Of a stretch of DNA of 64,000 nucleotides, positions 1-64,000 are shown piece after piece; position 1 is the stretch's first letter, and each line of letters starts with the position of its first letter. The stretch is taken from assembly GCF_000987835.1 (NCBI RefSeq), contig NZ_CP011308.1, positions 496,001 through 560,000 on the forward strand, in the 5' to 3' direction. Both the position numbers and the translations under genes were made by a program. The notes under the pieces are model-generated. The model saw only the letters and a list, made by a program, of their open reading frames with translations, was not told the origin of the DNA and ran no database searches. The DNA is from Sulfurovum lithotrophicum. GTDB lineage: Bacteria > Campylobacterota > Campylobacteria > Campylobacterales > Sulfurovaceae.

Positions 1-715
1 CGTTGGTGTTGTAACTCTCAAGTACCAGCCCCTGGTGCAGCCATGCAGTTGAGGAACCTGTCCAGGATGAGGTAATTGTATCGGTGTTACGTAGGGTCCC
101 CCCCACATCAAGTTTGGCACTAGGGCTAAAACCGACCCCTATACCAACATCCCCGTTTGCAAGCATATAGAAGTTATTGGCGGGAGCATTTGTATTCAAT
201 GTAAATACTCTATTTACAGACCCCCCAATATTAAACCAATCGTTATTGTTATCCAGATACCATGTACTAGTTCCATTAGTCATACCAATATCACCTCCAC
301 CGGCTACATGTAATGGATACGATGGAGTCGTTGTCCCGATCCCTACACGATCTGCAGATCTATCGACAAAGACAGAACCGTCTGCAAGGCTGATATCACC
401 TGCTGTGTCTACAATGAAGCTGTTTTCATTGTATAATGAATGAGTAATAGAAAAGACCGTTGTATAATCGTGATTGGTGTCATCTACATCATCAATCATT
501 GTAATACTGCTTCCTCGACTATCATTTGGAGATGTTGCACGAAGATACCATTCCTGGTCGGTACCATAAGTTGTTTGATCAAAATACACATATTGAAACG
601 CGCTTGTCGATTGAATATCTGCTCTATCCGTTAGAACAGTAGCATTTCCTTGTGATAAAATACTTACTGATGCAATCATAATGGATGCAAGTGTTGAAAT
701 TTGTAAATTTTTCAT
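1..715 (-). CDS. Secreted tail-fibre/adhesin-like protein, partial (C-terminus beyond left edge)
   Basis: An open frame starts at ATG 715 and runs off the left edge, leaving 238 codons. The N-terminus (MKNLQISTLASIMIASVSIL) looks like a signal peptide. The rest is rich in Asn, Thr, Ser and Gly and carries two copies of a turn motif, VGIGTTTPSYPLHV and VGIGVGFSPSAKLDV. Such VGIGTxxPxxxLxV repeats are common in long surface or tail-fibre-like proteins, many of which end in a self-cleaving S74 chaperone domain; that end is not visible here. The start has a good ribosome-binding site (AAGGAATAAGG) inside the end of the upstream gene, 4 nt away, so the two are co-transcribed. Export and surface location are inferred. 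Family assignment is moderate because only the N-terminal part is seen. Confidence 0.75.
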   Translation of the reverse strand, partial: MKNLQISTLASIMIASVSILSQGNATVLTDRADIQSTSAFQYVYFDQTTYGTDQEWYLRATSPNDSRGSSITMIDDVDDTNHDYTTVFSITHSLYNENSFIVDTAGDISLADGSVFVDRSADRVGIGTTTPSYPLHVAGGGDIGMTNGTSTWYLDNNNDWFNIGGSVNRVFTLNTNAPANNFYMLANGDVGIGVGFSPSAKLDVGGTLRNTDTITSSWTGSSTAWLHQGLVLESYNTN

Positions 716-719
716 GACC

Positions 720-1091
720 TTATTCCTTCTCTTTAGTATCTGTTGTCATCTGAGCATTTCTAACCTCTACCGAACCGCCGGCATAGTCACTTTTGGCTCC
801 TGTTGCTTTATTGGCCGAGGCAATTGCCTTCTCCACTTTGGGAACGACCCTTACATTATATCTGTAGGCACCGTCCGGACCGGAAGGTGTCCAGCTGAAA
901 GAATTGCCTTCATATGTCTTATTGACGATGACTTCGCCATTGGGTCCCATGACTTTGGCAATGACCGTACCGCTTATGTCTGACGTAATGGTCAGACTTC
1001 CGTTCGTCTTTTCTACCGTCATTTCTGCAAATGCACCCACACTTGCAACTGCTCCTATGAGCAAACATTTTAATAAAAAATTTCGTTTCAT
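720..1091 (-). CDS. Small exported protein of unknown function
   Basis: This 123-residue protein has a clear signal peptide (MKRNFLLKCLLIGAVASVGAFA). The mature part contains a beta-rich stretch ending in a GPDGAYRYNV-type turn, reminiscent of a single Ig-like/FlgD-type fold, followed by an Ala/Lys-rich segment and a charged tail (TTDTKEKE). No family is recognised with confidence. It is the first gene of a two-gene unit with the adhesin-like gene downstream, so it may be an accessory or periplasmic partner of that protein. Its ATG is preceded by AAAGGAG with suitable spacing, and a consensus-like promoter lies about 25-60 bp upstream. Confidence 0.75.
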   Translation of the reverse strand: MKRNFLLKCLLIGAVASVGAFAEMTVEKTNGSLTITSDISGTVIAKVMGPNGEVIVNKTYEGNSFSWTPSGPDGAYRYNVRVVPKVEKAIASANKATGAKSDYAGGSVEVRNAQMTTDTKEKE

Positions 1092-1115
1092 ACTAACTCC
1101 TTTTAGTTTATTACA

Positions 1116-1154
1116 ATTATATTATGACATAAAAATGTGCCAAAAATGTGCCAA
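1116..1154 (-). promoter_or_regulatory. Promoter for the 1091/715 unit, with duplicated TTGGCA box
   Basis: On the minus strand TATAAT (1116-1121) is preceded by TTGGCA (1138-1143) with a 16-bp spacer. A second TTGGCA lies exactly 11 bp further upstream (1149-1154), giving a tandem TTTTGGCACAT repeat. The pair also loosely resembles a sigma-54 -24/-12 site (GG and GC 12 bp apart), but the -12 half is poor, so a sigma-70 reading is preferred. Confidence 0.5.
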
Positions 1155-1244
1155 AACAGTAAAAAAACAAAAAAAACAGCCTGAGAGGATATTGAAGTCA
1201 GGTTATCATCAAATTTAATTATGATTTTATGTGAAAAACAAGAC

Positions 1245-1270
1245 GGAATATTATAAATCTATAATATTCC
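1245..1270. terminator. AT-rich hairpin downstream of fcl
   Basis: A perfect 10-bp inverted repeat (GGAATATTAT / ATAATATTCC) with a 6-nt loop lies in the 244-bp gap after the sugar-nucleotide operon. The plus strand continues with TTTT; in the operon's own direction the T-run is interrupted (GTCTTGTTTTT). It may act as a weak terminator separating the operon from the adhesin unit. The rest of the gap (1155-1335) shows nothing else. Confidence 0.4.
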
Positions 1271-1335
1271 TTTTGAAAAAGTAAATGGAATAGAGAATGA
1301 GAAGGTTCTTTGGGTGATATACAGGTACCCGAGGG

Positions 1336-2424
1336 TCAACTTTGTTCTTTGTACCACTGATACATCTTCTCTATGCCTTCCGTCAGGCCGATGCTGTGTT
1401 GCCATCCCAGTCCATGAAGCTTGGAAACATCTGTCAGCTTCTTCATGGTTCCGTCGGGTTTGTCCGTATTGAAATAGAGCTCCCCTTTGAAGCCGACGAT
1501 CCCTTTAATGGTCTCTGCCAGTTCTTTGATGGAGATATCCACACCGGTACCGATATTGATGTGGGTGTTCCTGACCTCCTGGTTTTTGACTTCGGTGGGA
1601 GTACAGGTAGTGTTAGCGCCTTCAGAAACGCTGTAGGTATCTTTGAAGTCACGGTTCTCCATAAGGAAAACGCAGGCATCTGCCATATCTTCAGACCAGA
1701 GGAATTCCCGCATCGGTTTTCCGGAACCCCAGATCTCCACTCTGTTGCCGTCAACACCGAATTTTGCCAGATACTCTTTTGCCTCATCGATGCTTTCTGC
1801 CTTTAGGTCCTTGACCACTTCTTCCTCTTTGCCTTCGTTGAGAAGTTTCGCGCAGTGGATCTTTCTGATGAGTGCCGGAAGTACATGGGACTTCTCAAGA
1901 TCGAAGTTGTCGTTGGGGCCGTAAAGGTTGGTCGGCATGACGGAGATATAGTTGGTTCCGTACTGCAGGTTGTAACTCTCACACATCTTGATACCCGCGA
2001 TCTTGGCGATGGCATAAGGTTCGTTGGTGTACTCCAGCTCGCTTGTCAGCAGGTATTCCTCTTTCATAGGCTGAGGGCAGTTTTTGGGGTAGATGCAGGT
2101 GGACCCCAGGAACATCAGTTTCTTCACACCGTTAAGGTAACTCTGGTGGATGATGTTATTCTGGATCTGGAGGTTTTCATAAATGAAGTCGGCACGGTAG
2201 GTGTTGTTCGCCACAATACCGCCCACTTTCGCGGCTGCGAGAAAAACATAGTCTGGTTTTTCCGTCTCGAAGAATTCCTTGACGGCATTCTGGTCCAAGA
2301 GGTCCAGTTCACTGTGCGTCCTGCCTATGACATTGGTATAGCCCTTGGCTTTGAGGTTGTTGACAATGGCGGAGCCTACCAGTCCCCTGTGACCGGCAAC
2401 GTAGATCTTGCTGTTTTTTTGCAC
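1336..2424 (-). CDS. fcl: GDP-L-fucose synthase
   Basis: This bifunctional epimerase/reductase converts GDP-4-keto-6-deoxymannose to GDP-L-fucose with NADPH. It has the extended short-chain dehydrogenase layout: nucleotide-binding GHRGLVG (residues 11-17), Ser108 in GSTCIYP, and the catalytic Tyr137-x3-Lys141 pair in YAIAK. At 362 residues it is about 40 longer than the E. coli enzyme (about 320, from memory). The extra residues are two acidic insertions, around 205-230 and around 270-285, of a kind expected in Campylobacterota homologues. It is the last gene of the operon, 8 nt after gmd, which makes its substrate. The pair therefore supplies GDP-fucose for lipopolysaccharide or other surface glycans. 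Confidence 0.95.
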
Positions 2425-2432
2425 TGTACTGC

Positions 2433-3584
2433 CTATTCGAAATAGTTCATGATGGTGTAACCGCCCTCTTTGAGGTACTGGTCTTTGGTCATCAGGTGGA
2501 GGTCTGACTTCATCATATCATTGACGAGCTCTTCGAGTTTGTATTCACGCTTCCAGCCGAGTTTCTGTTCCGCTTTTGTCGGATCACCGATAAGCAGGTC
2601 CACTTCGGTTGGACGGAAGTAGCGCGGATCAACGGCGACCACTGCTTTGCCTGCAAGCTCCTGGAGTCTTTGGACGTCAAGCCCGGCATTCTTCGCCTTT
2701 GTCTCATCGATGGACTTGACGATACCCACTTCATCGACACCTTCGCCTTTGAATTCCAGTTCGATACCCACATAACCAAACGCCATACGTACAAAGTCAC
2801 GTACAGCCGTGGTGACACCTGTAGCGATGACCCAGTCTTCGGGTTCATCCGCCTGAAGGATCAGCCACATCATCTTCACGTAGTCTTTGGCATGTCCCCA
2901 GTCACGCTTGGCATCGAGATTACCCAGGTAGAGTTTGTCCTGAAGGCCCAGAGCGATCTTGGAAGCAGCCCTTGTGATCTTTCTGGTTACGAAGGTTTCA
3001 CCACGTACGGGAGATTCATGGTTGAAGAGAATGCCGTTACAGGCAAACATGTCATACGCTTCACGGTAGTTGACCGTGATCCAGTAGGCATACATCTTTG
3101 CCACGGCATAAGGAGAACGCGGATAGAACGGTGTCGTCTCTGTCTGAGGAACTTCCTGTACTTTTCCATAAAGCTCTGAAGTGGATGCCTGGTAGATGCG
3201 TGTCTTCTCTGTAAGTCCAAGCAGTCTGACCGCTTCGAGGATACGAAGTGTTCCCGTTCCGTCCGCATTGGCCACGTATTCGGGTGTTTCGAACGAGACG
3301 GCTACGTGAGACATGGCGGCGAGGTTGTAGATCTCGTCTGGCTGGACTTCCTGGATGATACGCGTCAGGTTCATGGAATCCGTCATCTCGCCATAATGCA
3401 GGATGAAGTTCCTGTGCTCTACATGTGGGTCCTGATAGAGGTGGTCGATACGGTCCGTGTTAAAAAGAGATGCTCTTCTTTTGATACCATGTACAATATA
3501 CCCTTTCTTTAAAAGGAATTCAGCCAGGTAGGACCCGTCCTGTCCAGTGACTCCGGTGATAAGTGCTACTTTTTGTTCTGCCAT
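2433..3584 (-). CDS. gmd: GDP-mannose 4,6-dehydratase
   Basis: The enzyme dehydrates GDP-D-mannose to GDP-4-keto-6-deoxy-D-mannose, the precursor of GDP-fucose. It has the NADP-binding motif GVTGQDG at residues 11-17 and the catalytic set Thr135, Glu137, Tyr159 and Lys163 (YAVAK). Its 383 residues fit the family (about 370-380). Its ATG abuts the manC stop codon directly (TAAATG), so translation of the two is very likely coupled. manC supplies GDP-mannose and fcl, 8 nt downstream, takes the product. Confidence 0.96.
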
Positions 3585-4988
3585 TTAATTCTCCATTCTT
3601 TTAAAATCATCAGCAAGACGAACGATATCATCTTCGCCCACATACTCGCCTACCTGCGCTTCGATCATTACCAGGTCGATCTTTCCTACGTTTTCCAGAC
3701 GGTGTATTTCTCCCATAGGGATATAGGTCGATTCATTCGCACGTACGAGATACTCTTTGTTGCCACGTGTAACGGTGGCTGTACCTGAGACAACGATCCA
3801 GTGTTCAGAACGGTGGAAATGTTTCTGCAGAGAAAGGCGTTTACCCGGTTTGACCACGATACGTTTGACCTTGTATCCATTGGATTCATCCAGTATAGTA
3901 TAGGTTCCCCAAGGTCTGTGTGCAGTGACATGGATGTTGGGCAGCTCGGAGTTACGCTCTTTAAGCTTTTTCACTACTTCCTTGACCTTCTGTGAGCTAC
4001 CCTTTTGGGAGACCAGAAGCGCATCGGCGGTGTCAACGATGAGCAGGTCATCCACATCAATGGCGGCGACCAGCTTTTCAGAGAGGATGAGATTGTTGCT
4101 GGCCTGCTGTGTGATGATCTCTGAGTTCAGGGAAGAAGAAGCATTGCCGTTACTGTCCTGCGGCAGTTCCTCATATAGTGCGTCGAAACTTCCAAGATCG
4201 CTCCATGCAATGTCCGAAGGCACGACTTTGACACGGCTGCTCTGCTCCATCACCGCATAGTCGATGCTGTCTTCGGGGATGGCCATCATATCTTCATGGG
4301 ATATACGGATCATGTCATCTTTCTTTGCCTGTCCATAAGCCTTTACCGATGCTTCGAAGATCTCCGGTGCGTAGCTTTGGAGTTCATCAAGGAACGTACC
4401 CGCCTTGAAACAGAACATCCCTGAGTTCCAGTAGTAGTTTCCTGCATCAAGATAGGACTGGGCGGTCTGTGCATCAGGCTTCTCCCTGAAGGAGCGGACA
4501 TCTTCACCTTCTGCTTCAATATAACCAAACCCCGTTTCGGGATATTGTGGAGTGATACCGAAGGTAACGAGACTGCCCTGCACTGCCAGAGCTTTTGCTC
4601 TCTCTACAGCTTCCAGGTAGGCAACTTCATCCTTGATGAGATGATCGGAAGGTGTGACAAGGACTGTCTCTTCGGGGTCAAGCGCTAGACAGGCAAGCGC
4701 GATGGCCGGAGCTGTATTCCTCCCTACCGGCTCCAACAGGAATGTTAAATGTTGAATGTTTAATTTTGAATGATCGTCGTTATGTTCTTCTATCTGGTCT
4801 ACTGCCAGAAAGTACTGTTCTGTGTTGGAGACAATGAACTGAGAGTCGCAGGCTTTCTGGTTACGCTCCACGGTCTTCTGGAAGAGGGACTCTTCTTCGA
4901 AGAGCTTGACGAACTGTTTGGGCATAAGCGTACGGCTGAGTGGCCACAGCCGGGTACCGCTGCCGCCGCATAATATGATATTAGTCAT
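3585..4988 (-). CDS. manC: Mannose-1-phosphate guanylyltransferase / mannose-6-phosphate isomerase
   Basis: This bifunctional type II PMI/GMP protein isomerises fructose-6-phosphate to mannose-6-phosphate and makes GDP-mannose from mannose-1-phosphate and GTP. The N-terminal nucleotidyltransferase begins with CGGSGTRLWPLSR and PKQF. The C-terminal cupin (about residues 345-460) has RPWG, KPGKRLSLQKHFHRSEHW and the YIPMGEIHRLEN metal/active-site region. I start it at ATG 4988, giving 467 residues as in the family. A longer frame to 5168 exists, but its extra N-terminus is only galU read in another frame. It overlaps the galU stop by 8 nt. Around residues 72-83 it carries an unusual extension, HSKLNIQHLTF, encoded by a seven-base-periodic repeat just before the conserved EPVGRNTAPA motif. 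Confidence 0.95.
   Translation of the reverse strand: MTNIILCGGSGTRLWPLSRTLMPKQFVKLFEEESLFQKTVERNQKACDSQFIVSNTEQYFLAVDQIEEHNDDHSKLNIQHLTFLLEPVGRNTAPAIALACLALDPEETVLVTPSDHLIKDEVAYLEAVERAKALAVQGSLVTFGITPQYPETGFGYIEAEGEDVRSFREKPDAQTAQSYLDAGNYYWNSGMFCFKAGTFLDELQSYAPEIFEASVKAYGQAKKDDMIRISHEDMMAIPEDSIDYAVMEQSSRVKVVPSDIAWSDLGSFDALYEELPQDSNGNASSSLNSEIITQQASNNLILSEKLVAAIDVDDLLIVDTADALLVSQKGSSQKVKEVVKKLKERNSELPNIHVTAHRPWGTYTILDESNGYKVKRIVVKPGKRLSLQKHFHRSEHWIVVSGTATVTRGNKEYLVRANESTYIPMGEIHRLENVGKIDLVMIEAQVGEYVGEDDIVRLADDFKRMEN
4741..4775 (-). repeat. Heptamer-periodic repeat inside manC
   Basis: Five consecutive seven-base units on the plus strand read AATGTTA, AATGTTG, AATGTTT, AATTTTG, AATGATC. They lie in frame inside manC and are translated on the minus strand. 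Related seven-base-periodic arrays with other unit sequences sit between genes elsewhere in this window, for example 9583-9610, 10318-10352, 18481-18508 and 61529-61572. Confidence 0.7.
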
Positions 4989-5814
4989 GTTTACCTTTAT
5001 TGTAAAAATAATTCGTGGCTTTGACAAAACCGTCAACGGACCCGCAGTCAAAACGGTTGCCCTTGAATTTGTAGGCAATGACATTTCCCTGTTTGGCCTG
5101 TTCGAGCAGGGCATCGGTAATTTGTATCTCTCCGCCTTTTCCTGGCTTTGTTTCACGCAGGATGTCAAAGATATCCGGAGTCAAAATATATCTGCCTATG
5201 ATAGCCATATTGGTCGGTGCATCTTTAGGGTCTGGTTTTTCTATCATGTCGGTGACCCTGTAGGTATCGTCCGTTCCATCTACCAGATTGCCTGCTATAA
5301 CACCGTATTTGTCAGTTTTATCCATAGGAACCTCTTCAATCGCTATAACTGAACATTGATATTTTTCATAAATATTTACCATTTGTTTCAATATGGGATC
5401 GTCTCCATTGTTATGACAGAGGTCATCGGCCAGAATGACGGCAAAAGGTTCATCGCCTATGAGAGTCTCTCCTGTAAGGATGGCATGGCCCAGGCCTTTC
5501 ATTTCAAGCTGTCTGGTATAGGAGAAGGTACATTGGGTAATAAGGGAACGAATTTCATTGAGGAGGGGTTCTTTGCTTGTACCTTTGACCTGATGCTCCA
5601 GCTCATAAGAGATGTCAAAATGGTCTTCTATGGCTCTCTTCCCCCGACCTGTGATAATAGCCATAGTATTGAGCCCCGCTTCAACGGCTTCCTCAACACC
5701 ATATTGAATAAGAGGTTTAGTAAGGATGGGAAGCATTTCTTTGGGGGTAGCTTTGGTAGCAGGCAGGAAACGTGTACCGTAACCGGCTGCCGGAAATAGA
5801 CATTTTTTGATCAT
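4981..5814 (-). CDS. galU: UTP-glucose-1-phosphate uridylyltransferase
   Basis: GalU makes UDP-glucose from glucose-1-phosphate and UTP, feeding galE (UDP-galactose) and glucosyl transfer. The N-terminal signature FPAAGYGTRFLPATKATPKEMLPI is split here only by length: FPAAGYGTRFLP then ATKATPKEMLP, typical of the family. Further on are ILADDLC and IIGRYILTP, also conserved. The length of 277 residues is normal. It lies between pgi (66 bp upstream) and manC, which starts inside its last codons. A 24-bp palindrome occupies most of the gap to pgi, so galU may have its own promoter or regulation. Confidence 0.95.
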   Translation of the reverse strand: MIKKCLFPAAGYGTRFLPATKATPKEMLPILTKPLIQYGVEEAVEAGLNTMAIITGRGKRAIEDHFDISYELEHQVKGTSKEPLLNEIRSLITQCTFSYTRQLEMKGLGHAILTGETLIGDEPFAVILADDLCHNNGDDPILKQMVNIYEKYQCSVIAIEEVPMDKTDKYGVIAGNLVDGTDDTYRVTDMIEKPDPKDAPTNMAIIGRYILTPDIFDILRETKPGKGGEIQITDALLEQAKQGNVIAYKFKGNRFDCGSVDGFVKATNYFYNKGKHD

Positions 5815-5855
5815 TATTTCTCACTTTATTAATATTATAATAATTATAGCTAAAG

Positions 5856-5879
5856 CTGTATTATACAGTAATAATACAG
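5856..5879. promoter_or_regulatory. Perfect palindrome between pgi and galU
   Basis: CTGTATTAT - 6 nt - ATAATACAG is a perfect 9-bp inverted repeat that directly abuts the pgi stop codon. On the minus strand it contains TATAAT-like boxes (TATAATAC, and TATAATTATTATAAT just downstream). It could be an operator, an internal promoter for galU-manC-gmd-fcl, or an attenuator; the sequence alone does not decide. Confidence 0.45.
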
Positions 5880-7094
5880 CTATGCTTCCAACTTCTTCTT
5901 CAAAATGATCTTCCCCGCTTCAACTCCAGGCTGGTCGTAGGTATTGACATCTATGAGCTCTCCCACAAGAGAGGTGAGAAGTTCATAATAGAAGATAAGG
6001 GAACCAATGTTTTTTTCTGTTACGGAGGTGACGCTTATGGTGTCTAAAGGTATGTCTCCCTGATCCTGAAGTGCTTCTATGACTGAGTCGCACTGCATAT
6101 TGATGAGTTTTGAGAAAGGTAATGAATTGAGTGTGTCGAGTGATTCCAAATGGGTAAGGGTGATATCTGGAATAGTAATGTTGTCATGAAAATCTTCGAT
6201 CTTGATAAAAGTGACGGATTTATCTCTGGTCCCTTCCATGATGAGCTGGAGGAAGGAGTGCTGGTCTTTTGGGCCGATGAGCCCGATAGGGGTCAGCCCG
6301 ACATGAAAAGCGGAGTGCCGTTGGTGTTTCCCGAGACTTTCACCCCAGAGCTGTACATACCATTCACAGAAGTATTTGAGTGTTTCGGAGTAGGCAAAGA
6401 TACAGTTGATATGGTACTGTGCATGGTGTTTGGCATAAAAAGCGGCTTTTTTGAGCAGGGTGTCTTTCATGTAGCCATTGTTGAAAAAACTCTCTTTAAT
6501 ACTTTTTGCACCCAGTAAAAGTGCTTCAATATCGATGCCGCACAGAGCCAGAGGAACCAAACCTACAGCAGAGAGAACAGAGAACCTTCCGCCTACATTG
6601 TCAGGCAGGTGCAGCACAGAAGCTTTTATCTCCTTGGCATACTGTTCAAGCGGTGATCCGGGATCGGTAATGAAAGTGTAGGCTGAGGCATTGTTTTGGA
6701 GAGAATAGAGGTACTTGTAGATGGAGAAAGTCTCAATAGTTGTACCTGATTTGGAAATGACAAGAAAATGCGTCTTTTCAAGGTCGATCTTTGAAAGAAG
6801 TGTTGTGATATTGATAGGGTCGGTACTTTCAAAAAAGCATAGTCTTCTTTTCAGTTCTTTGGTGGGTTTAATGAACTCATAAACAGCTTTTGCCCCCAAA
6901 GAGCTGCCGCCGATTCCGATGACGGCAATTGTTTCTATGTCATCCGGGATAGTATTGCAATATTCCAATAGAGGTGTAATATCCTGATTTGGAAGGTTGT
7001 AATAACCTATGTAGTTCTGTTCTTGACAAAGTGCCTCGAAAGCATTTTCCTGAACAGCTTTGTCGGAAGGGTTAAAATAGAGTTTATTGATCAC
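5880..7094 (-). CDS. pgi: Glucose-6-phosphate isomerase
   Basis: Pgi interconverts glucose-6-phosphate and fructose-6-phosphate, linking the galU and manC branches of this operon. Sugar-phosphate binding motifs are visible: GIGGSSLGAKAVYEF near residue 60, SKSGTTIETF near 115, and DNVGGRFSVLSAVGL near 165. At 404 residues it is of the short type typical of Campylobacterota, not the roughly 550-residue enterobacterial form. It starts with GTG at 7094, overlapping the manB stop codon (GTGA), an arrangement typical of coupled translation. A start with normal spacing further in is not available. Confidence 0.95.
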   Translation of the reverse strand: MINKLYFNPSDKAVQENAFEALCQEQNYIGYYNLPNQDITPLLEYCNTIPDDIETIAVIGIGGSSLGAKAVYEFIKPTKELKRRLCFFESTDPINITTLLSKIDLEKTHFLVISKSGTTIETFSIYKYLYSLQNNASAYTFITDPGSPLEQYAKEIKASVLHLPDNVGGRFSVLSAVGLVPLALCGIDIEALLLGAKSIKESFFNNGYMKDTLLKKAAFYAKHHAQYHINCIFAYSETLKYFCEWYVQLWGESLGKHQRHSAFHVGLTPIGLIGPKDQHSFLQLIMEGTRDKSVTFIKIEDFHDNITIPDITLTHLESLDTLNSLPFSKLINMQCDSVIEALQDQGDIPLDTISVTSVTEKNIGSLIFYYELLTSLVGELIDVNTYDQPGVEAGKIILKKKLEA

Positions 7095-8503
7095 AATGAA
7101 CTCTTTGCCGTTTTAATGAGCTGATTGACTTTGAGCTCATACGCTTTTGCCAGTGCGGCATCTGTCGATTCGAAACGTGTCACCAGTACAGGAGTGGTGT
7201 TGCTGGCCCTGACAAGTCCCCAGCCTTTTTCAAAGTTGATACGGACACCGTCCACATCAATGATGTTGAGGATAGTCGGGAAATCTTTCGGAGGGTTTTT
7301 GAGCAGTTCTTTGACTTGGTCTATGATGGCAAATTTTTCCTCTTCCGTAGTTTCCACCTTCAACTCTTCAGTGGAGAAGACTTGAGGCAGGGCTTCTATC
7401 TCTTTGTCAAGGTCAATGCCGTCTGCAATAAGTTCAAGCATACGCAACGTGGCATAGATGGCATCGTCGTAGCCGAAGTAGCGGTGTTTGAAGAAAATGT
7501 GGCCTGAAACTTCGCAGGCAAGGTCCGCATTCGCCTCTTTCATCTTGACCTTGAGGTTGGAGTGGCCTGTTTTGTACATGATGGCCTTGGCACCGCGTTT
7601 TTCAAGTTCGTCATACATGACCTGTGAACATTTGACTTCTCCGATGACAGTTGGATTTTCCATCTTCATGGCATACAACAGTGCCATCTGGTCACCCTTG
7701 ATGTTGTGTTTATGTGTCAGTACTGCGATGCGGTCGGCATCACCGTCATAGGCAAAAGCAATGTCCCCTTCTTTTTCCAGAGCAGTTTTGACATCGGCAA
7801 GATTCTTCTCTACGGAGGGGTCAGGATGATGGTTGGGAAAGGTACCGTCGGGCTCACAGTAAAGTCCGGTATAGTTGAGCTCCAGAGCATCGAATATATC
7901 TGTAATGACCGTATCTGCCACACCGTTACCGCAGTCGATGACGATCTTCTTGTCCAGGCCCTTTAGATGGCTGAACTCTTTGACCATAAAGTTGATGTAA
8001 GGGGTTTTGACATTGATATCGATCTTCTTAGTATCATCAGGGATAATCCTCTCCTGATCGGTGATGATGGCATCTCCGAGTGCGTAAATATCCTTACCAA
8101 AGAAAGGTGTTTTGTCAAGGGTGATCTTGAAACCATTGTATTCGGAAGGATTGTGGGAACCGGTGATCATAATGGAAGCCGTAGGGTGTTGTGCCCCCAC
8201 AATACCATCTAAAGATGTGGGATGAAGATCTTCGATCTTTTGATAGTTGCTAAAATAATTTACAGGTGTGGCTACCATACCCATGTCGAGGACGGTACAT
8301 CCGGCTGCATTGAGTCCTGAAGTAAGGTAGTCTCTCAAAATGGGGGAGTGAGAACGTGCATCATAGCCGATGGAGACCACCTTGCCTTTGCCGATCTTTT
8401 TTCCCAGGTGATAGCCTATCAGTTTGACAGACTGTTCATTGAGCTCTTTATTGTAAATACCTCTGATATCGTATTCTCGGAAAATGGAAGAGGGGATGGA
8501 CAT
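7091..8503 (-). CDS. manB: Phosphomannomutase / phosphoglucomutase
   Basis: This alpha-D-phosphohexomutase (AlgC/ManB type) interconverts hexose 6- and 1-phosphates, supplying mannose-1-phosphate to ManC and probably glucose-1-phosphate to GalU. The active-site serine is Ser116 in TGSHNPSEYNG. The metal loop is DGDADRIAVL, the sugar-binding loop CEVSGHIFF, and the phosphate loop RASNTTPVLVTRFE. Its 470 residues fit the family. It lies 43 bp after galE and overlaps pgi by 4 bp. The proposed dual substrate use is inferred from the operon; sequence does not distinguish mannose from glucose preference. Confidence 0.94.
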   Translation of the reverse strand: MSIPSSIFREYDIRGIYNKELNEQSVKLIGYHLGKKIGKGKVVSIGYDARSHSPILRDYLTSGLNAAGCTVLDMGMVATPVNYFSNYQKIEDLHPTSLDGIVGAQHPTASIMITGSHNPSEYNGFKITLDKTPFFGKDIYALGDAIITDQERIIPDDTKKIDINVKTPYINFMVKEFSHLKGLDKKIVIDCGNGVADTVITDIFDALELNYTGLYCEPDGTFPNHHPDPSVEKNLADVKTALEKEGDIAFAYDGDADRIAVLTHKHNIKGDQMALLYAMKMENPTVIGEVKCSQVMYDELEKRGAKAIMYKTGHSNLKVKMKEANADLACEVSGHIFFKHRYFGYDDAIYATLRMLELIADGIDLDKEIEALPQVFSTEELKVETTEEEKFAIIDQVKELLKNPPKDFPTILNIIDVDGVRINFEKGWGLVRASNTTPVLVTRFESTDAALAKAYELKVNQLIKTAKSSL

Positions 8504-8546
8504 GTTGTTCCTTACAAAATATTTTGATAATTATAACAAAAACGGG

Positions 8547-9560
8547 TTAAGAACTATATCCGTTTGGATTGTTTGACTGCCATCTCCAGGAATCTTTACA
8601 CATCGTTTCTATCCCCTTTTTTGCTTCCCAGCCTAAAATCTTTTTTGCATAGGAAGGGTCTGCATAGCATTTGGCAATATCTCCGGCTCTGCGTGGTGCG
8701 ATGCAGTAGGAGATTTCTCTGCCTGAAGCTTTTTCAAATGCTTTGACCATATCGAGAACGGAATATCCTGTGCCTGTACCGAGGTTGATGGCCATAACCT
8801 TATTGAAGTCTTTGAGCCTTTTCAGGGCCTTTACGTGTCCGTCGGCCAGGTCCATGACATGGATGTAGTCGCGCACACCTGTCCCGTCATGCGTTTCGTA
8901 GTTATCGCCAAAGACGCTGAGGCAGGAGCGTTTGCCCACAGCCGTCTGGGTAATGAAGGGCATGAGGTTGTTGGGGATGTCGCTGGGGTCTTCGCCTATA
9001 GTTCCCGAGGGGTGTGCACCTACGGGGTTGAAGTAGCGCAGCAGAACGATCTTCCATTCACTGTCCGAGGTATGGAGGTCACGGAGTATCTCTTCGATGA
9101 AAAGTTTGCTTCTGCCGTAGGGATTGGTCGCCGATGTAGGGAACTCTTCTGTGATGGGAGTACTTGCCGGATCGCCGTATACTGTTGCAGAAGAGCTGAA
9201 AATGATAGATTTGCATCCGTGCTCCTCCATCACTTCACAGAGTGTGACAGTACCATGGACATTGTTATCATAGTACCTGAGGGGCTGCTCAACGGATTCG
9301 CCTACAGCTTTGAGCCCTGCAAAATGGATGACCGCATTGATCTTATGGTCAGTAAAGACGGTGTGAAGCGCTTCCTTGTTCCTGATGTCGCCTTCAATAG
9401 TCGTGATCGTCCGGCCGACGATCTTTTCAACCCTGCGGATACTTTCTCTTGAAGAATTGCAGAAATTGTCAAAGACTACCACCTCATAGCCTGCTTCAAC
9501 AAGCAGGATGACAGTATGGGAACCGATATATCCGGCACCGCCGGTGACGAGAACTTTCAT
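8547..9560 (-). CDS. galE: UDP-glucose 4-epimerase
   Basis: GalE interconverts UDP-glucose and UDP-galactose (or the GlcNAc/GalNAc pair) with tightly bound NAD. It starts [16 protein letters not shown] with the GxxGxxG fold; the catalytic Ser sits in FSSSATVYG and the Tyr-Lys pair in [13 protein letters not shown] take ATG 9560, which follows AAGGA with 8 nt spacing and gives 337 residues. The frame stays open 45 bases further upstream, but that part is repeat DNA. It is the first gene of the sugar-nucleotide operon and has an extended -10 promoter about 70 bp upstream. Confidence 0.95.
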
Positions 9561-9582
9561 TGGAAAAATCCTTTGGTCTTGA

Positions 9583-9678
9583 GTGTTACGTGCTACGTAT
9601 TGCATGTTACGGTTTTTAAATAGAGTGTGATTATATCATTTTTCGTAGTACTTGGCATATAACTCGTAACACGCATAT
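9583..9678. repeat. Inverted pair of heptamer-periodic repeats around the galE promoter
   Basis: Plus-strand units GTGTTAC, GTGCTAC, GTATTGC, ATGTTAC (9583-9610) are mirrored on the other strand by ATATGCG, TGTTACG, AGTTATA, TGCCAAG, TACTACG (9644-9678). The two arrays are imperfect inverted copies flanking the galE -10 box. Confidence 0.55.
9630..9638 (-). promoter_or_regulatory. Extended -10 promoter for the sugar-nucleotide operon
   Basis: On the minus strand TGATATAAT (TG-N-TATAAT, -10 at 9630-9635) lies about 70 bp before galE. No good -35 box is present, as usual for Campylobacterota sigma-70 promoters. The predicted transcript would begin near 9623 and include one of the heptamer arrays in its leader. 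Confidence 0.5.
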
Positions 9679-9680
9679 TG

Positions 9681-10262
9681 TTAGAAGCTAAGCTTTAATC
9701 CGCCGTAGAAGCTGTCATTGAAATTGTAGTCACCATAGGTATAATCGGTATCGATATTTCTGTAGCCTACAAAAATGTGCGTATTGGAAATCACCTCCAT
9801 GTCGGCACCGATCCTGAATTCGCTGTAGTCTTCCCCGTCACTGAAAGTAAGTACAGAAGGGGCATAGGCAAGGCCGGCGAAAAAAGAGGTGGTTGGTATG
9901 GTATCAATGAGCGGCAGTGCATAGTTTGCACGTACAAAAAGGGGCAGTGCCGCAAAGTTGTCTGCAAATACGCCTTTTGCTCCAAGGGTGACAGAGAGAC
10001 CTTCCACACCCGGCAGGTTGTTCTGACCGCTGAAGCCAAGAGTAAAAAGGTGTTCTCCGTTATCGTTGTCGTTGCCCCCCGAATAAAGGTAGGTCCCGCT
10101 AATCACATAGGTCGTTCCGCTGGAATAGTCCGCAAGTGAATTGAAGTTGATCTCTGCGGCCAGTTCAACATCTTCATTGTTGACGTCAAGACCGACAGAA
10201 GTTTCGGCATACACAAAACAAGTGATCAAAAGTGTTGAAAAAAGCAGTTCTTTTAAATGCAT
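9681..10262 (-). CDS. Outer-membrane beta-barrel protein, YfaZ-like
   Basis: The 193-residue protein has a signal peptide (MHLKELLFSTLLITCFVYA) and alternating beta strands, ending with Phe (YGGLKLSF) as expected for BAM-inserted barrels. The pattern FRIGADMEVISNTHIFVGYRN resembles the YfaZ family, whose function is unknown. The start has a strong AAAAGGAG site. It lies between the galE and ccoS transcripts as a single gene; a TATAA-containing stretch at 10285-10295 could be its promoter. The family call is from pattern memory and moderate; the outer-membrane barrel call is firmer. Confidence 0.7.
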   Translation of the reverse strand: MHLKELLFSTLLITCFVYAETSVGLDVNNEDVELAAEINFNSLADYSSGTTYVISGTYLYSGGNDNDNGEHLFTLGFSGQNNLPGVEGLSVTLGAKGVFADNFAALPLFVRANYALPLIDTIPTTSFFAGLAYAPSVLTFSDGEDYSEFRIGADMEVISNTHIFVGYRNIDTDYTYGDYNFNDSFYGGLKLSF

Positions 10263-10317
10263 GGCTTCTCCTTTTTAATATTTATTCATATTATAACGAG
10301 AAATAGGTTAAGTTAGG

Positions 10318-10352
10318 TTGTAGTTTATGTGTTATGGGTTAAGTGTTACGAA
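10318..10352. repeat. Heptamer-periodic repeat between the YfaZ-like gene and ccoS
   Basis: Units read TTGTAGT, TTATGTG, TTATGGG, TTAAGTG, TTACGAA. The phase can be extended a little leftwards (AAGTTAGG). It lies in the 120-bp gap between the two genes. Confidence 0.5.
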
Positions 10353-10382
10353 AGGTCGAGCATGAAAAATTTCATAATCGTA

Positions 10383-10634
10383 CTAGTCCGCCGGCATATA
10401 GTTTTTCTTCTTCTTTTCGGATTCTTCGGCTTTTTTCTTCTGTCGTGCCTTTTTCTTCTCATCCATCATGACAGCATCTCTGAGATCTTCTTCATTGTCA
10501 TAACGGGCAGCATCGATGAACTTGGACTGGTCATCGAACTGGCCTGTTTTAACGCCCCAGAGCAGGGCAGCCAGGCCTGTAGCACCCAATAATGTGGAAA
10601 TACCGATCATGACGATGATAATGTTGTCAGACAC
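10383..10634 (-). CDS. ccoS: cbb3-type cytochrome oxidase assembly protein CcoS
   Basis: CcoS is a small inner-membrane protein needed to mature the cbb3 oxidase (cofactor insertion into CcoN). This 83-residue protein has one N-terminal membrane helix (residues about 4-27), then the GxKTGQFDD segment diagnostic of CcoS, then a lysine-rich cytoplasmic tail (KKKARQKKKAEESEKKKK), longer than in many homologues. It starts with GTG 10634; AAGGAG sits 6 nt upstream inside a small hairpin (GCACTC-AAG-GAGTGC, 10638-10652), so initiation might be modulated. It lies 140 bp downstream of ccoI on the same strand, its usual partner. The ccoNOQP structural genes are not in the window. Confidence 0.9.
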   Translation of the reverse strand: MSDNIIIVMIGISTLLGATGLAALLWGVKTGQFDDQSKFIDAARYDNEEDLRDAVMMDEKKKARQKKKAEESEKKKKNYMPAD

Positions 10635-10775
10635 AATGCACTCCTTGAGTGCAAATGAATAGTGAAGTGTGCGCCCGACCGGAGGGACAAGTGCCCTTGG
10701 GGTAAAGAGTGAAGAGTGGAAACATTCATGTATCCTTTTTACGTGATTTTTTTAAAATTATAACCGTGTAACACT
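10635..10775. other. Gap between ccoI and ccoS with a short heptamer repeat
   Basis: The 141-bp gap holds the ccoS Shine-Dalgarno hairpin and two or three seven-base units (AAAGAGT, GAAGAGT, GGAAACA at 10704-10724). No coding potential or clear terminator is seen. Confidence 0.4.
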
Positions 10776-13193
10776 TTAATGCTCATTCTTGAATTTCAAT
10801 AATTTGATCCGCATTGAGTTGCCTACGACGACGAGAGAACTCAAACTCATAGAGAGTGCGGCAACAAGCGGATTGACGAAACCGGCCATGGCGAGAGGTA
10901 CAGCAACGAGGTTGTAGAGCAGTGAAAAACCGAGGTTCTCTCTGACGGCGCGATAGGTACGTTTGGATAGCCTGTAGGCTTCGTAGATGCTTTGTGGTTT
11001 TTCGTCCAACAATACAACATCGCTGACAGAGATGGCCACATCTGCACCGTTACCCATGGCAATGGCGATATCCGATTTGGCAAGAGCGATCGTATCGTTG
11101 ATGCCGTCTCCAGCCATGACAACGATATGGCCTTCTTTGTGGAAGTTGTCGATCATCTCCGCTTTCTGCTGCGGAAGCAGTTTGGCATAGACATGGTCGA
11201 TCCCTACAGCTTTGGCTACCTTGTTGGCACTCTTTTCATGGTCACCGGTGAGCATGAGCACTTTGATCCCAAGAGAGCGGATGTTTTGGATTGCTTCTCT
11301 GGCACCTTCCCGGATAGTATCGCTCAGTTCGAATTTTGCCATCAGCTTACCATCGATCGCAAAATAGAAAAGGGTATTTTCAGAAGTTTCGTCACATGCA
11401 ATGCCGAAATCTTTCATAAAAGAAGCGTTCCCTCCGACAAGTTTCTGACCGTTATACACAGCTTCGATCCCTTTTGCCTGAATGGTTTTTATCTTGTCAA
11501 GGGTAAGTGTCTGGAATGTATCTTCATTACCTTCGAGATATCTTTTGATCCCGTTGGAGATGGGATGGTTCGAAGTGGAGACAAGGGCATAGAGAAGCAC
11601 TCTGTCGTACTCATTGTAATGTACTTCTTTTACTACTGAGGGTTTTCCTTCGGTAATAGTACCGGTTTTGTCGAGTGCGAGCAGGTCACTTTTGGCCATG
11701 GTCTCCAGAAATCCTGCTTCTTTAAAGAGGATGTTGCGTTTGGCAGCCATTCCTATGCCCACCAGTGTTGCCATAGGGGTTGCCAGTCCCAGGGCGCAGG
11801 GACAGGCGATGACAATGACGGAGATACCGATGATGAGTGCCTGTTCGAAATTGCCGGCAAAGAGCCACCATCCCGTAAAAGTCAGCAGTGCGATGATGAG
11901 AATGATGCTGGAGAAATACCCTGAAACAGTATCGGCAAGCTGTTCGATACGCGGTTTTTTGGTGATGGATTCCTCCAGAAGGGAGACGATGGAGTGGAGC
12001 AGGGAAGAGGAGGCGTCTTTGGTCGCTTCGTAACGTACCACTGAATCAAGACAGATGGATCCGCTTAGAATGCTATCGCCTTTCTGTTTGAAGACCGCTT
12101 CGCTCTCTCCGGTCAGAGAGCTTTCATCAAAAGAACCTTCGCCGGAGGTTACAATACCGTCAATGACCACTTTTTCCCCGGGTTTCAGTTCGATGATATC
12201 TCCCAAAGAGACATTCTCTACGGAAACGAGCACTTTTTCATTATTTTGGATAACGGTCACTTCGGTCGGTGTACTTCCCATGATGGAGTCAAGCGTGTCA
12301 ACCGCATGCTTTTTGCTGAGTACTTCAAGGTATTTGCCTACAAGAACGAAAGTGATGATCATGGCAACTGAGTCAAAATAGACCTCGCCATGCTGCGTGA
12401 CCATGGCATAGATAGAGTAGAGGTAGGCCGAAAGTGCACCGGAGGCGACCAGTGTATCCATATTGACTATATTGTTCTTGTAGCCATAGTATGCTCCCCG
12501 GAAGAAGACCCAGCCGCTGTAGAAGAGTACAGGCGTAGCCAGAATAAACTCGGCTACATTCAAAATGTCCTTGAACCGCTGCTCCATGCCGCTGAAGTAC
12601 CCTGCATAATGGGCGATGGCGATCCACATGATGTTCATAGAGCCAAAGACAGCGACCAGAATACGGGAGTAGTACTCTTTTTTGGTCTTGTTTGCCCGTT
12701 CTTCCTGAAGCGCGGGGTCATAGGGGTAGGCATTGTAGCCGATGGAACGGATGGTCTCGATGATCTTCGAGAGCTGGATCACTTCGGGGTCCCAGACCAC
12801 TTTGGCTTTGTTGTTGGTGTAGTTGATGGTCGCTTCGATCACCCCGTCCGTTTTATGCAGTACCTTTTCGTTGAGCCAGACACAGGCTGAACAGTGGATA
12901 CCCTCTATGATGAGGTTGATCTCGTAAAGCCCGTCCTCATGCTCTTTGATATATTTGTTCTTGAATCCCTCAAGGTCAAATTTTTCCAGGTCTTCACTGC
13001 TCTGTATGGCTGGTTGCAGTGGTGTGTCTCCCAATTTGTCATAAAAAGTATCGAGCCCCTCGCTCTCAAGCAGATGGTAGACGCCCTGACAGCCTTTGCA
13101 GCAGAAGTAGAGTGTTTTATCATCCTGCTTTTCGGTAATCATCACTGATTCGTCAAATTTCAGGTTGCAGTGGGTACAGGCGATCTGGGCCAA
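10776..13193 (-). CDS. ccoI: Copper-transporting P-type ATPase for cbb3 oxidase assembly
   Basis: CcoI (P1B-type ATPase) exports copper across the inner membrane for assembly of the cbb3 oxidase CuB centre. The N-terminus has the CcoI-specific cysteine region (CTHCNLKF and CCKGCQGVYH), then an HMA domain with GIHCSACVW near residue 100. Membrane segments carry the ion-binding CPC (IACPCALGLATP). The phosphorylation site is DKTGTITEGKP, and MLTGDH and GDGINDTIALAKSDIAIA complete the ATPase core. At 805 residues it is typical. ccoS follows 141 bp downstream. The start, just after a TTAATATAT run, is the first plausible one and puts the cysteine region right at the N-terminus. Confidence 0.93.
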   Translation of the reverse strand: MAQIACTHCNLKFDESVMITEKQDDKTLYFCCKGCQGVYHLLESEGLDTFYDKLGDTPLQPAIQSSEDLEKFDLEGFKNKYIKEHEDGLYEINLIIEGIHCSACVWLNEKVLHKTDGVIEATINYTNNKAKVVWDPEVIQLSKIIETIRSIGYNAYPYDPALQEERANKTKKEYYSRILVAVFGSMNIMWIAIAHYAGYFSGMEQRFKDILNVAEFILATPVLFYSGWVFFRGAYYGYKNNIVNMDTLVASGALSAYLYSIYAMVTQHGEVYFDSVAMIITFVLVGKYLEVLSKKHAVDTLDSIMGSTPTEVTVIQNNEKVLVSVENVSLGDIIELKPGEKVVIDGIVTSGEGSFDESSLTGESEAVFKQKGDSILSGSICLDSVVRYEATKDASSSLLHSIVSLLEESITKKPRIEQLADTVSGYFSSIILIIALLTFTGWWLFAGNFEQALIIGISVIVIACPCALGLATPMATLVGIGMAAKRNILFKEAGFLETMAKSDLLALDKTGTITEGKPSVVKEVHYNEYDRVLLYALVSTSNHPISNGIKRYLEGNEDTFQTLTLDKIKTIQAKGIEAVYNGQKLVGGNASFMKDFGIACDETSENTLFYFAIDGKLMAKFELSDTIREGAREAIQNIRSLGIKVLMLTGDHEKSANKVAKAVGIDHVYAKLLPQQKAEMIDNFHKEGHIVVMAGDGINDTIALAKSDIAIAMGNGADVAISVSDVVLLDEKPQSIYEAYRLSKRTYRAVRENLGFSLLYNLVAVPLAMAGFVNPLVAALSMSLSSLVVVGNSMRIKLLKFKNEH

Positions 13194-13236
13194 ATGAGTC
13201 CTTAATATATGGTGTATGGGTTTATTTGTGTTCGGA

Positions 13237-13258
13237 TTTTACCCAAATGTGGGTAAAA
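13237..13258. promoter_or_regulatory. Palindrome between divergent ccoI and membrane-protein gene
   Basis: TTTTACCC - 6 nt - GGGTAAAA is a perfect 8-bp inverted repeat placed in the short divergent gap, 44 bp from the ccoI start and 7 bp from the ATG at 13265. It looks like a dimeric-regulator operator that could control both directions; a copper- or oxygen-responsive regulator would make sense, but that is inference. Confidence 0.45.
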
Positions 13259-13264
13259 TTTGCC

Positions 13265-13657
13265 ATGGAAACAGCACTGACACTCACTCTTATCTTGGTA
13301 TTTCTCGAGCTTTTTGAAGCCTTTATGCAACGGTCGGATACGCTTTACGGGGTGATGGAAAAACTTTACGGATGGTACCGAAAAAGTATTTTTCTCTTTT
13401 TTCTAATGCATCCGGCATTCTACTTCATACTTTTTGTCATTGTCGCAACGGATAGACTGAATATCTATATGATCCTGATACTGGCATTCAAGATCTTCGA
13501 TCTGTTCTACAAGCTGGAGTTGATCAAAAAAATCTTCATCAGAGGAGATCTCTCCCCGGATCTTTCCGCTATGCTGGAGTGGAAGATCCCTTCATGGTTT
13601 TTTTTGATGGGAGTGAGCTTGTATCCGCCGCTATTATATTATGGGTTGATGTCTTAA
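13265..13657 (+). CDS. Small multi-spanning membrane protein, unknown function
   Basis: About 130 residues with three or four hydrophobic segments (roughly residues 3-22, 42-62, 66-82 and 108-126) separated by short charged loops such as YGWYRKS and KKIFIRGDLSPD. No domain family is recognised. I prefer ATG 13265 (METALTLTLIL); upstream in-frame starts at 13247 (ATG) and 13226 (TTG) are possible but fall inside a palindrome. It is divergent from ccoI and convergent with gdhA, and may share regulation with ccoI. The stop is followed by 100 bp of AT-rich DNA. Confidence 0.7.
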   Translation: METALTLTLILVFLELFEAFMQRSDTLYGVMEKLYGWYRKSIFLFFLMHPAFYFILFVIVATDRLNIYMILILAFKIFDLFYKLELIKKIFIRGDLSPDLSAMLEWKIPSWFFLMGVSLYPPLLYYGLMS

Positions 13658-13759
13658 ATGGTGCGGTGGAGGCACAGCATCCTACGGTTCTTTTTTTATA
13701 CTATATTATATTCAGGTTATATAAAAAAATACGTGAAAAATTTCAACATTCAACATTTA
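13658..13759. other. Convergent gap: AT-rich inverted repeat and heptamer units
   Basis: Between the membrane-protein gene and gdhA lies TTTTTTTATA (13691-13700) paired with TATAAAAAAA (13720-13729), a possible weak bidirectional terminator. It is followed by AACATTC and AACATTT (13745-13758), seven-base units matching those translated inside manC (shared core ACATTCAACATTTA). Confidence 0.4.
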
Positions 13760-15121
13760 TCATACCGCTCCCTGATCGATCATCGAATCCGCTACTTTCC
13801 TGAAGCCGGCGATGTTTGCTCCTGTGACCAGGTCGCCTTCGACGCCGAACTCTTTTGAAGTGTCATAGGCAGTGTCAAAGATGTTTCGCATGATCTGGCG
13901 CAGTTTAATGTCTACTTCGTCAAAGGTCCAGTTTTCCATACTGGCATTTTGGCTCATTTCGAGCTGACTGGTGGCAACCCCGCCGGCATTGGCCGCTTTT
14001 CCCGGGCCAAAGAGGACATTGTTGGTTTTGAGATATTCAACCGCTTCAGGGGTGGTAGGCATGTTTGCACCTTCATTGACTAGTATGCATCCGTTCGCAA
14101 CGAGTATTTTGGCATCTTCAAGGTTGAGTTCGTTCTGGGTGGCACAGGGAAAAGCGATATCGCAGGGGATACTCCATGTCTGATGGTGTCCTTCGGAGTA
14201 GTGGCTCACCGGTGTGTAAATGCTGTCAGGATGTACCTGTGAATAGGCTTCAAGGGACTGGTGGTTGATCTCCTTGATCGCTTTGAGAGAATTGACATCG
14301 ATCCCGGTTTTATGATAGATCGTTCCTTTGCTGTCACTGCAGGTGACCGGGATGGCTTCCATCTCGTAGAGTTTTTCAATGGTATAGATGGCCACGTTAC
14401 CGGAACCCGATACCGTGCAGATTTTCCCTTTCAGCGCATCATCGTATTTGGCCAGAATATTCTCCGCAAAGTAGACCGTACCGTAGCCTGTTGCCTCTTT
14501 TCTGGCACAGGAACCGCCCCAGTTCAGTGCTTTACCCGTAATGACACCTTCAAAGTGTCCTGTCAGTTTTTTGTACTCTCCGAAGAGGTAGCCGATCTCT
14601 CTGGCACCTACGCCGATATCGCCGGCGGGCACATCTCTTGTTTTTCCGATATGTTTAAAGAGTTCGGACATGAATGCCTGACAGAAACGCATGATCTCAT
14701 TGTCACTTTTCCCTTTGGGATCGAAGTTGCTTCCTCCTTTTGCACCGCCTATCTGCAGACCGGTAAGGGCATTTTTGAAGATCTGCTCAAAACCGAGGAA
14801 CTTGATAATACCGAGGTTAACCGTGGGGTGAAAACGCAGACCGCCCTTGTATTGGCCAATGGCCGAATTGAACTGTACGCGGTAGCCAAGGTTGGTTTGT
14901 ACTTTTCCGTTGTCATCGATCCAGCAGACACGGAAGATGATGGTCCGTTCCGGTACCACGAGTCTTTCCAGAATATTATGGAAGTCGTAACGGTTGTCCT
15001 CTTCCATCAATGGTACCAGAGAATGCAGTACCTCATGTGCTGCCTGATAGAACTCTTCCTGCCCTGGACTGCAGATTTGAATATTGCGCAATACTTTATC
15101 GATATGGGATTGGACTGACAT
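13760..15121 (-). CDS. gdhA: NADP-specific glutamate dehydrogenase
   Basis: This hexameric glutamate dehydrogenase aminates 2-oxoglutarate to glutamate for ammonium assimilation. Family motifs are intact: the substrate-binding region GGLRFHPTVNLGIIKFLGFE, the catalytic-lysine segment IGGAKGGSNFDPKGKSD, DVPAGDIGVGAREIGYLFG, and the nucleotide fold around VSGSGNVAIYTIEKL. I start at ATG 15121, with AGGAG 9 nt upstream, giving 453 residues, close to the usual 445-450. The frame is open a further 72 nt, but that overlaps the divergent rho promoter. A near-perfect dyad (15145-15167) sits just upstream and may be its operator. Confidence 0.95.
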   Translation of the reverse strand: MSVQSHIDKVLRNIQICSPGQEEFYQAAHEVLHSLVPLMEEDNRYDFHNILERLVVPERTIIFRVCWIDDNGKVQTNLGYRVQFNSAIGQYKGGLRFHPTVNLGIIKFLGFEQIFKNALTGLQIGGAKGGSNFDPKGKSDNEIMRFCQAFMSELFKHIGKTRDVPAGDIGVGAREIGYLFGEYKKLTGHFEGVITGKALNWGGSCARKEATGYGTVYFAENILAKYDDALKGKICTVSGSGNVAIYTIEKLYEMEAIPVTCSDSKGTIYHKTGIDVNSLKAIKEINHQSLEAYSQVHPDSIYTPVSHYSEGHHQTWSIPCDIAFPCATQNELNLEDAKILVANGCILVNEGANMPTTPEAVEYLKTNNVLFGPGKAANAGGVATSQLEMSQNASMENWTFDEVDIKLRQIMRNIFDTAYDTSKEFGVEGDLVTGANIAGFRKVADSMIDQGAV

Positions 15122-15144
15122 ATGATCGGCTCCTGGTTTTATTA

Positions 15145-15167
15145 ATATCCCGATTTTATCAGGATAT
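15145..15167. promoter_or_regulatory. Dyad upstream of gdhA
   Basis: ATATCCCGAT - TTT - ATCAGGATAT is a 10-bp inverted repeat with one mismatch, 24 bp before the gdhA ATG and between the gdhA start and the divergent rho promoter. Its position fits an operator or a leader hairpin of gdhA. Confidence 0.4.
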
Positions 15168-15177
15168 CGCTGTAAGT

Positions 15178-15206
15178 TTGACATTTCAGCCAAAAAGGAT
15201 TATAAT
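15178..15206 (+). promoter_or_regulatory. Consensus sigma-70 promoter for rho
   Basis: TTGACA (15178-15183), a 17-bp spacer and TATAAT (15201-15206) match the consensus exactly, which is unusual in this genome. It predicts a leader of about 120 nt before the rho ATG. Confidence 0.8.
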
Positions 15207-15229
15207 AACATCACTACACAAAAATAATC

Positions 15230-15252
15230 TATTACCGCATAGAGCAGTAATA
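15230..15252 (+). promoter_or_regulatory. Hairpin in the rho leader
   Basis: TATTACCGC - ATAGA - GCAGTAATA forms a 9-bp stem with one mismatch early in the predicted rho mRNA leader. Rho autoregulation through its leader is known in other bacteria; a role for this hairpin is inference. Confidence 0.35.
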
Positions 15253-15332
15253 ACCATTATCCGTGCAAAATCTTCAGGGAACTTCAATATTAGAGATTTC
15301 CTTCAATTTCATATCCAATTACAAGAGGAACA

Positions 15333-16658
15333 ATGAGCGATAACAACAAAAAACCTGCCAGTGGCAATAATGCCGGTAGAAAGAACAGAACACACGTGCC
15401 CGTACAGGGTTACAAGATCGAAGAACTTCAGCAAAAACCCCTGGAAGATCTTGTCACTATTGCCAAAGAGGTCAAGGTAGAGAACCCCAACGAATACCAG
15501 AGACGCGACCTGATATTCGAGATCCTGAAATCACAGGTGAACCAGGGAGGATTCATCCTCTATACAGGTATCCTTGAAGTGATGAACGACGGTTACGGTT
15601 TCCTGCGTTCCATCGACGGGAATTTTGCCAACTCCAGCAACGACACTTATGTTTCAGCGACGCAGGTCAAAAGATTTGCCCTCAGAAACGGTGATATCGT
15701 GACCGGTCAGGTACGCCCACCCAAAGACCAGGAGAAGTACTATGCGCTTCTCAAGATCGAAGCGATCAACTATGTCGCACCCGAAAAATCCAAGCAGAGA
15801 CCGCTTTTTGACAACCTTACACCGCTCTATGCCAATGAAAAGCTCAAACTTGAGTACAATCCTATGCGCATGACAGGCCGTGTACTCGACCTCTTTACCC
15901 CCATAGGAAAAGGGCAGAGAGCCCTGGTCGTTGCACCGCCGAGAACAGGTAAGACAGAGCTGCTCAAAGAACTGGCACACGGGATCACGCACAACAACCC
16001 GGATGCTTCACTGATGGTACTGCTTGTAGATGAGAGACCCGAAGAAGTTACAGATATGCAACGCTCGGTCAAGGGTGAAGTCTATGCCTCCACGTTCGAC
16101 CTTCCCGCACAGAACCATGTCAGGACTGCTGAGATGGTCATCGAGAAAGCCAAAAGACGCGTGGAAATGGGAAAAGATGTCATCATACTGCTTGACTCCA
16201 TTACCAGACTGGCGCGTGCCTACAACACGGTAACGCCCAGTTCAGGAAAAGTTCTCTCCGGTGGTGTCGATGCCAATGCGCTTCATAAACCTAAAAGGTT
16301 CTTCGGTGCGGCAAGAAACATTGAAGAGGGCGGTTCACTGACTATCATCGCAACAGCACTCATAGATACGGGAAGCCGTATGGATGAAGTGATCTTTGAA
16401 GAGTTCAAAGGTACGGGTAACTCCGAAGTGGTACTCAGCAGACACATTTCCGAAAGACGAATCTACCCTGCGATCGATGTCACCAAGTCCGGAACGAGAA
16501 AAGAGGAGCTTCTTGTTGATCCTGAAACACTTCAGAAAGTCTGGGCACTCAGAAATGCGATGCAGAATATGGAAGAAGTGGAAGGACTCAAATTCCTCTT
16601 CTCCAAAATGATGAAGACAAAGAGCAATGAAGAGTTCCTTGCAATGATGAACGAGTAG
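15333..16658 (+). CDS. rho: Transcription termination factor Rho
   Basis: Rho is the hexameric RNA-dependent ATPase that ends transcription of untranslated RNA. After a basic N-terminus ([14 protein letters not shown]) come the Rho N-terminal domain, the cold-shock-like RNA-binding domain with GFLRS (around residues 80-90), and the RecA-type motor. Visible motor motifs are [12 protein letters not shown] (Walker A), [25 protein letters not shown] (Walker B) and [14 protein letters not shown]. The 441 residues are slightly longer than the E. coli protein (419). It has a consensus promoter and a long leader. murI follows 10 nt after the stop and is probably co-transcribed. Confidence 0.97.
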
Positions 16659-16668
16659 GTTCATTCCT

Positions 16669-17460
16669 ATGCGTGTAGGTGTCTTTGATTCCGGATTGGG
16701 CGGTCTGACGGTCGTTCAGGCACTGGCCCGGGCGGTCAGGGGTGCAGACATTTTTTACATTGCCGATACAAAACATGCACCCTACGGTGAAAAAACACCT
16801 AAACAGATCCTGCAGTACAGCCTCGATATTACAGCCTATTTTATCAAAAAACACCAGATCGATGCATTGATCATTGCTTGCAATACGGCAACCTCCGCTG
16901 CGATAAAAACACTTAGAGAAACCTATCCGGAACTGATCATCATCGGTACGGAACCGGGCATCAAGCCGGCGCTGGAGCAGACCAGAACAGGCAATATCGG
17001 TGTGCTTGCCACGCCTGCCACACTGTTGGGAGAAAAGTATCAGGATCTTGTCAATGTCCTTTCTGCCAAAGAGACGGTCATACTGTATGAACAAGCCTGT
17101 CCCGGTCTGGTAGAACAGATCGAGAACGGTGAGATCGAAAGTAAAAAAACGCATGAAATGCTCGAGGGTTGGCTCCATTCCATGCGTGAGAACAGTGTCG
17201 ATACTATCGTGCTCGGGTGTACGCATTATCCTTTGGTGGCACACAAGATCGAAGAGATCATGCAGAGGAAAATGAACCTTATCCATACCGGAGATGCCAT
17301 TGCGAAACGACTGCTTGATCTTGCCAAAGAGAGAGGCCATCGTAATGAAGGTGCGCTACATGTGTATGTCTACGCTACCGGACAGATCCGTAAAGAAAGT
17401 GTTGATATTCTCATTGAAAGTTACGAGTATATTTCCCCTGTATCACTGCAAAAGATGTAA
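16669..17460 (+). CDS. murI: Glutamate racemase
   Basis: MurI makes D-glutamate for peptidoglycan. The cofactor-independent racemase motifs are intact: VFDSGLGGLTV (Asp7, Ser8), ACNTATSAA with catalytic Cys71, and GCTHYPL with catalytic Cys184 and His186. The length of 263 residues is normal. It starts 10 nt after rho with no promoter between them, so it depends on the rho transcript. It converges on trpS, and the transcript probably ends in a stem-loop overlapping the last codons of trpS. Confidence 0.96.
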   Translation: MRVGVFDSGLGGLTVVQALARAVRGADIFYIADTKHAPYGEKTPKQILQYSLDITAYFIKKHQIDALIIACNTATSAAIKTLRETYPELIIIGTEPGIKPALEQTRTGNIGVLATPATLLGEKYQDLVNVLSAKETVILYEQACPGLVEQIENGEIESKKTHEMLEGWLHSMRENSVDTIVLGCTHYPLVAHKIEEIMQRKMNLIHTGDAIAKRLLDLAKERGHRNEGALHVYVYATGQIRKESVDILIESYEYISPVSLQKM

Positions 17461-17467
17461 ATGACCA

Positions 17468-17507
17468 TAAGAGCAGTGCTATAATCCTATAGCGGCTCTT
17501 ACTTTTT
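17468..17507 (+). terminator. Terminator of rho-murI, overlapping the 3' end of trpS
   Basis: TAAGAGC - AGT - GCTATA - ATCC - TATAGC - G - GCTCTTA forms a long, nearly continuous hairpin followed by CTTTTT on the plus strand. Its left arm starts 7 nt after the murI stop; its right half encodes the last residues (AAIGL) of trpS on the other strand. Confidence 0.7.
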
Positions 17508-18438
17508 CCATCTTGGCATCGGCGATACACTTTGCCTTTTTGGCGCCCATGGACAGGATGTCGTTGACCTCGTCCATATGGTCGAGGTAGTAGGCTCTCT
17601 TCTCTCTGGCTTCGGCCAGCTCTTCCCAGATAAGATCTTTGAGGTATTTTTTGAAGTGTCCGTATCCCTCTTTGCCGCTTTGATAGCGTTCCTGAAGCTC
17701 TTTTTTCCGGGTTTCATCCAAAAAGAGTGCCGAGAGGTTGTAGATGTTGCAGTTCTCCCATTCCAGAGGTTCTCCCAAAGGAGTGGATGAGCTGACGATC
17801 TTGTTGCATCGCTTTTGTAAAGGTTTTTCATCCATGAAGAGGTCGATGGCATTGCCGTAACTCTTGCTCATTTTCTGTCCGTCTATGCCGGGGACGGTGG
17901 CGACCTCTTCTGCGACCATATGCTCAGGCAGGGTAAAGAGCTCTCCATATTCGTTGTTGAATTTAATGGCAATGTCTCTGGTCATTTCCACATGCTGGAT
18001 CTGGTCTTTTCCTACAGGAACTTTTTCGACATCATAGAGCAGAATGTCTGCGGCCATCAGTACAGGGTAGGAGAAGAGCGCATGGCTGGCAGGAATCCCT
18101 TTGGCCACTTTGTCTTTGTAACTGTGTGCACGTTCCAGCAGCCCCATCGGTGTGAACTTGGAGAGTATCCAGTAAAGTTCAAGGACTTCGGGAACATGGC
18201 TCTGTACCCAAAAGGTTGTTTTCTCGGGGTCGATCCCTACAGCAAGGTAGTCTACCGCCGCTTCGACGGTATTTTGTCTGAGAGTTTCGGCATCTTTGGA
18301 AGAAGTGAGTGAATGGTAGTTGGCGATGAAGGTAAAGAGTTCATGCTCTTCCTGAAGTTCGACCATCGGTTTCATAGCACCGAAATAGTTCCCGATGTGA
18401 AGTTTGCCCGAAGCCTGGATTCCTGTGAGTACGCGCAT
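17479..18438 (-). CDS. trpS: Tryptophanyl-tRNA synthetase
   Basis: TrpRS charges tRNA-Trp. The class I signatures are HIGN (residues 14-17, in GIQASGKLHIGNYFGA) and KMSKS (in GIDGQKMSKSYGNAI). The 319 residues match the short bacterial type. It is the only gene of its transcript with a visible start signal: a perfect 33-bp palindrome immediately upstream holds both a TATAAT box and the AGGAG ribosome-binding site, 5 nt from the ATG. der lies 190 bp upstream on the same strand, separated by a REP pair and a heptamer repeat. Its 3' end overlaps the murI terminator. Confidence 0.96.
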   Translation of the reverse strand: MRVLTGIQASGKLHIGNYFGAMKPMVELQEEHELFTFIANYHSLTSSKDAETLRQNTVEAAVDYLAVGIDPEKTTFWVQSHVPEVLELYWILSKFTPMGLLERAHSYKDKVAKGIPASHALFSYPVLMAADILLYDVEKVPVGKDQIQHVEMTRDIAIKFNNEYGELFTLPEHMVAEEVATVPGIDGQKMSKSYGNAIDLFMDEKPLQKRCNKIVSSSTPLGEPLEWENCNIYNLSALFLDETRKKELQERYQSGKEGYGHFKKYLKDLIWEELAEAREKRAYYLDHMDEVNDILSMGAKKAKCIADAKMEKVRAAIGL

Positions 18439-18443
18439 GCTGT

Positions 18444-18476
18444 CTCCTGCTATAATTTGTGAAATTATAGCAGGAG
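18444..18476. promoter_or_regulatory. Perfect 15-bp palindrome carrying trpS promoter and ribosome-binding site
   Basis: Two perfect 15-bp arms (CTCCTGCTATAATTT and its complement AAATTATAGCAGGAG) flank a 3-nt loop. In the trpS direction the first arm holds TATAAT (18464-18469) and an anti-Shine-Dalgarno CTCCTGC; the second holds the AGGAG used by trpS. A transcript started at this -10 would begin near 18457 and lose the hairpin. Read-through RNA from der would fold and bury the AGGAG. Confidence 0.7.
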
Positions 18477-18480
18477 AGTG

Positions 18481-18508
18481 TTAAGTATTAAGTGTTAAGT
18501 GCTAAGAA
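18481..18508. repeat. Heptamer-periodic repeat upstream of trpS
   Basis: Units read TTAAGTA, TTAAGTG, TTAAGTG, CTAAGAA. They lie 5 bp beyond the trpS palindrome, so the T-rich complement occupies the -35 region of the trpS promoter. Confidence 0.6.
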
Positions 18509-18550
18509 AAATCAATGCAGGGTGCTAAAACTGCCTTACGTGGGTTTATT

Positions 18551-18625
18551 GTAGGGTGCTGTGCCCCTCACGGCACCACTATTGGAATATCGGGTTTCTG
18601 GTGCCGTCGGGAGACAGCACCCTAC
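18551..18625. repeat. GTAG-type paired REP element (between der and trpS)
   Basis: The element opens with GTAG plus a hairpin (GGTGCTGTG - 5 nt - CACGGCACC) and closes with the inverted copy (GGTGCCGTC - GGGA - GACAGCACC) plus CTAC, with a 22-bp middle. G-T wobbles keep the stems foldable. It ends 2 bp from the der stop codon. GTAG-hairpin repeats of this layout are the known substrates of REP-associated tyrosine transposases (RAYT); none is in the window. Confidence 0.75.
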
Positions 18626-18627
18626 GA

Positions 18628-20028
18628 TCACTCTTCTTCAAATCTCTCACCGCGTTTTCTGGCGACAATATCCAAAGGTACGCCCTCGAAGTCAAATTTG
18701 CTTCTGATGTAGTTTGCCAGGTAACGCTTGTAGGAGAAGTGCAGGCCGTCCGGGCGGTTGGTAATCAGTGCGATCTTTGGCGGTTTGGTCTCGTACTGTG
18801 TAGCGAATTTTATCTTGACCAGTGCACCGTTGTATGACGGGACATGGTGGCGTTGCATGGCTTCTCTGAGCACGTCGTTGAGCTTGGAAGTAGGGATGCG
18901 CTGTTTGTATCTTTCATAGATCGCGGTAATCTGGTCGAGTATCTTGTTCACGCGCATGCCGGTTTTTGCCGAGATGGTGATGAGTGGGGCGTAGTGCAGG
19001 AACTTGAGCTCGTCACGGATGTCGTCCACCGCCTCCTCGTATGTTTTTTCACCACGGATATCCCACTTGTTGATGACGATGAGCGCACCGAGCCTGAACT
19101 TCTCTATGAGGCCTGCGACCCTTTCATCCAGTTCCGTCACACCCACTGTGGCATCGATGATCAACAGGGCGATATCCGCTTTTTCGAGCATCGCTTCCGT
19201 ACGGCCCAGAGCGTACTTCTCTATACCGACGATCTTGCTTCGTTTTCTGATACCAGCTGTGTCCACAAAGGTGATCTCATAGTCATTGTGCTCGATCGTT
19301 TCATCGATAGGATCGATGGTCGTACCGGCGACATCCGATACTACGGAGCGCTCTTCCCCGAGCAGGGCATTGAGCAGGGAACTTTTGCCCGTATTGACCC
19401 GTCCGATAATAGCCACGCTGATCTTGTTGTCCGCCTCTTCAGTGGTACTGTTGATGTCGCGTACGATCTCCTCGAAGGGATTGACTTCATCTTCTGTCAG
19501 TTCAAGTGGTTCTTTTTCTTCTGCAGCCGGAATATACTGTTCCAGCCAGGCATAGAAGTCGTTGAAGTATCGGTTATGGCTTACCGACATAGGGAAGGTG
19601 GCATCGGCGCCGAATTCAAGAAATTCCCAGTAGCGCTCCTCCTCTTTGTCATTGTCGATCTTGTTGACTACAAGCGCGAGCGGTTTGCCCAGTTGCTGCA
19701 GTTTGTAGAAGAGTTCCCTGTCCTTTTCATCGGGCAGGGTCTTCCCGTCGACCATGTAAATGATCACATCGGCCATATCGGCTGCCTTGAGTGAGAAGTC
19801 CGCCACTTTGGAGAAAAGTTCGGAAGAGTAGTCTATTCCTCCGGTGTCTATGACTTCGAATTCCCGGTTGCCCGAAATGGTCACAAGGCGTTTTTTGATA
19901 TCGCGTGTTGTACCGGATACATCGGAGGTAATGGCATCTCTCTGCCTGGCAAGACGATTGAAGAGGGAACTCTTTCCGACATTGGGACGGCCGAGTATGG
20001 CTACTTTTGTTAGGTTATGTTCTTGCAT
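18628..20028 (-). CDS. der: Ribosome-assembly GTPase Der (EngA)
   Basis: Der is an essential GTPase with two tandem G domains, acting in 50S subunit maturation. The first G domain has GRPNVGKSSLFNRL and DTGGID, with NKID. The second has GRVNTGKSSLLNALLG, DTAGIRKRSK and NKWD. The KH-like C-terminal domain follows (LNDVLREAMQRHHVPSYNG). An acidic linker (EEKEPLELTEDEVNPFEEI) joins the G domains. Length 466 residues, normal. It lies downstream of mscS across a 140-bp gap that contains a REP pair, and its own stop is followed by another REP pair. Confidence 0.96.
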   Translation of the reverse strand: MQEHNLTKVAILGRPNVGKSSLFNRLARQRDAITSDVSGTTRDIKKRLVTISGNREFEVIDTGGIDYSSELFSKVADFSLKAADMADVIIYMVDGKTLPDEKDRELFYKLQQLGKPLALVVNKIDNDKEEERYWEFLEFGADATFPMSVSHNRYFNDFYAWLEQYIPAAEEKEPLELTEDEVNPFEEIVRDINSTTEEADNKISVAIIGRVNTGKSSLLNALLGEERSVVSDVAGTTIDPIDETIEHNDYEITFVDTAGIRKRSKIVGIEKYALGRTEAMLEKADIALLIIDATVGVTELDERVAGLIEKFRLGALIVINKWDIRGEKTYEEAVDDIRDELKFLHYAPLITISAKTGMRVNKILDQITAIYERYKQRIPTSKLNDVLREAMQRHHVPSYNGALVKIKFATQYETKPPKIALITNRPDGLHFSYKRYLANYIRSKFDFEGVPLDIVARKRGERFEEE

Positions 20029-20075
20029 TAATATTCTTTCTGTAGATAATTAATGCAATTATAGCAGAAAATAAC

Positions 20076-20171
20076 GTAGGTCGGGATGCCCTCGTCCCGA
20101 CAATCATTCGCATATGAGTTAATTTATACGAAGTTGATAAGGATGTCGGGGTAAGATTACCCCCAACCTAC
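20076..20171. repeat. GTAG-type paired REP element overlapping the mscS stop codon
   Basis: GTAG plus hairpin GTCGGGA - 8 nt - TCCCGAC on the left, and hairpin GGGGTAA-GA-TTACCCC plus CTAC on the right, frame 96 bp. The stem sequences differ completely from the other copies while the GTAGG/CCTAC ends are kept. The terminal CTA supplies the TAG stop of mscS (20168-20170). Confidence 0.7.
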
Positions 20172-21358
20172 GATTGGGCAGGGGGTAATTGTTCCACATA
20201 AATACTCTGACTTGGGAAGGCGAAACTGCTGCCGTTCTCTTCAACGATCTGCATGATTTTGAGGTGAATATCTTCTCTGATCTCAAGGTAATTAGCCCAG
20301 TTTGCTGTTGCAGTGAAGGTGTAGATGAAGATATCCAGAGATGAATCTCCAAAAGAGTCGAAAAAGACCATCAATGAATCTTTCTGACTGATGCCTTTGT
20401 GTGAACGAAGCATCGCTTCGATGTCACTTTTTATTTTGACGAGCTGCTGTGAGGTCGTACCATAGGTAAGTCCGATATGCATCTTGATACGGCGGATACC
20501 TCTGCGTGAGAAATTCTCTATGGGCTGGTTGGCTACCAGTTGATTTGGAACAGTAATAAGTGTTTTCTGAAAAGAGCGTATCTTGGTTGTACGCATTCCT
20601 ACATCTTCCACTACCCCTTCCACACCTCCAACTTTTACCCATTCACCGATACGGATGGACTTGTCGGCAAGCAGGGCAAAAGAACCGAAAAGATTGGCGG
20701 CTGTATCTTTTGCTGCCAAAGCAAATGCGAGACCACCCAGTCCCAAAGATGCGATGAGTGCAGTGACGTTAATACCCCATGTCTGTAAAATGGCAGCCAG
20801 CCCGATACCGCCAATAACGATCTTGAGTATGGCCAAAATAAAATTGCCCATTTCTCTGGAGAGATCCGGATTGAATTTTGCGGTCAAATCATAAAAAAGT
20901 TCCCTTAATGCTTCGGTAATGGCAAGCATAGCCCAGAATATTGTATAGATCACCAGCGTATTGAGTATGGTTTTGATGAAGACTGTTTCTTTAAAAATGA
21001 GAAGAAAGAAAAAGTGTAACGCCATGATGATAAATGCAAAACGCAAAGGCTCTTTCAATGCCGAAATGATGCGGTCATCATAAAAGGTCTTTGAATGTTT
21101 GGCAAGTCTCTGTAAAAAGCCCAATATGATACGGGTAAATACTTTTCGCAATACCAGAATGAATAAAAAGACAAGAATGGCCAGCAAAAGGTTTGCCAGA
21201 GGTATATCAAAGATCATCTGTTGAAAAAAAGCTCCGTATTTGGACGTATACAATGGAATAAGCTGATTCTGTATATCCTGGGCAAGCCCCATATCAAGAT
21301 TGTCGACAACATTGAGTGTGCTTGTCAGGTTCTGCTCTATACTGGTATTTGTATCCAT
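20168..21358 (-). CDS. Mechanosensitive ion channel, MscS family
   Basis: MscS channels open under membrane tension to release solutes after hypo-osmotic shock. After a short hydrophilic N-terminus come hydrophobic segments at about residues 55-80, 100-125, 150-175 and 190-210. The pore helix is the Gly/Ala-rich LGLGGLAFALAAKDTAANLFGS. The beta-domain follows (IRIGEWVKVGGVEGVVEDVGMRTT) and then a C-terminal alpha/beta domain. I start at ATG 21358, after GGAGG, giving 396 residues; the longer open frame to 21484 runs into the divergent gene's region. The TAG stop is provided by the end of a REP element, so the original C-terminus may have been altered by that insertion. Confidence 0.92.
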   Translation of the reverse strand: MDTNTSIEQNLTSTLNVVDNLDMGLAQDIQNQLIPLYTSKYGAFFQQMIFDIPLANLLLAILVFLFILVLRKVFTRIILGFLQRLAKHSKTFYDDRIISALKEPLRFAFIIMALHFFFLLIFKETVFIKTILNTLVIYTIFWAMLAITEALRELFYDLTAKFNPDLSREMGNFILAILKIVIGGIGLAAILQTWGINVTALIASLGLGGLAFALAAKDTAANLFGSFALLADKSIRIGEWVKVGGVEGVVEDVGMRTTKIRSFQKTLITVPNQLVANQPIENFSRRGIRRIKMHIGLTYGTTSQQLVKIKSDIEAMLRSHKGISQKDSLMVFFDSFGDSSLDIFIYTFTATANWANYLEIREDIHLKIMQIVEENGSSFAFPSQSIYVEQLPPAQS

Positions 21359-21386
21359 AAAAATTCCTCCACGCTTTATCCCCATC

Positions 21387-21392
21387 ATTATA
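21387..21392 (-). promoter_or_regulatory. -10 box of mscS in the divergent gap
   Basis: TATAAT on the minus strand lies 29 bp before the mscS ATG. The 64-bp gap between the divergent genes also holds a plus-strand TAAAAT (about 21394-21399) that could serve the DUF3108 gene, so the two promoters nearly overlap. Confidence 0.45.
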
Positions 21393-21422
21393 GTAAAATA
21401 ACATTCAAGTAGGAGAAAAACA

Positions 21423-22163
21423 ATGAATAAAACAGTGCAATACATACTTGTTATGATCTTTTTGGTATCAGTCGGGCATGCCAAAGTGCTTGATGCTGCA
21501 TACAGTGTAAGCTACGGTATATTCGGACAGCTTGGTGTCAGTACAGCACATTTGGAGACCAGTAAAAACAGCTATGTCATAGAAATATCAGCCAGAACAA
21601 CAGGCATCGTTAAAAAACTGAGCAGGAACCGGCAGGAGAAATATATCAGCAAAGGACACATCGTCAATGGCATACTGATCTCTGATTCGTTACGTATGAT
21701 CAGGAGTTATGGTGACAAATACAGTGAAAAGATATATCGCACGGATCACAGGAAGAAAAAAGTGACGAAAACCTACATTGCCAGGAAAAAAGGGAAAATA
21801 TATAAAAATGAAACAAAAGAGCTTGCTTTTTACAGTCAGGACGACCTGCTCACACTCTATTTCAATCTCCCAAAAAAAATTGACCTTTCAAAAGCGGGTA
21901 CTTATGAGATAGGTGCAGTAGGAGCGGAAAAACAGGATGGAAAAGTGACCATCATCGTCCCCGATATGGATAGAAGGAGTATCTATGAAAAGATACTTGG
22001 TAAAGGTAACTTTCGGTACCTGACGGCTATCGTTTACCAGAAGATCTTCGAGAGTAACAAAGGGGAGCTGATGATTGCAGTGGGCAAAGACAACATCGCC
22101 CAAAAAGCTGTTTTGAAAGATTTGGTATTGTATGGTGACCTGGTGGTCGAAAGGATCAAATAG
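21423..22163 (+). CDS. Exported DUF3108-family protein
   Basis: A 246-residue protein with a signal peptide (MNKTVQYILVMIFLVSVGHA). It matches the DUF3108 pattern: an N-terminal Y-x-V-x-Y/F-G-x-x-G strand set, a basic middle region, and the C-terminal AVLKDLVLYGDLVVERI. The family is periplasmic and of unknown function. A run of Lys/Arg-rich strands (HRKKKVTKTYIARKKGKIYKNETK) marks the centre. AGGAG lies upstream at good spacing. It is divergent from mscS and followed 92 bp later by the EamA exporter. Confidence 0.8.
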   Translation: MNKTVQYILVMIFLVSVGHAKVLDAAYSVSYGIFGQLGVSTAHLETSKNSYVIEISARTTGIVKKLSRNRQEKYISKGHIVNGILISDSLRMIRSYGDKYSEKIYRTDHRKKKVTKTYIARKKGKIYKNETKELAFYSQDDLLTLYFNLPKKIDLSKAGTYEIGAVGAEKQDGKVTIIVPDMDRRSIYEKILGKGNFRYLTAIVYQKIFESNKGELMIAVGKDNIAQKAVLKDLVLYGDLVVERIK

Positions 22164-22255
22164 CTTCCGCATTTAAAACAAAATCGATTGAAATGTCACT
22201 GAACGCTCCTTTTTATGCTAAACTTCCGAAAAAATTTATTAAATCAGGCCGCACA

Positions 22256-23158
22256 ATGACACAAATCATCAGGAATATGGACAGGGGTATCCTTTTTATG
22301 CTGCTGGCATCACTCTCGTTCGCGTTCATGGGTGGCTTTGCCAAAGTGGTTTCACAGGTCCTGCCTCCTGTTGAGGTGACTTTCTTCAGAAATATCTTCG
22401 GTGTGGTGCTGGTCGGCCTTTCCATTTACAAAGTACCTTTGAAGCAGACAGGTGGCAAGTTCCTGCTTCTGATATTTCGGGGTTCCATGGGTTTTGCCGC
22501 ACTGCTGGCATACTTCTACATCATGGCGCATATCCCCCTTGGAGAAGCGGTGACCTACAACAAAACTTCCCCGATCTTTGTGGCGATCTTTGCCTATATT
22601 TTCCTGAAAGAGAAACTGCCTCCCTCGGCGATGATCGCGATCGTGATCGGTTTTGTCGGTATCGTATTGATCGCACAGCCCCAGGGAGGCAGCTTTGACA
22701 AATACGATATCCTGGGTATCTTTTCGGGTATCGGTGCAGCTCTGGCATATACTTCGATAAGGGAGCTTCGAAGGTATTACGATACCCGTGCCATAGTCAT
22801 GTCCTTTATGGGCGTAGGAACCATAGCGCCACTCTTTTTGATGCTTATCACACCTTATGTAAGCGTCCCGGAGGGATTCGACTGGATGTTTGCCAAATTT
22901 GTCTGGCCTCAGGGAGTGGAGTGGCTTTATGTGACCGCCGTGGGTATTTTTGCAACGATGTCACAGCTTTTAATGACCAAAGCCTATGAACTGACCAAAG
23001 CGGGGATCGTAGGAACCATCTCCTACAGCAATATCGTGTTCGCATTGATCATCGGTACACTGCTGGGGGACCCCATTCCTGATTTTTGGACAATTTTGGG
23101 TATAATCCTTGTTATTGTCTCAGGGCTGATGGTCGCATTGGCCAAAGAGAAGCCGTAA
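22256..23158 (+). CDS. EamA/DMT-family membrane transporter
   Basis: About 300 residues with ten predicted membrane helices arranged as two EamA repeats (first half ending near VLIAQPQGG, second ending at VSGLMVALAKEK). Hallmarks include FAFMGGFAKVVSQVLPPVEVTFFRN in the first helices and GEAVTYNKTSPIFVAIFAYIFLKE split across helices 3-4. The family exports metabolites or amino acids; the substrate cannot be told. I prefer ATG 22256 (MTQIIRNMDRG); an earlier in-frame ATG at 22193 lacks any ribosome-binding site and overlaps a promoter-like TTGAAA...TATGCT. kdsA follows 18 bp downstream. Confidence 0.85.
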   Translation: MTQIIRNMDRGILFMLLASLSFAFMGGFAKVVSQVLPPVEVTFFRNIFGVVLVGLSIYKVPLKQTGGKFLLLIFRGSMGFAALLAYFYIMAHIPLGEAVTYNKTSPIFVAIFAYIFLKEKLPPSAMIAIVIGFVGIVLIAQPQGGSFDKYDILGIFSGIGAALAYTSIRELRRYYDTRAIVMSFMGVGTIAPLFLMLITPYVSVPEGFDWMFAKFVWPQGVEWLYVTAVGIFATMSQLLMTKAYELTKAGIVGTISYSNIVFALIIGTLLGDPIPDFWTILGIILVIVSGLMVALAKEKP

Positions 23159-23176
23159 GCAAAGAATGGAGTTGAT

Positions 23177-23977
23177 ATGATACTGATCGCCGGGCCCTGT
23201 GTTCTTGAAAGCCGTGAAAATGTGATGCGTATTGCCGAATCATTGGGAAAATACGATGATGACTGTACAAAAGATTTTTACTTCAAGGCTAGCTTCGACA
23301 AAGCAAACCGTACCAGTCTGGACAGTTTCAGAGGCCCCGGTCTTGAAGAGGGGCTCAAAATGCTGCAGGAAGTCAAAGATCAGTTCGGTTACAAGATACT
23401 GACCGATGTGCATGACTATACACAGCCCGCAGCTGCGGCAGAAGTGGCAGATGTCTTGCAGATACCGGCTTTCCTCTCACGTCAGACAGACCTGCTGGTA
23501 GCCGCGGCAAAGACCTCTGCTGTAGTGAACATCAAAAAAGGGCAGTTTTTGGCACCGGCTGCTATGGAACACTCCGTGGCCAAAGTACTCAAGACCAGAG
23601 GCTTTGACGGCGAGGTGAATTACGAGAATGCCGAAAAATACAATGTTTGGCTGACTGAACGAGGCTCGAGCTTCGGGTACGGGAACCTGGTGGTCGATAT
23701 GCGCGGACTGGTCACTATGCGGCAATTTGCACCGGTGATCTTCGATGCGACACATTCGGTACAGATGCCTGCATCAGGTGGAGCAAGCAGTGGAGGAGAC
23801 AGTTCTTTTGTGCCATATCTTTCACGTGCGGCCGCAGCAGTTGGAGTGGACGGTTTTTTCTTTGAGACCCATTTTGATCCAAGCATCGCTTTGAGTGACG
23901 GTCCGAATATGATAGAATTGCAAAAACTTGACGGGTTGATCGAGCAGATTGATGAGATCAGGTCGATTGTAGAGTAG
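23177..23977 (+). CDS. kdsA: 3-deoxy-8-phosphooctulonate (KDO-8-P) synthase
   Basis: KdsA condenses phosphoenolpyruvate with arabinose-5-phosphate to KDO-8-phosphate for lipopolysaccharide core synthesis. Motifs: IAGPCVLES near the N-terminus, [12 protein letters not shown] (substrate-binding lysines), TDVHDYTQ and the C-terminal FFETHFDP. Length 266 residues, slightly short of the usual 270-285. GGAG precedes the ATG. It is followed by ribH 45 bp downstream, a frequent arrangement in Campylobacterota (kdsA-ribH-nusB). Confidence 0.96.
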
Positions 23978-24022
23978 TACCAAAAGTGCTTAAGAGATAA
24001 ACAAATTTAAAGAAGGACAAAA

Positions 24023-24493
24023 ATGAAAATAGTAGAAGGAAATCTTTCCGTAGACAAAAGCAAAAAAGTAGCGATCATCAATGCAAGATTCAACCACTTC
24101 ATTACAGACAGACTGGTAGAAGGGGCAAAAGATGCCTATACAAGACATGGTGGGAATCCTGATGATCTTGACCTGATCCTCGTACCGGGTGCTTTCGAAA
24201 TCCCGTTCGCTCTGGATAAAGCTTTGGCATCAGGGAAATACGATGCAGTATGCTGTCTCGGTGCCGTGATCAGAGGTGCGACACCGCATTTTGACTATGT
24301 ATCTGCTGAAGCGACAAAAGGCGTGGCCAACGTCACGCTCAAGTACGGAAAACCGGCAACTTTCGGCGTATTGACCGTTGACAGTATTGAACAGGCGATC
24401 GAAAGAGCCGGAACCAAAGCTGGCAACAAGGGTGCTGAAGCGATGGTAGGACTGATCGAGCTTATCAATCTTTACGGATCATTAGAAAAATAA
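24023..24493 (+). CDS. ribH: 6,7-dimethyl-8-ribityllumazine synthase
   Basis: RibH makes lumazine, the penultimate riboflavin precursor. The 156-residue protein has the conserved NARFNHFI start (usually NxRFN), [14 protein letters not shown], the catalytic-histidine region [17 protein letters not shown] and [13 protein letters not shown] lies 7 nt before the ATG. It is the second gene of kdsA-ribH-nusB. A REP pair separates it from nusB and might end or attenuate the transcript. Confidence 0.96.
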
Positions 24494-24505
24494 TATGTCA
24501 ATGAC

Positions 24506-24563
24506 GTAGGGTGTGCAATTGCACACCGTTGTAAATATTGTGGTGTGCAATTGCACACCCTAC
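24506..24563. repeat. GTAG-type paired REP element (ribH-nusB)
   Basis: GTAG, hairpin GGTGTGC-AATT-GCACACC, 14-bp middle, an identical hairpin and CTAC; 58 bp. It starts 12 bp after the ribH stop and ends 12 bp before the nusB ATG. Confidence 0.8.
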
Positions 24564-24574
24564 AAAGGAAACAG

Positions 24575-24967
24575 ATGGCAACAAGACATCAGGCAAGAAC
24601 AGCAGTCGTAGGTTTGCTTTACGCTTATGACCTGGGCAATGAGAACATCGCCAAATTCTCCGACGAGATACTCGAAGAGGACAAGATACGCAACAAGCAG
24701 AGAGATTTTTCGCATGACCTTTTTGACGGGACCATAGAAAATCTCGAAATGCTCGATGCTGAGATAAAGAAACATTTGACCGATTGGGATTATGATGCTA
24801 TCGGCAGAGTGGAAAAGGCCATTTTGCGTCTGGGGGCCTATGAGATACTCGTAGCCAAAACAGACAGGGCCATTATCATCAACGAAGCGGTGGAGCTTGC
24901 GAAATCGCTTGCAGACGAAAAATCACCGCAGTTTATCAACGGCGTGCTGGATGCGATAGGGAAATAA
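24575..24967 (+). CDS. nusB: Transcription antitermination factor NusB
   Basis: NusB binds boxA RNA with NusE/S10 in rRNA antitermination. The protein begins MATRHQARTAVVGLLYAYDLG and ends with the family's signature AIIINEAVELAKSLADEKSPQFINGVLDAI, here quoted as AIIINEAVELAK and SPQFINGVLDAIGK. I use ATG 24575 (130 residues), 5-6 nt after AAAGGA; the frame extends upstream only into the REP element. Both flanks are REP pairs, the second beginning 2 bp after the stop. Confidence 0.94.
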   Translation: MATRHQARTAVVGLLYAYDLGNENIAKFSDEILEEDKIRNKQRDFSHDLFDGTIENLEMLDAEIKKHLTDWDYDAIGRVEKAILRLGAYEILVAKTDRAIIINEAVELAKSLADEKSPQFINGVLDAIGK

Positions 24968-24969
24968 TG

Positions 24970-25022
24970 GTAGGGTGTGCAACAGCACACCATTAATAAA
25001 GGTGTGCTGTTGCACACCCTAC
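24970..25022. repeat. GTAG-type paired REP element (nusB-mqnC)
   Basis: GTAG, hairpin GGTGTGC-AACA-GCACACC, 9-bp middle, then the reverse complement (GGTGTGC-TGTT-GCACACC) and CTAC; 53 bp. It begins 2 bp after the nusB stop, and its end is joined directly to the mqnC ribosome-binding site (CTACGGAG). Confidence 0.8.
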
Positions 25023-25032
25023 GGAGAATGAT

Positions 25033-26094
25033 ATGACAATGCCAAAAACAAAACGCATGACCATTGATGAAGCCATCGATCTCATAGAGAACGCCGATCT
25101 CAAAACACTGGGTAAAATGGCCCTGGCACGCAAAAAAGAAATGCATCCCAAAGGGGTGACCACTTTTGTCGTGGACAGGAACATCAACTATACCAATATC
25201 TGCTGGGTCGACTGTAAATTTTGTGCCTTTTACACGCATGAAAAGAAGGAGGATGCCTATATCCTCTCTTTTGATGAGATAGACCAGAAGATCGACGAAC
25301 TTGTCGCCATAGGCGGAACGCAGATACTTTTTCAGGGTGGGGTACACCCTAAACTTGAGATCGAATGGTATGAGGACCTGGTGGAGCATATCCATCAGAA
25401 ATACCCGCAGGTCACCATTCACGGTTTTTCTGCCATTGAGATAGACTATATTGCAAAACGTTCCAACCTGAGTATTTCCGAAGTTTTGGCACGCCTCAAG
25501 GCCAAAGGGCTCAGTTCCATCCCGGGGGCCGGAGCGGAGATACTTTCCGACAGGGTACGCGACATCATCGCGCCCAAGAAGCTTGACAAGGATACCTGGC
25601 TGGAAGTGCATAGGGAAGCTCACAAGCTGGGCATCAAATCGACAGCGACCATGATGTACGGGACCGTAGAGACGACCAGAGAGATCGTGGAGCACTGGGA
25701 TTACGTGCGTCAGCTTCAGGATGAGACAGGCGGTTTCAGGGCTTTCATTATGTGGTCCTACCAGAGTGACCATACACAGCTCAAAAGAGAATTGCCGACC
25801 ATAACCAAGACAACATCCAACCAGTATCTGCGTTACCTGGCCGTGGCGAGGCTCTTTTTGGACAATGTCCCCAACATCCAGAGTTCATGGGTAACACAGG
25901 GTTCCTATATCGGCCAGATGGCACTGCTTTTTGGTGCGAACGATCTCGGCTCTACCATGATGGAAGAGAACGTTGTTTCCGCAGCAGGAGCAAAGAACGA
26001 GATGAACCAGGAAGAGATGGTGCGTCTCATCAGGGATATCGGTGAAAAACCGGCAAAGCGGAATACGGCATATGAGATTTTGGAAAGATTTTAA
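25033..26094 (+). CDS. mqnC: Cyclic dehypoxanthine futalosine synthase (menaquinone synthesis)
   Basis: MqnC is the radical-SAM enzyme that cyclises dehypoxanthine futalosine in the futalosine route to menaquinone, the pathway used by Campylobacterota. The Fe-S cluster cysteines are Cys57, Cys61 and Cys64 (CWVDCKFC). SAM-domain and family signatures include LFQGGVHP, SIPGAGAEILSDRVR, TATMMYG and GSTMMEENVVSAAG; the last favours MqnC over the related MqnE. Length 353 residues, normal. GGAG precedes a choice of ATGs; 25033 is used. Confidence 0.94.
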   Translation: MTMPKTKRMTIDEAIDLIENADLKTLGKMALARKKEMHPKGVTTFVVDRNINYTNICWVDCKFCAFYTHEKKEDAYILSFDEIDQKIDELVAIGGTQILFQGGVHPKLEIEWYEDLVEHIHQKYPQVTIHGFSAIEIDYIAKRSNLSISEVLARLKAKGLSSIPGAGAEILSDRVRDIIAPKKLDKDTWLEVHREAHKLGIKSTATMMYGTVETTREIVEHWDYVRQLQDETGGFRAFIMWSYQSDHTQLKRELPTITKTTSNQYLRYLAVARLFLDNVPNIQSSWVTQGSYIGQMALLFGANDLGSTMMEENVVSAAGAKNEMNQEEMVRLIRDIGEKPAKRNTAYEILERF

Positions 26095-26141
26095 TTCGAA
26101 ATATTGATGATATTTATTTTATCATGTTTCGGGTTTAACGC

Positions 26142-26211
26142 GTAGGGTGCTGTCCCCTGACGGCACCTTTGCAGTTTATATACATGGTGCTGTGGGGACA
26201 CAGCACCCTAC
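26142..26211. repeat. GTAG-type paired REP element (mqnC-M16 gene)
   Basis: GTAG, hairpin GGTGCTGT...ACGGCACC (one G-T wobble), 18-bp middle, hairpin GGTGCTGT-GGGGAC-ACAGCACC and CTAC; 70 bp. It ends 9 bp before the ATG of the next gene, so the downstream leader begins within the element. Confidence 0.75.
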
Positions 26212-26220
26212 GAGGTTCTT

Positions 26221-27504
26221 ATGAAAAAAATTGTTTTATTATTTGTATTATTGCAAGGAGTGCTGATGGCAGAGATGGTAAAAGAGGTTAAAATTAAAGA
26301 TACGCAGGTTCCTGTAGTATTTGAAGAGGGGAATTTTATTCCCATTGTCTCGTTACAGCTTGTATTTACCAATGCGGGTCACTTGAGCAATACCAAGGAC
26401 GGTTTGGCAGATATGTCGGCTAAACTCCTGAATGAGGGTACGAAAAAAGACGGCAGTGTGGGATTTGCGCAAAAGCTCGATGACCATGCCGTGGATGTTT
26501 CTGCGCATGTCGGACGTGAGAGTTTCGTTTTTGAAGTCTCTGCGCTTAAAAGTGAATTTCCCTATGCCATCGAGAGGCTCAAAGAGCTGTTGCAGGACCC
26601 CAACTATACCTCTGAAGCGCTTGAGCAGGTGAAACGCCAGAAGATCGGCTGGCTAACACAGAAGAAGAGTGATTTCGACTACATTGCAGCAACGAAACTA
26701 AGAGAAATACTGTTCAAAGATACGCCGCTGGCCAGGCCGTATGATGGGACATTTGAGAGTATCAAGTCTATCTCTCTTGATGATATCAAAGGCTTCGTCT
26801 CTACACACTTGGGCTACAACAATGCTATAGCTGTCATAGGAGGAGATATCTCTTTCGATGAGGCAGAAAAATATGTGAATGAACTTTTGCCACTGTTACC
26901 CAAGGTAAAAAAAGTGAAGACTCCCTGGTTTACCGCCTCCGATAAAAGAGAAATAGTGTTCATCCCTGAAGATACGCAGCAGGCGTATATCTATTTTGGA
27001 GCACCGTTTAACTACACTTACAAAGAGAAAGACCAGTACAAAGCAAAGATCGCAGAGTATATTCTCGGCGGGGCTGGGTTTGGTTCAAGACTGATGGAAG
27101 AGATACGCGTCAAGAGAGGGCTGACTTATGGTGCATACTCAATGCTGCGACGTACCAAATACGCTTCCTATCTCAGCGGTTATCTCCAAACGAAACTCAG
27201 TACACAGGATGAAGCCAAGGCGCTGGTACAGAAGGTTGTGGATGATTTTGTTGGCAAAGGGATTACGGCTGATGAGCTTGAAGCTGCCAAAAAATTCCTT
27301 GTGGGAAGCGAACCGCTCAGAATGGAAACACTCAGTCAGAGACTCAACCGTGCCTACAACGAGTTCTACTATGGCAGGCCGCTTGGTTTCTCCAAAGAAC
27401 AACTCAAAAAGATCGAGACCGTGACACTGGATGAGATGAACGCTTTCATTACATCACATAAGGAGTTGTCAGATCTTTCATTCTCTATCGTGACGAAAAA
27501 ATAA
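26221..27504 (+). CDS. Exported M16-family protein lacking the zinc motif
   Basis: The 427-residue protein has a signal peptide (MKKIVLLFVLLQGVLMA) and the two-domain M16 (insulinase/pitrilysin) fold. The C-terminal half keeps GGAGFGSRLMEEIRVKRGLTYG, with the Arg/Tyr pair that binds substrate. The N-terminal HxxEH zinc motif is absent: at the place where GLAHxxEH is expected the sequence is GLADMSAKLL, so His, Glu and His are replaced by Asp64, Ala67 and Lys68. It should therefore be inactive by itself and act like the non-catalytic subunit of M16 heterodimers. No catalytic M16 partner is in the window. It lies between mqnC and recG. Confidence 0.88.
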   Translation: MKKIVLLFVLLQGVLMAEMVKEVKIKDTQVPVVFEEGNFIPIVSLQLVFTNAGHLSNTKDGLADMSAKLLNEGTKKDGSVGFAQKLDDHAVDVSAHVGRESFVFEVSALKSEFPYAIERLKELLQDPNYTSEALEQVKRQKIGWLTQKKSDFDYIAATKLREILFKDTPLARPYDGTFESIKSISLDDIKGFVSTHLGYNNAIAVIGGDISFDEAEKYVNELLPLLPKVKKVKTPWFTASDKREIVFIPEDTQQAYIYFGAPFNYTYKEKDQYKAKIAEYILGGAGFGSRLMEEIRVKRGLTYGAYSMLRRTKYASYLSGYLQTKLSTQDEAKALVQKVVDDFVGKGITADELEAAKKFLVGSEPLRMETLSQRLNRAYNEFYYGRPLGFSKEQLKKIETVTLDEMNAFITSHKELSDLSFSIVTKK

Positions 27505-27662
27505 TATCTATTTCGTGTAAGGTGGATGAACCCACCCTGCGCGATAAACATGACAATCTGACATATTTTCTTCTTTTTATTCCTAACCTTCGTTATAATC
27601 GTTCTACAAAAGCATTGCAGCGTAATGCAATCTCGAATTATTAATTCTGAACGGAGTTCAGC
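27505..27662 (+). promoter_or_regulatory. Gap before recG: small hairpin and -10 box
   Basis: A short hairpin GGTGG-ATGAAC-CCACC (27521-27536), preceded by GTAA, may be a decayed single REP. TATAAT at 27594-27599 is a good -10 box for recG, whose GTG start follows about 63 bp later after GGAG. Confidence 0.45.
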
Positions 27663-29465
27663 GTGGAAGAAGCCAAACAACTTTTTAAAAAACTCAAGAT
27701 CTATTCTCTGCTCGATCTTGCGCTCATCGTACCGACCTCCTACAACGACACTACCCTTTCAACAACGCTGGAAATAGGAAAGATCCATACACTTGAAGCC
27801 AAAGTGATCGAGAGCAGCATTTATGGAGGGAAACTGAGAGTGAGCTTCCTCTTGACACAGTCAGGGCGAAGGATTTCATCCACTTTTTTTCGTGTTACCC
27901 CTTACCACCACAAACTCTTTGAAGTGGGTTCAACCCATTATATTCAGGGCAGACTTGAAGAGTACAAGGGCTATCTTCAGATGCCGCAGCCAAAGTCCAT
28001 CAAACAGGTAGGGAAGATCACTCCAAAATACAAAACCGTACTCAAGGAGAGCGAAATCGCTTCTTTGATGGAAGTGTACATTACAGAGAAGAATCTCTTC
28101 AACGAAGGTCTGGATTCCAAAGAAGTGGCGACACTGATGCGTGTACATTTCCCCAAAAGTTTAGATGAAGTGTATGAGAACGGTGGCTACAAGTCCGAGA
28201 TCTTAGAAGTACTGAAATTCGTTGAAGCCTACAACCACCTTAGAAAACTGCGTGGGAAGAAAGTGGACTTTCCTGCTTTGCGTGCACTTAACGGAGAGAT
28301 GGAACCCTTTGTTTCAAATCTCCCTTTTACGCTTACAGAGGAGCAGCAGAATGTCATAGTGCAGATACAGAAGGACCTTGCAAGAGAGGACAAAGCAGCA
28401 AAACGGATGATCGTTGGAGATGTAGGCTCCGGGAAAACAATGGTGATCCTTGCTTCGGTGATGATGGCTCTGCCGTATAAAAGCATTTTAATGGCGCCGA
28501 CATCACTTCTTGCACTTCAGCTTTATGAAGAGGCCTGTAAACATTTACCGAAGTCTGTCAGGATCGCTCTGGTCATGCAGGGGAAAGACGAGGGGAACTA
28601 CCGGGAAGCGGATTTCATCATAGGTACGCATGCGCTTCTGTTCAAAGAGGACCTTCCTGAAGCGTCGCTGGTCATGGTGGATGAGCAGCACCGCTTCGGG
28701 ACCAAACAGCGCCAGAGTCTTGAGGCACTGGTGAGTTCGGGTGAGCGAAAACCGCACTATCTGCAATTTTCGGCTACACCCATTCCCAGAACGCAGGCGA
28801 TGATGGAGTCCGAACTGCTCGATGTCTCCCTCATCACCACAACGCCTTTTAAAAGAGAGGTACTGACACAAACCATCGGCAGAGAGGAATTTCCTGACCT
28901 GATGACTCATATCAAAGAGGAGATCGCACAGCAGCACCAGGTGCTCATCATTTATCCGCTGGTGGAAGAGAGTTCCGAAGTCCCTTACCAATCCCTGGAT
29001 GAGAGCAGAGGATTCTGGGAAAGCAGGTTTGACAATGTCTATGTGACGCATGGCAAGGATAAGCAGAAAGAGGAGGTGCTGCTTGCATTCAGGGAAAAGG
29101 GAGATATACTTCTTGCAACCACAGTTGTGGAAGTCGGTATCTCTCTGCCCAGACTCACGCTCATTGTCATCGTGGGAGCGGAGCGTCTTGGTCTGGCTAC
29201 ACTGCACCAGCTAAGGGGACGGGTAGGGCGTAACGGCCTGAAGAGCTGGTGCTACCTTTTCTCGAACAGCAAAGAGAACTACAGGCTCGAACAGTTTGCA
29301 CAGACCGCCAATGGCTTCGAGATAGCCAAACTCGACCTGAAATTTCGTGACAGTGGAGATATACTGGACGGTACTATCCAGAGCGGACAGCGTTTCAAAT
29401 GGCTGGATATGGCAGAGGATGAAGCAGTTATATCATACGCCAAAGTACGTCTTAAAAATGCATAA
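27663..29465 (+). CDS. recG: ATP-dependent DNA helicase RecG
   Basis: RecG remodels stalled forks and Holliday junctions. An N-terminal wedge (OB-fold) domain with the YxxR/QGRLEEYKGYLQMPQPK pattern is followed by the SF2 motor. Motor motifs are Walker A GDVGSGKTM, APTSLLALQLYEEA, DEQHRFGTKQR (DExH-like), FSATPIPRT, and TTVVEVGISLPRLTLIV with LHQLRGRVGRNG. At 600 residues it is shorter than the E. coli protein (693), as usual in Campylobacterota, lacking part of the N-terminal extension. It starts with GTG 27663. It converges on hpf. Confidence 0.94.
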   Translation: MEEAKQLFKKLKIYSLLDLALIVPTSYNDTTLSTTLEIGKIHTLEAKVIESSIYGGKLRVSFLLTQSGRRISSTFFRVTPYHHKLFEVGSTHYIQGRLEEYKGYLQMPQPKSIKQVGKITPKYKTVLKESEIASLMEVYITEKNLFNEGLDSKEVATLMRVHFPKSLDEVYENGGYKSEILEVLKFVEAYNHLRKLRGKKVDFPALRALNGEMEPFVSNLPFTLTEEQQNVIVQIQKDLAREDKAAKRMIVGDVGSGKTMVILASVMMALPYKSILMAPTSLLALQLYEEACKHLPKSVRIALVMQGKDEGNYREADFIIGTHALLFKEDLPEASLVMVDEQHRFGTKQRQSLEALVSSGERKPHYLQFSATPIPRTQAMMESELLDVSLITTTPFKREVLTQTIGREEFPDLMTHIKEEIAQQHQVLIIYPLVEESSEVPYQSLDESRGFWESRFDNVYVTHGKDKQKEEVLLAFREKGDILLATTVVEVGISLPRLTLIVIVGAERLGLATLHQLRGRVGRNGLKSWCYLFSNSKENYRLEQFAQTANGFEIAKLDLKFRDSGDILDGTIQSGQRFKWLDMAEDEAVISYAKVRLKNA

Positions 29466-29508
29466 TAAGTATGATTATAGGGAAAAAGTGTAAAGAAGAT
29501 ATTTTGGA

Positions 29509-29565
29509 CGTTCAGCACTGAATGTACCCAACCAAAGAGACAAATGCCCTTTGGGGTGCTGAACG
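29509..29565. repeat. 57-bp palindromic element between convergent recG and hpf
   Basis: CGTTCAGCAC (29509-29518) and GTGCTGAACG (29556-29565) are perfect 10-bp ends. Inside, ACCAAAG and CTTTGGGGT can pair again. It ends 8 bp before the hpf stop and could serve as a bidirectional terminator. Its organisation suggests a dispersed palindrome type different from the GTAG elements; repeat status elsewhere in the genome cannot be seen here. Confidence 0.55.
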
Positions 29566-29572
29566 CTTTCTA

Positions 29573-30106
29573 TTAATAAAGCCCGAATTTGCCGTCAGCT
29601 CTTTTGTACATGACCCGCATATGGCCATCGTAGTCGTTAAAGACAATGAACTGTCTTTTCTTCTCATCTCTCAGTGCATCAATGGCTTCTTCGAAGTCAA
29701 GAGGCTTGTGCAGTTCTAGATCCATAGGTACGATCTCAATATCTTCAGTTGCGATCTCTGAAACGGCTTCTGCTTCTTCACCCATGTCTTTAAAGCTCAT
29801 GACCTTATGGTCTTTGATCTTCTCTTTGTGTCTTCTGAGACCTTTTTTTACTCTTTCACTGGCAAGGTCCATCGCGGCATAGACATCTTTGTCAACCTGC
29901 GTGATGACGATGGTGTTCTTGTCTTTGAGATTTACAATGAATTCTACATGAAAACCTTTTTTCCCGTTCTTCTCATCTGCCGAAATAACAATGTTTGCCG
30001 AGGTAATGTCCAAATTATATTTCTTGAGGCCGTCAAGCAGTGCATCTGCATACGCTTTGATGGCATCGGTCAGTTCGAAGTGTCTTCCTGTAATACTTTT
30101 ATTCAT
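29573..30106 (-). CDS. hpf: Ribosome hibernation promoting factor, long form
   Basis: Long HPF dimerises 70S ribosomes into inactive 100S particles in stationary phase. The N-terminal S30AE/HPF domain (residues 1-100; SITGRHFELTDAIKAYADALL, then HVEFIVNLKDKNTIVITQ) is followed by an acidic linker. The C-terminal dimerisation domain (about residues 120-177) has KPLDFEEAIDALRDEKKRQF and the terminal RADGKFGLY. Length 177 residues, typical of the long type. It has its own unit, with about 100 bp to the pseudopilin cluster upstream. Confidence 0.93.
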   Translation of the reverse strand: MNKSITGRHFELTDAIKAYADALLDGLKKYNLDITSANIVISADEKNGKKGFHVEFIVNLKDKNTIVITQVDKDVYAAMDLASERVKKGLRRHKEKIKDHKVMSFKDMGEEAEAVSEIATEDIEIVPMDLELHKPLDFEEAIDALRDEKKRQFIVFNDYDGHMRVMYKRADGKFGLY

Positions 30107-30210
30107 GATAAATCCTTTAATGTTAGATACGGAGAAAGTCGAAGAGACCCCTTATTCTCCATACTTAATTGTAACTTAATAGGCTTAATAAAGGGTAAAT
30201 GTAAAATAGT

Positions 30211-30744
30211 TTAAATCTTTTGCAATGTTCTTCGGTGGTATTTTATCTCATGTGTGGGGGCATCAGGGTTTTTATAGCTGACAAATACATCTACCAGAAT
30301 GGCTGCAATGGCATCGCTCGCACCTGTATTGTTATAGTCTGTTGTCAGGGTTGTTGTACTGTTCATTGTATTATTGCTGTCATTCAATTTTCGTGTTGGA
30401 GAACAAGGCAGGCCATTGCCTATATAATAGAGGCGGGTTTCTACACGGTATCCGCCATTGCTGCTTCCACTGTTCCCTGATACAGCTCCACCCGGGACCA
30501 GTCCATTTACAGAGCCGTCAATGTCCTCTATGCAGCTTGGTGTCGTCTGGTTTCTGTCATGGTTGATGACGGCCAGTACTGCAAGTTCTGTATAGCTCCT
30601 TGCCAAAAGTGCTGCCTGTTCCTGGCGGTATTGAGCAGAAGTCTGTTGTACGATCTTTCCGGAGGTATTGAAGACAAAAGCTGCCAAAGTTGCCATAATG
30701 ATGATCACAAAAACAGCAGTGATCAGTGAAAATGCCTGTCTCAT
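30211..30744 (-). CDS. Minor pseudopilin, MshP-like
   Basis: This 177-residue protein has a type IV prepilin-like N-terminus: short leader MRQA, then FSLITAVFVIIIMATLAAFVF. It lacks the usual Glu at position +5 (Thr instead), as do some minor pseudopilins of the MshP/GspK type. The rest is hydrophilic with four Cys. I start at ATG 30744, which overlaps the stop of the upstream gene (ATGA) and gives the proper short leader. It is the last of four co-transcribed genes (32485-37446, 31709, 30741, 30211). MshP is the best guess from the order next to MshO-like and MshQ-like proteins; that is inference. Confidence 0.7.
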   Translation of the reverse strand: MRQAFSLITAVFVIIIMATLAAFVFNTSGKIVQQTSAQYRQEQAALLARSYTELAVLAVINHDRNQTTPSCIEDIDGSVNGLVPGGAVSGNSGSSNGGYRVETRLYYIGNGLPCSPTRKLNDSNNTMNSTTTLTTDYNNTGASDAIAAILVDVFVSYKNPDAPTHEIKYHRRTLQKI

Positions 30745-31709
30745 AGTATTATTGCCTTTTCTTTGCATATGGTGATATTGTAGTCACCGCCGATATTTTC
30801 CTGGGCACAGAGTTTGAATCTGAAAGTATTGCCTGATTCAGCAAATTTAAAGACGGTGACATTGGTGATCACTGTTGCATGCTCTCCTACTGTCGAACTG
30901 CAATCAGTACCATTCAGGCGTTCGCCCTCCCAAGGTTGATAATTGTAAAACAATACAAGGTCATAATGTCTGTTTCCCCGATTTTTAGGGCAGATGGAGT
31001 AGGCACTCCATGCCAGTTTATAATGCTCCGAAATGACCTTGTTGGCAACCCCTGAACCCGGTGTCTGAAAATCAAGCTGTTCCTCTCCTGTCCGGCTGAC
31101 AGCAGATATACATGTGTTGTCATTTGAGGTTACGCCCATACAGGTCAAAATGTCATACAGTTTTGGAGTTGAACCATCATCTGTATATCTCATATCTCTG
31201 AAAAAAATTGCCGGATATTGGGGACCGCTCAGAGAAACCTGGGAATTTGATAGATTGGAGATAATACTGTCGGTGAGGGAAAGTTTTGAGCCGGGAGTAA
31301 TGACTTTTGTCTGATCAGAGGCATCAACATCGGCAAACCCGTTCCACGGCGGCCGTATGGAAGCTGAAAAACCGTCATTGTCCGCACCTATCCATTCAAG
31401 TTGTGTATGGGTATAGTCCGAATTATTGGTAGGGTCTGTGACTAACAGGAAATCGGACAGGTTATCAGGGTTTTTTGCAATGGTAGTATGAGGAATTCTA
31501 TGGCTTAGCAGATTTGCTATCTGCTGTGCCGCAAGCTCTGTTTTCAGACTGGCGCTGTATGTAGCACGCTGTAAAAGGTAGTTCTTGTAGACATTGGCAA
31601 TGATCTCAGAGCCGATCGAAGCGACTATGCCCAAAATAACAATAACTATTGTTACCTCCAAAAGTGTAAATGCGTTTGTGTTTTTCAAAGTATGCTTATA
31701 TCCCATCAT
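30741..31709 (-). CDS. Minor pseudopilin, MshO/GspJ-like
   Basis: This 322-residue protein has a clear class III prepilin signal: leader ending KNTNA, then FTLLEVTIVIVILGIVASIGSEI with Glu at +5. The processing position is Ala rather than Gly, a trait shared by all pseudopilins here. The long C-terminal domain contains several Cys (LTCMGV, TCISAV, CSTVGE) and a SYSICPKNRGNRHYDLVLFYN segment. Length and the position before an MshP-like gene suggest an MshO- or GspJ-type minor pilin. Its ATG overlaps the previous stop by one base (TAATG), so translation is coupled. Confidence 0.72.
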   Translation of the reverse strand: MMGYKHTLKNTNAFTLLEVTIVIVILGIVASIGSEIIANVYKNYLLQRATYSASLKTELAAQQIANLLSHRIPHTTIAKNPDNLSDFLLVTDPTNNSDYTHTQLEWIGADNDGFSASIRPPWNGFADVDASDQTKVITPGSKLSLTDSIISNLSNSQVSLSGPQYPAIFFRDMRYTDDGSTPKLYDILTCMGVTSNDNTCISAVSRTGEEQLDFQTPGSGVANKVISEHYKLAWSAYSICPKNRGNRHYDLVLFYNYQPWEGERLNGTDCSSTVGEHATVITNVTVFKFAESGNTFRFKLCAQENIGGDYNITICKEKAIIL

Positions 31710-32491
31710 TAAGGCCTGTTGTTATAATATTTTGGTTTCGGTGCACCGATATTGCACATGAATGCAGTAAGTACGATCTGCTTATCATTTATCTCTCCAG
31801 CCGTGTTGCCTGAAGTCAGTGTAACCTGGATCAGTTTGATATTTGTGCTGTTAGCGGTGATGATATGTCTGAAAGGGTTTGCAAATGTTGTACTGGTCTG
31901 ATAGGTTCCGGCAGTATCTGAAACATTTCTTGGTGTATCGTCTCCATAGTAAATGTTAGATGAGACAGTAATATTTTGATCAAGGTAGTCACCCTGATAT
32001 GTCTCATAATTTTCGGAATTATAGACGCTCACCGTATAGGATTGGCCATTGTAGTCATCTATATCGTTGTAAACTGTTGCATTCACTTCTTCGGTCCCGA
32101 GAGATCCCGGTGCGGTAGCAGTTAAAAAAACTGAATTGGTTGCAAGAGCATCTTTACAGTATCTTCCGCTTGCACTGGTAACGCCGACAGGTTTGTCTGT
32201 GGTACAGTTTGGTATGGTACCGCTTCCCGTTTGAAGCACAGGTGCACCCAGTGTGGAGTTGGTGTCTGCCTGGTCCCATTCTGTGGTCATGATCATGTTC
32301 ATCTGGGTGGCTGCTGCGGCTATGGACTCCTGCTGTAAGGCAACATAGGTACTTGCTGTCGAACGCTCTATCAGCCTGGGCGCACTCATCATGACAATAC
32401 CCATGATCGTTATGGCAAATATAAGTTCAATCATCGCGATTGCTTTTCTCTGCCTTGTAAACCTGGGCAGTATTTCAGTTTTTCTTACCAA
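31709..32491 (-). CDS. Minor pseudopilin, MshD/GspI-like
   Basis: About 260 residues beginning with a basic leader (RFTRQRKA) and the prepilin core IAMIELIFAITIMGIVMMSAPRL, again with Ala before the cleavage site and Glu at +5. The C-terminal part is Thr/Asn-rich with a pair of Cys (IPNCTTD, RYCKDA). The only start that keeps the leader is TTG 32491, overlapping the stop of the large upstream gene, which implies coupled translation. The assignment to MshD is by cluster position only. Confidence 0.68.
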   Translation of the reverse strand: MVRKTEILPRFTRQRKAIAMIELIFAITIMGIVMMSAPRLIERSTASTYVALQQESIAAAATQMNMIMTTEWDQADTNSTLGAPVLQTGSGTIPNCTTDKPVGVTSASGRYCKDALATNSVFLTATAPGSLGTEEVNATVYNDIDDYNGQSYTVSVYNSENYETYQGDYLDQNITVSSNIYYGDDTPRNVSDTAGTYQTSTTFANPFRHIITANSTNIKLIQVTLTSGNTAGEINDKQIVLTAFMCNIGAPKPKYYNNRP

Positions 32492-35400
32492 TTCAATCTC
32501 CCACTCGACTGTGTAGAGGGTTCAGTCTCCATAACGTGTCCTGTCTCCCCTTTTCCTTTCCATTTTAATCCCTGAGTAAGAAAATGTATTATGAATTCAG
32601 GTATGCCGTTATTTGCAGGGTTGCTGTCATACTTCAGCCATTCATCAGGAGTGATTTGAAAAACAGGATGTACAGGACGCGTGCTGCTCAACGGATACGT
32701 AATGGTAATAGTTCCGGTTGTTCCGTTTGTGTCAAAGGTGATATTGCTGTTTGGTGAAATGCTAACCCCGGCCTGTGCTGTAGCAAGAGAGCTGATCTGC
32801 CCGTCACCGTTTGATGAAAGATGATCTTTCATGCGGTACCAACCCTCTGTACCTTGAATCTCATCCGGAATGGTCGCGAATCCTGGCAGGATGGAACAGG
32901 GCACTACGGCTGTGTCGCAGTATGACATGACATGGATAGTCGTATTGACCAAAGTACCATACTCCTGTTTTCCATCGGTGCCATCAGCTTCTTTGACTTT
33001 TGCAAAGTAGAACCAGTGTTCTGCATTGATGCTGACATTGCCATCGGGTATATAATTGCCTACCTGGTTTGCATATGATTTTGCATCGGGTGATGCGCCG
33101 CTCAGCATAGAGAAGTTCACATCTATCGGATTGACAACTGCAGCATAAGGTTTTTTGAAGTTGTAAGAGAGGTTGACGTCTGCACTACCATTCAGATCGC
33201 TTGTATTGACAAAGTTGGCAGCAACAAGAGATGCATTCATATCGTAACCGCCGCTGTTATCCTGCAGGGTCCATCCATTTACATCCTGAAGCCCCTGCTG
33301 GAAGCGTACCGGAGTAAGGTTACTGTCGTTAATATCGCTTTCCTGAACAGGCTGCATTGTTCTGTCCAGCCATAGAACCACATCTTCTGCCGCACATCCG
33401 TTTGCAAAGTTGGAGAGTGCTGTACCGTTTTTCCCTTCAGCAGTAATATTGCCTTCCAGTGTAGCGACCATGGTCGTGTCTTGGATCAGGTCATTCATAT
33501 AGAGCCAATTGATACCGTCATGTGGTCTGGTATGTAAAGTAATGGAATTAAGATCAAACTGATAAGGTTTGTAAAACACATTCAGCTTTGTGAAGTTGTT
33601 GTTGAGTGTGCCGTCAAGGCTGGTAAGCTCTGATCCGAAAAGACAACCGGTTTTTTCGTTACCTGTCATATCGTCCGCTGTTGCTCCGAGTATGCAGTCA
33701 CTGCATCGTTGATCACTGCTGTTTTCGCAGCTAGGGTCAAATATAGTTTTGTAAGGATTGATCGAGGCATTGTCTACTTTGGTCCAGTTGATATCCCATA
33801 TTTCAAAACTGTATTTTCCTGCATTGTCATGATCGAGTTGACTGATGGCATTTCCATTCTCAAAATTAACTTCAATCGTTTTGTTCCTGTCATCTGCACA
33901 AGTGACCGAATCCTCAAATTTATGCAGTGCAGCACTTGCAGCGTTTACACCTGTTTTTGTCGGAGACGGCTGAATATCGTCTTCTTCCTTGAAAATATAG
34001 CTGTAGTAGCCTTCTGCAAGGTCATTGGCATTACGAACAGCAGTAAGATTCAGTTCGTATGGGTATTCTGCTGCTATGTTGGTGAAGGTAGCAGCATCAT
34101 TGTTCTGTGTAATGAAAGATGCAGTCAAATTGGCATCTTGACCCCTGTCACTAAGTCTTACCTCTATTGCTTTAGGACGAATAGCAAAGTTGTCCCTTGC
34201 ACAGATCGGCTGCGCAAAAAAGTCACGCAAACAGGCATAGCACCCCTGTGCCTGTTGATCATAATCTGGATAGCGTGGACTGGTATAGCTATATGGAGGA
34301 GTACATGCATTAGAGCATAAACCTGTAGGGTCCTGTGCTTGGAATGTAGTTGTATAGATCCCGTCAAAATAATAATTCTCATCTTTACGATGATTTGTAT
34401 TCGGTATTATAGTCCCATTTTCATCTATTAGAAACCACATTCGGAATGTGGCACTTCGAATGGCGTAGGTATTTACAAGATCATTAGGATCGGTAATGTT
34501 AATTCGCTCCTCTCCATTGAAATGTACAAACCTTCCTGGCATAACAATGATCGAAGGTTCGGCATTACCACATTTGAAGTAGGAGGAGTTGTCATCAAAA
34601 GCGTCGATGTTGATCATTTCGACATCGACTGTGATTCCATTGGATGCATTGGCATCTGTATACTCTCCATTACTGTCCTTGATATAGGATGCAACGGAAT
34701 AATCAAAGTCCTTCCCTGCGATTCGTGTAGGAAGAGAATAGTGCTCAGTCGGATCACTTGGAACACTACTAAAAACCTTTTCAATATTAAAACGATACCA
34801 GTTCGGACTATATACTGCACTTTGAGGACAGCGATCAACAGCCAGAAACTGCCAAAAATCACCGGAACCGTAGTTTAGTGTCACATTCACATCGACGTTA
34901 AAATTACCTATAGCACTATCTGAAGTATTTGCTTTAAAATAAAACTTGGTATAGTATCTTTCATTTGGACTGATTGTTCCTCCTGTATTGCCATCAGCTG
35001 ATCTTCCTTTTCCTATGGCTATGAAAGGCTGAGATGGCGTACTCATGGGGTCGGCATAATTAGTAGGAAGAAGGGTATTACCGTTTGGCAGTGTATAATA
35101 GGCCTTATCAGGGTTGAACATGGCTGAAAGATTGCCTGCAGTTTGCATCAATCCCAAACCGACCGTTACCTTTTTAGGATCAATATCTCCCGATATGTCC
35201 CAAATGGCGACTGTAAAACTTATCTGATCATCTTTTTGTACAAAAGGGATATTATATGCAGCGTTATCGGAAGGAAGAAGAAACTCATTTCGTTTGAGAA
35301 CATAGTCATAACAAACATTTGGCTGATACAGCTCTGTCGCAAAACCGAACATCGACAAGAAAATACGGTCATCTTCAGAGTACAGTGTAATGTCTGTTTG

Positions 35401-37446
35401 GGTTTGATTGTTCTGGATAACAGTACTTACATCGATCTCATCAATATCGACCCCCAGTGTATTTGCAAAATTGGGATTTCTGTCCGTTACATTTTGTCCA
35501 TTACGTGAAATAGTACCATTTTGTACATTATGTGTATCGTTGAGACTGTCTTCCAAAAAATGTTCTGTACCACTTTTGTCAGTCAGACTCATTCTGTCAT
35601 CCAGGGCACGGTCACTTTCTCCACCAAAGAAGATAAGGTTGGCATCTACATCACCCTCCCGGGGTGTTTTGAATCCCGCGATATGCTGGGTGATTTCGTC
35701 CGGGTAATTATTATCATGACTATAAACCCCTGTAAAGCCGTCAAATAGAGAAATATTCTTGATACTTCTTACATTCCCATTTGTTTTATCTTTAATGATA
35801 ACGGCAATCGCCCATCCGGACCCCTGGTTTGACATTTCTGTCGCCTGCAGGTCTGCAACCCAGTATGTACCGCTTTGCAGTACGTATTGTTTGATGTTGA
35901 TGGCTCCTCCATAGTCAAAGACGCTGTCACTCCCTACCATCCAGGCAAATTTGTCTGCCTGGCTGTGTAGCTCGATATAGTTCCCATTGGTTGTCGGTGT
36001 TTTCAGGTAAATTCTGTCTGCATTGTTTCTTTTTGCCCTTTCAGTGTTATTGATGGTATAGATACGACCAATCCAATAGAGCCATGCATCGACAACTTCG
36101 TCATTTGGTCCCAGTGTCAGGTCTGCTGATGTTGAGTTGGCATAACCGGCATTGGCGGCATTGGGATCTTCATTGATATTTTCTTGAGAATAGCTATTGT
36201 TTGATGCAGTGAATGGTGGGTTCTGACAGGTATTGGAATTGCTTTTCCAGCATAGAGACTGATTTCCGATGACGGTCAAATCACCATAAATATTTGTATC
36301 TTCCTTGCCATTGATCCACACTTTTGTAAAATCGCGTGGATTGCTTTGGCTGAAGTCAAGTATATTGAAGCTTAAGGTTGCAGATGCAGTTTGTCCTGCT
36401 GTATCTGTAATGGTGTAGGTGAGTGTATCTACCCCGACCTTTCCATTAGTAGGGGTGTAGGTAAAAGAACCGTCTGAATTCCACACAATGGAACCTTTGC
36501 TTGGAGTAGTTACTTCAGTTACAGAAGTCACCGTTATACCGCTTCCCTGATCAACTCCGGAACCTGTGTCATCAGTCATCATATTGCCGCTGACTGTATT
36601 GCCGGGGCTTACTTTATAGCTGTTGTCGGTAGCTACAATATCTGTTAAAGGTTCGTTTGAAACTATGATGGTTACTTCTGCGTAATCGGACAATCCCTCT
36701 GTATCTGTAACGGTCAGTCTAATGGTGTGCGTACCTAAAGAAAAGTTGCTTTTTGAAAAACTGATATTGTTGTCTAAAATCTCGCCACCCTCTGTCCAGA
36801 CATAAGTAAGATCATTGGGATCATCTCTATCGTCTGTACTGCCAGAACCATCAAAGGCAAAGTTCGTTCCTTCCGGTCCAATTGTCGGTGAAACGGTTGC
36901 AGAAGCGACAGGTGGTTGATTGGCAGCCGGGGTGAAATCTATATGAAGTGTAAAGTTTCCATAATTACGCGAGTTATAGTTATATAATAATATTTTATAA
37001 ATTGTATCACTATTAACAGAATAGCTCATATCAATATCATTATCGTATGCTACGTCATTTGTCAATGTTGATGAACAGTCCGAATTGTACAATGCACTAT
37101 TAGTGTTGGTGTTAGCTCCTGTAGTGTATATATGAACAGTTCCATCAGAAGGCGCGGTGAATTGGTAATAATAGTATCGACCTGAGCGCCGACCTGAGCG
37201 CCAGTAATGAGAAAGACTAACGGTAAAACTTGAAGGGATAGTAGTAATGTTTTCAGCGGTGCTGCAGCCATCTCCGGTTGCAGCATTTAACGAATTAGGG
37301 AGTAATGGTAAAATTAGCAAAGCCAATAATAAGTTATAATTGCTTTTTTTGTTTGTTTTTTCACAACTTTTCCGTAATAATAATCGATTCAAAAAAAACA
37401 GCGGAAAGAGCAGAAAGACAAAAATAGTTTCTATATATTTCATCAT
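32485..37446 (-). CDS. Very large exported MshQ-like protein with PKD and Ig-like domains
   Basis: About 1,650 residues. After a hydrophobic N-terminus (two segments; probable cleavage after LPNSLNA, near residue 55) comes a pre-peptidase-like beta domain (about 60-170). Next is a PKD domain (about 175-265; VSPTIGPEGTNFAFDGSGS), then a cadherin-like Ig repeat (about 270-365; GSFTYTPTNGKVGVDTLTYT). A long middle region follows. The C-terminal third contains Cys-rich loops (CYACLRDFFAQPICARDNFAIRP, quoted in part: ARDNFAIRPKAI), a phrase typical of MshQ/DUF6701 proteins of MSHA pilus operons. Start ATG 37446 follows AAAGG. It heads an operon with three minor pseudopilins and is probably displayed on or with a pilus. 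No sign of phase-variable tracts. Confidence 0.72.
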   Translation of the reverse strand: MMKYIETIFVFLLFPLFFLNRLLLRKSCEKTNKKSNYNLLLALLILPLLPNSLNAATGDGCSTAENITTIPSSFTVSLSHYWRSGRRSGRYYYYQFTAPSDGTVHIYTTGANTNTNSALYNSDCSSTLTNDVAYDNDIDMSYSVNSDTIYKILLYNYNSRNYGNFTLHIDFTPAANQPPVASATVSPTIGPEGTNFAFDGSGSTDDRDDPNDLTYVWTEGGEILDNNISFSKSNFSLGTHTIRLTVTDTEGLSDYAEVTIIVSNEPLTDIVATDNSYKVSPGNTVSGNMMTDDTGSGVDQGSGITVTSVTEVTTPSKGSIVWNSDGSFTYTPTNGKVGVDTLTYTITDTAGQTASATLSFNILDFSQSNPRDFTKVWINGKEDTNIYGDLTVIGNQSLCWKSNSNTCQNPPFTASNNSYSQENINEDPNAANAGYANSTSADLTLGPNDEVVDAWLYWIGRIYTINNTERAKRNNADRIYLKTPTTNGNYIELHSQADKFAWMVGSDSVFDYGGAINIKQYVLQSGTYWVADLQATEMSNQGSGWAIAVIIKDKTNGNVRSIKNISLFDGFTGVYSHDNNYPDEITQHIAGFKTPREGDVDANLIFFGGESDRALDDRMSLTDKSGTEHFLEDSLNDTHNVQNGTISRNGQNVTDRNPNFANTLGVDIDEIDVSTVIQNNQTQTDITLYSEDDRIFLSMFGFATELYQPNVCYDYVLKRNEFLLPSDNAAYNIPFVQKDDQISFTVAIWDISGDIDPKKVTVGLGLMQTAGNLSAMFNPDKAYYTLPNGNTLLPTNYADPMSTPSQPFIAIGKGRSADGNTGGTISPNERYYTKFYFKANTSDSAIGNFNVDVNVTLNYGSGDFWQFLAVDRCPQSAVYSPNWYRFNIEKVFSSVPSDPTEHYSLPTRIAGKDFDYSVASYIKDSNGEYTDANASNGITVDVEMINIDAFDDNSSYFKCGNAEPSIIVMPGRFVHFNGEERINITDPNDLVNTYAIRSATFRMWFLIDENGTIIPNTNHRKDENYYFDGIYTTTFQAQDPTGLCSNACTPPYSYTSPRYPDYDQQAQGCYACLRDFFAQPICARDNFAIRPKAIEVRLSDRGQDANLTASFITQNNDAATFTNIAAEYPYELNLTAVRNANDLAEGYYSYIFKEEDDIQPSPTKTGVNAASAALHKFEDSVTCADDRNKTIEVNFENGNAISQLDHDNAGKYSFEIWDINWTKVDNASINPYKTIFDPSCENSSDQRCSDCILGATADDMTGNEKTGCLFGSELTSLDGTLNNNFTKLNVFYKPYQFDLNSITLHTRPHDGINWLYMNDLIQDTTMVATLEGNITAEGKNGTALSNFANGCAAEDVVLWLDRTMQPVQESDINDSNLTPVRFQQGLQDVNGWTLQDNSGGYDMNASLVAANFVNTSDLNGSADVNLSYNFKKPYAAVVNPIDVNFSMLSGASPDAKSYANQVGNYIPDGNVSINAEHWFYFAKVKEADGTDGKQEYGTLVNTTIHVMSYCDTAVVPCSILPGFATIPDEIQGTEGWYRMKDHLSSNGDGQISSLATAQAGVSISPNSNITFDTNGTTGTITITYPLSSTRPVHPVFQITPDEWLKYDSNPANNGIPEFIIHFLTQGLKWKGKGETGHVMETEPSTQSSGRLNW

Positions 37447-37506
37447 AACACCTTTGTTGCCCAATCAATACTGAGCGAAATTGATATGCACTTTAAAACG
37501 GCAACA

Positions 37507-37536
37507 TGAACATTAATTTAGTATAATTTATGTTCA
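37507..37536. promoter_or_regulatory. Dyad in the divergent pilus-gene gap
   Basis: TGAACAT and ATGTTCA bracket a 30-bp imperfect palindrome (further matches AATT) 61 bp from the start of the large gene. The 313-bp divergent gap is otherwise AT-rich without coding potential. Confidence 0.4.
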
Positions 37537-37714
37537 ATCTAATAGTTTCTGCTCACAGATACATAATCTTCCATTTTCTTTTGCAGCAAACCCATCTTTT
37601 AAAGTGCAATACTTTTATATTAAAGAATAGCATATTTTAGATAAAACAAATATAAAATTACTTTCTCTTATTTCTATCTGTTAGTATGTGAAATATACAG
37701 TTGAAAAAACTTAT

Positions 37715-37722
37715 GTTATAAT
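37715..37722 (+). promoter_or_regulatory. Extended -10 promoter for the divergent pseudopilin
   Basis: Within TGTTATAAT a TG-N-TATAAT extended -10 (box at 37717-37722) lies 38 bp before the ATG at 37760. No -35 is evident. Confidence 0.45.
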
Positions 37723-37759
37723 AATCAAATTGAAGTTCAAGTTTAGGATGTATCAAATT

Positions 37760-38428
37760 ATGAAGTATAAAGCATTTACCTTGATAGAATTGGTTTTTGT
37801 TATTGTTGTGCTGGGAATTATGGCAGCACTGGCCATACCGAGAATGGAACGGGATATCAGGCAGGAAGCTGCTGACAATATTCTTTCTGCCATTCGTTAT
37901 ACAAAACATATGGCACTGTTGGATGATGTAACCGATCCGCGAAATGCAGACTGGCAAAAAGCATTCTGGCGTTTTGGAGTCCGTACCTGTCTTGCTGCGG
38001 AAGGGGATGTTTTTTACTATGTCGGATCCGATGAAAACAGAGGGGGAAATATTGACAATGCAGAAGCAGCTGTGGATCCTTTGAATGGTAAGAGAATGCT
38101 GGGAGCTGCCGGTACATCGTGTGCCAGCGGTGTCAATAATGGCGCTTCTCCCAATATTTTCATTTCTCATAAATATGGCATTAAAAATACCAATATGTTC
38201 ACTGGTTGCGGGGGAGGAGATGCCGATGCTGCCAGATATGTAGGCTTTGATCATATGGGACGACCGCATACCGGATTTAGCGGTTCTTCCACTCCTGACT
38301 ACAGTACCGTTCTGACATCAAACTGTGATCTGACCTTTAAATTTGACGATACAAGTATACCCGATCTTGTCATCAGGATAGAGAAAGGTACCGGACATGC
38401 CTATATAGTAGGACAAAATGATTCATAG
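37760..38428 (+). CDS. Type IV pilin/pseudopilin, major-type leader
   Basis: This 222-residue protein starts MKYKAFTLIELVFVIVVLGIMAAL: a four-residue leader ending KYKA, then FTLIELVFVIVVLG with Glu at +5, the canonical prepilin core with Ala at the processing position. The globular part has Cys near positions 80, 118, 154 and 193 (TCLAAEG, SCASGV, GCGGGD, NCDLTF), probably forming disulphide loops. The frame extends upstream to 37688, but only ATG 37760 gives a normal leader. It is divergent from the large-protein operon and may be a pseudopilin of the same machine. No pilus ATPase, platform protein or prepilin peptidase is in the window. Confidence 0.78.
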   Translation: MKYKAFTLIELVFVIVVLGIMAALAIPRMERDIRQEAADNILSAIRYTKHMALLDDVTDPRNADWQKAFWRFGVRTCLAAEGDVFYYVGSDENRGGNIDNAEAAVDPLNGKRMLGAAGTSCASGVNNGASPNIFISHKYGIKNTNMFTGCGGGDADAARYVGFDHMGRPHTGFSGSSTPDYSTVLTSNCDLTFKFDDTSIPDLVIRIEKGTGHAYIVGQNDS

Positions 38429-38551
38429 ATCTGGAAAACCATTATAACATGAAATGATTATGGCATAAAAGGTGCTTTGCTGCCCGCATCATTGGCAGAC
38501 TAATACGTTTTTTACACACTTTAAGATATGATAATAGTTAAGATAACATAA
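38429..38551 (+). promoter_or_regulatory. Gap with weak terminator and probable bamD promoter
   Basis: A weak hairpin CTGCC-9 nt-GGCAG with T6 a little downstream (38470-38515) may end the pseudopilin transcript. A TATGAT/GATAAT box near 38525-38535 is the likeliest promoter for bamD. If so, bamD mRNA must run through the whole foldback element. Confidence 0.35.
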
Positions 38552-38817
38552 GGGCATCTCTAATAAGCCTAGATACTCATAATGGGTTTTGCAAATGTGA
38601 GATTTTGCAAGAGGCTTTCAAGTCCTAGCCAAAGCTAAGATGAAGTAAGCATCTTGTGAAAGATTGCGTTTGCAAAAGCCACCCTGCGGGCATCACTAGC
38701 TTTCGCCTATGCGTCGTTACTCTTTTTTGACTTAGCTACTGCTAGGACTTCAAAAGAGTGCCTAGCCTAGACAAAAGCTAGAGATGTTATGATCATCTAG
38801 GCTTATTAGAGGTGCCC
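38552..38817. mobile_element. 266-bp foldback (MITE-like) element in front of bamD
   Basis: Terminal inverted repeats of 23 bp with one mismatch: GGGCATCTCTAATAAGCC... at 38552-38574 and its complement ...GGCTTATTAGAGGTGCCC at 38795-38817. Inside lies a second inverted repeat (AAGTCCTAGCC-like at about 38621 and GGCTAGGACTT-like at about 38740). There is no transposase frame and no clear target duplication. The right end supplies GAGG just before the first in-frame codons of bamD. Confidence 0.65.
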
Positions 38818-38829
38818 TTGAAACAGGAT

Positions 38830-39480
38830 ATGAATTTGAAGAAAAGTATTTTGATCGCTCTGGCATTGGTATTTGTGTTCGCGGGATGTTCCAAGGACGA
38901 CGACGAAGTTGCGGAGTTCAACAAGCCTGCGCTCTACTGGTACCAGAAGATCGGGGACAGCATCGCTTCGGGGAATATGGACAAGGCGGATGCCTACTAC
39001 ATTTCATTGAAAAGTGAGCATATGCGTTCTCCACTGATGCAGACGGCGATGATGATGCTTGCCGTCGCACATATGGATAATGAGGAGTATCTGCTTGCCG
39101 GCTACTACCTAGATGAGTACAACAAGCGTTTTGGGGGAGAGAAGAACCGTGAATACATAGAATATATGAAACTCAAAGCAGCTTTCCTCGGGATCAAAGA
39201 TGTCTATAAAGACCAGAAGCTCATTATGGACAGTATCAAGGGGGCGGGGAGTTACCTGCTGCGTTATCCGGGTTCTACCTATACGCCACTTGTCAAAACC
39301 ATACTGGTCAGACTGCATATGGCCCAGTATCTGCTCAATGAGAATATTGCAGCGTTGTATGACAGGACCGGAAAACCGGAAGCGGCCAAGATATACAGAG
39401 AAAAGAACAAAGGCTCTGTCGTGGAGATGGCGGACATCACCCCGCCTGAAAAAGGGATTATCGGGAAGATCTTCGACTAA
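38830..39480 (+). CDS. bamD: BamD-like outer-membrane assembly lipoprotein
   Basis: BamD is the essential lipoprotein of the BAM complex that inserts outer-membrane beta-barrels. The N-terminus is a lipoprotein signal (MNLKKSILIALALVFVFAGC, lipid on Cys20). A helical TPR-like region follows (DSIASGNMDKADAYYISLKS, MLAVAHMDNEEYLLAGYYLDEYNKRF), matching BamD in pattern and size (216 residues). Start choice is open: ATG 38830 has a poor ribosome site, while in-frame TTG 38818 follows GAGG from the end of the foldback element at good spacing. The insertion therefore seems to have replaced the original leader. A palindrome and lon follow. Confidence 0.88.
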   Translation: MNLKKSILIALALVFVFAGCSKDDDEVAEFNKPALYWYQKIGDSIASGNMDKADAYYISLKSEHMRSPLMQTAMMMLAVAHMDNEEYLLAGYYLDEYNKRFGGEKNREYIEYMKLKAAFLGIKDVYKDQKLIMDSIKGAGSYLLRYPGSTYTPLVKTILVRLHMAQYLLNENIAALYDRTGKPEAAKIYREKNKGSVVEMADITPPEKGIIGKIFD

Positions 39481-39499
39481 AACCTTGGCTTTTTAACTC

Positions 39500-39522
39500 G
39501 TTCCAATGCTTGGCGTTGGAAC
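39500..39522. repeat. Palindrome after bamD
   Basis: GTTCCAATGC-TTG-GCGTTGGAAC: a 10-bp stem with one wobble and a 3-nt loop, followed at a few bases by an A-rich run (T-rich on the other strand only). It resembles the dispersed GTTCCxxxGC...GC-type intergenic palindromes seen in many proteobacteria; it could also protect or terminate the bamD mRNA. Confidence 0.5.
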
Positions 39523-39629
39523 AAGAAAAAATCATTCGATATCCATGAAATTGCCGGATGTTAACCCTCTGTTGATATACTTATAAATAATTAATAATTC
39601 AAACCAATATTCAAAAGGAAATAATTACT

Positions 39630-42050
39630 ATGCAACTTAGCGATTATGATGATTTTCCGGTGATACTGCCGATCGTGGTAGAGGATGAACTCTTTCTCTA
39701 CCCCTTTATGATCAGCCCGATCTTTCTTTCCGACCAGAAAGACATTGATGCGGCTACCGATGCGATGGAGAATAACTCGCTTCTTTTCGTAACCTCTTCT
39801 GTTCCTGGCAAAGAGGGAAGTCGTGACTTTGATGCAATGTACAGAGTGGGGGTGGTCGGTTCCATCATGCGTAAAGTACACATCCCCGACGGCAGAGTGA
39901 AGATACTTTTTCAGGGACTGGCCCGCGGGCAGATCATCGAACCGGCGGAGGGTGAGTTCAACAGAGCGGTCATCGATATCGTCAAACAGGACGGCTACGA
40001 TCAGCTCAAAGTCGATGCGCTTATGGGTGTGCTGCGTGACAAGATCAAGATACTCTCTTCGCTCAGCAGCCACTTTCCTGCAGACCTGGTGCGTACCATC
40101 GAAGAGAATGACGAACCCAACCGCATTGCAGACCTTGTCTCTTCCATGCTCAAGCTGGACAAAGAAGTTGCCTATGCGCTTTACATCGAACCGGACATCG
40201 AGAAAAGACTGCTCGGCCTCATCGATGTTGTGACCTCCGAGATCGAGTCTGCCAAGGTACAGAGGGAAATACGTACCAAGGTACATACGAAGATAGAACA
40301 GACCAACAAAGAGTATTTCCTCAAAGAGCAGCTCAAAGAGATACAGCATGAGCTCGGTATGGATACGCAGCGTGAAGAGGAGATAGCCGCTTTCAGGGAA
40401 AAAGTGGAAGCGCTCAAACCGCATTTGACCGAGGATGCCTACAAGGAGATCAGCAAGCAGCTTGACCGCCTTGCCAGGATGCATCCGGATTCTGCCGATG
40501 CCAATGTACTTCAGTCCTATCTGGAGTGGGTACTTGAAGTACCGTTCGGGAAACTGACCAAGAAGAACCTGAGTGTCAAAGAGGTCGCCAATGAGCTTGA
40601 CAAGGACCACTACTCGCTGGAAAAACCCAAAGAGCGTATTATCGAGTTCTTTTCGGTAAGAGAATTGGCGGAACTCAGAGGGGTCAAGCAGAAAGAAACA
40701 GGCGGTGTCATCCTCTGTTTTGCAGGGCCTCCGGGTGTGGGAAAAACCTCACTGGCAAACTCCATTGCTACGGCACTGGGCAGGCCGCTTGTGCGCATTG
40801 CACTGGGTGGTCTTGAAGATGTAAATGAGCTGCGCGGACACCGAAGAACCTATGTCGGGGCGATGCCCGGGCGTCTGGTGCAGGGGCTCATAGAGGCCAA
40901 AAGCATGGACCCTGTCATCGTTCTCGACGAGATAGACAAAGTAGGGCGCAGTATGCGGGGAGACCCGACTGCGGCACTGCTGGAGATACTTGACCCCGAA
41001 CAGAACAGTAAATACAGGGATTATTACCTGAACTTCAACATCGATCTGAGTAAAGCAATCTTCATAGCTACAGCCAACGATGTGGGACGTATTCCCGCAC
41101 CGCTGCGTGACAGAATGGAGTTCATCGGCTTGAACTCGTATACGCCAAAAGAGAAATTCGAGATTGCCAAACGCTACCTGATACCGCAGGAGTTGAAGAA
41201 GCATGCCCTTAAGCGTAGAGAATTCTCTATCTCTGACAAGGCTTTGAAGATACTCATCGATGAGTATACCAGAGAAGCGGGGGTGAGAAACCTGCGTCGA
41301 CGCATTGCGGGACTGATGAGAAAAAGTGCACGTATGCTGCTTGAAGACAGTACTAAAGACCATATTACCATAACGAAAAAGAATCTGGAACATTTTGTCG
41401 ACAAGAAGGTATTTGAAATATCACTTGTGGACAAAAAACCGCAGGTGGGTGTCGTCAGTGGGCTTGCCTGGACAGCTGTTGGAGGAGATGTACTGACCAT
41501 TGAGGCTATCAAGATCAAAGGAAAGGGGATGCTCCAGCTTACCGGAAGTCTCGGCGACGTAATGAAAGAGTCTGTACGTATCGCCCATTCTGTAGTGAAG
41601 ATACTCATTGACGAGAAGAAACTGAAGATCAGCCCTTCGTGTATCCCTCATACAGCGAAAGAGAGAGAGGAGCGTATCTCTGTTGATCCAAGCGAGGTTT
41701 ATAAACGCTATGACCTGCATATCCATGTGCCGGAAGGGGCTACACCTAAAGATGGGCCGAGTGCGGGCATTACTATGGTAACGGCGATCGCTTCCATTCT
41801 AAGCAACCAAAAAGTAGATAACAGGGTAGCTATGACGGGTGAAGTGACACTGACAGGGAAGGTCCTGCCTATCGGCGGTCTGAAAGAGAAGCTCATTGCT
41901 GCTTACAAAGCGGGGGTGACCAAAGCACTTATTCCCCAGAAAAATTATGAACGTGACCTGGACGATATCCCCAGTGAGGTCAAGAACAACATCAAGATAA
42001 TCGGTGTTTCGAATGTGGATGACGTATTGTCAGAAGTATTTGTAAAATAG
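39630..42050 (+). CDS. lon: ATP-dependent protease Lon
   Basis: Lon degrades damaged and short-lived regulatory proteins. The N-terminal LON substrate domain (to about residue 200; LPIVVEDELFLYPFMISPIF) precedes a coiled region with EYFLKEQLKEIQHELG. The AAA+ module has FAGPPGVGKTSLAN, VIVLDEIDKVG and RIPAPLRDRMEFI. The protease domain has the Ser-Lys dyad in PKDGPSAGITM and KLIAAYKAGV. Length 806 residues, normal. The start has AAAGGA at 10-11 nt. No HAIR or CIRCE operator is visible upstream, unlike htpG in this window. The promoter region is AT-rich (TTGATA, TATAAA near 39575-39590). Confidence 0.97.
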   Translation: MQLSDYDDFPVILPIVVEDELFLYPFMISPIFLSDQKDIDAATDAMENNSLLFVTSSVPGKEGSRDFDAMYRVGVVGSIMRKVHIPDGRVKILFQGLARGQIIEPAEGEFNRAVIDIVKQDGYDQLKVDALMGVLRDKIKILSSLSSHFPADLVRTIEENDEPNRIADLVSSMLKLDKEVAYALYIEPDIEKRLLGLIDVVTSEIESAKVQREIRTKVHTKIEQTNKEYFLKEQLKEIQHELGMDTQREEEIAAFREKVEALKPHLTEDAYKEISKQLDRLARMHPDSADANVLQSYLEWVLEVPFGKLTKKNLSVKEVANELDKDHYSLEKPKERIIEFFSVRELAELRGVKQKETGGVILCFAGPPGVGKTSLANSIATALGRPLVRIALGGLEDVNELRGHRRTYVGAMPGRLVQGLIEAKSMDPVIVLDEIDKVGRSMRGDPTAALLEILDPEQNSKYRDYYLNFNIDLSKAIFIATANDVGRIPAPLRDRMEFIGLNSYTPKEKFEIAKRYLIPQELKKHALKRREFSISDKALKILIDEYTREAGVRNLRRRIAGLMRKSARMLLEDSTKDHITITKKNLEHFVDKKVFEISLVDKKPQVGVVSGLAWTAVGGDVLTIEAIKIKGKGMLQLTGSLGDVMKESVRIAHSVVKILIDEKKLKISPSCIPHTAKEREERISVDPSEVYKRYDLHIHVPEGATPKDGPSAGITMVTAIASILSNQKVDNRVAMTGEVTLTGKVLPIGGLKEKLIAAYKAGVTKALIPQKNYERDLDDIPSEVKNNIKIIGVSNVDDVLSEVFVK

Positions 42051-42068
42051 AAGTTACGTGGTACGAAA

Positions 42069-42091
42069 GAGAAGATAGGGAAAATCTTCTC
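42069..42091. terminator. Hairpin between convergent lon and response-regulator gene
   Basis: GAGAAGAT-7 nt-ATCTTCTC is a perfect 8-bp inverted repeat in the 62-bp convergent gap. No strong T-run follows on either strand. Short seven-base units flank it (ACGTGGT/ACGAAAG on the left; TAGCACT, TAGTATT, TAGTCAA on the right). Confidence 0.4.
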
Positions 42092-42112
42092 ATAATAGCA
42101 CTTAGTATTTAG

Positions 42113-42479
42113 TCAAGACCACTGCTCTATTTTGGCAGTAAGCATCTCCTCTTTGACCGGTTTTCTCAGGAAGTCGTTGGCACCATTGTCAAAGACTTCC
42201 GTTTTTCTCGTATCATCTGTGGAGAGTACGATAACGGGAATATGGGCGTTTGCCATGTCCAGCCGGAAGATCTTCAGGAACTCAATTCCGTCTACGATCG
42301 GCATCATGATATCGAGCAGAAATAAGGTTGATACTGGGGTCTTTTTTCATTTTTTCCAGAGCATCAGAACCATTCTCTGCTTCAATGATATCTGTCACTT
42401 TAGGGTTCTTCTTTAAAAGAGTCTGCAACAGTTTTCTGTTGATGAAATCGTCATCAACCACTAATACTTTTAATCCCAT
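42113..42479 (-). pseudogene. CheY-like response regulator split by a one-base insertion
   Basis: Two overlapping frames together encode one complete single-domain receiver of about 121 residues. The first (42282-42479) gives MGLKVLVVDDDFINRKLLQ to DPSINLI, with the acidic pocket VVDDD. The second frame gives MMPIVDGIEFLK to the end, with the conserved Thr/Ser (IVLSTDD) and Lys (FLRKPVKEE). The shift lies at about 42320-42322, where the gene reads ATTTCTGCTCGAT; deleting one T restores LILLDIMMPIVDG with the phospho-accepting Asp. It is either a recent inactivation, a sequencing error or programmed frameshifting. It sits 5 bp after the hybrid kinase and is its likely partner. Confidence 0.85.
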
Positions 42480-42484
42480 CTTTT

Positions 42485-45400
42485 CTATCCTCTATATTTT
42501 TTGATCAGAGATTCTATCTCTTCTTTGGAATTCACGGACGTGATTATAGCGATATTTTCATTGTTCTTACTGATACTCTCATCGATAAGATCTTCGTCAG
42601 CAAAGACAATATCGTATTTATCTGAACTGATCTCAGATTGTAATGCATCTGTATCGTCAAGTATGGAGTACTTATATCCCAGGTTGTCGAGAACTTTGGA
42701 GAGGACCCTTTTCTCGAGAATGAATTTCTTGGCTACGAGAATACTTTTCTCTTCACTTTTTTCTGCCGGAGCCTCATTGTCTATACTGTCAAGTGCGATT
42801 ACATCATCAAGTGAGATGGTTTCCTCTTCTGCTTCAGCTTTGGCAGCGGCTACCTCTTTGGCTGATTCCTTTTGTATCGCTTTTGTCTCTTCAATCTGCT
42901 CTTTCTTCTCTTCTGCCGTGACTGTTTTTGCTTTGTCGGACAGGAATTTGTTCAGAATATAAAGCAGTTCACTTGTTTCGATTGGTTTGGTAATGTACTC
43001 ATCCATACCTTCACCTAGGAATCTCTCTCTGTCCCCTTTGAGTGCATTGGCGGTCAGAGCAACGATCGGTACGTGAGGTACCTCCTCGTCCTCTTCGTAG
43101 TCAAGGATCTCATGAGTTGCTTCGATACCATCCATGACCGGCATCTGGATATCCATGAAGAGCAGGTCATAGTTGTTGTTCCTTCTCTTTTCAAAGGCCT
43201 CCAGACCATTGTTTGCAAGGTCGACGGTAATGCCGTGTTCTTCCAGAATACGCTTGATCAGTTTCTGATTGATGATATTGTCTTCGGTTACCAGTACATC
43301 TGCGTCGAACATCGTTGCATGTGTCGGCAGTGCCTCTTCTGCAAGTTGCGGTAAGCTCTCTGCACTCTTGATCAGAGCCTCTTTGAGCTTGGTAAGTGTC
43401 ACCGGTTTAAAGATGACATTACCCTGGTCGATATTCATAGATTCGATCTTGTTACGGCTGGTCACATTGGCAATAACGATCAGTTTGGATCTGTCTATAT
43501 TGGAGACGGCATCAATAATGTTCTGTTTTGCCTTGTCGATATCGATCCAGTAGCTTTTACATTCATCAAGTTGGCTGAGGTCTCTAAGTTCATCGATCGT
43601 TTCGAAGCGTTTGACCTCCGGACCAAAGTATTCGAAGTATGAAGCAAGATAGCTATCAAGTTTGCTTGGTATCTCCTGCTGGTATTTTCCGATGACCATA
43701 TCTGTAAAGGCATGCGCATAGTTCGTTTCTGTTGAAATGACCTCTTCAAAAGGAATGGTAAAGAAGAATGTCGTTCCCTGGTCTTTGGCACTCTCAAGTT
43801 CAAGCGTACCACCCATGAGTTCGACGAACTGGCTTGAAATGGTCAGACCCAGACCTGTACCGCCGTATTTACGTGTGACTGATACATCCGCCTGCGAGAA
43901 GGCATCGAAGATACGCTCCTGCTGCTCTTTGGTCATCCCGATACCATTGTCCTGCACGGAGAACTTGATACGCGGCATTCTGTCGTCTTCGTCCTGTACC
44001 TTGTGTATTTCGAGGTTGATCTCACCGCCGTAAGAAGTGAATTTGATTGCATTACTCAGAAGGTTGATAAGGATCTCTTTGATCTTGGTCGGATCGCCTT
44101 TAAGTTTGGGACTGATGGTTGGATCCATATAGAAGTTGAGATCGATATTTTTCTCAGCAGCACCTACCGCATAGGTTTCAACAGCACTTTCAAACTCTTC
44201 GGCAGAATCGAATACCACATTCTCGATCTCTATCTTGTTACTCTCGATCTTGGAGAGGTCAAGAATATTGTTGATAATGCTTAGAAGATTTTCCGAACTC
44301 TTGTCAATGATGGAGAGGAATTCTCTCTGTTCGTCATCAAGGTCGGTACTTCTGAGGATCTCGGTAAATCCGACAATACCGTTAAGCGGTGTACGGATCT
44401 CGTGTGACATGTTGGCAAGGAAGAGTGACTTGGCTTCATTGGCCTGTAGTGCTGTGAGTTTGTCTTCCTTGGCAGTTTCGACCAGTGTTTCGAGGAAGCG
44501 GTAAGCCTCTTTAGTACCTTCGTGAGTATCGAGATCAATGTTCTCGATGTAAGAGGTGTCGGATGCAAGATAGTGGTCACTGCTCTTCATTTCATCAACG
44601 GCTTTGTTCAGTACGTCTTCAAGCTCTTCGATGTTTCTTGTAATATCACGAGTCGTTGAGAATCCGAGATAGGCAAGAATCAAACTGAGGATCAGAATAG
44701 CCGATGCAATCGCGAGAAGTGTCAACTGCTCCTGCAGGTATGCCTCACTCTTTTTCCACAGTGTGCTTGAGACGACAAGTTCCGCTTTGGCAAAGAGTGA
44801 GATCTTCTGTGTCTGTAGTCTGAACCAGTCAATAGGTTCTTCCGCATAGTCGCCGTTATCGACATCGGTCTGAATAGCTGAAGATGTCTGAGCCAGCTCG
44901 GTCAGGATCTCTTTCGCTTTGGGTGAGTTAAGGATCGCAAAGACCCCTTTACGCAGTTGCGGGTCGGTTATTTCATTGATATCGAAGATATTTGCTTTTG
45001 TCTTGAAATTGTCCCAGAGAGCGATTTCTTCGAATGACATGGAAGCTCTTTTGGTCATGTAGTAGGAAACAAACCCTCTTTCAAGACCGGCATTCTCCTT
45101 GACCGTATATATTTGTGTCAGTGTAGAGATCAGTGAAGAGATTTCATTGTCAAGGGAGAAGTTCTTGATTTGGATAAGGTTGCTATAGATAGGGCTGGCC
45201 AGTGTTTTGGTATAGCCGTCAAAAAATACTTTCTTGAAATCACTGCCCTGTGTATCCGCCTCTTTTCTGATCTTGTCAACTTTAGGCAGGTTTGTAAGTA
45301 GTTGATTGTATTTCTGCGAATCAAGAAGCTTCCCTTCCCCCGTTAGACTGAGAAGAAAAGGAAGATAGGTCGTGTCGGAAGTTTTAAGAGAACGTTTGAG

Positions 45401-45673
45401 CTCTGCAAAAACAGTATCTGTACTTTTGCGCTGTTTTATAAGCGGTTCACTGAAGCTTTTTCTGTCGCTTCCCATGTAAAGAGCGGTAAGACCACGTTCT
45501 TTACCCACGGCTGTAAGTGACTTGCCCAATATGGCATTGTTTGTCAATATGGTCTTAAGAGCATTTGCTTTCTCGAAGTTGACATATGAAGTTATAAAGA
45601 AATAACTTGAAAGCAGGAGGAGCAGTACAATAGGTACCATCGCTACGAGTTTGAGTCTGTTACGTATAGTCAT
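42485..45673 (-). CDS. Hybrid histidine kinase with NIT-type sensor domain
   Basis: This 1,062-residue membrane sensor has helix 1 at residues 8-30, then a helical periplasmic domain (about 35-310) with [11 protein letters not shown] and [17 protein letters not shown], the pattern of nitrate/nitrite-sensing NIT domains, then helix 2 (about 315-338). The kinase core follows: His424 in [13 protein letters not shown]-box [10 protein letters not shown], and G boxes DNGIGM and GGTGLGL. Then come a degenerate receiver (about 650-760) and a full receiver with the Asp in [13 protein letters not shown]. An Ala/Glu-rich linker leads to a third, receiver-like C-terminus with VFADEDLID. It starts 4 nt after the HPt gene. 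Signal identity (nitrate or related) is inferred from the domain. Confidence 0.9.
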
Positions 45674-45676
45674 TGT

Positions 45677-46954
45677 CTATTTTCCTTTGTTTTTTGATGT
45701 GAGCTCGAACTGGGTCTCAAAAGCAATGAAATGCCCCCAGTATTCTTTGATTAGTTTTTCCAGTTGACTGCTGTCCTCACAGAACTGTATCTCGTACAGA
45801 GTATCTGCAAGCGGCGTAATACGCAGGTTACTTGCTGTCCCTTTAAGCAGGTGGCCGATCTTGTTGATCGTTTCCAGGTCACCTTTTTCATAGGCTTTGA
45901 GCATTTTGTCCGTCTCTTCATGTGCCTGCTTGATGAAATCGTGGATGAACTCTTCGATCAACTCAGCAGGAAGGCTGAGCTCGTTTGCCGCCTGTTCTAC
46001 CTGGAAGTCGAAATAGATCGGTTTGACATTGGAAAGATCGATGGTACCAAACCCTTCAGAAGGCTTTATCTCTTTCTTGATAGGAATCTCTTTTTCTCCT
46101 GCAGCAGCTTTTGGTTTGGTAGTAGTCAGCCTGCTCAGTGTGTTGTAGAAACTCTGGATGGAACTTTCAATATCTTCATCTTCGGTATATTTGAGTTGTT
46201 CAATGATCTCTGTGACCACAGGTAAACGCAGTACGTTGGAGAGATGGAAGAGGGTATGTGTCGCAGCGGTGCGTTTGCTTTTCTCTTTACTTCTGAGGTC
46301 ATCTTCGAGGGAAAGTGCCGTATCGATGTACTCTGTGAGGAAAGTGTTGTAGTCTTCGGGTGAGATGCCGATGCTTTGGGCAATCTCTTTTACATCGATA
46401 TAGATAGGGCCGACAGCTTTTTCGAGTACTGCTTTGTCTTCTATCTCACCGATAGTCTCTTCTGCATTGTCTGGCAGGATAAGGTCGAAGAGATCGTCTT
46501 CCGGCACTTTTTCCTGCTTTTTGGCTTTAGCTTCAGGAACTGATGTTTCTTGCTCATCAGCTGGCTCCCTGATCTCGAAAAGAGCTTCTTCCTCTTTCTC
46601 TTTACTCTTCGATTCAGGTATAACTGACTCTTTTTCCAAAAGTAAGAGTTTTTCTTCCTTTTCTTCGACAGAAGAAGGCAACTCCTCCGCTATGCCGATT
46701 TCTCCTGAAATTTTTTCAGTAAGGCGAATAAGTGTCATCTCTCCAAGAAGACTTAAAAGTATCTCTTCTTCTTTCTTGTAATGTGCTTCATCCAGAGGAG
46801 TTTTGATTATAATGTCTTTTTCCTCAGCTGTGAGTTCGATGGCATCGAGGGCTATTTTTTTGTAAAGTACCTCGATACTGTCGACCTGCAGCAGTGCCAA
46901 CAAGTCAGAACTTGCAGCGATAATTTGGCCGTTTTGGTTTGTTATGTAGTACAT
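45677..46954 (-). CDS. HPt phosphotransfer protein with acidic linker
   Basis: A 425-residue soluble protein. The N-terminal 60 residues look like a small PAS-type fold (MYYITNQNGQIIAASSDLL). A long Glu/Lys-rich linker (about 95-165) follows. A middle helical domain (about 185-260) has a histidine-phosphotransfer-like stretch (THTLFHLSNVLRL), and the C-terminal domain is a canonical HPt with His368 in GHLLKGTASNLRITPLADTL. It lies between the PAS gene (19 bp upstream) and the hybrid kinase (4 nt downstream). It should carry phosphate from the kinase's receiver to the single-domain regulator at 42113-42479. Confidence 0.85.
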   Translation of the reverse strand: MYYITNQNGQIIAASSDLLALLQVDSIEVLYKKIALDAIELTAEEKDIIIKTPLDEAHYKKEEEILLSLLGEMTLIRLTEKISGEIGIAEELPSSVEEKEEKLLLLEKESVIPESKSKEKEEEALFEIREPADEQETSVPEAKAKKQEKVPEDDLFDLILPDNAEETIGEIEDKAVLEKAVGPIYIDVKEIAQSIGISPEDYNTFLTEYIDTALSLEDDLRSKEKSKRTAATHTLFHLSNVLRLPVVTEIIEQLKYTEDEDIESSIQSFYNTLSRLTTTKPKAAAGEKEIPIKKEIKPSEGFGTIDLSNVKPIYFDFQVEQAANELSLPAELIEEFIHDFIKQAHEETDKMLKAYEKGDLETINKIGHLLKGTASNLRITPLADTLYEIQFCEDSSQLEKLIKEYWGHFIAFETQFELTSKNKGK

Positions 46955-46973
46955 GTTATGAACAACTCCTTGT

Positions 46974-47390
46974 TTACTTTTTTTCTTCTTCTACCATTCT
47001 TTTATAGACAGGCACGACTTCCTCGATTTCTGCAGTGGTGGCGGGTCTTCTTGCCGCAGTGTATCCGGTTATTTCACCTTCCTTGTCCATGATAGGTGTA
47101 ATATGCGAATAAACCCAGTAGTATTTTCCGTCTTTTCTGAGATTCTTGACGATACCTGTCCACTCTTTCCCCGCTTTTATCGTCTCCCATAACTCTTTGA
47201 AAGCGGCTTTGGGCATGTCCGGATGCCGAACGATATTGTGGTTCTTGCCTGTCAGTTCTTTTTTGGTATATCCGGCAATGTTGCAAAATGTACGGTTGGC
47301 ATAAGTGATAATGCCTTTGAGGTCCGTTGAACTTACGATCAATCCGTCCTCGAATTTATATTCTTGATCTACAGGATCTGGTCTTTGCAT
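46974..47390 (-). CDS. PAS-domain sensor protein, Aer/CetB-like
   Basis: A 138-residue single PAS domain of the Aer/CetB type: VSSTDLKGIITYANRTFCNIAGY, then NIVRHPDMPKAAFKELWETI, KDGKYYWVYSHITPI and GYTAARRPAT. This subgroup usually binds FAD and senses redox state. I start at ATG 47390, preceded by GGGAGGA. An upstream ATG at 47444 lacks a ribosome site and lies only 2-3 nt after the predicted transcription start. It heads the operon PAS-HPt-kinase-regulator, so a redox input may join the NIT-type input. Confidence 0.88.
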   Translation of the reverse strand: MQRPDPVDQEYKFEDGLIVSSTDLKGIITYANRTFCNIAGYTKKELTGKNHNIVRHPDMPKAAFKELWETIKAGKEWTGIVKNLRKDGKYYWVYSHITPIMDKEGEITGYTAARRPATTAEIEEVVPVYKRMVEEEKK

Positions 47391-47452
47391 GAATCTTCCT
47401 CCCTTGACTGAAGCAGCCTCTCTGTAGAGACGACTAAAATCCATAATAAGAC

Positions 47453-47461
47453 TTTATAACA
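47453..47461 (-). promoter_or_regulatory. Extended -10 promoter of the PAS/HPt/kinase operon
   Basis: TGTTATAAA on the minus strand (-10 at 47453-47458) predicts a start near 47446. The resulting leader of about 56 nt contains GGGAGGA before ATG 47390, which decides the PAS start. The remaining gap to uvrC (47462-47528) shows nothing further. Confidence 0.5.
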
Positions 47462-47528
47462 ATTAATCTGAAAATGCCTTGAAAAGAATGGTTTTAGAGT
47501 GCTTTTTTAGTAAAAAATATCAAATGGG

Positions 47529-49325
47529 CTACATTTCACCATTATTATTTTTGATAATATTGGAAATTTTCTTATTTGTAACTTTCTCTATCTCTTCACT
47601 GCTGGCATGGGCAATGGCTTCGAATGTGCCGAAGTAGTCTATGAGTTTTTTTATCGTTGCTTTGCCGATACCTTTTTTGTTCAGAAGTGAGACCTGTGTA
47701 TCTTCTTTGCGCTTTTTGTTCTGGTGGTAGGTAATGGCATAACGGTGTGCTTCATCACGCTGCTTCTGAATCCACTGCAGGCGTTTGTCATTGGGTTTGA
47801 GTTCAATGATGCCGGCTGCAGTATAAAGAATGTCTTTGGCCGCTCCTTTGGCGCGATGTGCCCTGGCATCTAGTTTCTCTTTGGCAATGGCGATGACATC
47901 CAGGTTTATCTGTGCGTCTTTGAGGAGGGAGAGTGCAAGATTGAGGTTGGCCTGTCCCCCGTCGAGTATCCATAGATCCGGAGCAGGCTGTGTCTTGAAG
48001 TCGGCTATGCGCCGAGTGAGCATCTCTTTCATCTGGCCATATTCATCCCGTGCATGCAGTTCGTAGCGCCTGTAGGAGTGTTTGTCCCATTTTCCTTCAT
48101 CCCATACAACCATTCCTCCTACCGTAGCGGCACCCATCATATGGGAATTGTCAAAGCTCTCAACGCGGTATGGGATGGTTGAGAGTTCCAGCAGATCGGC
48201 TATCTTTTGTTCCATGATCGTGTCATTGTCTTTTTTCTTCAAGAGTTCCTTACAGTTCTGGAGGGCCAGTTTTGCCAGTTTTGCCTTGGGACCTCTCTGC
48301 GGTGTTTCAATACTGATCTTTTTTTCAAAACGGCTGCTGAGCGTCCGGGCGACCTGGAGGGCATCTTCAAAGTGGTGTGCGGTAAGTATCTCTTTGCTGA
48401 CATAGGGAGTGTCGATGGTGTAAAATTCCAGCAGTGCCTGTCTGTATGCCTCGTTGCAGTCAAAAATATGCGTATGCCTGAAGTAGCTGTAGGCACTCGA
48501 GATGATCTTTCCGTTGCGCATGAAGAGCTTGACAATGACCCCACGTTCGTCACCGTTGAGGATGGCAAAGATATCCAGATCCATCTGATTGGCAAGATCG
48601 ATATTCGAGGAGATGTGCAGGGAAGAGATTGCTTCTATACTGTCGCGCAGGGCGGCAGCTTCTTCAAAGCGCTCCTGTACGGCTAGTTTTTGCATCTTCT
48701 CCTGCAGTGTTTTAGTAAGTATACTGCGTTTGGTGATCGCCTGTTTTGCTTCTTTAACGATCTCGGCATAGGCATCCTTCGAGACTTTGCCTTCACAGGG
48801 AGCCAGGCACTTTTTGATCTGGTAGAAGAGGCAGGCTTTCCCTTTGTGAAGGCAGGATTTTTTCTGGACCAGGGGGAAGATTTCATAGAGCGCATCGAAC
48901 AGGGCTCTGCCGCCATTGGGGAAAGGGCCGTAGTAGGTGATCTTCTTACCCTTGACTACTTTTCGGGTGATCTCGAAACGGGGATAGGCCTCTGATTCGT
49001 CAATATAGATGTAGGGGTAGGTCTTATCATCCCGAAGCAGGATATTGTATTTGGGTTTGAGCTGTTTGATCAGAGAATTCTCCAGGATCAGGGCATCCTC
49101 TTCACTCTCTACAATGATATAATCAAGGCGTACGGCTTCATGCAGCATTTTGATGATACGGGGGCTCTGGCCGGGATTGGGAATGAATGTCGGTGTAAAA
49201 CGCCAGTAGCTCTTGATGCGGTTCTTGAGGCTTTTGGCTTTTCCGACATAGAGCAGCTTATCCTTGTCGTCAAAATACTGATAGACACCGGGGGAATCCG
49301 GCAGTGATCTAACCGTGGATATCAT
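47529..49325 (-). CDS. uvrC: Excinuclease ABC subunit C
   Basis: UvrC makes both incisions in nucleotide-excision repair. The GIY-YIG domain is at the N-terminus (DSPGVYQYFDDKDKLLYVGKAKSLKNRIKSY, quoted in part: LLYVGKAKSLKNRIKSY). A Cys-rich region (CLHKGKACLFYQIKKCLAPC), the UVR helix (FEEAAALRDSI), the RNase H-like nuclease (SFDNSHMMG, LWILDGGQANL) and the C-terminal HhH (LLNKKGIGKATIKKLIDYFG) follow. Length 598 residues, normal. It overlaps the upstream DUF721 gene by 4 bp (ATGA). Confidence 0.96.
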   Translation of the reverse strand: MISTVRSLPDSPGVYQYFDDKDKLLYVGKAKSLKNRIKSYWRFTPTFIPNPGQSPRIIKMLHEAVRLDYIIVESEEDALILENSLIKQLKPKYNILLRDDKTYPYIYIDESEAYPRFEITRKVVKGKKITYYGPFPNGGRALFDALYEIFPLVQKKSCLHKGKACLFYQIKKCLAPCEGKVSKDAYAEIVKEAKQAITKRSILTKTLQEKMQKLAVQERFEEAAALRDSIEAISSLHISSNIDLANQMDLDIFAILNGDERGVIVKLFMRNGKIISSAYSYFRHTHIFDCNEAYRQALLEFYTIDTPYVSKEILTAHHFEDALQVARTLSSRFEKKISIETPQRGPKAKLAKLALQNCKELLKKKDNDTIMEQKIADLLELSTIPYRVESFDNSHMMGAATVGGMVVWDEGKWDKHSYRRYELHARDEYGQMKEMLTRRIADFKTQPAPDLWILDGGQANLNLALSLLKDAQINLDVIAIAKEKLDARAHRAKGAAKDILYTAAGIIELKPNDKRLQWIQKQRDEAHRYAITYHQNKKRKEDTQVSLLNKKGIGKATIKKLIDYFGTFEAIAHASSEEIEKVTNKKISNIIKNNNGEM

Positions 49326-49786
49326 GACTGCTCTGCTTCCCTCTGTGTTTTGATCCGTTTCTTGATCGTTTCGAATTTTTCTTTGAGTTCTTCATCCTGA
49401 CTTTCAATAATGAAATCGGCTGAGGCGAGTTCATTATAGTAGGGAACGGTTGCATTGTCCGTTTCCTCAGTCATGGCAGAACGGTACTTGCTGTGAAAAA
49501 TGACGATCTTTCCTGCCTGCTGGAGCATTTCACAGCTTTTGTCATGACTTGCGAGCTGGGTTAATACGCCCTTTAATATATCTTTATTATAATTGAGTTC
49601 CATTTTGAAGCCGGGATGTGTCACGGCGACAAAAAGTGTATCGTTCTGTATATAGACAAAGGCGATGGCCTTCTGCCATTTTGCACCAAGCAGCGAGATA
49701 TACTTTTTGTAACAGGCATGCTGCTTCAAAGATCTGAACTGAGGTTGGTTGGTAAGATGAGAGAGAATCGCAGAGACTTTTTTCAT
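49322..49786 (-). CDS. DUF721/DciA-like protein
   Basis: A 154-residue protein with the DUF721 (DciA) layout: an N-terminal helix ILSHLTNQPQFRSLKQHACYKK, then KWQKAIAFVYIQNDTLFVAVTHPGFKMELNYNK with the KH-like fold, and a charged helical tail. DciA proteins load the DnaB helicase in most bacteria that lack DnaC. It is co-transcribed with uvrC through a 4-bp overlap. The family match is from pattern and size; the helicase-loading role is inferred. Confidence 0.65.
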   Translation of the reverse strand: MKKVSAILSHLTNQPQFRSLKQHACYKKYISLLGAKWQKAIAFVYIQNDTLFVAVTHPGFKMELNYNKDILKGVLTQLASHDKSCEMLQQAGKIVIFHSKYRSAMTEETDNATVPYYNELASADFIIESQDEELKEKFETIKKRIKTQREAEQS

Positions 49787-49891
49787 ACAATTATTATAGC
49801 ATCACTTTGCTGTATCGTATTGTCAGGATGTGGGTACAAGACCAATCCGGTCTATGTAGCCGATACGAATGCATCGCATTCGGGCAAATAA
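49757..49891 (+). CDS. Small lipoprotein (44 residues), LptM-like signature
   Basis: MRENRRDFFHTIIIASLCC-IVLSGCGYKTNPVYV is a textbook lipoprotein signal with lipobox LSGC at residues 23-26, followed by an 18-residue mature tail. The GCGYKxxPVYV start resembles LptM/YifL, a small helper of LPS-transport protein LptD (SGCGxKGPLY). Its start overlaps the divergent DUF721 gene by 30 bp; upstream sequence GGTAAG is a weak ribosome site. A small hairpin (CGAATGC-ATC-GCATTCG, 49866-49882) closes the reading frame. nadB begins 19 bp later. Confidence 0.65.
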   Translation: MRENRRDFFHTIIIASLCCIVLSGCGYKTNPVYVADTNASHSGK

Positions 49892-49910
49892 TTCATAATG
49901 AAGGAATGAT

Positions 49911-51362
49911 GTGCAAAAGTATGATGTATTGATCATCGGTGCGGGAATTGCGGGCCTGTATGCAGCCATGCAGCTGCCTAAAAGTAAAAAAGTACTGGTA
50001 GTCTGTAAGGATATTCCCTGGGAGTGTAATACCTTTTATGCCCAGGGAGGGATGGCTACGGCCCTGAATGAGGAAGATGTACCGCTGCATGTTTCAGACA
50101 CCATGGCTGCCGGTGCCTACCACAATGTGAAAGAAGCCGTTGAAATCCTTTCCAGAACTTCTCTGGAGACCACGCCTGACATCATTGCAAAAGGTATGGA
50201 ATTCGACCGTGCGGAGGATGGGCATATCCTCTACACCAAAGAGGCAGCCCATTCGGTTCCGCGTATCATTCATGCCGGAGGGGATGCCACGGGACGCTAT
50301 ATGCATTACTTTATGATGGTGCAGAACAGACACCAGTTACAGAAAAATACACTGGTGTACGATCTGCTCATTGAGAACGGCAGATGTTACGGTGTCAAAG
50401 CGACGGTCAATTATGAACCCACGACCATTTACGCGGATGATGTGATCATCGCCTCAGGCGGTGTCGGGTCACTCTATGCCTACAATACCAACTCCAGGAC
50501 CGTCTCAGCCGATATTCACGGTATCTGCGTTGAAAAAGGGATCGAACTGAGCGATATGGAATTCATGCAGTTCCACCCGACGGTTTTTGTCGATACCCCT
50601 TATGCAAGAAAGCTTTTGTTGACCGAAGCGCTTAGAGGCGAAGGGGCTCATGTGGTCGATGAGGATGGCGAACGTTTCCTCTTTGAGTATGACGAACGCG
50701 GTGAACTGGCCAGCCGGGATATCGTGGCGCGTGGCATTTTCAAACACAAACGCAATACGGGTAAGCAGGCCTATCTTGACTTCTCAATGTTTGAGGAGAA
50801 GTGGTTCGAACAACGCTTTCCGAACATTACCCGTACCTTTGCGGCGCTGGGGTACCATTTCCCCAAGGATAGGGTACCAATATCTCCCGCATTCCACTAT
50901 GCCAATGGAGGGATAAAGTGTGATGTGAACGGCTGTATTCCCGGTATGGAAGGCCTCTATGTCATCGGAGAAGCAGCATGTACCGGTGTGCATGGTGCGA
51001 ACCGTCTTGCCTCGAATTCTCTGCTTGAAGGAGTGGTCTTTGCCAAGCGTGCTGTTGATCATCTTCTAGACAGGGGACATCAGCAGATCAAAACACCTGA
51101 ATTTGAGAAAGATTACGGTAATATTCTGCACAAAGAAAACGATAAATCCTATAAACAGAGACTGCGTCAGGTGATGTGGGAGGATATAGGGATTATCAGG
51201 ACGACCAAAGGGCTTCATGAAGCGAAAAACCTGATCTATGATATGAAAAACCATGAGATCGGGCGGTTGCTTCAGCTGCGTCTCAATACGGCTTCGGCGA
51301 TCGTTGAGGCGGCATTGGCACGCACAGAATCCCTGGGATCACACTATATGGAAGCAGATTAG
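49911..51362 (+). CDS. nadB: L-aspartate oxidase
   Basis: NadB oxidises aspartate to iminoaspartate for NAD synthesis, using FAD. The N-terminal FAD fold is VLIIGAGIAGLYAAMQLP. Other landmarks are TFYAQGGMATAL, the active-site RIIHAGGDATG, EFMQFHPTVFV, LLTEALRGEGA, the catalytic-Arg region and GANRLASNSLLEGVVF near the end of the FAD domain. Length 483 residues, a little shorter than E. coli NadB (540), lacking part of the C-terminal helical bundle. It starts with GTG 49911 after GAAGGA. nhaD follows 43 bp downstream. Confidence 0.94.
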   Translation: MQKYDVLIIGAGIAGLYAAMQLPKSKKVLVVCKDIPWECNTFYAQGGMATALNEEDVPLHVSDTMAAGAYHNVKEAVEILSRTSLETTPDIIAKGMEFDRAEDGHILYTKEAAHSVPRIIHAGGDATGRYMHYFMMVQNRHQLQKNTLVYDLLIENGRCYGVKATVNYEPTTIYADDVIIASGGVGSLYAYNTNSRTVSADIHGICVEKGIELSDMEFMQFHPTVFVDTPYARKLLLTEALRGEGAHVVDEDGERFLFEYDERGELASRDIVARGIFKHKRNTGKQAYLDFSMFEEKWFEQRFPNITRTFAALGYHFPKDRVPISPAFHYANGGIKCDVNGCIPGMEGLYVIGEAACTGVHGANRLASNSLLEGVVFAKRAVDHLLDRGHQQIKTPEFEKDYGNILHKENDKSYKQRLRQVMWEDIGIIRTTKGLHEAKNLIYDMKNHEIGRLLQLRLNTASAIVEAALARTESLGSHYMEAD

Positions 51363-51405
51363 CTTTCAAGGTATGTATAGTAATATATTACATTTAGGAG
51401 AAGAA

Positions 51406-52749
51406 ATGACAGAAGCGGCAGCGGCGGCGGGAACAGCAGCACAACATTTGGACCTGACAACAACATGGGTGGGGATACTTTCACTTATTATCTTTGTAGT
51501 GGGATATTATTTCATCGCAGCGGAAGACAAATACCATATTAACAAAGCGAAACCTGCCTTGTTTGCGGGTACCGGTATTTTTATGTTGATCGGTGTCTAT
51601 TTTGCGATGAACGGACTGGATGGGCACCATCTTGAGAAAGAAGTGGAAGCACTGATCTATGAGATTGCAGGTATCTTCTTCTTCCTGATGGTGGCAATGA
51701 CCTATATTGAAGCGATGATCGACCGTGGTGTCTTCTCCGCGCTTCGATACAACCTGGTCTCAAAAGGATACACCTATAAAAGGCTTTTTTGGGTGACCGG
51801 TTTGCTTGCTTTTTTCATTTCCCCTGTGGCGGACAACCTTACGACTGCACTGATCCTATCTACAGTACTGATCACGATCGATAAGGAGAACAGATCTTTC
51901 CTTGTGCCGGGTGCTATTAATATCGTTGTTGCAGCCAATGCCGGAGGAGCCTGGTCGCCGTTTGGAGATATTACGACACTGATGGTATGGGTAGATGGGA
52001 AAGGTGCCTTCTCCGAGTTCCTTTTCCTTTTCCCCGCGTCGATCCTGGGCTGGTATGTGACCGCTTTCCTCCTGAGCCGTTTCGTTCCGGACGGACAGCC
52101 TCCTTTCAATGCGAGTGAAGAAAAAGCTGTCATCCTGGAAGGCGGTAAGCAGATCATCGGACTGTTTGCTCTGACAATCGTTCTTGCAGTGCTCTCTCAT
52201 CAGCTGTTGCATTTGCCTGCGATGTGGGGTATGATGTTTGGTCTTGCTCTTTTAAAGATGTATGTTTACTATATTAACCAGAATGCCGGGCCGACCCAGC
52301 TGAATGCCTTCTCATGGATCGCAAAGATCGAGAATGATACGCTGCTTTTCTTCTTCGGTATCCTTGCCGCGGTTGGCGGACTGCATTTCCTGGGATACCT
52401 TGAGTACTTTACTGCACTTTACGACAAATTCGGTCCGACAGCAGTCAATATAGGTGTCGGTTTCCTCTCCGCCGTTGTCGATAACGTACCGGTCATGTCC
52501 GCAGTACTCAAGTCTGATCCGAATATGGGTAAATTCGTACAGGAACAGTGGATGCTGGTTACGCTGACGGCAGGAGTAGGAGGGTCACTGATTTCCTTCG
52601 GTTCTGCTGCCGGCGTCGGTGTCATGGGAAAACTGCACGGTATCTATACGTTCTCTGCCCATATGAAATATGCCTGGACGGTACTGGTCGGGTATATTGT
52701 TTCCGTAGCCGTATGGTATATGCAGTTCATTGTGCTGCATATCGGATAA
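51406..52749 (+). CDS. nhaD: Na+/H+ antiporter NhaD
   Basis: NhaD exchanges sodium for protons and belongs to the ion-transporter superfamily. About 447 residues with 11-13 membrane helices. Family motifs: FFISPVADNLTTALILS, NAGGAWSPFGDITTLMVW, and the symmetric VDNVPVMSAVL with SFGSAAGVGVMG. I start at ATG 51406, after TAGGAG; a longer open frame overlapping nadB encodes an unlikely basic extension. The N-terminal AAAAGTAAQH stretch precedes helix 1. In chemolithotrophs of this type it would support a sodium gradient. Confidence 0.93.
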   Translation: MTEAAAAAGTAAQHLDLTTTWVGILSLIIFVVGYYFIAAEDKYHINKAKPALFAGTGIFMLIGVYFAMNGLDGHHLEKEVEALIYEIAGIFFFLMVAMTYIEAMIDRGVFSALRYNLVSKGYTYKRLFWVTGLLAFFISPVADNLTTALILSTVLITIDKENRSFLVPGAINIVVAANAGGAWSPFGDITTLMVWVDGKGAFSEFLFLFPASILGWYVTAFLLSRFVPDGQPPFNASEEKAVILEGGKQIIGLFALTIVLAVLSHQLLHLPAMWGMMFGLALLKMYVYYINQNAGPTQLNAFSWIAKIENDTLLFFFGILAAVGGLHFLGYLEYFTALYDKFGPTAVNIGVGFLSAVVDNVPVMSAVLKSDPNMGKFVQEQWMLVTLTAGVGGSLISFGSAAGVGVMGKLHGIYTFSAHMKYAWTVLVGYIVSVAVWYMQFIVLHIG

Positions 52750-52766
52750 ATACAGTAAAAATGGAA

Positions 52767-52814
52767 GTGGAGACTTTAGTCCCACATTCAAAAGGTGAGG
52801 CTAAAGCCTTCACC
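52767..52814. repeat. Paired palindrome between nhaD and guaA
   Basis: Two adjacent hairpins, GTGGAGACTTTAGTCCCAC and GGTGAGGCTAAAGCCTTCACC shortened to its arms GGTGAGGCT/AGCCTTCACC, separated by 8 bp. The cores GACTTTAGTC and GGCTAAAGCC are near reverse complements, so this is another inverted REP pair but without GTAG ends. Confidence 0.6.
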
Positions 52815-52883
52815 TCCGAACACTTTTTCTATGAATAAGTTTTTAACAGAAGATTTATTCATATAAATAGAAGGATATTATTT

Positions 52884-54425
52884 ATGAAGCAAGTACCTAT
52901 CTTAGTTTTGGATTTCGGTTCCCAGTATACACAGCTCATTGCCAGAAAACTCAGGGAATCGGGTGTCTACACGGAAGTGGTGCCGTATCGTGAAAGCATT
53001 GAGGATATCAAAGCAAGAAAGCCGCAGGGAATCATCCTCTCGGGAGGGCCGGCTTCGGTCTATGCGGAAGATGCTTACAAACCAGATGAGGGCATCTGGG
53101 ATCTTGGCTTACCTATTCTAGGTATCTGCTACGGTATGCAGTTAATCACTCAGCACTTCGGCGGTTCGGTAATCGCTGCGGATCATCATGAATACGGCAA
53201 AGCAAAACTACATATCGAGAATGAGAATTCCCCCATCTTTAAAGATGTGGCACAGGATTCTATCGTATGGATGAGTCATGGCGACAGGGCAGAGAGACTG
53301 CCTGAAGGTTTTGAAGTTGTGGGTACGAGTGAGAACTCTCCCTATGCAGCTATTGCCAATGAATCAAAACATATCTATGCCTTCCAGTTCCACCCTGAGG
53401 TACACCACTCTGTAGAGGGTACACATATGTTGAAGAACTTTGCCAAATATATTTGCGGATGCGAAAGCACCTGGAACATGGGCTCTTTTGCCAAAGAAAA
53501 GATCGCACAGATCAGAGCACAGGTCGGTGAGAAGAAAGTACTCTGTGGCGTTTCCGGCGGTGTAGATTCATCCGTAGTGGCTGCCATGCTGCATGAGGCA
53601 CTGCCCAAAGAACAGCTGATCTGCGTATTTGTCGACCAGGGGCTGTTGCGTAAAGATGAAGCAGAACAGGTTCAGGATATGTTCAAGCTTCTTGACATCC
53701 CCCTTATTACCATCGATGCAAAAAAAGAGTTCATGGAAGCACTTGCCGGTGTAACCGACCCGGAACAGAAACGTAAAGCGATCGGCGAGAAGTTCATTGA
53801 AGTCTTTGACAAGGAAGCGGGTAAACATACCGATGTCTCCTTCCTTGCACAAGGTACGCTTTACACGGATGTAATTGAATCGGTCTCCGTCAAAGGGCCT
53901 TCCAAAACAATCAAGTCCCACCACAACGTAGGAGGATTACCTGACTGGATGACCTTTGAACTGGTCGAACCGCTTCGTGAGATATTTAAGGATGAAGTAC
54001 GTAAGCTTGGGCTTGAACTCGGTCTCCCCAAACATATGATCGGCCGTCACCCTTTCCCCGGACCCGGACTGGCAATACGCGTCATGGGAGAGGTGAATGA
54101 AGAGGCGCTCAGACTACTGCGTGAATCAGATGCCATTATGCAGGAAGAACTCAGATCGACCGGTTATTACGATAAGGTCTGGCAGGCGTTCACCGTACTG
54201 CTTAATGTACAGTCTGTCGGTGTCATGGGAGACAATAGAACCTACGACAATACTGTCTGTGTACGTATGGTAGAATCGGTGGATGGTATGACCGCGACCT
54301 TTGCGCATATCCCTCATGATGTGCTTGAAGGGATCAGCAGACGGATCATCAATGAGATCGACGGGATCAACAGGGTGGTGTATGATATATCTTCCAAGCC
54401 CCCAGCCACAATAGAATGGGAATAA
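52884..54425 (+). CDS. guaA: GMP synthase (glutamine-hydrolysing)
   Basis: GuaA aminates XMP to GMP. The N-terminal glutamine amidotransferase (residues 1-195) begins [19 protein letters not shown] and has the nucleophile Cys in GICYGMQL and the catalytic His-Glu in [10 protein letters not shown]. The ATP-pyrophosphatase domain has the P-loop [12 protein letters not shown]. The C-terminal dimerisation domain has [13 protein letters not shown] and ends KPPATIEWE. Length 513 residues, normal. An AGGAT ribosome site precedes the ATG. It is the last conventional gene before the AT-rich operon, which converges on it. Confidence 0.97.
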
Positions 54426-54476
54426 CTTGCTCCTTATTTTGCATCATCTTTGGATGATGTGGCTCAGTCACTTACT
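54426..54476. terminator. Hairpins at the convergence of guaA and the AT-rich operon
   Basis: CATCATC-TTTG-GATGATG (about 54443-54460) is a perfect 7-bp stem after guaA. A second small stem CTTACT-TTAT-AGTAAG overlaps the end of the operon-side reading frame. Neither has a long T-run; they are candidate terminators only. Confidence 0.4.
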
Positions 54477-54587
54477 TTATAGTAAGCTCTTTCGCATAAA
54501 CTTCCAAACCTGATACAAACTAAGGGCAAACAAGCACAGAACCAAACCTATCAAAGTAATAATGAAAAACAGGCTAAAGTTGTTATC
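54477..54587 (-). other. In-frame membrane-helix segment just after the regulator stop codon
   Basis: Directly after the TAA of the regulator gene the same frame stays open for 36 codons and ends in another TAA. It encodes DNNFSLFFIITLIGL-VLCLFALSLYQVWKFMRKSLL, a single hydrophobic helix with a basic end, typical of a real small membrane protein. There is no ATG, GTG or strong ribosome site (TTG only within the helix). It could be a remnant of a gene cut by the operon's arrival, a read-through extension, or a small protein with an unusual start. Confidence 0.35.
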
Positions 54588-55199
54588 TTAAGTTAATATA
54601 TATGAAAAACTTGCTCTTTCATACTTAATATTAAAACCTATTTTATTGAGTTTAGATATATAAACACGCAGTGTACCATCACTGGAACTTTCCAGGTAAT
54701 CTAAAATATCTTCTTTTAATAAAGGAGTGCCTATTTGAGATAGAAAATACCCTATAAGCTTTGCTTCGTTTGGAGAGAGTTTTATTTTTGTATTTTTTTT
54801 ATATAACTGTTTAGACTCTAAATGAAAGTATAAATCTTTGTAAACCACAACCTTTTTTTTGCTATTGTAAAGTTTTTTAAATTGGTACTCTATCCGTATT
54901 TTTAATTCTTGAAAATTTATTGGTTTAATGATGTAGTCATCTGCAATTTCAAATGCATTTTTAAGATGATGAATATCATAATATTCATCTATAAAAAGTG
55001 TAGGTGTTGTATCTCCTGTCTTTTTCAGTTCCTTGCAAATATCGTAATAGTAATAGTTCAGTACATAAATGTTATATTTGTTTTTGTAAGTTGCATTGTA
55101 AAAGTCTTCTATATCATAGGCAATATCAACTTGATAGGAAATAAGTTCGTTACTGATGAGTGGAGTCAAATCTAAGTCAGCAAGTAAGATTCTATACAT
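54588..55199 (-). CDS. OmpR-type regulator with degenerate receiver
   Basis: A 203-residue two-domain regulator. Residues 1-115 follow a receiver fold (ILLADLDLTPLISNELI, YIIKPINFQELKIRIEY), keeping acidic residues 8 and 10 and the Lys of IIKP. The phospho-accepting Asp is missing: the equivalent of VLLDxxLP reads VLNYYYYD, with Asn48. Residues 120-203 form a winged helix (KLSPNEAKLIGYFLSQIGTPLLKEDILDYL, then TLRVYISKLNKI with the recognition helix). It is the last gene of the AT-rich operon, 2 nt after the TPR gene, and no kinase is in the operon. It probably controls the operon by a phosphorylation-independent signal, which is inference. Confidence 0.82.
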   Translation of the reverse strand: MYRILLADLDLTPLISNELISYQVDIAYDIEDFYNATYKNKYNIYVLNYYYYDICKELKKTGDTTPTLFIDEYYDIHHLKNAFEIADDYIIKPINFQELKIRIEYQFKKLYNSKKKVVVYKDLYFHLESKQLYKKNTKIKLSPNEAKLIGYFLSQIGTPLLKEDILDYLESSSDGTLRVYISKLNKIGFNIKYERASFSYILT

Positions 55200-55201
55200 A
55201 G

Positions 55202-55798
55202 TTACTTGGTGCTTCTAGCAATAATATTGTTAGGATCTAGAAGGAGAATATTTTGATATACTTTTTTATAATCTTTATTGTGTGCAGCTTTATAGCTTAT
55301 TAACAGTTGTTCTAAAAAGAGTATATCTGTAGGATAGAGTTGTAACATTTTTTTACTTACTTCACTCGCGATTGTGTACTTTTGTTGTGCATTTAATGCT
55401 TTTGCCATATAGAGATTTGCATAGTAGTTATAATAATCTTTTTTTAAAAGTTCTGTGGCAACATTTTGTGCATCTTCAAAAGAGTATGTTGCCAAATAGA
55501 TACGAATTAATCCAAGTTTTGGTTCAAGTGCCTGTGTATTTAAAAGTGCTGCTTTTTTATAATATTTAGTAGCGTTCTCATACTTTTTTTGTAAGTAGAA
55601 TAACCACCCTAAACGTAAATTCAGTAAGTAGTTATTAGGATACTTTTTAGATAAAGGGGCCAAAGTTTTTACAGCCTCTTTATATTTAGCTATCTGCTCA
55701 TAACTATAAGATTTAAAATAAGCATTTTTGATCTTTTCAAATGTCCCACTTGAAAATAATAATGAGCTTGTTAATAAAAGTAGAAGCACCTTTTCCAT
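55202..55798 (-). CDS. Exported TPR-repeat protein
   Basis: A 198-residue protein with a short signal peptide (MEKVLLLLLTSSLLFSSG) and about four tetratricopeptide repeats (for example NYLLNLRLGWLFYLQKKYENATKYYKKA and YANLYMAKALNAQQKYTIASEVSKKML, quoted in part: LGWLFYLQKKYENATKYYK). Such proteins act as periplasmic scaffolds. It starts 2 nt after the beta-barrel gene and ends 2 nt before the regulator, so it belongs to the same unit and may connect the barrel with the peptidase-like domain of the channel protein. Confidence 0.8.
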   Translation of the reverse strand: MEKVLLLLLTSSLLFSSGTFEKIKNAYFKSYSYEQIAKYKEAVKTLAPLSKKYPNNYLLNLRLGWLFYLQKKYENATKYYKKAALLNTQALEPKLGLIRIYLATYSFEDAQNVATELLKKDYYNYYANLYMAKALNAQQKYTIASEVSKKMLQLYPTDILFLEQLLISYKAAHNKDYKKVYQNILLLDPNNIIARSTK

Positions 55799-55800
55799 TA

Positions 55801-56697
55801 TTAGAAACTATAACTCATGGAGATAAGAGCAATAGTATTACTTCCTTCAGGCAGTAATGCTAAATTTGCTGCATCATACTCTTCATAGTCATTTTTGATA
55901 TAACTAACGTTTACCTCCAATTTTGGTGTAAAGTAGTACCCCAGTTTCACAGAGTAGGCGTTTTTGAGTAAGTCCTTTGTATTATATACGGTAAAACCGG
56001 CATCTTTTACACCACTTCTCATTTTACCAGCATTGAATTTTAAAGTTGCATAAAATTTTTTATATCCTAAAGTATCGGAGATTTCATAGGACCAATAGCT
56101 TGAATCTTGATAATCATAGGCATGAATAAAGTTTGCAATGAGCGTGACTGTATTTCTTGTATTGAGGTTTATTGCTTTTGAATAGGTGAGTTTGGGACTT
56201 AGCTGCAATAGGCTAACATTTGTTGTCTTGATTAATGAAGTATCGGTATATGCATCGGTATAGTATGAGTAATATGCATCTATACCATAAGTGAGTTTGT
56301 TATAATCTAGCCATTTGTATCCTTCCACACCGATAATTGCTATATATCCATCACCTAAGTCTTTAATAGCTCCTTGTTCGTTGTTGTTCACATAATGCAA
56401 CCCTGCATGCCATGCAAAATTTTTATAATATTTGCCATATTTGAGTGTAATATCGTGCTGTTTTAAGTTTGGTACAGTGGTGTTTTTGTACGTAATATCA
56501 GTATAACCATAAGCAAACTCAAAAAGATAATTCAAATTACCCACACTTGTATAGAAACCTGCAAATTTGGCATTATCTTTAAGTGATTTTGCGTTATTTG
56601 AATCATAATTGACTGTACCTACATAAGGTATTACTGTTTTTACATCTGCCATAACTGCGCTTATACCAAGCAAACCTGTTAAAATTATTTTTTTCAT
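55801..56697 (-). CDS. Outer-membrane beta-barrel protein of the AT-rich operon
   Basis: The 298-residue protein has a signal peptide (MKKIILTGLLGISAVMA) and about twelve amphipathic beta strands with many Tyr/Asn pairs, ending in Phe (ALISMSYSF), the usual signal for outer-membrane assembly. No named family is recognised. Its ATG directly follows the TGA of the channel/peptidase gene (TGAATG), implying coupled translation. In the operon it would provide an outer-membrane route or receptor for whatever the enzymes make or use. Confidence 0.8.
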   Translation of the reverse strand: MKKIILTGLLGISAVMADVKTVIPYVGTVNYDSNNAKSLKDNAKFAGFYTSVGNLNYLFEFAYGYTDITYKNTTVPNLKQHDITLKYGKYYKNFAWHAGLHYVNNNEQGAIKDLGDGYIAIIGVEGYKWLDYNKLTYGIDAYYSYYTDAYTDTSLIKTTNVSLLQLSPKLTYSKAINLNTRNTVTLIANFIHAYDYQDSSYWSYEISDTLGYKKFYATLKFNAGKMRSGVKDAGFTVYNTKDLLKNAYSVKLGYYFTPKLEVNVSYIKNDYEEYDAANLALLPEGSNTIALISMSYSF

Positions 56698-58731
56698 TCA
56701 TTGTCCTTTAACTAATTTTAATTCAACATCATTGTATTTGATGTTTGTGTGACCTTTATGGGTAATATCTAAATGTATCTTTCCATAAGTTGAAACAATT
56801 GTTTTTGAGTTAAAAAAGTACTCACATTCTAGCTTATAAACATCTTTTTTAATGGTTGCAGTCAATTCTATCAAGATTTGACTGAATTTACTTTTGATCA
56901 AGTAAACCGGAAGATAGTCAATATATTTGATACCGTGTGTTTGTATAAAAGGTGTACGCGGTGCCAAGATAAACAGCCATTTTAAGTGTGATTCACCTCC
57001 TTCATATTTATAAAAATAAAATGCATTGGAATCATTATAAAAATAGAGTTTGTTGTGAGTGTCATCTTGTAAATAAAATGAACCATATTCATCCATTTTA
57101 ACAATAAAACTTACTGTTCCTGTTTTATCCCCCTTATAGAAAACATCATATGTAAAGGTATCATCCAAAATGTACAAAAAACGGGAGCTTATACTTTTGT
57201 CTATCAGGACAGAATGAATGCATTCCTCGGGTTGGGGCAGGGTATTGAAGAGCAATCTATCGTCTTTTAAAAATTCATTGAAGGTAAATCTTTGCGTAAA
57301 TCCTCCAATAATTCCCACAGATTGTACTTGAATATGTATATGAGGCTCTGGGGAATAACCACTGTTGCCACACTTGGCAATGATAGTATTTACCTGGACA
57401 TAGCTACCTACTTCCACTGAAACGGAATACTGCATTAAGTGGCTAATTTCAACATAAAAACCCAAATCGCTTTTTATAATAATATAATTACCCCAATTGT
57501 TTATTCTGTCTACTGCGCCTATCGTGTTATCAGGCAAGTCCTGTTTGATATCGACAACATAGCCATTCACCGGTGACAAAATTGATTCTCCGAATGCATA
57601 GTAATCATGGATATTTAGACCTTCGTTTTTATAACTCTTCCCCTCTTTTGTTTTGACAAAATCGTAAGCATATTTGTACTTTCCTTTATGTGTCCAGTTA
57701 CCGTCAAAAGCTTGATAGACCTTCCATTCTCCAGAAAATGGCAGAGATATTTTGGGCTCAAGTTCTCCAAAACGAAAAATTTTACTCAGATAATTGGAAA
57801 GAGATTCTTCCGGTGTTGCTTTTATCTCTGTATTAAACTCTTTATAGTAGATCAAAGAGAGCATAAAAATAAAAACAATAACAGTAATGTTAAAAGGGAG
57901 GGTAAAGACAGGAATAGCATAGTAATTAAACAATATACCAATAGCATCGGTTAAAACAACACTCATTGCAACACCAATCAAAGCCAAAATGAAATTCTTG
58001 AGTGTCGGCAAAAGAAATACCCCGCATAAAGCAATACCTACTAAAATATAGTTAAATGCATAGCCATCATATAATGCCTGTGTAAAAGAGCCAAGTAGAA
58101 AACTATGAATCCCCACTCCTGCATAAAAACCAACTAAAGCCATAATCGCAGTAATACGAGAAAAGTATAACACGAGTGCAAACATCGCTATGCCTGCTAT
58201 GTTTGAGGGTAAGAAAAAAATGGTGCCAAAAGATTTAAAAAAGGCACTTATAGCAAGAGGAAAGTTTAGGTCAAATCTAGCACTATTGTTGACAAGTGTT
58301 GAGAGAAGCCCAGAGTATTTGAGTGATGCAAGATAAACAAACATTGTCACAATAGAAAAAGGCAGAGAGAGTATAGGGATTTTATAGAGACTAAAAAGGC
58401 GATTAAGCATAAAGGAAAGCATAAAAGTAAAAGAGGAGACAATCGCAATGAGTGCGATACTCATCAGCGAAGGGGAAAAGATATACCCTATCCCCATCCC
58501 TACCAATAGAGAGTTATAGATATAGAATCCTTGAGCCAAATAGGCCTCTTTAAACTCTAGATACTCAGCAAATGCAATGGCAAAAGCAACGGCAACAAGC
58601 CCACTAATAGCAACAGATGGATTTATAAAAGTAATGACTAAGAGTGCAAGACCTGCATACTTGTTATTTAAAAATAACAGTGCACTGTAGGGTTTAAGCG
58701 CACTATAGAAAAGACTTTTATAATTTTCCAT
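56698..58731 (-). CDS. Urea-transporter-like channel fused to an M23 peptidase-like domain
   Basis: This 677-residue fusion has two parts. Residues 1-300 are a membrane domain with about ten helices and the twofold urea-transporter pattern: YNSLLVGMGIG and SLPFSI in the first half, FNYILVGIAL and TLPFNI in the second. Residues about 320-480 match M23/LytM endopeptidases: QAFDGNWTHKGKYKYAYDF (zinc His and Asp), a lysostaphin-like core GYVVDI, ISHL, and the closing HxH in PEPHIHIQ. The last 190 residues are beta-rich and unassigned. It lies 8 nt after the decarboxylase and abuts the barrel gene. Whether urea is the real substrate is unknown; a related small polar molecule is possible. Confidence 0.85.
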   Translation of the reverse strand: MENYKSLFYSALKPYSALLFLNNKYAGLALLVITFINPSVAISGLVAVAFAIAFAEYLEFKEAYLAQGFYIYNSLLVGMGIGYIFSPSLMSIALIAIVSSFTFMLSFMLNRLFSLYKIPILSLPFSIVTMFVYLASLKYSGLLSTLVNNSARFDLNFPLAISAFFKSFGTIFFLPSNIAGIAMFALVLYFSRITAIMALVGFYAGVGIHSFLLGSFTQALYDGYAFNYILVGIALCGVFLLPTLKNFILALIGVAMSVVLTDAIGILFNYYAIPVFTLPFNITVIVFIFMLSLIYYKEFNTEIKATPEESLSNYLSKIFRFGELEPKISLPFSGEWKVYQAFDGNWTHKGKYKYAYDFVKTKEGKSYKNEGLNIHDYYAFGESILSPVNGYVVDIKQDLPDNTIGAVDRINNWGNYIIIKSDLGFYVEISHLMQYSVSVEVGSYVQVNTIIAKCGNSGYSPEPHIHIQVQSVGIIGGFTQRFTFNEFLKDDRLLFNTLPQPEECIHSVLIDKSISSRFLYILDDTFTYDVFYKGDKTGTVSFIVKMDEYGSFYLQDDTHNKLYFYNDSNAFYFYKYEGGESHLKWLFILAPRTPFIQTHGIKYIDYLPVYLIKSKFSQILIELTATIKKDVYKLECEYFFNSKTIVSTYGKIHLDITHKGHTNIKYNDVELKLVKGQ

Positions 58732-58739
58732 GCTCTTTT

Positions 58740-60068
58740 TTATACCTCTTTATAATTGACTGTTGCCAAATCATCCACTTCTTTAATCAGACGTGCTTTA
58801 CCTTCAGTATCTATCAGTACCACTGCTGGCTTATAGCGAATAAACTGCATTGATTGGGTATAGTTATAAGCACCCACTGGAGAGATAGTAAGCACACTGC
58901 CTCTATCAAGGGCTGGCAACATCAAATGTTCCTCAATCACATCAATATTCATACAAAGAGGACCATTGAGCATAGATGGCTCATTTTCTCCCTCATAATG
59001 TTTATCAAGTTCAATGTTAAAGTTATACCATGTCGAAGTATAAAGTAGGTTGACACCAGCATCTAAGATATACCCTTTTTTGCCATCTGGAAATCTTTTA
59101 TATCCGTGCACAGAAGTGAGTAGATAGCCCGCTTCATCTATCATCGCTCGTCCTGTTTCTAGGTAGAGTTTCGGTAGTTTTTCACTTTTGTTGTTTACAT
59201 AAATCGCATCGGTAATTGCCTGTGCATAATCATCGGCTGTTGGGACAATAACATCTGCTGATTGATAGACGCCTTTGAGGTTAGATTTACTTGCAAATCC
59301 ACCACCAAGGTCAATGTACTCTATCTCAGCATTAAAATCATTTTCCACTTGTGCTTTGAGTTGCATGATTTTTGTTGTTGCCACCTTATAAGCATTGGCA
59401 TCAAGCATAAAAGTTCCGATGTGTGAGTGAATACCATTTAAGTACATTTTCCCACCATCATACATGCGTTTTATCGCCTCATAGGCATCCCCACTCTCGT
59501 AGTTAAATCCAAAACGAGACCATTGTGGATAGGTTCCTGTATCCATATTGATACGGATGGCAACAGGGATTTTCATACCTAACTCATCTGCAATTTTTTC
59601 TAAATCATTAAGTTCAAAAAGGTTGTCCACATGAATTTTTGCACCCTCTTGCACAGCAATTTTCAGATCTTCATAAGGCTTATAGGGGCCATTGAAAATA
59701 ATATCTTTTCCTTCTATTCCTAAAGCTCTTGCTTTTTGGTACTCAAACTCACTTACCACCTCTGCAATAGAGCCAAGATTGTGAAATACTTTACAAATCT
59801 CATTAAGATAGTTTGTTTTATAGCTCCAGCCAAAAGTGACATCAGGGTAACGAGAACTAAAAGCAGAGTAGAGTGTGTTGTACTTCTCTTCTATCTGTCT
59901 TTGTGAAAAAACAAAAATTGGACTTCCATATTTTTCTGTCAATTCATTAACACTCACTCCATCTATCTCTGTACGGATATTTTGTGTTTTTAGAGGACTC
60001 CCATATTTTGAAGCCATTGCAAACTCTATTTTATTAATTGTTGGTTTTTCATACTTTACATCACTCAT
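58740..60068 (-). CDS. PLP-dependent decarboxylase, diaminopimelate-decarboxylase family
   Basis: A 442-residue fold-type III PLP enzyme (LysA/ornithine-decarboxylase clan). The PLP lysine is Lys84 in GWSYKTN, His216 lies in HSHIGT, the glycine loop GGGF starts at 255, and the ETGR phosphate motif (usually EPGR) is at 304-307. Cys372 of the active site is kept, but the following CESGD that recognises substrate in LysA reads CMNID (372-376), so the substrate is probably not diaminopimelate. The first 35 residues are an extra N-terminal piece. It starts one base after the ATP-grasp stop. Together they suggest ligation followed by decarboxylation of an amino-acid-like compound. Confidence 0.88.
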   Translation of the reverse strand: MSDVKYEKPTINKIEFAMASKYGSPLKTQNIRTEIDGVSVNELTEKYGSPIFVFSQRQIEEKYNTLYSAFSSRYPDVTFGWSYKTNYLNEICKVFHNLGSIAEVVSEFEYQKARALGIEGKDIIFNGPYKPYEDLKIAVQEGAKIHVDNLFELNDLEKIADELGMKIPVAIRINMDTGTYPQWSRFGFNYESGDAYEAIKRMYDGGKMYLNGIHSHIGTFMLDANAYKVATTKIMQLKAQVENDFNAEIEYIDLGGGFASKSNLKGVYQSADVIVPTADDYAQAITDAIYVNNKSEKLPKLYLETGRAMIDEAGYLLTSVHGYKRFPDGKKGYILDAGVNLLYTSTWYNFNIELDKHYEGENEPSMLNGPLCMNIDVIEEHLMLPALDRGSVLTISPVGAYNYTQSMQFIRYKPAVVLIDTEGKARLIKEVDDLATVNYKEV

Positions 60069-60069
60069 C

Positions 60070-61083
60070 TTATAATTCCTTTTTTGATAATAGTTGCATA
60101 TAATCTGTAAAATCAGTCACAAGTTCTTGTGTGTATCTGACATACATCTTGTTTTGTGGATACTCTAGTTCAGGCTCATTATCAATACCTTGCATAATAT
60201 CGACGACCATCTGTGGCAAATTCACACCAATCTCTGTTGCAAAATGTACCCATGCTGGAAAACGCGGATTGATCTCTATCATAAAGACTTGATTCATATT
60301 GACAATACACTCTAACTCAAAAGGACCCTTCCATTTTGTAAGTGCTACAAAGTCTTTTGCCATTTGCATCATTTTATCATTTTGAATCGTAACACCCGTC
60401 CAAATTTTCCCAATCTCCGTTGTTGTTAACTTTTTAATAGCAACAGCACCTTTGAGCTCTCCCTTACCATCACCAACGCCAACAAGATTCAGCTCTTCTC
60501 CCGTGACCACTTCTTGAACAAGTACAGGAAATCCCCACTCATTTGAAATTTTGTAAAAATTATCTATGGCACTCTCAAGGTTATACGACATGTAAGCCTT
60601 GTAGTAATTCCCTTTAACCATAAGAGGAAAATTGGATGTTTTTGTACACTCAACAAGCTCAGAAATACTACTCACTTCATAGGTTTTTGGATAGGTAATC
60701 CCTAGTTTTTCGGAGAGTCCATCGAGTTTGTTTTTATTGCGAAGTTCAAAGTTCTCTAAAGAGGGTAAACAGAGTTTTATCCCCATCGCTTCTATATCAT
60801 CTTGATACTTTATATATAATGGAAGTTCTGCATCCAAACAAGGAATCACCGCATCTAAACCTTCTTGTGATTGAATATACTCTAAGCGATTTTTGAGTTC
60901 ATGAAAACCTAAAGAGGGGTAAGGCATCAGATAGGTTTTTCCTGTCATGTGCATATAATTTCCAGGTTCATTCGCATCATAAGAGAAGCCAACAATCTCA
61001 TTTTTTACTTGAATTCCTTTTATGACAGGAATTCCTGGTGCAGGATTATCTGTATTGTTAAGTCCACTGACAGCAACTTTCAT
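60070..61083 (-). CDS. ATP-grasp ligase (CarB-like fold)
   Basis: A 337-residue ATP-grasp enzyme. The N-terminal domain (MKVAVSGLNNTDNPAPGIPVIKGI) is of the pre-ATP-grasp type. The ATP-grasp domain starts near residue 110 (RNKNKLDGLSEKLGI). Lys in FPLMVKGNYYKAY and the loop VLVQEVVTGEELNLVG bind nucleotide; the metal-binding pair is in PFELECIVN and FMIEINPRFPAWVHFA. Such enzymes join a carboxylate to an amine through an acyl-phosphate. It overlaps the PqqD-like gene by 4 bp (ATGA), implying close cooperation. Substrate unknown. Confidence 0.86.
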   Translation of the reverse strand: MKVAVSGLNNTDNPAPGIPVIKGIQVKNEIVGFSYDANEPGNYMHMTGKTYLMPYPSLGFHELKNRLEYIQSQEGLDAVIPCLDAELPLYIKYQDDIEAMGIKLCLPSLENFELRNKNKLDGLSEKLGITYPKTYEVSSISELVECTKTSNFPLMVKGNYYKAYMSYNLESAIDNFYKISNEWGFPVLVQEVVTGEELNLVGVGDGKGELKGAVAIKKLTTTEIGKIWTGVTIQNDKMMQMAKDFVALTKWKGPFELECIVNMNQVFMIEINPRFPAWVHFATEIGVNLPQMVVDIMQGIDNEPELEYPQNKMYVRYTQELVTDFTDYMQLLSKKEL

Positions 61084-61319
61084 GAGAGCAATCCGTAAAT
61101 TTTTAATTTAGACAAAAAATCACTCACATCTATAAAAAGCTCACGCTTAGGAACCTCATATTTTGAAGCTAACTCTTCAATAATTTCATCTTTTGTTTTA
61201 TGTTGCTTTAGGAGAGTGACAATCTCTTTTCCCGTGCCATTAAGCTGGTAACTGTTCCCCATCATTGGATAAAACACAATATTGTTTTCATCTACTACTA
61301 ATTGATTGATCGTATTCAT
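61080..61319 (-). CDS. PqqD-like small protein
   Basis: A 79-residue protein with the PqqD/RiPP-recognition-element pattern: an N-terminal beta hairpin (QLVVDENNIVFYPMMGNSYQLNGTGKEIVTLL, in part YQLNGTGKEIVTLL) followed by helices with TKDEIIEELASKY and a final DFLSKLKIYGLL. PqqD-like proteins present peptides to modifying enzymes or act as small adaptors. It is the first gene of the operon. ATG 61319 (or GTG 61322) follows AAGGA at good spacing. No candidate precursor peptide was found next to it. Confidence 0.78.
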   Translation of the reverse strand: MNTINQLVVDENNIVFYPMMGNSYQLNGTGKEIVTLLKQHKTKDEIIEELASKYEVPKRELFIDVSDFLSKLKIYGLLS

Positions 61320-61340
61320 CACGCATCCTTGTGAGTTTTA

Positions 61341-61346
61341 ATTATA
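61341..61346 (-). promoter_or_regulatory. -10 box of the AT-rich operon
   Basis: TATAAT on the minus strand, 22 bp before the first start codon, predicts a short leader with AAGGA. The gap between it and the heptamer repeat (61347-61528) is non-coding by inspection and shows no other signal. Confidence 0.5.
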
Positions 61347-61528
61347 GAAGTCTAAGCTATAAGTGTTAGTAAATTGTTAATGAGGTGGAAGAATAAGAAT
61401 GATGCTATGAGTCAAACCTAGATCAATCAAAAACAGCTCCTTCGCGACAACCCTCAAAGATGACGCCAAATAGGAAAAATTATTTGTTTGGCCTTTAAGG
61501 TACATACAATCTACAATATGAAAAAGTT

Positions 61529-61572
61529 CTTAACTCTTAACTCTTAACTCTTAACTCTTAACTCTTAACTCT
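61529..61572 (+). repeat. Six perfect heptamer repeats upstream of a lipoprotein gene
   Basis: CTTAACT is repeated six times without change (61529-61570), followed by CT. It ends 8 bp before the TATACT box of the lipoprotein promoter, so the -35 region lies inside the repeat. Perfect tandem copies at a promoter are prone to slipped-strand change in copy number. Confidence 0.85.
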
Positions 61573-61580
61573 ATTTCTGC

Positions 61581-61586
61581 TATACT
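61581..61586 (+). promoter_or_regulatory. -10 box of the lipoprotein gene
   Basis: TATACT lies 21 bp before the ATG at 61608, with GGAAGAAGAG as ribosome site between. The upstream element is the heptamer array. Confidence 0.55.
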
Positions 61587-61607
61587 GTTTTCAAAAAGGA
61601 AGAAGAG

Positions 61608-61943
61608 ATGAAAAGAAGATTGACGATAGCATTGTCCGCTGTAGTATTGGCAGGTATTTTCTCAGGCTGTGCGAATGAATATATTGATGTGCCTTTTACC
61701 GCTACGGATAAAGTCAGTGCGTGTGCCAAAACAGAGAAAGATCTAGCCAAAGTCGATGAATTCATCAGTAAGATCAATGCAATGCCTGCATCACAGGTTG
61801 AAGAGTATATTGCCGCACTGCCTGCGCCGGATATCACCAACAGTTCGGAAAAACGTCCGGTACTGAGAGATGCCAATGCACGGAAAGATCAGCTCAAGGC
61901 AAAACAGCAGCAGTTAGGATGTGAGGTCCAGGCTAAAAAATAG
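61608..61943 (+). CDS. Lipoprotein of unknown function
   Basis: A 111-residue lipoprotein: signal MKRRLTIALSAVVLAGIFSG with lipobox FSGC, lipid on Cys21. The mature part has two further Cys (SACAKTE, LGCEVQ), a helical stretch (KDLAKVDEFISKINAMPASQVEEY, in part KVDEFISKINAMPASQ) and a Lys/Gln-rich end. No family recognised. Base composition is normal for the genome, unlike the AT-rich operon to its left. The promoter region carries the perfect heptamer repeat, so its expression may vary between cells. It converges on sixA with a 4-nt gap. Confidence 0.8.
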   Translation: MKRRLTIALSAVVLAGIFSGCANEYIDVPFTATDKVSACAKTEKDLAKVDEFISKINAMPASQVEEYIAALPAPDITNSSEKRPVLRDANARKDQLKAKQQQLGCEVQAKK

Positions 61944-61947
61944 TTCA

Positions 61948-62439
61948 CTATGAAAACATCTTGGGGAAGATGAATGCTTCCATCTTCCCTTTTCCTCTCT
62001 CTATATCATTCCATGTTTGAACATCGAAAGTGACAGAGACGATTCCCAGTGTAGGGATATTGTCTATATAGACTTCTGTCAGTATGTTGGCCAGTTCCGT
62101 CATCTCCGGATTGTGGCCTATCAAAAAAAGACTCTGGTAACGGTCATCCACATTTCGGACCATTTCGATCATCTCTTCGGGTTCAGTGAAATAGAGTCCT
62201 TCTTGGAAAATAATCTTTCCTTCATAGTGCAGTGCTTTTGCCAATCCTTTTGCCGTTTTCTTTGTCCGTTTTGCCGATGACGAGAGTATGAGGTCAGGCA
62301 TGATTCCTTTTTCCTGCAGTGCTTTGGCCATCACAGGAATGGAGCGTTTGCCTCTTTTGTTGAGCCCGCGGTCAAAGTCATTTTTGCTCAGGTCGCTCCA
62401 GTCCGATTTTGCATGTCTTATCAAATATAGTTTTTTCAT
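61948..62439 (-). CDS. sixA: SixA-type phosphohistidine phosphatase
   Basis: SixA removes phosphate from histidine of HPt domains or of phosphotransfer proteins. The 163-residue histidine-phosphatase fold has the catalytic RHAKSDW (Arg-His at residues 8-9), SSSAKRTKKTA and the second His in LFLIGHNPEMTELAN. I start at ATG 62439 (MKKLYLIRHA). No ribosome-binding site precedes it, and a TATACT box (62446-62451) places the transcription start at or next to the ATG, so the mRNA may be leaderless. An HPt protein encoded at 45677-46954 is a possible, unproven target. Confidence 0.88.
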   Translation of the reverse strand: MKKLYLIRHAKSDWSDLSKNDFDRGLNKRGKRSIPVMAKALQEKGIMPDLILSSSAKRTKKTAKGLAKALHYEGKIIFQEGLYFTEPEEMIEMVRNVDDRYQSLFLIGHNPEMTELANILTEVYIDNIPTLGIVSVTFDVQTWNDIERGKGKMEAFIFPKMFS

Positions 62440-62484
62440 TTCTACAGTATAGCAAAAGTACAATAAATCACAATAAATGATCAT

Positions 62485-62507
62485 ACTTTAGTCACTTTCA
62501 CTAAAGT
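62485..62507. promoter_or_regulatory. HAIR-like operator upstream of htpG
   Basis: ACTTTAGT-7 nt-ACTAAAGT is a perfect inverted repeat. It has the 7-N7-7 layout of the HspR-binding HAIR site (CTTGAGT-N7-ACTCAAG) with one base changed in each arm. It lies 15 bp upstream of the htpG -35 box. HspR control of chaperone genes is known in Campylobacter and Helicobacter; binding here is inferred. Confidence 0.55.
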
Positions 62508-62522
62508 ATCTTTCAAAAAAAC

Positions 62523-62551
62523 TTGAAATTTATTTAAAAATATACTATAAT
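62523..62551 (+). promoter_or_regulatory. Promoter of htpG
   Basis: TTGAAA (62523-62528), 17-bp spacer, TATAAT (62546-62551), about 33 bp before the ATG, with AGGAG between. A strong housekeeping-type promoter, which suits control by a repressor at the adjacent palindrome. Confidence 0.75.
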
Positions 62552-62583
62552 TCCAAAAAATTAAGACAATTTAGGAGAAACAC

Positions 62584-64000
62584 ATGGCAAAACATCAGTT
62601 TCAAACAGAAATAGGACAGCTTTTAAAGCTAATGACCCACTCGCTCTATTCGAACAAAGAGATTTTTATAAGAGAATTGATTTCAAACGCAAGCGATGCG
62701 TTGGACAAATTCAATTATCTTTCTCTGACGGATGAAAAGTTCAAAGAGGAGAACTGGAGCGGCAAAATCTCCATCAAACTTGACAAAGACGACAATTCAC
62801 TGACGATCGGTGACAATGGTATTGGAATGAATGAAGAAGATTTGATGGACAACCTCGGTACCATCGCCAAATCAGGTACGAAAGCATTTATGGAAAATTT
62901 GACGGGTGATGCGAAAAAAGATTCCAATCTTATCGGACAGTTTGGAGTAGGATTCTACTCGGTATTCATGGTAGCTGAAAAAGTGGATGTCATCTCCAAG
63001 AAAGCCGGAGAGGAACAGGCCTATATGTTCTCTACGGACGGTACAGGTGAATATGAGGTCAAGCCGGTCACGAAAGATGAACACGGAACGGTCATTTACA
63101 TCAAACTCAAAGAAGATGAAAAAGAGTTCCTTGACAAGTGGAGAGTACAGGAAGTTGTCAAGAAGTACTCCAATCATATTGCTTATCCGATCATACTGAA
63201 CTATACGGAAGAGGAAACGACAGGCGAAGGGGATGAAAAAGAGACCAAAACGGTTCAAAAATCTGAACAGATCAATGAGGCAACGGCACTTTGGACACTT
63301 CCGAAGTCGGAACTGAAAGAGGAAGACTACATCGAGTTCTACAAAACCATTTCCCATGGCGATGATGAACCTCTGACTTATCTGCATAACAAAGTAGAGG
63401 GTGCCAATGAATTTACGACACTCTTTTATATTCCAAAAAAGGCACCGATGGATCTTTACAGAGCAGACTATCAGCCGGGTGTAAAGCTTTATGTGAAGCG
63501 TGTTTTCATTACCGATGATGACAAAGAGCTTCTGCCGCCTTATCTGAGATTTGTCAGAGGTATCATTGACTCCGAAGACCTTCCTCTGAATGTGTCGCGT
63601 GAGCTGCTTCAGGAGAACAGGATCCTTGCCAATATCAAGCAGAATTCCGTAAAGAAGATCCTTGGAGCGATCAAAAAACTGGACAGTGAAAAGATGGAAA
63701 TCTTTACCGAGCAGTACAACAGGGTGATCAAAGAGGGTATCTACACCGACCATACCAACAAAGAGACACTGCTTGGGATCGTCAGATACAAGAGTTCGAG
63801 CGAAGAGGGAATGGTCTCTCTTGATGATTACATCTCACGCGGGGATTCCGAGAAGAAAGAGATCTACTATATCGTGGGTGCTGATGAAAAGGTATTGAGA
63901 AATTCTCCGCTGCTCGAAGCCTATAAAAAGGCGAATATTGAAGTACTCATCATGGATGATGAAGAGGTAGACAGTATTGTTGCACCGATGATCGGCTCTT
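62584..64000 (+). CDS. htpG: Chaperone HtpG (Hsp90), partial (C-terminus beyond right edge)
   Basis: HtpG is the bacterial Hsp90. The frame opens at ATG 62584 (MAKHQFQTEIGQLLKLMTHS) after AGGAG and runs off the right edge, giving 472 residues. The N-terminal GHKL ATPase domain has NKEIFIRELISNASDALDK, GDNGIGM, GTIAKSGT and LIGQFGVGFYS. The middle domain has LYVKRVFITDD, LPPYLRFVRGIIDSEDLPLNVSRE (in part EDLPLNVSRELLQEN). The C-terminal dimerisation domain is not in view. Heat-shock control by a HAIR-like operator is likely. Confidence 0.95.
   Translation, partial: MAKHQFQTEIGQLLKLMTHSLYSNKEIFIRELISNASDALDKFNYLSLTDEKFKEENWSGKISIKLDKDDNSLTIGDNGIGMNEEDLMDNLGTIAKSGTKAFMENLTGDAKKDSNLIGQFGVGFYSVFMVAEKVDVISKKAGEEQAYMFSTDGTGEYEVKPVTKDEHGTVIYIKLKEDEKEFLDKWRVQEVVKKYSNHIAYPIILNYTEEETTGEGDEKETKTVQKSEQINEATALWTLPKSELKEEDYIEFYKTISHGDDEPLTYLHNKVEGANEFTTLFYIPKKAPMDLYRADYQPGVKLYVKRVFITDDDKELLPPYLRFVRGIIDSEDLPLNVSRELLQENRILANIKQNSVKKILGAIKKLDSEKMEIFTEQYNRVIKEGIYTDHTNKETLLGIVRYKSSSEEGMVSLDDYISRGDSEKKEIYYIVGADEKVLRNSPLLEAYKKANIEVLIMDDEEVDSIVAPMIGS

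Follow-up and report, generated by a model that had tools for sequence, protein, structure and literature searches.

A laterally acquired seven-gene operon of Sulfurovum lithotrophicum encoding a UT-type channel fused to an M23 metallopeptidase

Introduction

The chromosome of Sulfurovum lithotrophicum (2.22 Mb, one contig) carries on its minus strand an operon of seven genes which runs from position 61322 to 54588 of the window, that is, of the whole stretch of 64,000 nucleotides that was analysed. The locus raises the question of what a PqqD-like protein, an ATP-grasp ligase, a PLP decarboxylase, a UT-type channel fused to an M23 metallopeptidase, a predicted outer-membrane barrel, a TPR protein and an OmpR-family regulator may accomplish together, and of how they came to reside between guaA and the small gene at 61608. 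The analysis confirms the operon and shows it to be conserved and mobile; as far as the open-access literature goes it is also undescribed, since no published description of either the UT-M23 fusion or the operon was found there. Its genes are inherited strictly together, move laterally and belong to a phylum with a prominent place in the communities of deep-sea vents, and no report of its product was found.

Organisation and conservation of the operon

The first gene encodes a small PqqD-like (RRE) putative adaptor of 80 aa (61080..61322, minus strand like all of the following) which starts at GTG 61322 or ATG 61319. It is followed by a PRK12767-like ATP-grasp ligase of 337 aa (60070..61083), an alanine-racemase-fold PLP decarboxylase of 442 aa that resembles FigC and BtrK (58740..60068; PF02784/PF00278), and the 677 aa fusion of a UT-type channel, an M23 metallopeptidase and a C-terminal domain (56698..58731; PF03253 and PF01551). 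The three remaining genes encode a predicted outer-membrane beta-barrel of 298 aa (55801..56697), a TPR protein of 198 aa, assigned to the periplasm by its hydrophobic N-terminal signal peptide (55202..55798), and an OmpR-family regulator of 203 aa with a degenerate receiver (54588..55199; NCBIfam). From 5' to 3' the genes are joined by a 4-nt overlap and then by gaps of 1, 8, 0, 2 and 2 nt, which confirms the same-strand operon proposed by the first-pass annotation, whose range of 54477-61346 extends slightly past the operon genes. The single promoter that it noted is likewise borne out, with a -10 TATAAT at 61346-61341, and the family assignments stood for the PqqD-like, ATP-grasp, decarboxylase (PF02784 and PF00278), UT, M23, TPR and OmpR-type regulator proteins, whereas the barrel of the window has no Pfam match.

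In a sample of 397 genomes of the Campylobacterota, in which UT proteins were counted above the Pfam cut-off and ATP-grasp proteins at E<=1e-12, the UT domain occurs in 19 genomes and the ATP-grasp ligase in 18, all 18 of which also contain the UT domain (Fisher p ~3e-30, for genomes that are not independent of each other). The fusion strictly accompanies the ATP-grasp and decarboxylase genes, as the annotation had suggested should be looked for. In every full locus whose neighbourhood was compared the order PqqD - ATP-grasp - decarboxylase - UT-M23 is constant; the TPR, regulator and barrel genes follow or flank this four-gene core in an order that varies between loci, and five loci lack the regulator gene. 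The cluster is kept down to approximately 45% identity for UT-M23 and 25% for the barrel, and the seven-gene set is a conserved unit. The nineteenth UT genome (G375) encodes an unfused UT of approximately 273 aa outside any operon-like cluster (L075:6926-7747, 273 aa). With its Q/Q pore residues and an agmatinase-like gene (L075:10061-11122) at a distance of about 2.3 kb, it is a candidate for an ordinary urea channel. Two further loci, L080 and L081, are decaying copies of the operon, with split reading frames for the decarboxylase and UT-M23. Searches of plasmids and phages returned single-domain matches only for UT-M23 and distant matches only for the two enzymes, and no defence-family match was obtained for the operon.

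Lateral acquisition

The operon has a GC content of 34.0% as against 45.3% in the remainder of the window, which is the minimum among all same-sized sliding windows over 79 kb; GC3 of its genes is 0.23-0.33, and their codon usage lies 2.2-5.9 sd over the mean distance of 27 native genes. The lower GC originally remarked upon is confirmed. G024, the closest relative compared, is 98.6% and 98.0% identical in the two flanks and has an empty site, where the equivalent of window position 54522 connects to 61487 across approximately 45 bp. The segment missing from this relative (54523..61486) was inserted laterally, with guaA on one side and the gene at 61608 on the other. In comparison with the genome of L032, a bin titled Sulfurimonas, guaA is 70% identical while the ATP-grasp and decarboxylase genes are 95.5% and 96.2% identical; a genome of the same genus (G006) shows the reverse pattern, with 88% for guaA and 65% for UT-M23. 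The empty site, together with 70% identity in guaA against 95-96% in the enzymes of such donor-like bins, identifies the copy in the window as a recent lateral gain from a distant relative. The proposal of lateral acquisition is hence upheld, and the genes, which co-occur elsewhere, are not fixed vertical genes of the clade. Several carriers are metagenome bins titled Sulfurimonas, and in the loci so titled the GC content of the operon is near that of their own flanks.

The insertion junction sits within a palindromic repeat of approximately 106 bp (DNA fold z = -4.3) which is intact in G024 and of which remnants form the left (54435..54522, plus strand) and right (61435..61481) borders of the insertion in the window. 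These repeats, noted also in L131, are MITE- or REP-like and form a family of which both this genome and G024 contain several more, degenerate copies. The heptanucleotide TCTTAAC is repeated 6.4 times at 61528-61572, ahead of the small gene at 61608; the array is two units longer in G024, and the promoter spacing may vary accordingly.

The PqqD-like protein and the two enzymes

The PqqD-like protein has the PqqD fold (PF05402, E=1.9e-14, 54 bits against a cut-off of 23.4) and conserves D65, D68, F69, K72, G77 and L78 across 24 loci, while the conservation of its C-terminus is too low for a loading site. It has no match to acyl carrier proteins and no conserved Ser to which phosphopantetheine could be attached. 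The ATP-grasp protein matches PF15632 with 35.4 bits and PRK12767 with E=2e-24, and E256, E258, E270 and N272 are conserved.

The decarboxylase retains the PLP lysine K84 and the catalytic C372, and its best solved relative in phmmer searches is FigC, the N-citrylornithine decarboxylase (7kh2). It falls below the cut-offs of both the DAP decarboxylase family (TIGR01048, 229.9 versus 297.9 bits) and the FigC/FslC family (NF041039, 220.4 versus 500 bits). LysA binds DAP through an Arg and a Glu. Where the genome's own LysA reads CESGD and LIRPS, the operon enzyme reads CMNID and LLYTST (CES to CMN, IRP to YTS), and these positions are at least 95% conserved over its homologues. Both recognition residues are therefore absent, and classification as a LysA-type DAP decarboxylase finds no support; true lysA and speA genes are located elsewhere in the genome. 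FigC, SbnH, MccE and BtrK form one clade of enzymes that act on conjugated amino acids, the substrate of BtrK being a carrier-bound glutamate (PMC7857480).

Neither a radical SAM nor a precursor peptide gene was found among the seven genes by family scans or among the conserved neighbours by eye, and family scans of the seven genes together with neighbour clustering revealed no PEARL ligase or carrier peptide. A cluster-encoded RiPP precursor was considered and rejected because of the little space upstream of the operon in loci that adjoin guaB or a TRAP-type gene, which amounts to 62-87 nt where measured.

The UT-M23 fusion protein

The full-length fusion is present in 21 aligned loci. Its UT domain (residues 11-290, 57862..58701, minus strand) has the UT fold (PF03253, E 1.5e-61, 208 bits) and matches the DvUT structures 3k3f and 3me1 over approximately 300 residues (E ~1e-19 by phmmer, 7e-31 by profile); the domain aligns with DvUT over its own length, the C-terminal tail of DvUT included, directly after which the M23 part starts. 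The M23 domain (PF01551, E 1e-9) spans residues 329-471 (57319..57747, minus strand), and a C-terminal domain without a family match, conserved in the motif (N)RLYFY...FYFYxYEG, spans residues 490-677 (56701..57264, minus strand). Structure prediction of the fusion gave a mean pLDDT of 32 from 5 sequences and was unusable.

DvUT and the human UTs have ten transmembrane helices in a pseudo-twofold arrangement (PMC10541013). Such an arrangement implies that both ends of the UT domain lie on one side of the membrane. In UT-B the side that bears both ends is the cytoplasmic one. A tally of conserved K and R residues gave 13.2 in the loops that this orientation places inside versus 2.0 in those outside, with loop limits set by hand from hydropathy, and no hydrophobic stretch occurs after residue 296. 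Because of the UT homology, the positive-inside charge and the lack of a later hydrophobic segment, the C-terminus of the channel and with it the M23 domain are predicted to face the cytoplasm. The residues H348, D357, H431, H464 and H466, which comprise the zinc ligands (H, D and HxH) and the active site, are invariant in 24 of 24 sequences. Among plasmid records the closest M23 relatives are Thermus and haloarchaeal proteins with 33-39% identity, which likewise come after membrane helices and a basic segment.

The pore differs from that of DvUT at the urea-contacting positions. Q24 of DvUT is replaced by A or S in 22 of 24 fused UTs and E187 by T or S in 21 of 24 (A17 and T170 in the window), and a single Glu is retained at position 17 in 2 and at position 170 in 3 of the 24, whereas the lone UT of G375 has Q/Q. 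A search of 23 genomes for the urease alpha subunit gave three short partial matches and nothing convincing, and PF02682, an allophanate-hydrolase-type domain, occurs in just 1 of 13 genomes. With A/S and T mostly in place of Q/E and no convincing urease found, the fused channel is probably not one for urea.

The barrel and the TPR protein

The assignment of the barrel is derived from a signal peptide and a C-terminal Phe read from the sequence, and from one homologue that matches OMP_b-brl (E=0.00055). A search with the barrel profile gave no match to a solved structure, and its predicted structure was unusable (pLDDT 30, 4 sequences). The best family match of the TPR protein has E=8e-10.

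The regulator and its box

The regulator matches Pfam weakly and is of the OmpR type by NCBIfam (E 6e-14). Its receiver is without a clear phospho-acceptor Asp in all loci except L069 and L070, where the receiver is intact and the regulator adjoins a gene for a histidine-kinase-like membrane protein, identified by reading rather than by family scan; no such neighbour was found beside the degenerate-receiver regulators elsewhere. In the promoter the motif TTWAC-N6-TTWAC, a direct repeat spaced by 11 bp, is located 36-61 nt ahead of the first gene and before the TATAAT-like -10 element (in the window TTAAC-N6-CTAAC followed by TATAAT, 61341..61380, minus strand). A direct-repeat spacing of 11 bp is typical of OmpR-family sites. 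The box reaches a score of 9/10 or more in each of the 16 loci in which a regulator gene was detected and in one of the five others, being present in L037 and missing from L038, L065, L077 and L079 (hypergeometric 8e-4, or 5.6e-4 when two undetermined loci are added). In single loci it is often non-significant against shuffled sequences (p 0.053 for the window), and the argument lies in the pattern across loci, where the presence of the box follows that of the regulator gene encoded in the operon. One other match to the box plus TATAAT exists in the same genome, in a locus with a gene read as a cytochrome-biogenesis-type membrane protein.

Proposed function and alternative explanations

Several characterised systems share parts of this gene set. 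In pearlin clusters an RRE protein occurs together with a C-terminal amino-acid ligase and modifying enzymes, and with a transporter and a metalloprotease bound to the membrane (PMC9303977). The operon may hold a counterpart of each component of these PEARL pathways (tgl, tmo) except the carrier, but it lacks a PEARL or carrier-peptide gene, uses an ATP-grasp enzyme and a decarboxylase instead, and its protease is an M23 domain fused to a UT. The BtrI-BtrJ-BtrK module of butirosin similarly combines a small protein, an ATP-grasp ligase and an alanine-racemase-fold decarboxylase, although the operon has a PqqD fold in place of the acyl carrier protein and adds a whole putative release and export module. 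Rhizoferrin synthesis by FigA/FigC (FslA/FslC) also starts with a ligation, after which a homologous enzyme decarboxylates the conjugate; here the operon differs in employing ATP-grasp rather than an NIS synthetase and in the 220 bits of its decarboxylase against the FslC cut-off of 500.

It is proposed that the operon is a horizontally mobile, self-regulated system for biosynthesis and release, a reading that is advanced tentatively and whose chances as a whole fall well short of even. In the cytoplasm, the PqqD-like adaptor would present the ATP-grasp enzyme with a peptide or an amino acid as the partner for amide-bond formation, and the decarboxylase, like FigC and BtrK, would then strip the alpha-carboxylate from a bulky conjugated amino acid. 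The M23 domain at the cytoplasmic mouth of the fused pore might cut the amide and free a small decarboxylated product, which could exit via the UT pore, the periplasm with its TPR protein and the outer-membrane barrel, while the regulator would bind the TTWAC-N6-TTWAC box and control the operon. We infer the order of these steps, the substrate and the direction of transport, as well as the chemistry of the product, which is probably a small compound derived from an amino acid. The central element, an M23 enzyme that completes an envelope-spanning pathway by cutting an enzyme- or carrier-bound product straight into the pore through which it is exported, is itself possible but doubtful. The proposal is favoured by the co-occurrence in 18 of 18 genomes, the invariant M23 residues, the FigC-like decarboxylase, the positive-inside tally, the pearlin parallel, the changed pore residues and the association of regulator and box; it is weakened by the lack of an encoded carrier or precursor peptide, the poor conservation of the PqqD C-terminus, the Glu kept by some UTs and a topology that is drawn from homology and charge. 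Ligation and decarboxylation of an amino-acid-like compound that is moved across both membranes, as the first-pass annotation had it, remains the best reading.

The absence of a carrier peptide gene fits a carrier-free pathway, for which FigA/FigC provide a precedent, FigC acting on N-citrylornithine (PMC7857480). Here the ATP-grasp enzyme would join two small acids or amines, the decarboxylase would act on the conjugate, the PqqD-like protein would be only a structural subunit and the M23 domain would serve the channel as sensor or gate; that all catalytic residues of M23 are invariant suggests catalysis over gating, and this scheme is considered unlikely. The pathway could also be read in the opposite direction, as UT channels are passive and would permit inward flow, and cleavage by a peptidase at the inner mouth would keep the substrate trapped. 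The barrel and UT would then admit a peptide- or amide-like compound which M23 hydrolyses on entry and the ligase and decarboxylase process further, for scavenging or detoxification, but an ATP-consuming ligase and a PqqD adaptor are typical of synthesis rather than catabolism, which renders such uptake unlikely. The cell-wall role offered earlier is favoured by the fact that most M23 enzymes are peptidoglycan hydrolases and by the homology of the decarboxylase to LysA; M23 would in that case cut peptidoglycan and the LysA-like enzyme would act on DAP-containing muropeptides. Haloarchaea have no peptidoglycan. The presence of close M23 relatives in these organisms, also after membrane helices, the predicted cytoplasmic location of M23, the missing DAP-binding Arg and Glu and the separate true lysA make that role very improbable. 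An operon for urea nutrition or urea export, with the other genes as accessories, draws on the 208 bits for PF03253; given the exchange of the pore Q/E for A/S and T, against Q/Q in the lone UT, with no convincing urease in 23 genomes and PF02682 in 1 of 13, it is highly improbable, and the plain urea channel of the original assignment finds no support.

If release into the channel as proposed is true, the M23 enzyme would be one that works inside the cell instead of on the wall, the UT pore would carry something other than urea, and biosynthesis would be coupled to export in a new way. In comparison with DvUT and the bacterial urea transporters, which share the UT fold over approximately 300 residues, the operon channel adds the C-terminal M23 and an unmatched domain and has mostly lost the urea-contacting Q/E. 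Membrane-anchored M23 proteins of the same subfamily (L091:3740-4666 and L092:3641-4600) are found on haloarchaeal and Thermus plasmids, where membrane helices are again followed by basic residues, but they are encoded by stand-alone genes and carry no channel.
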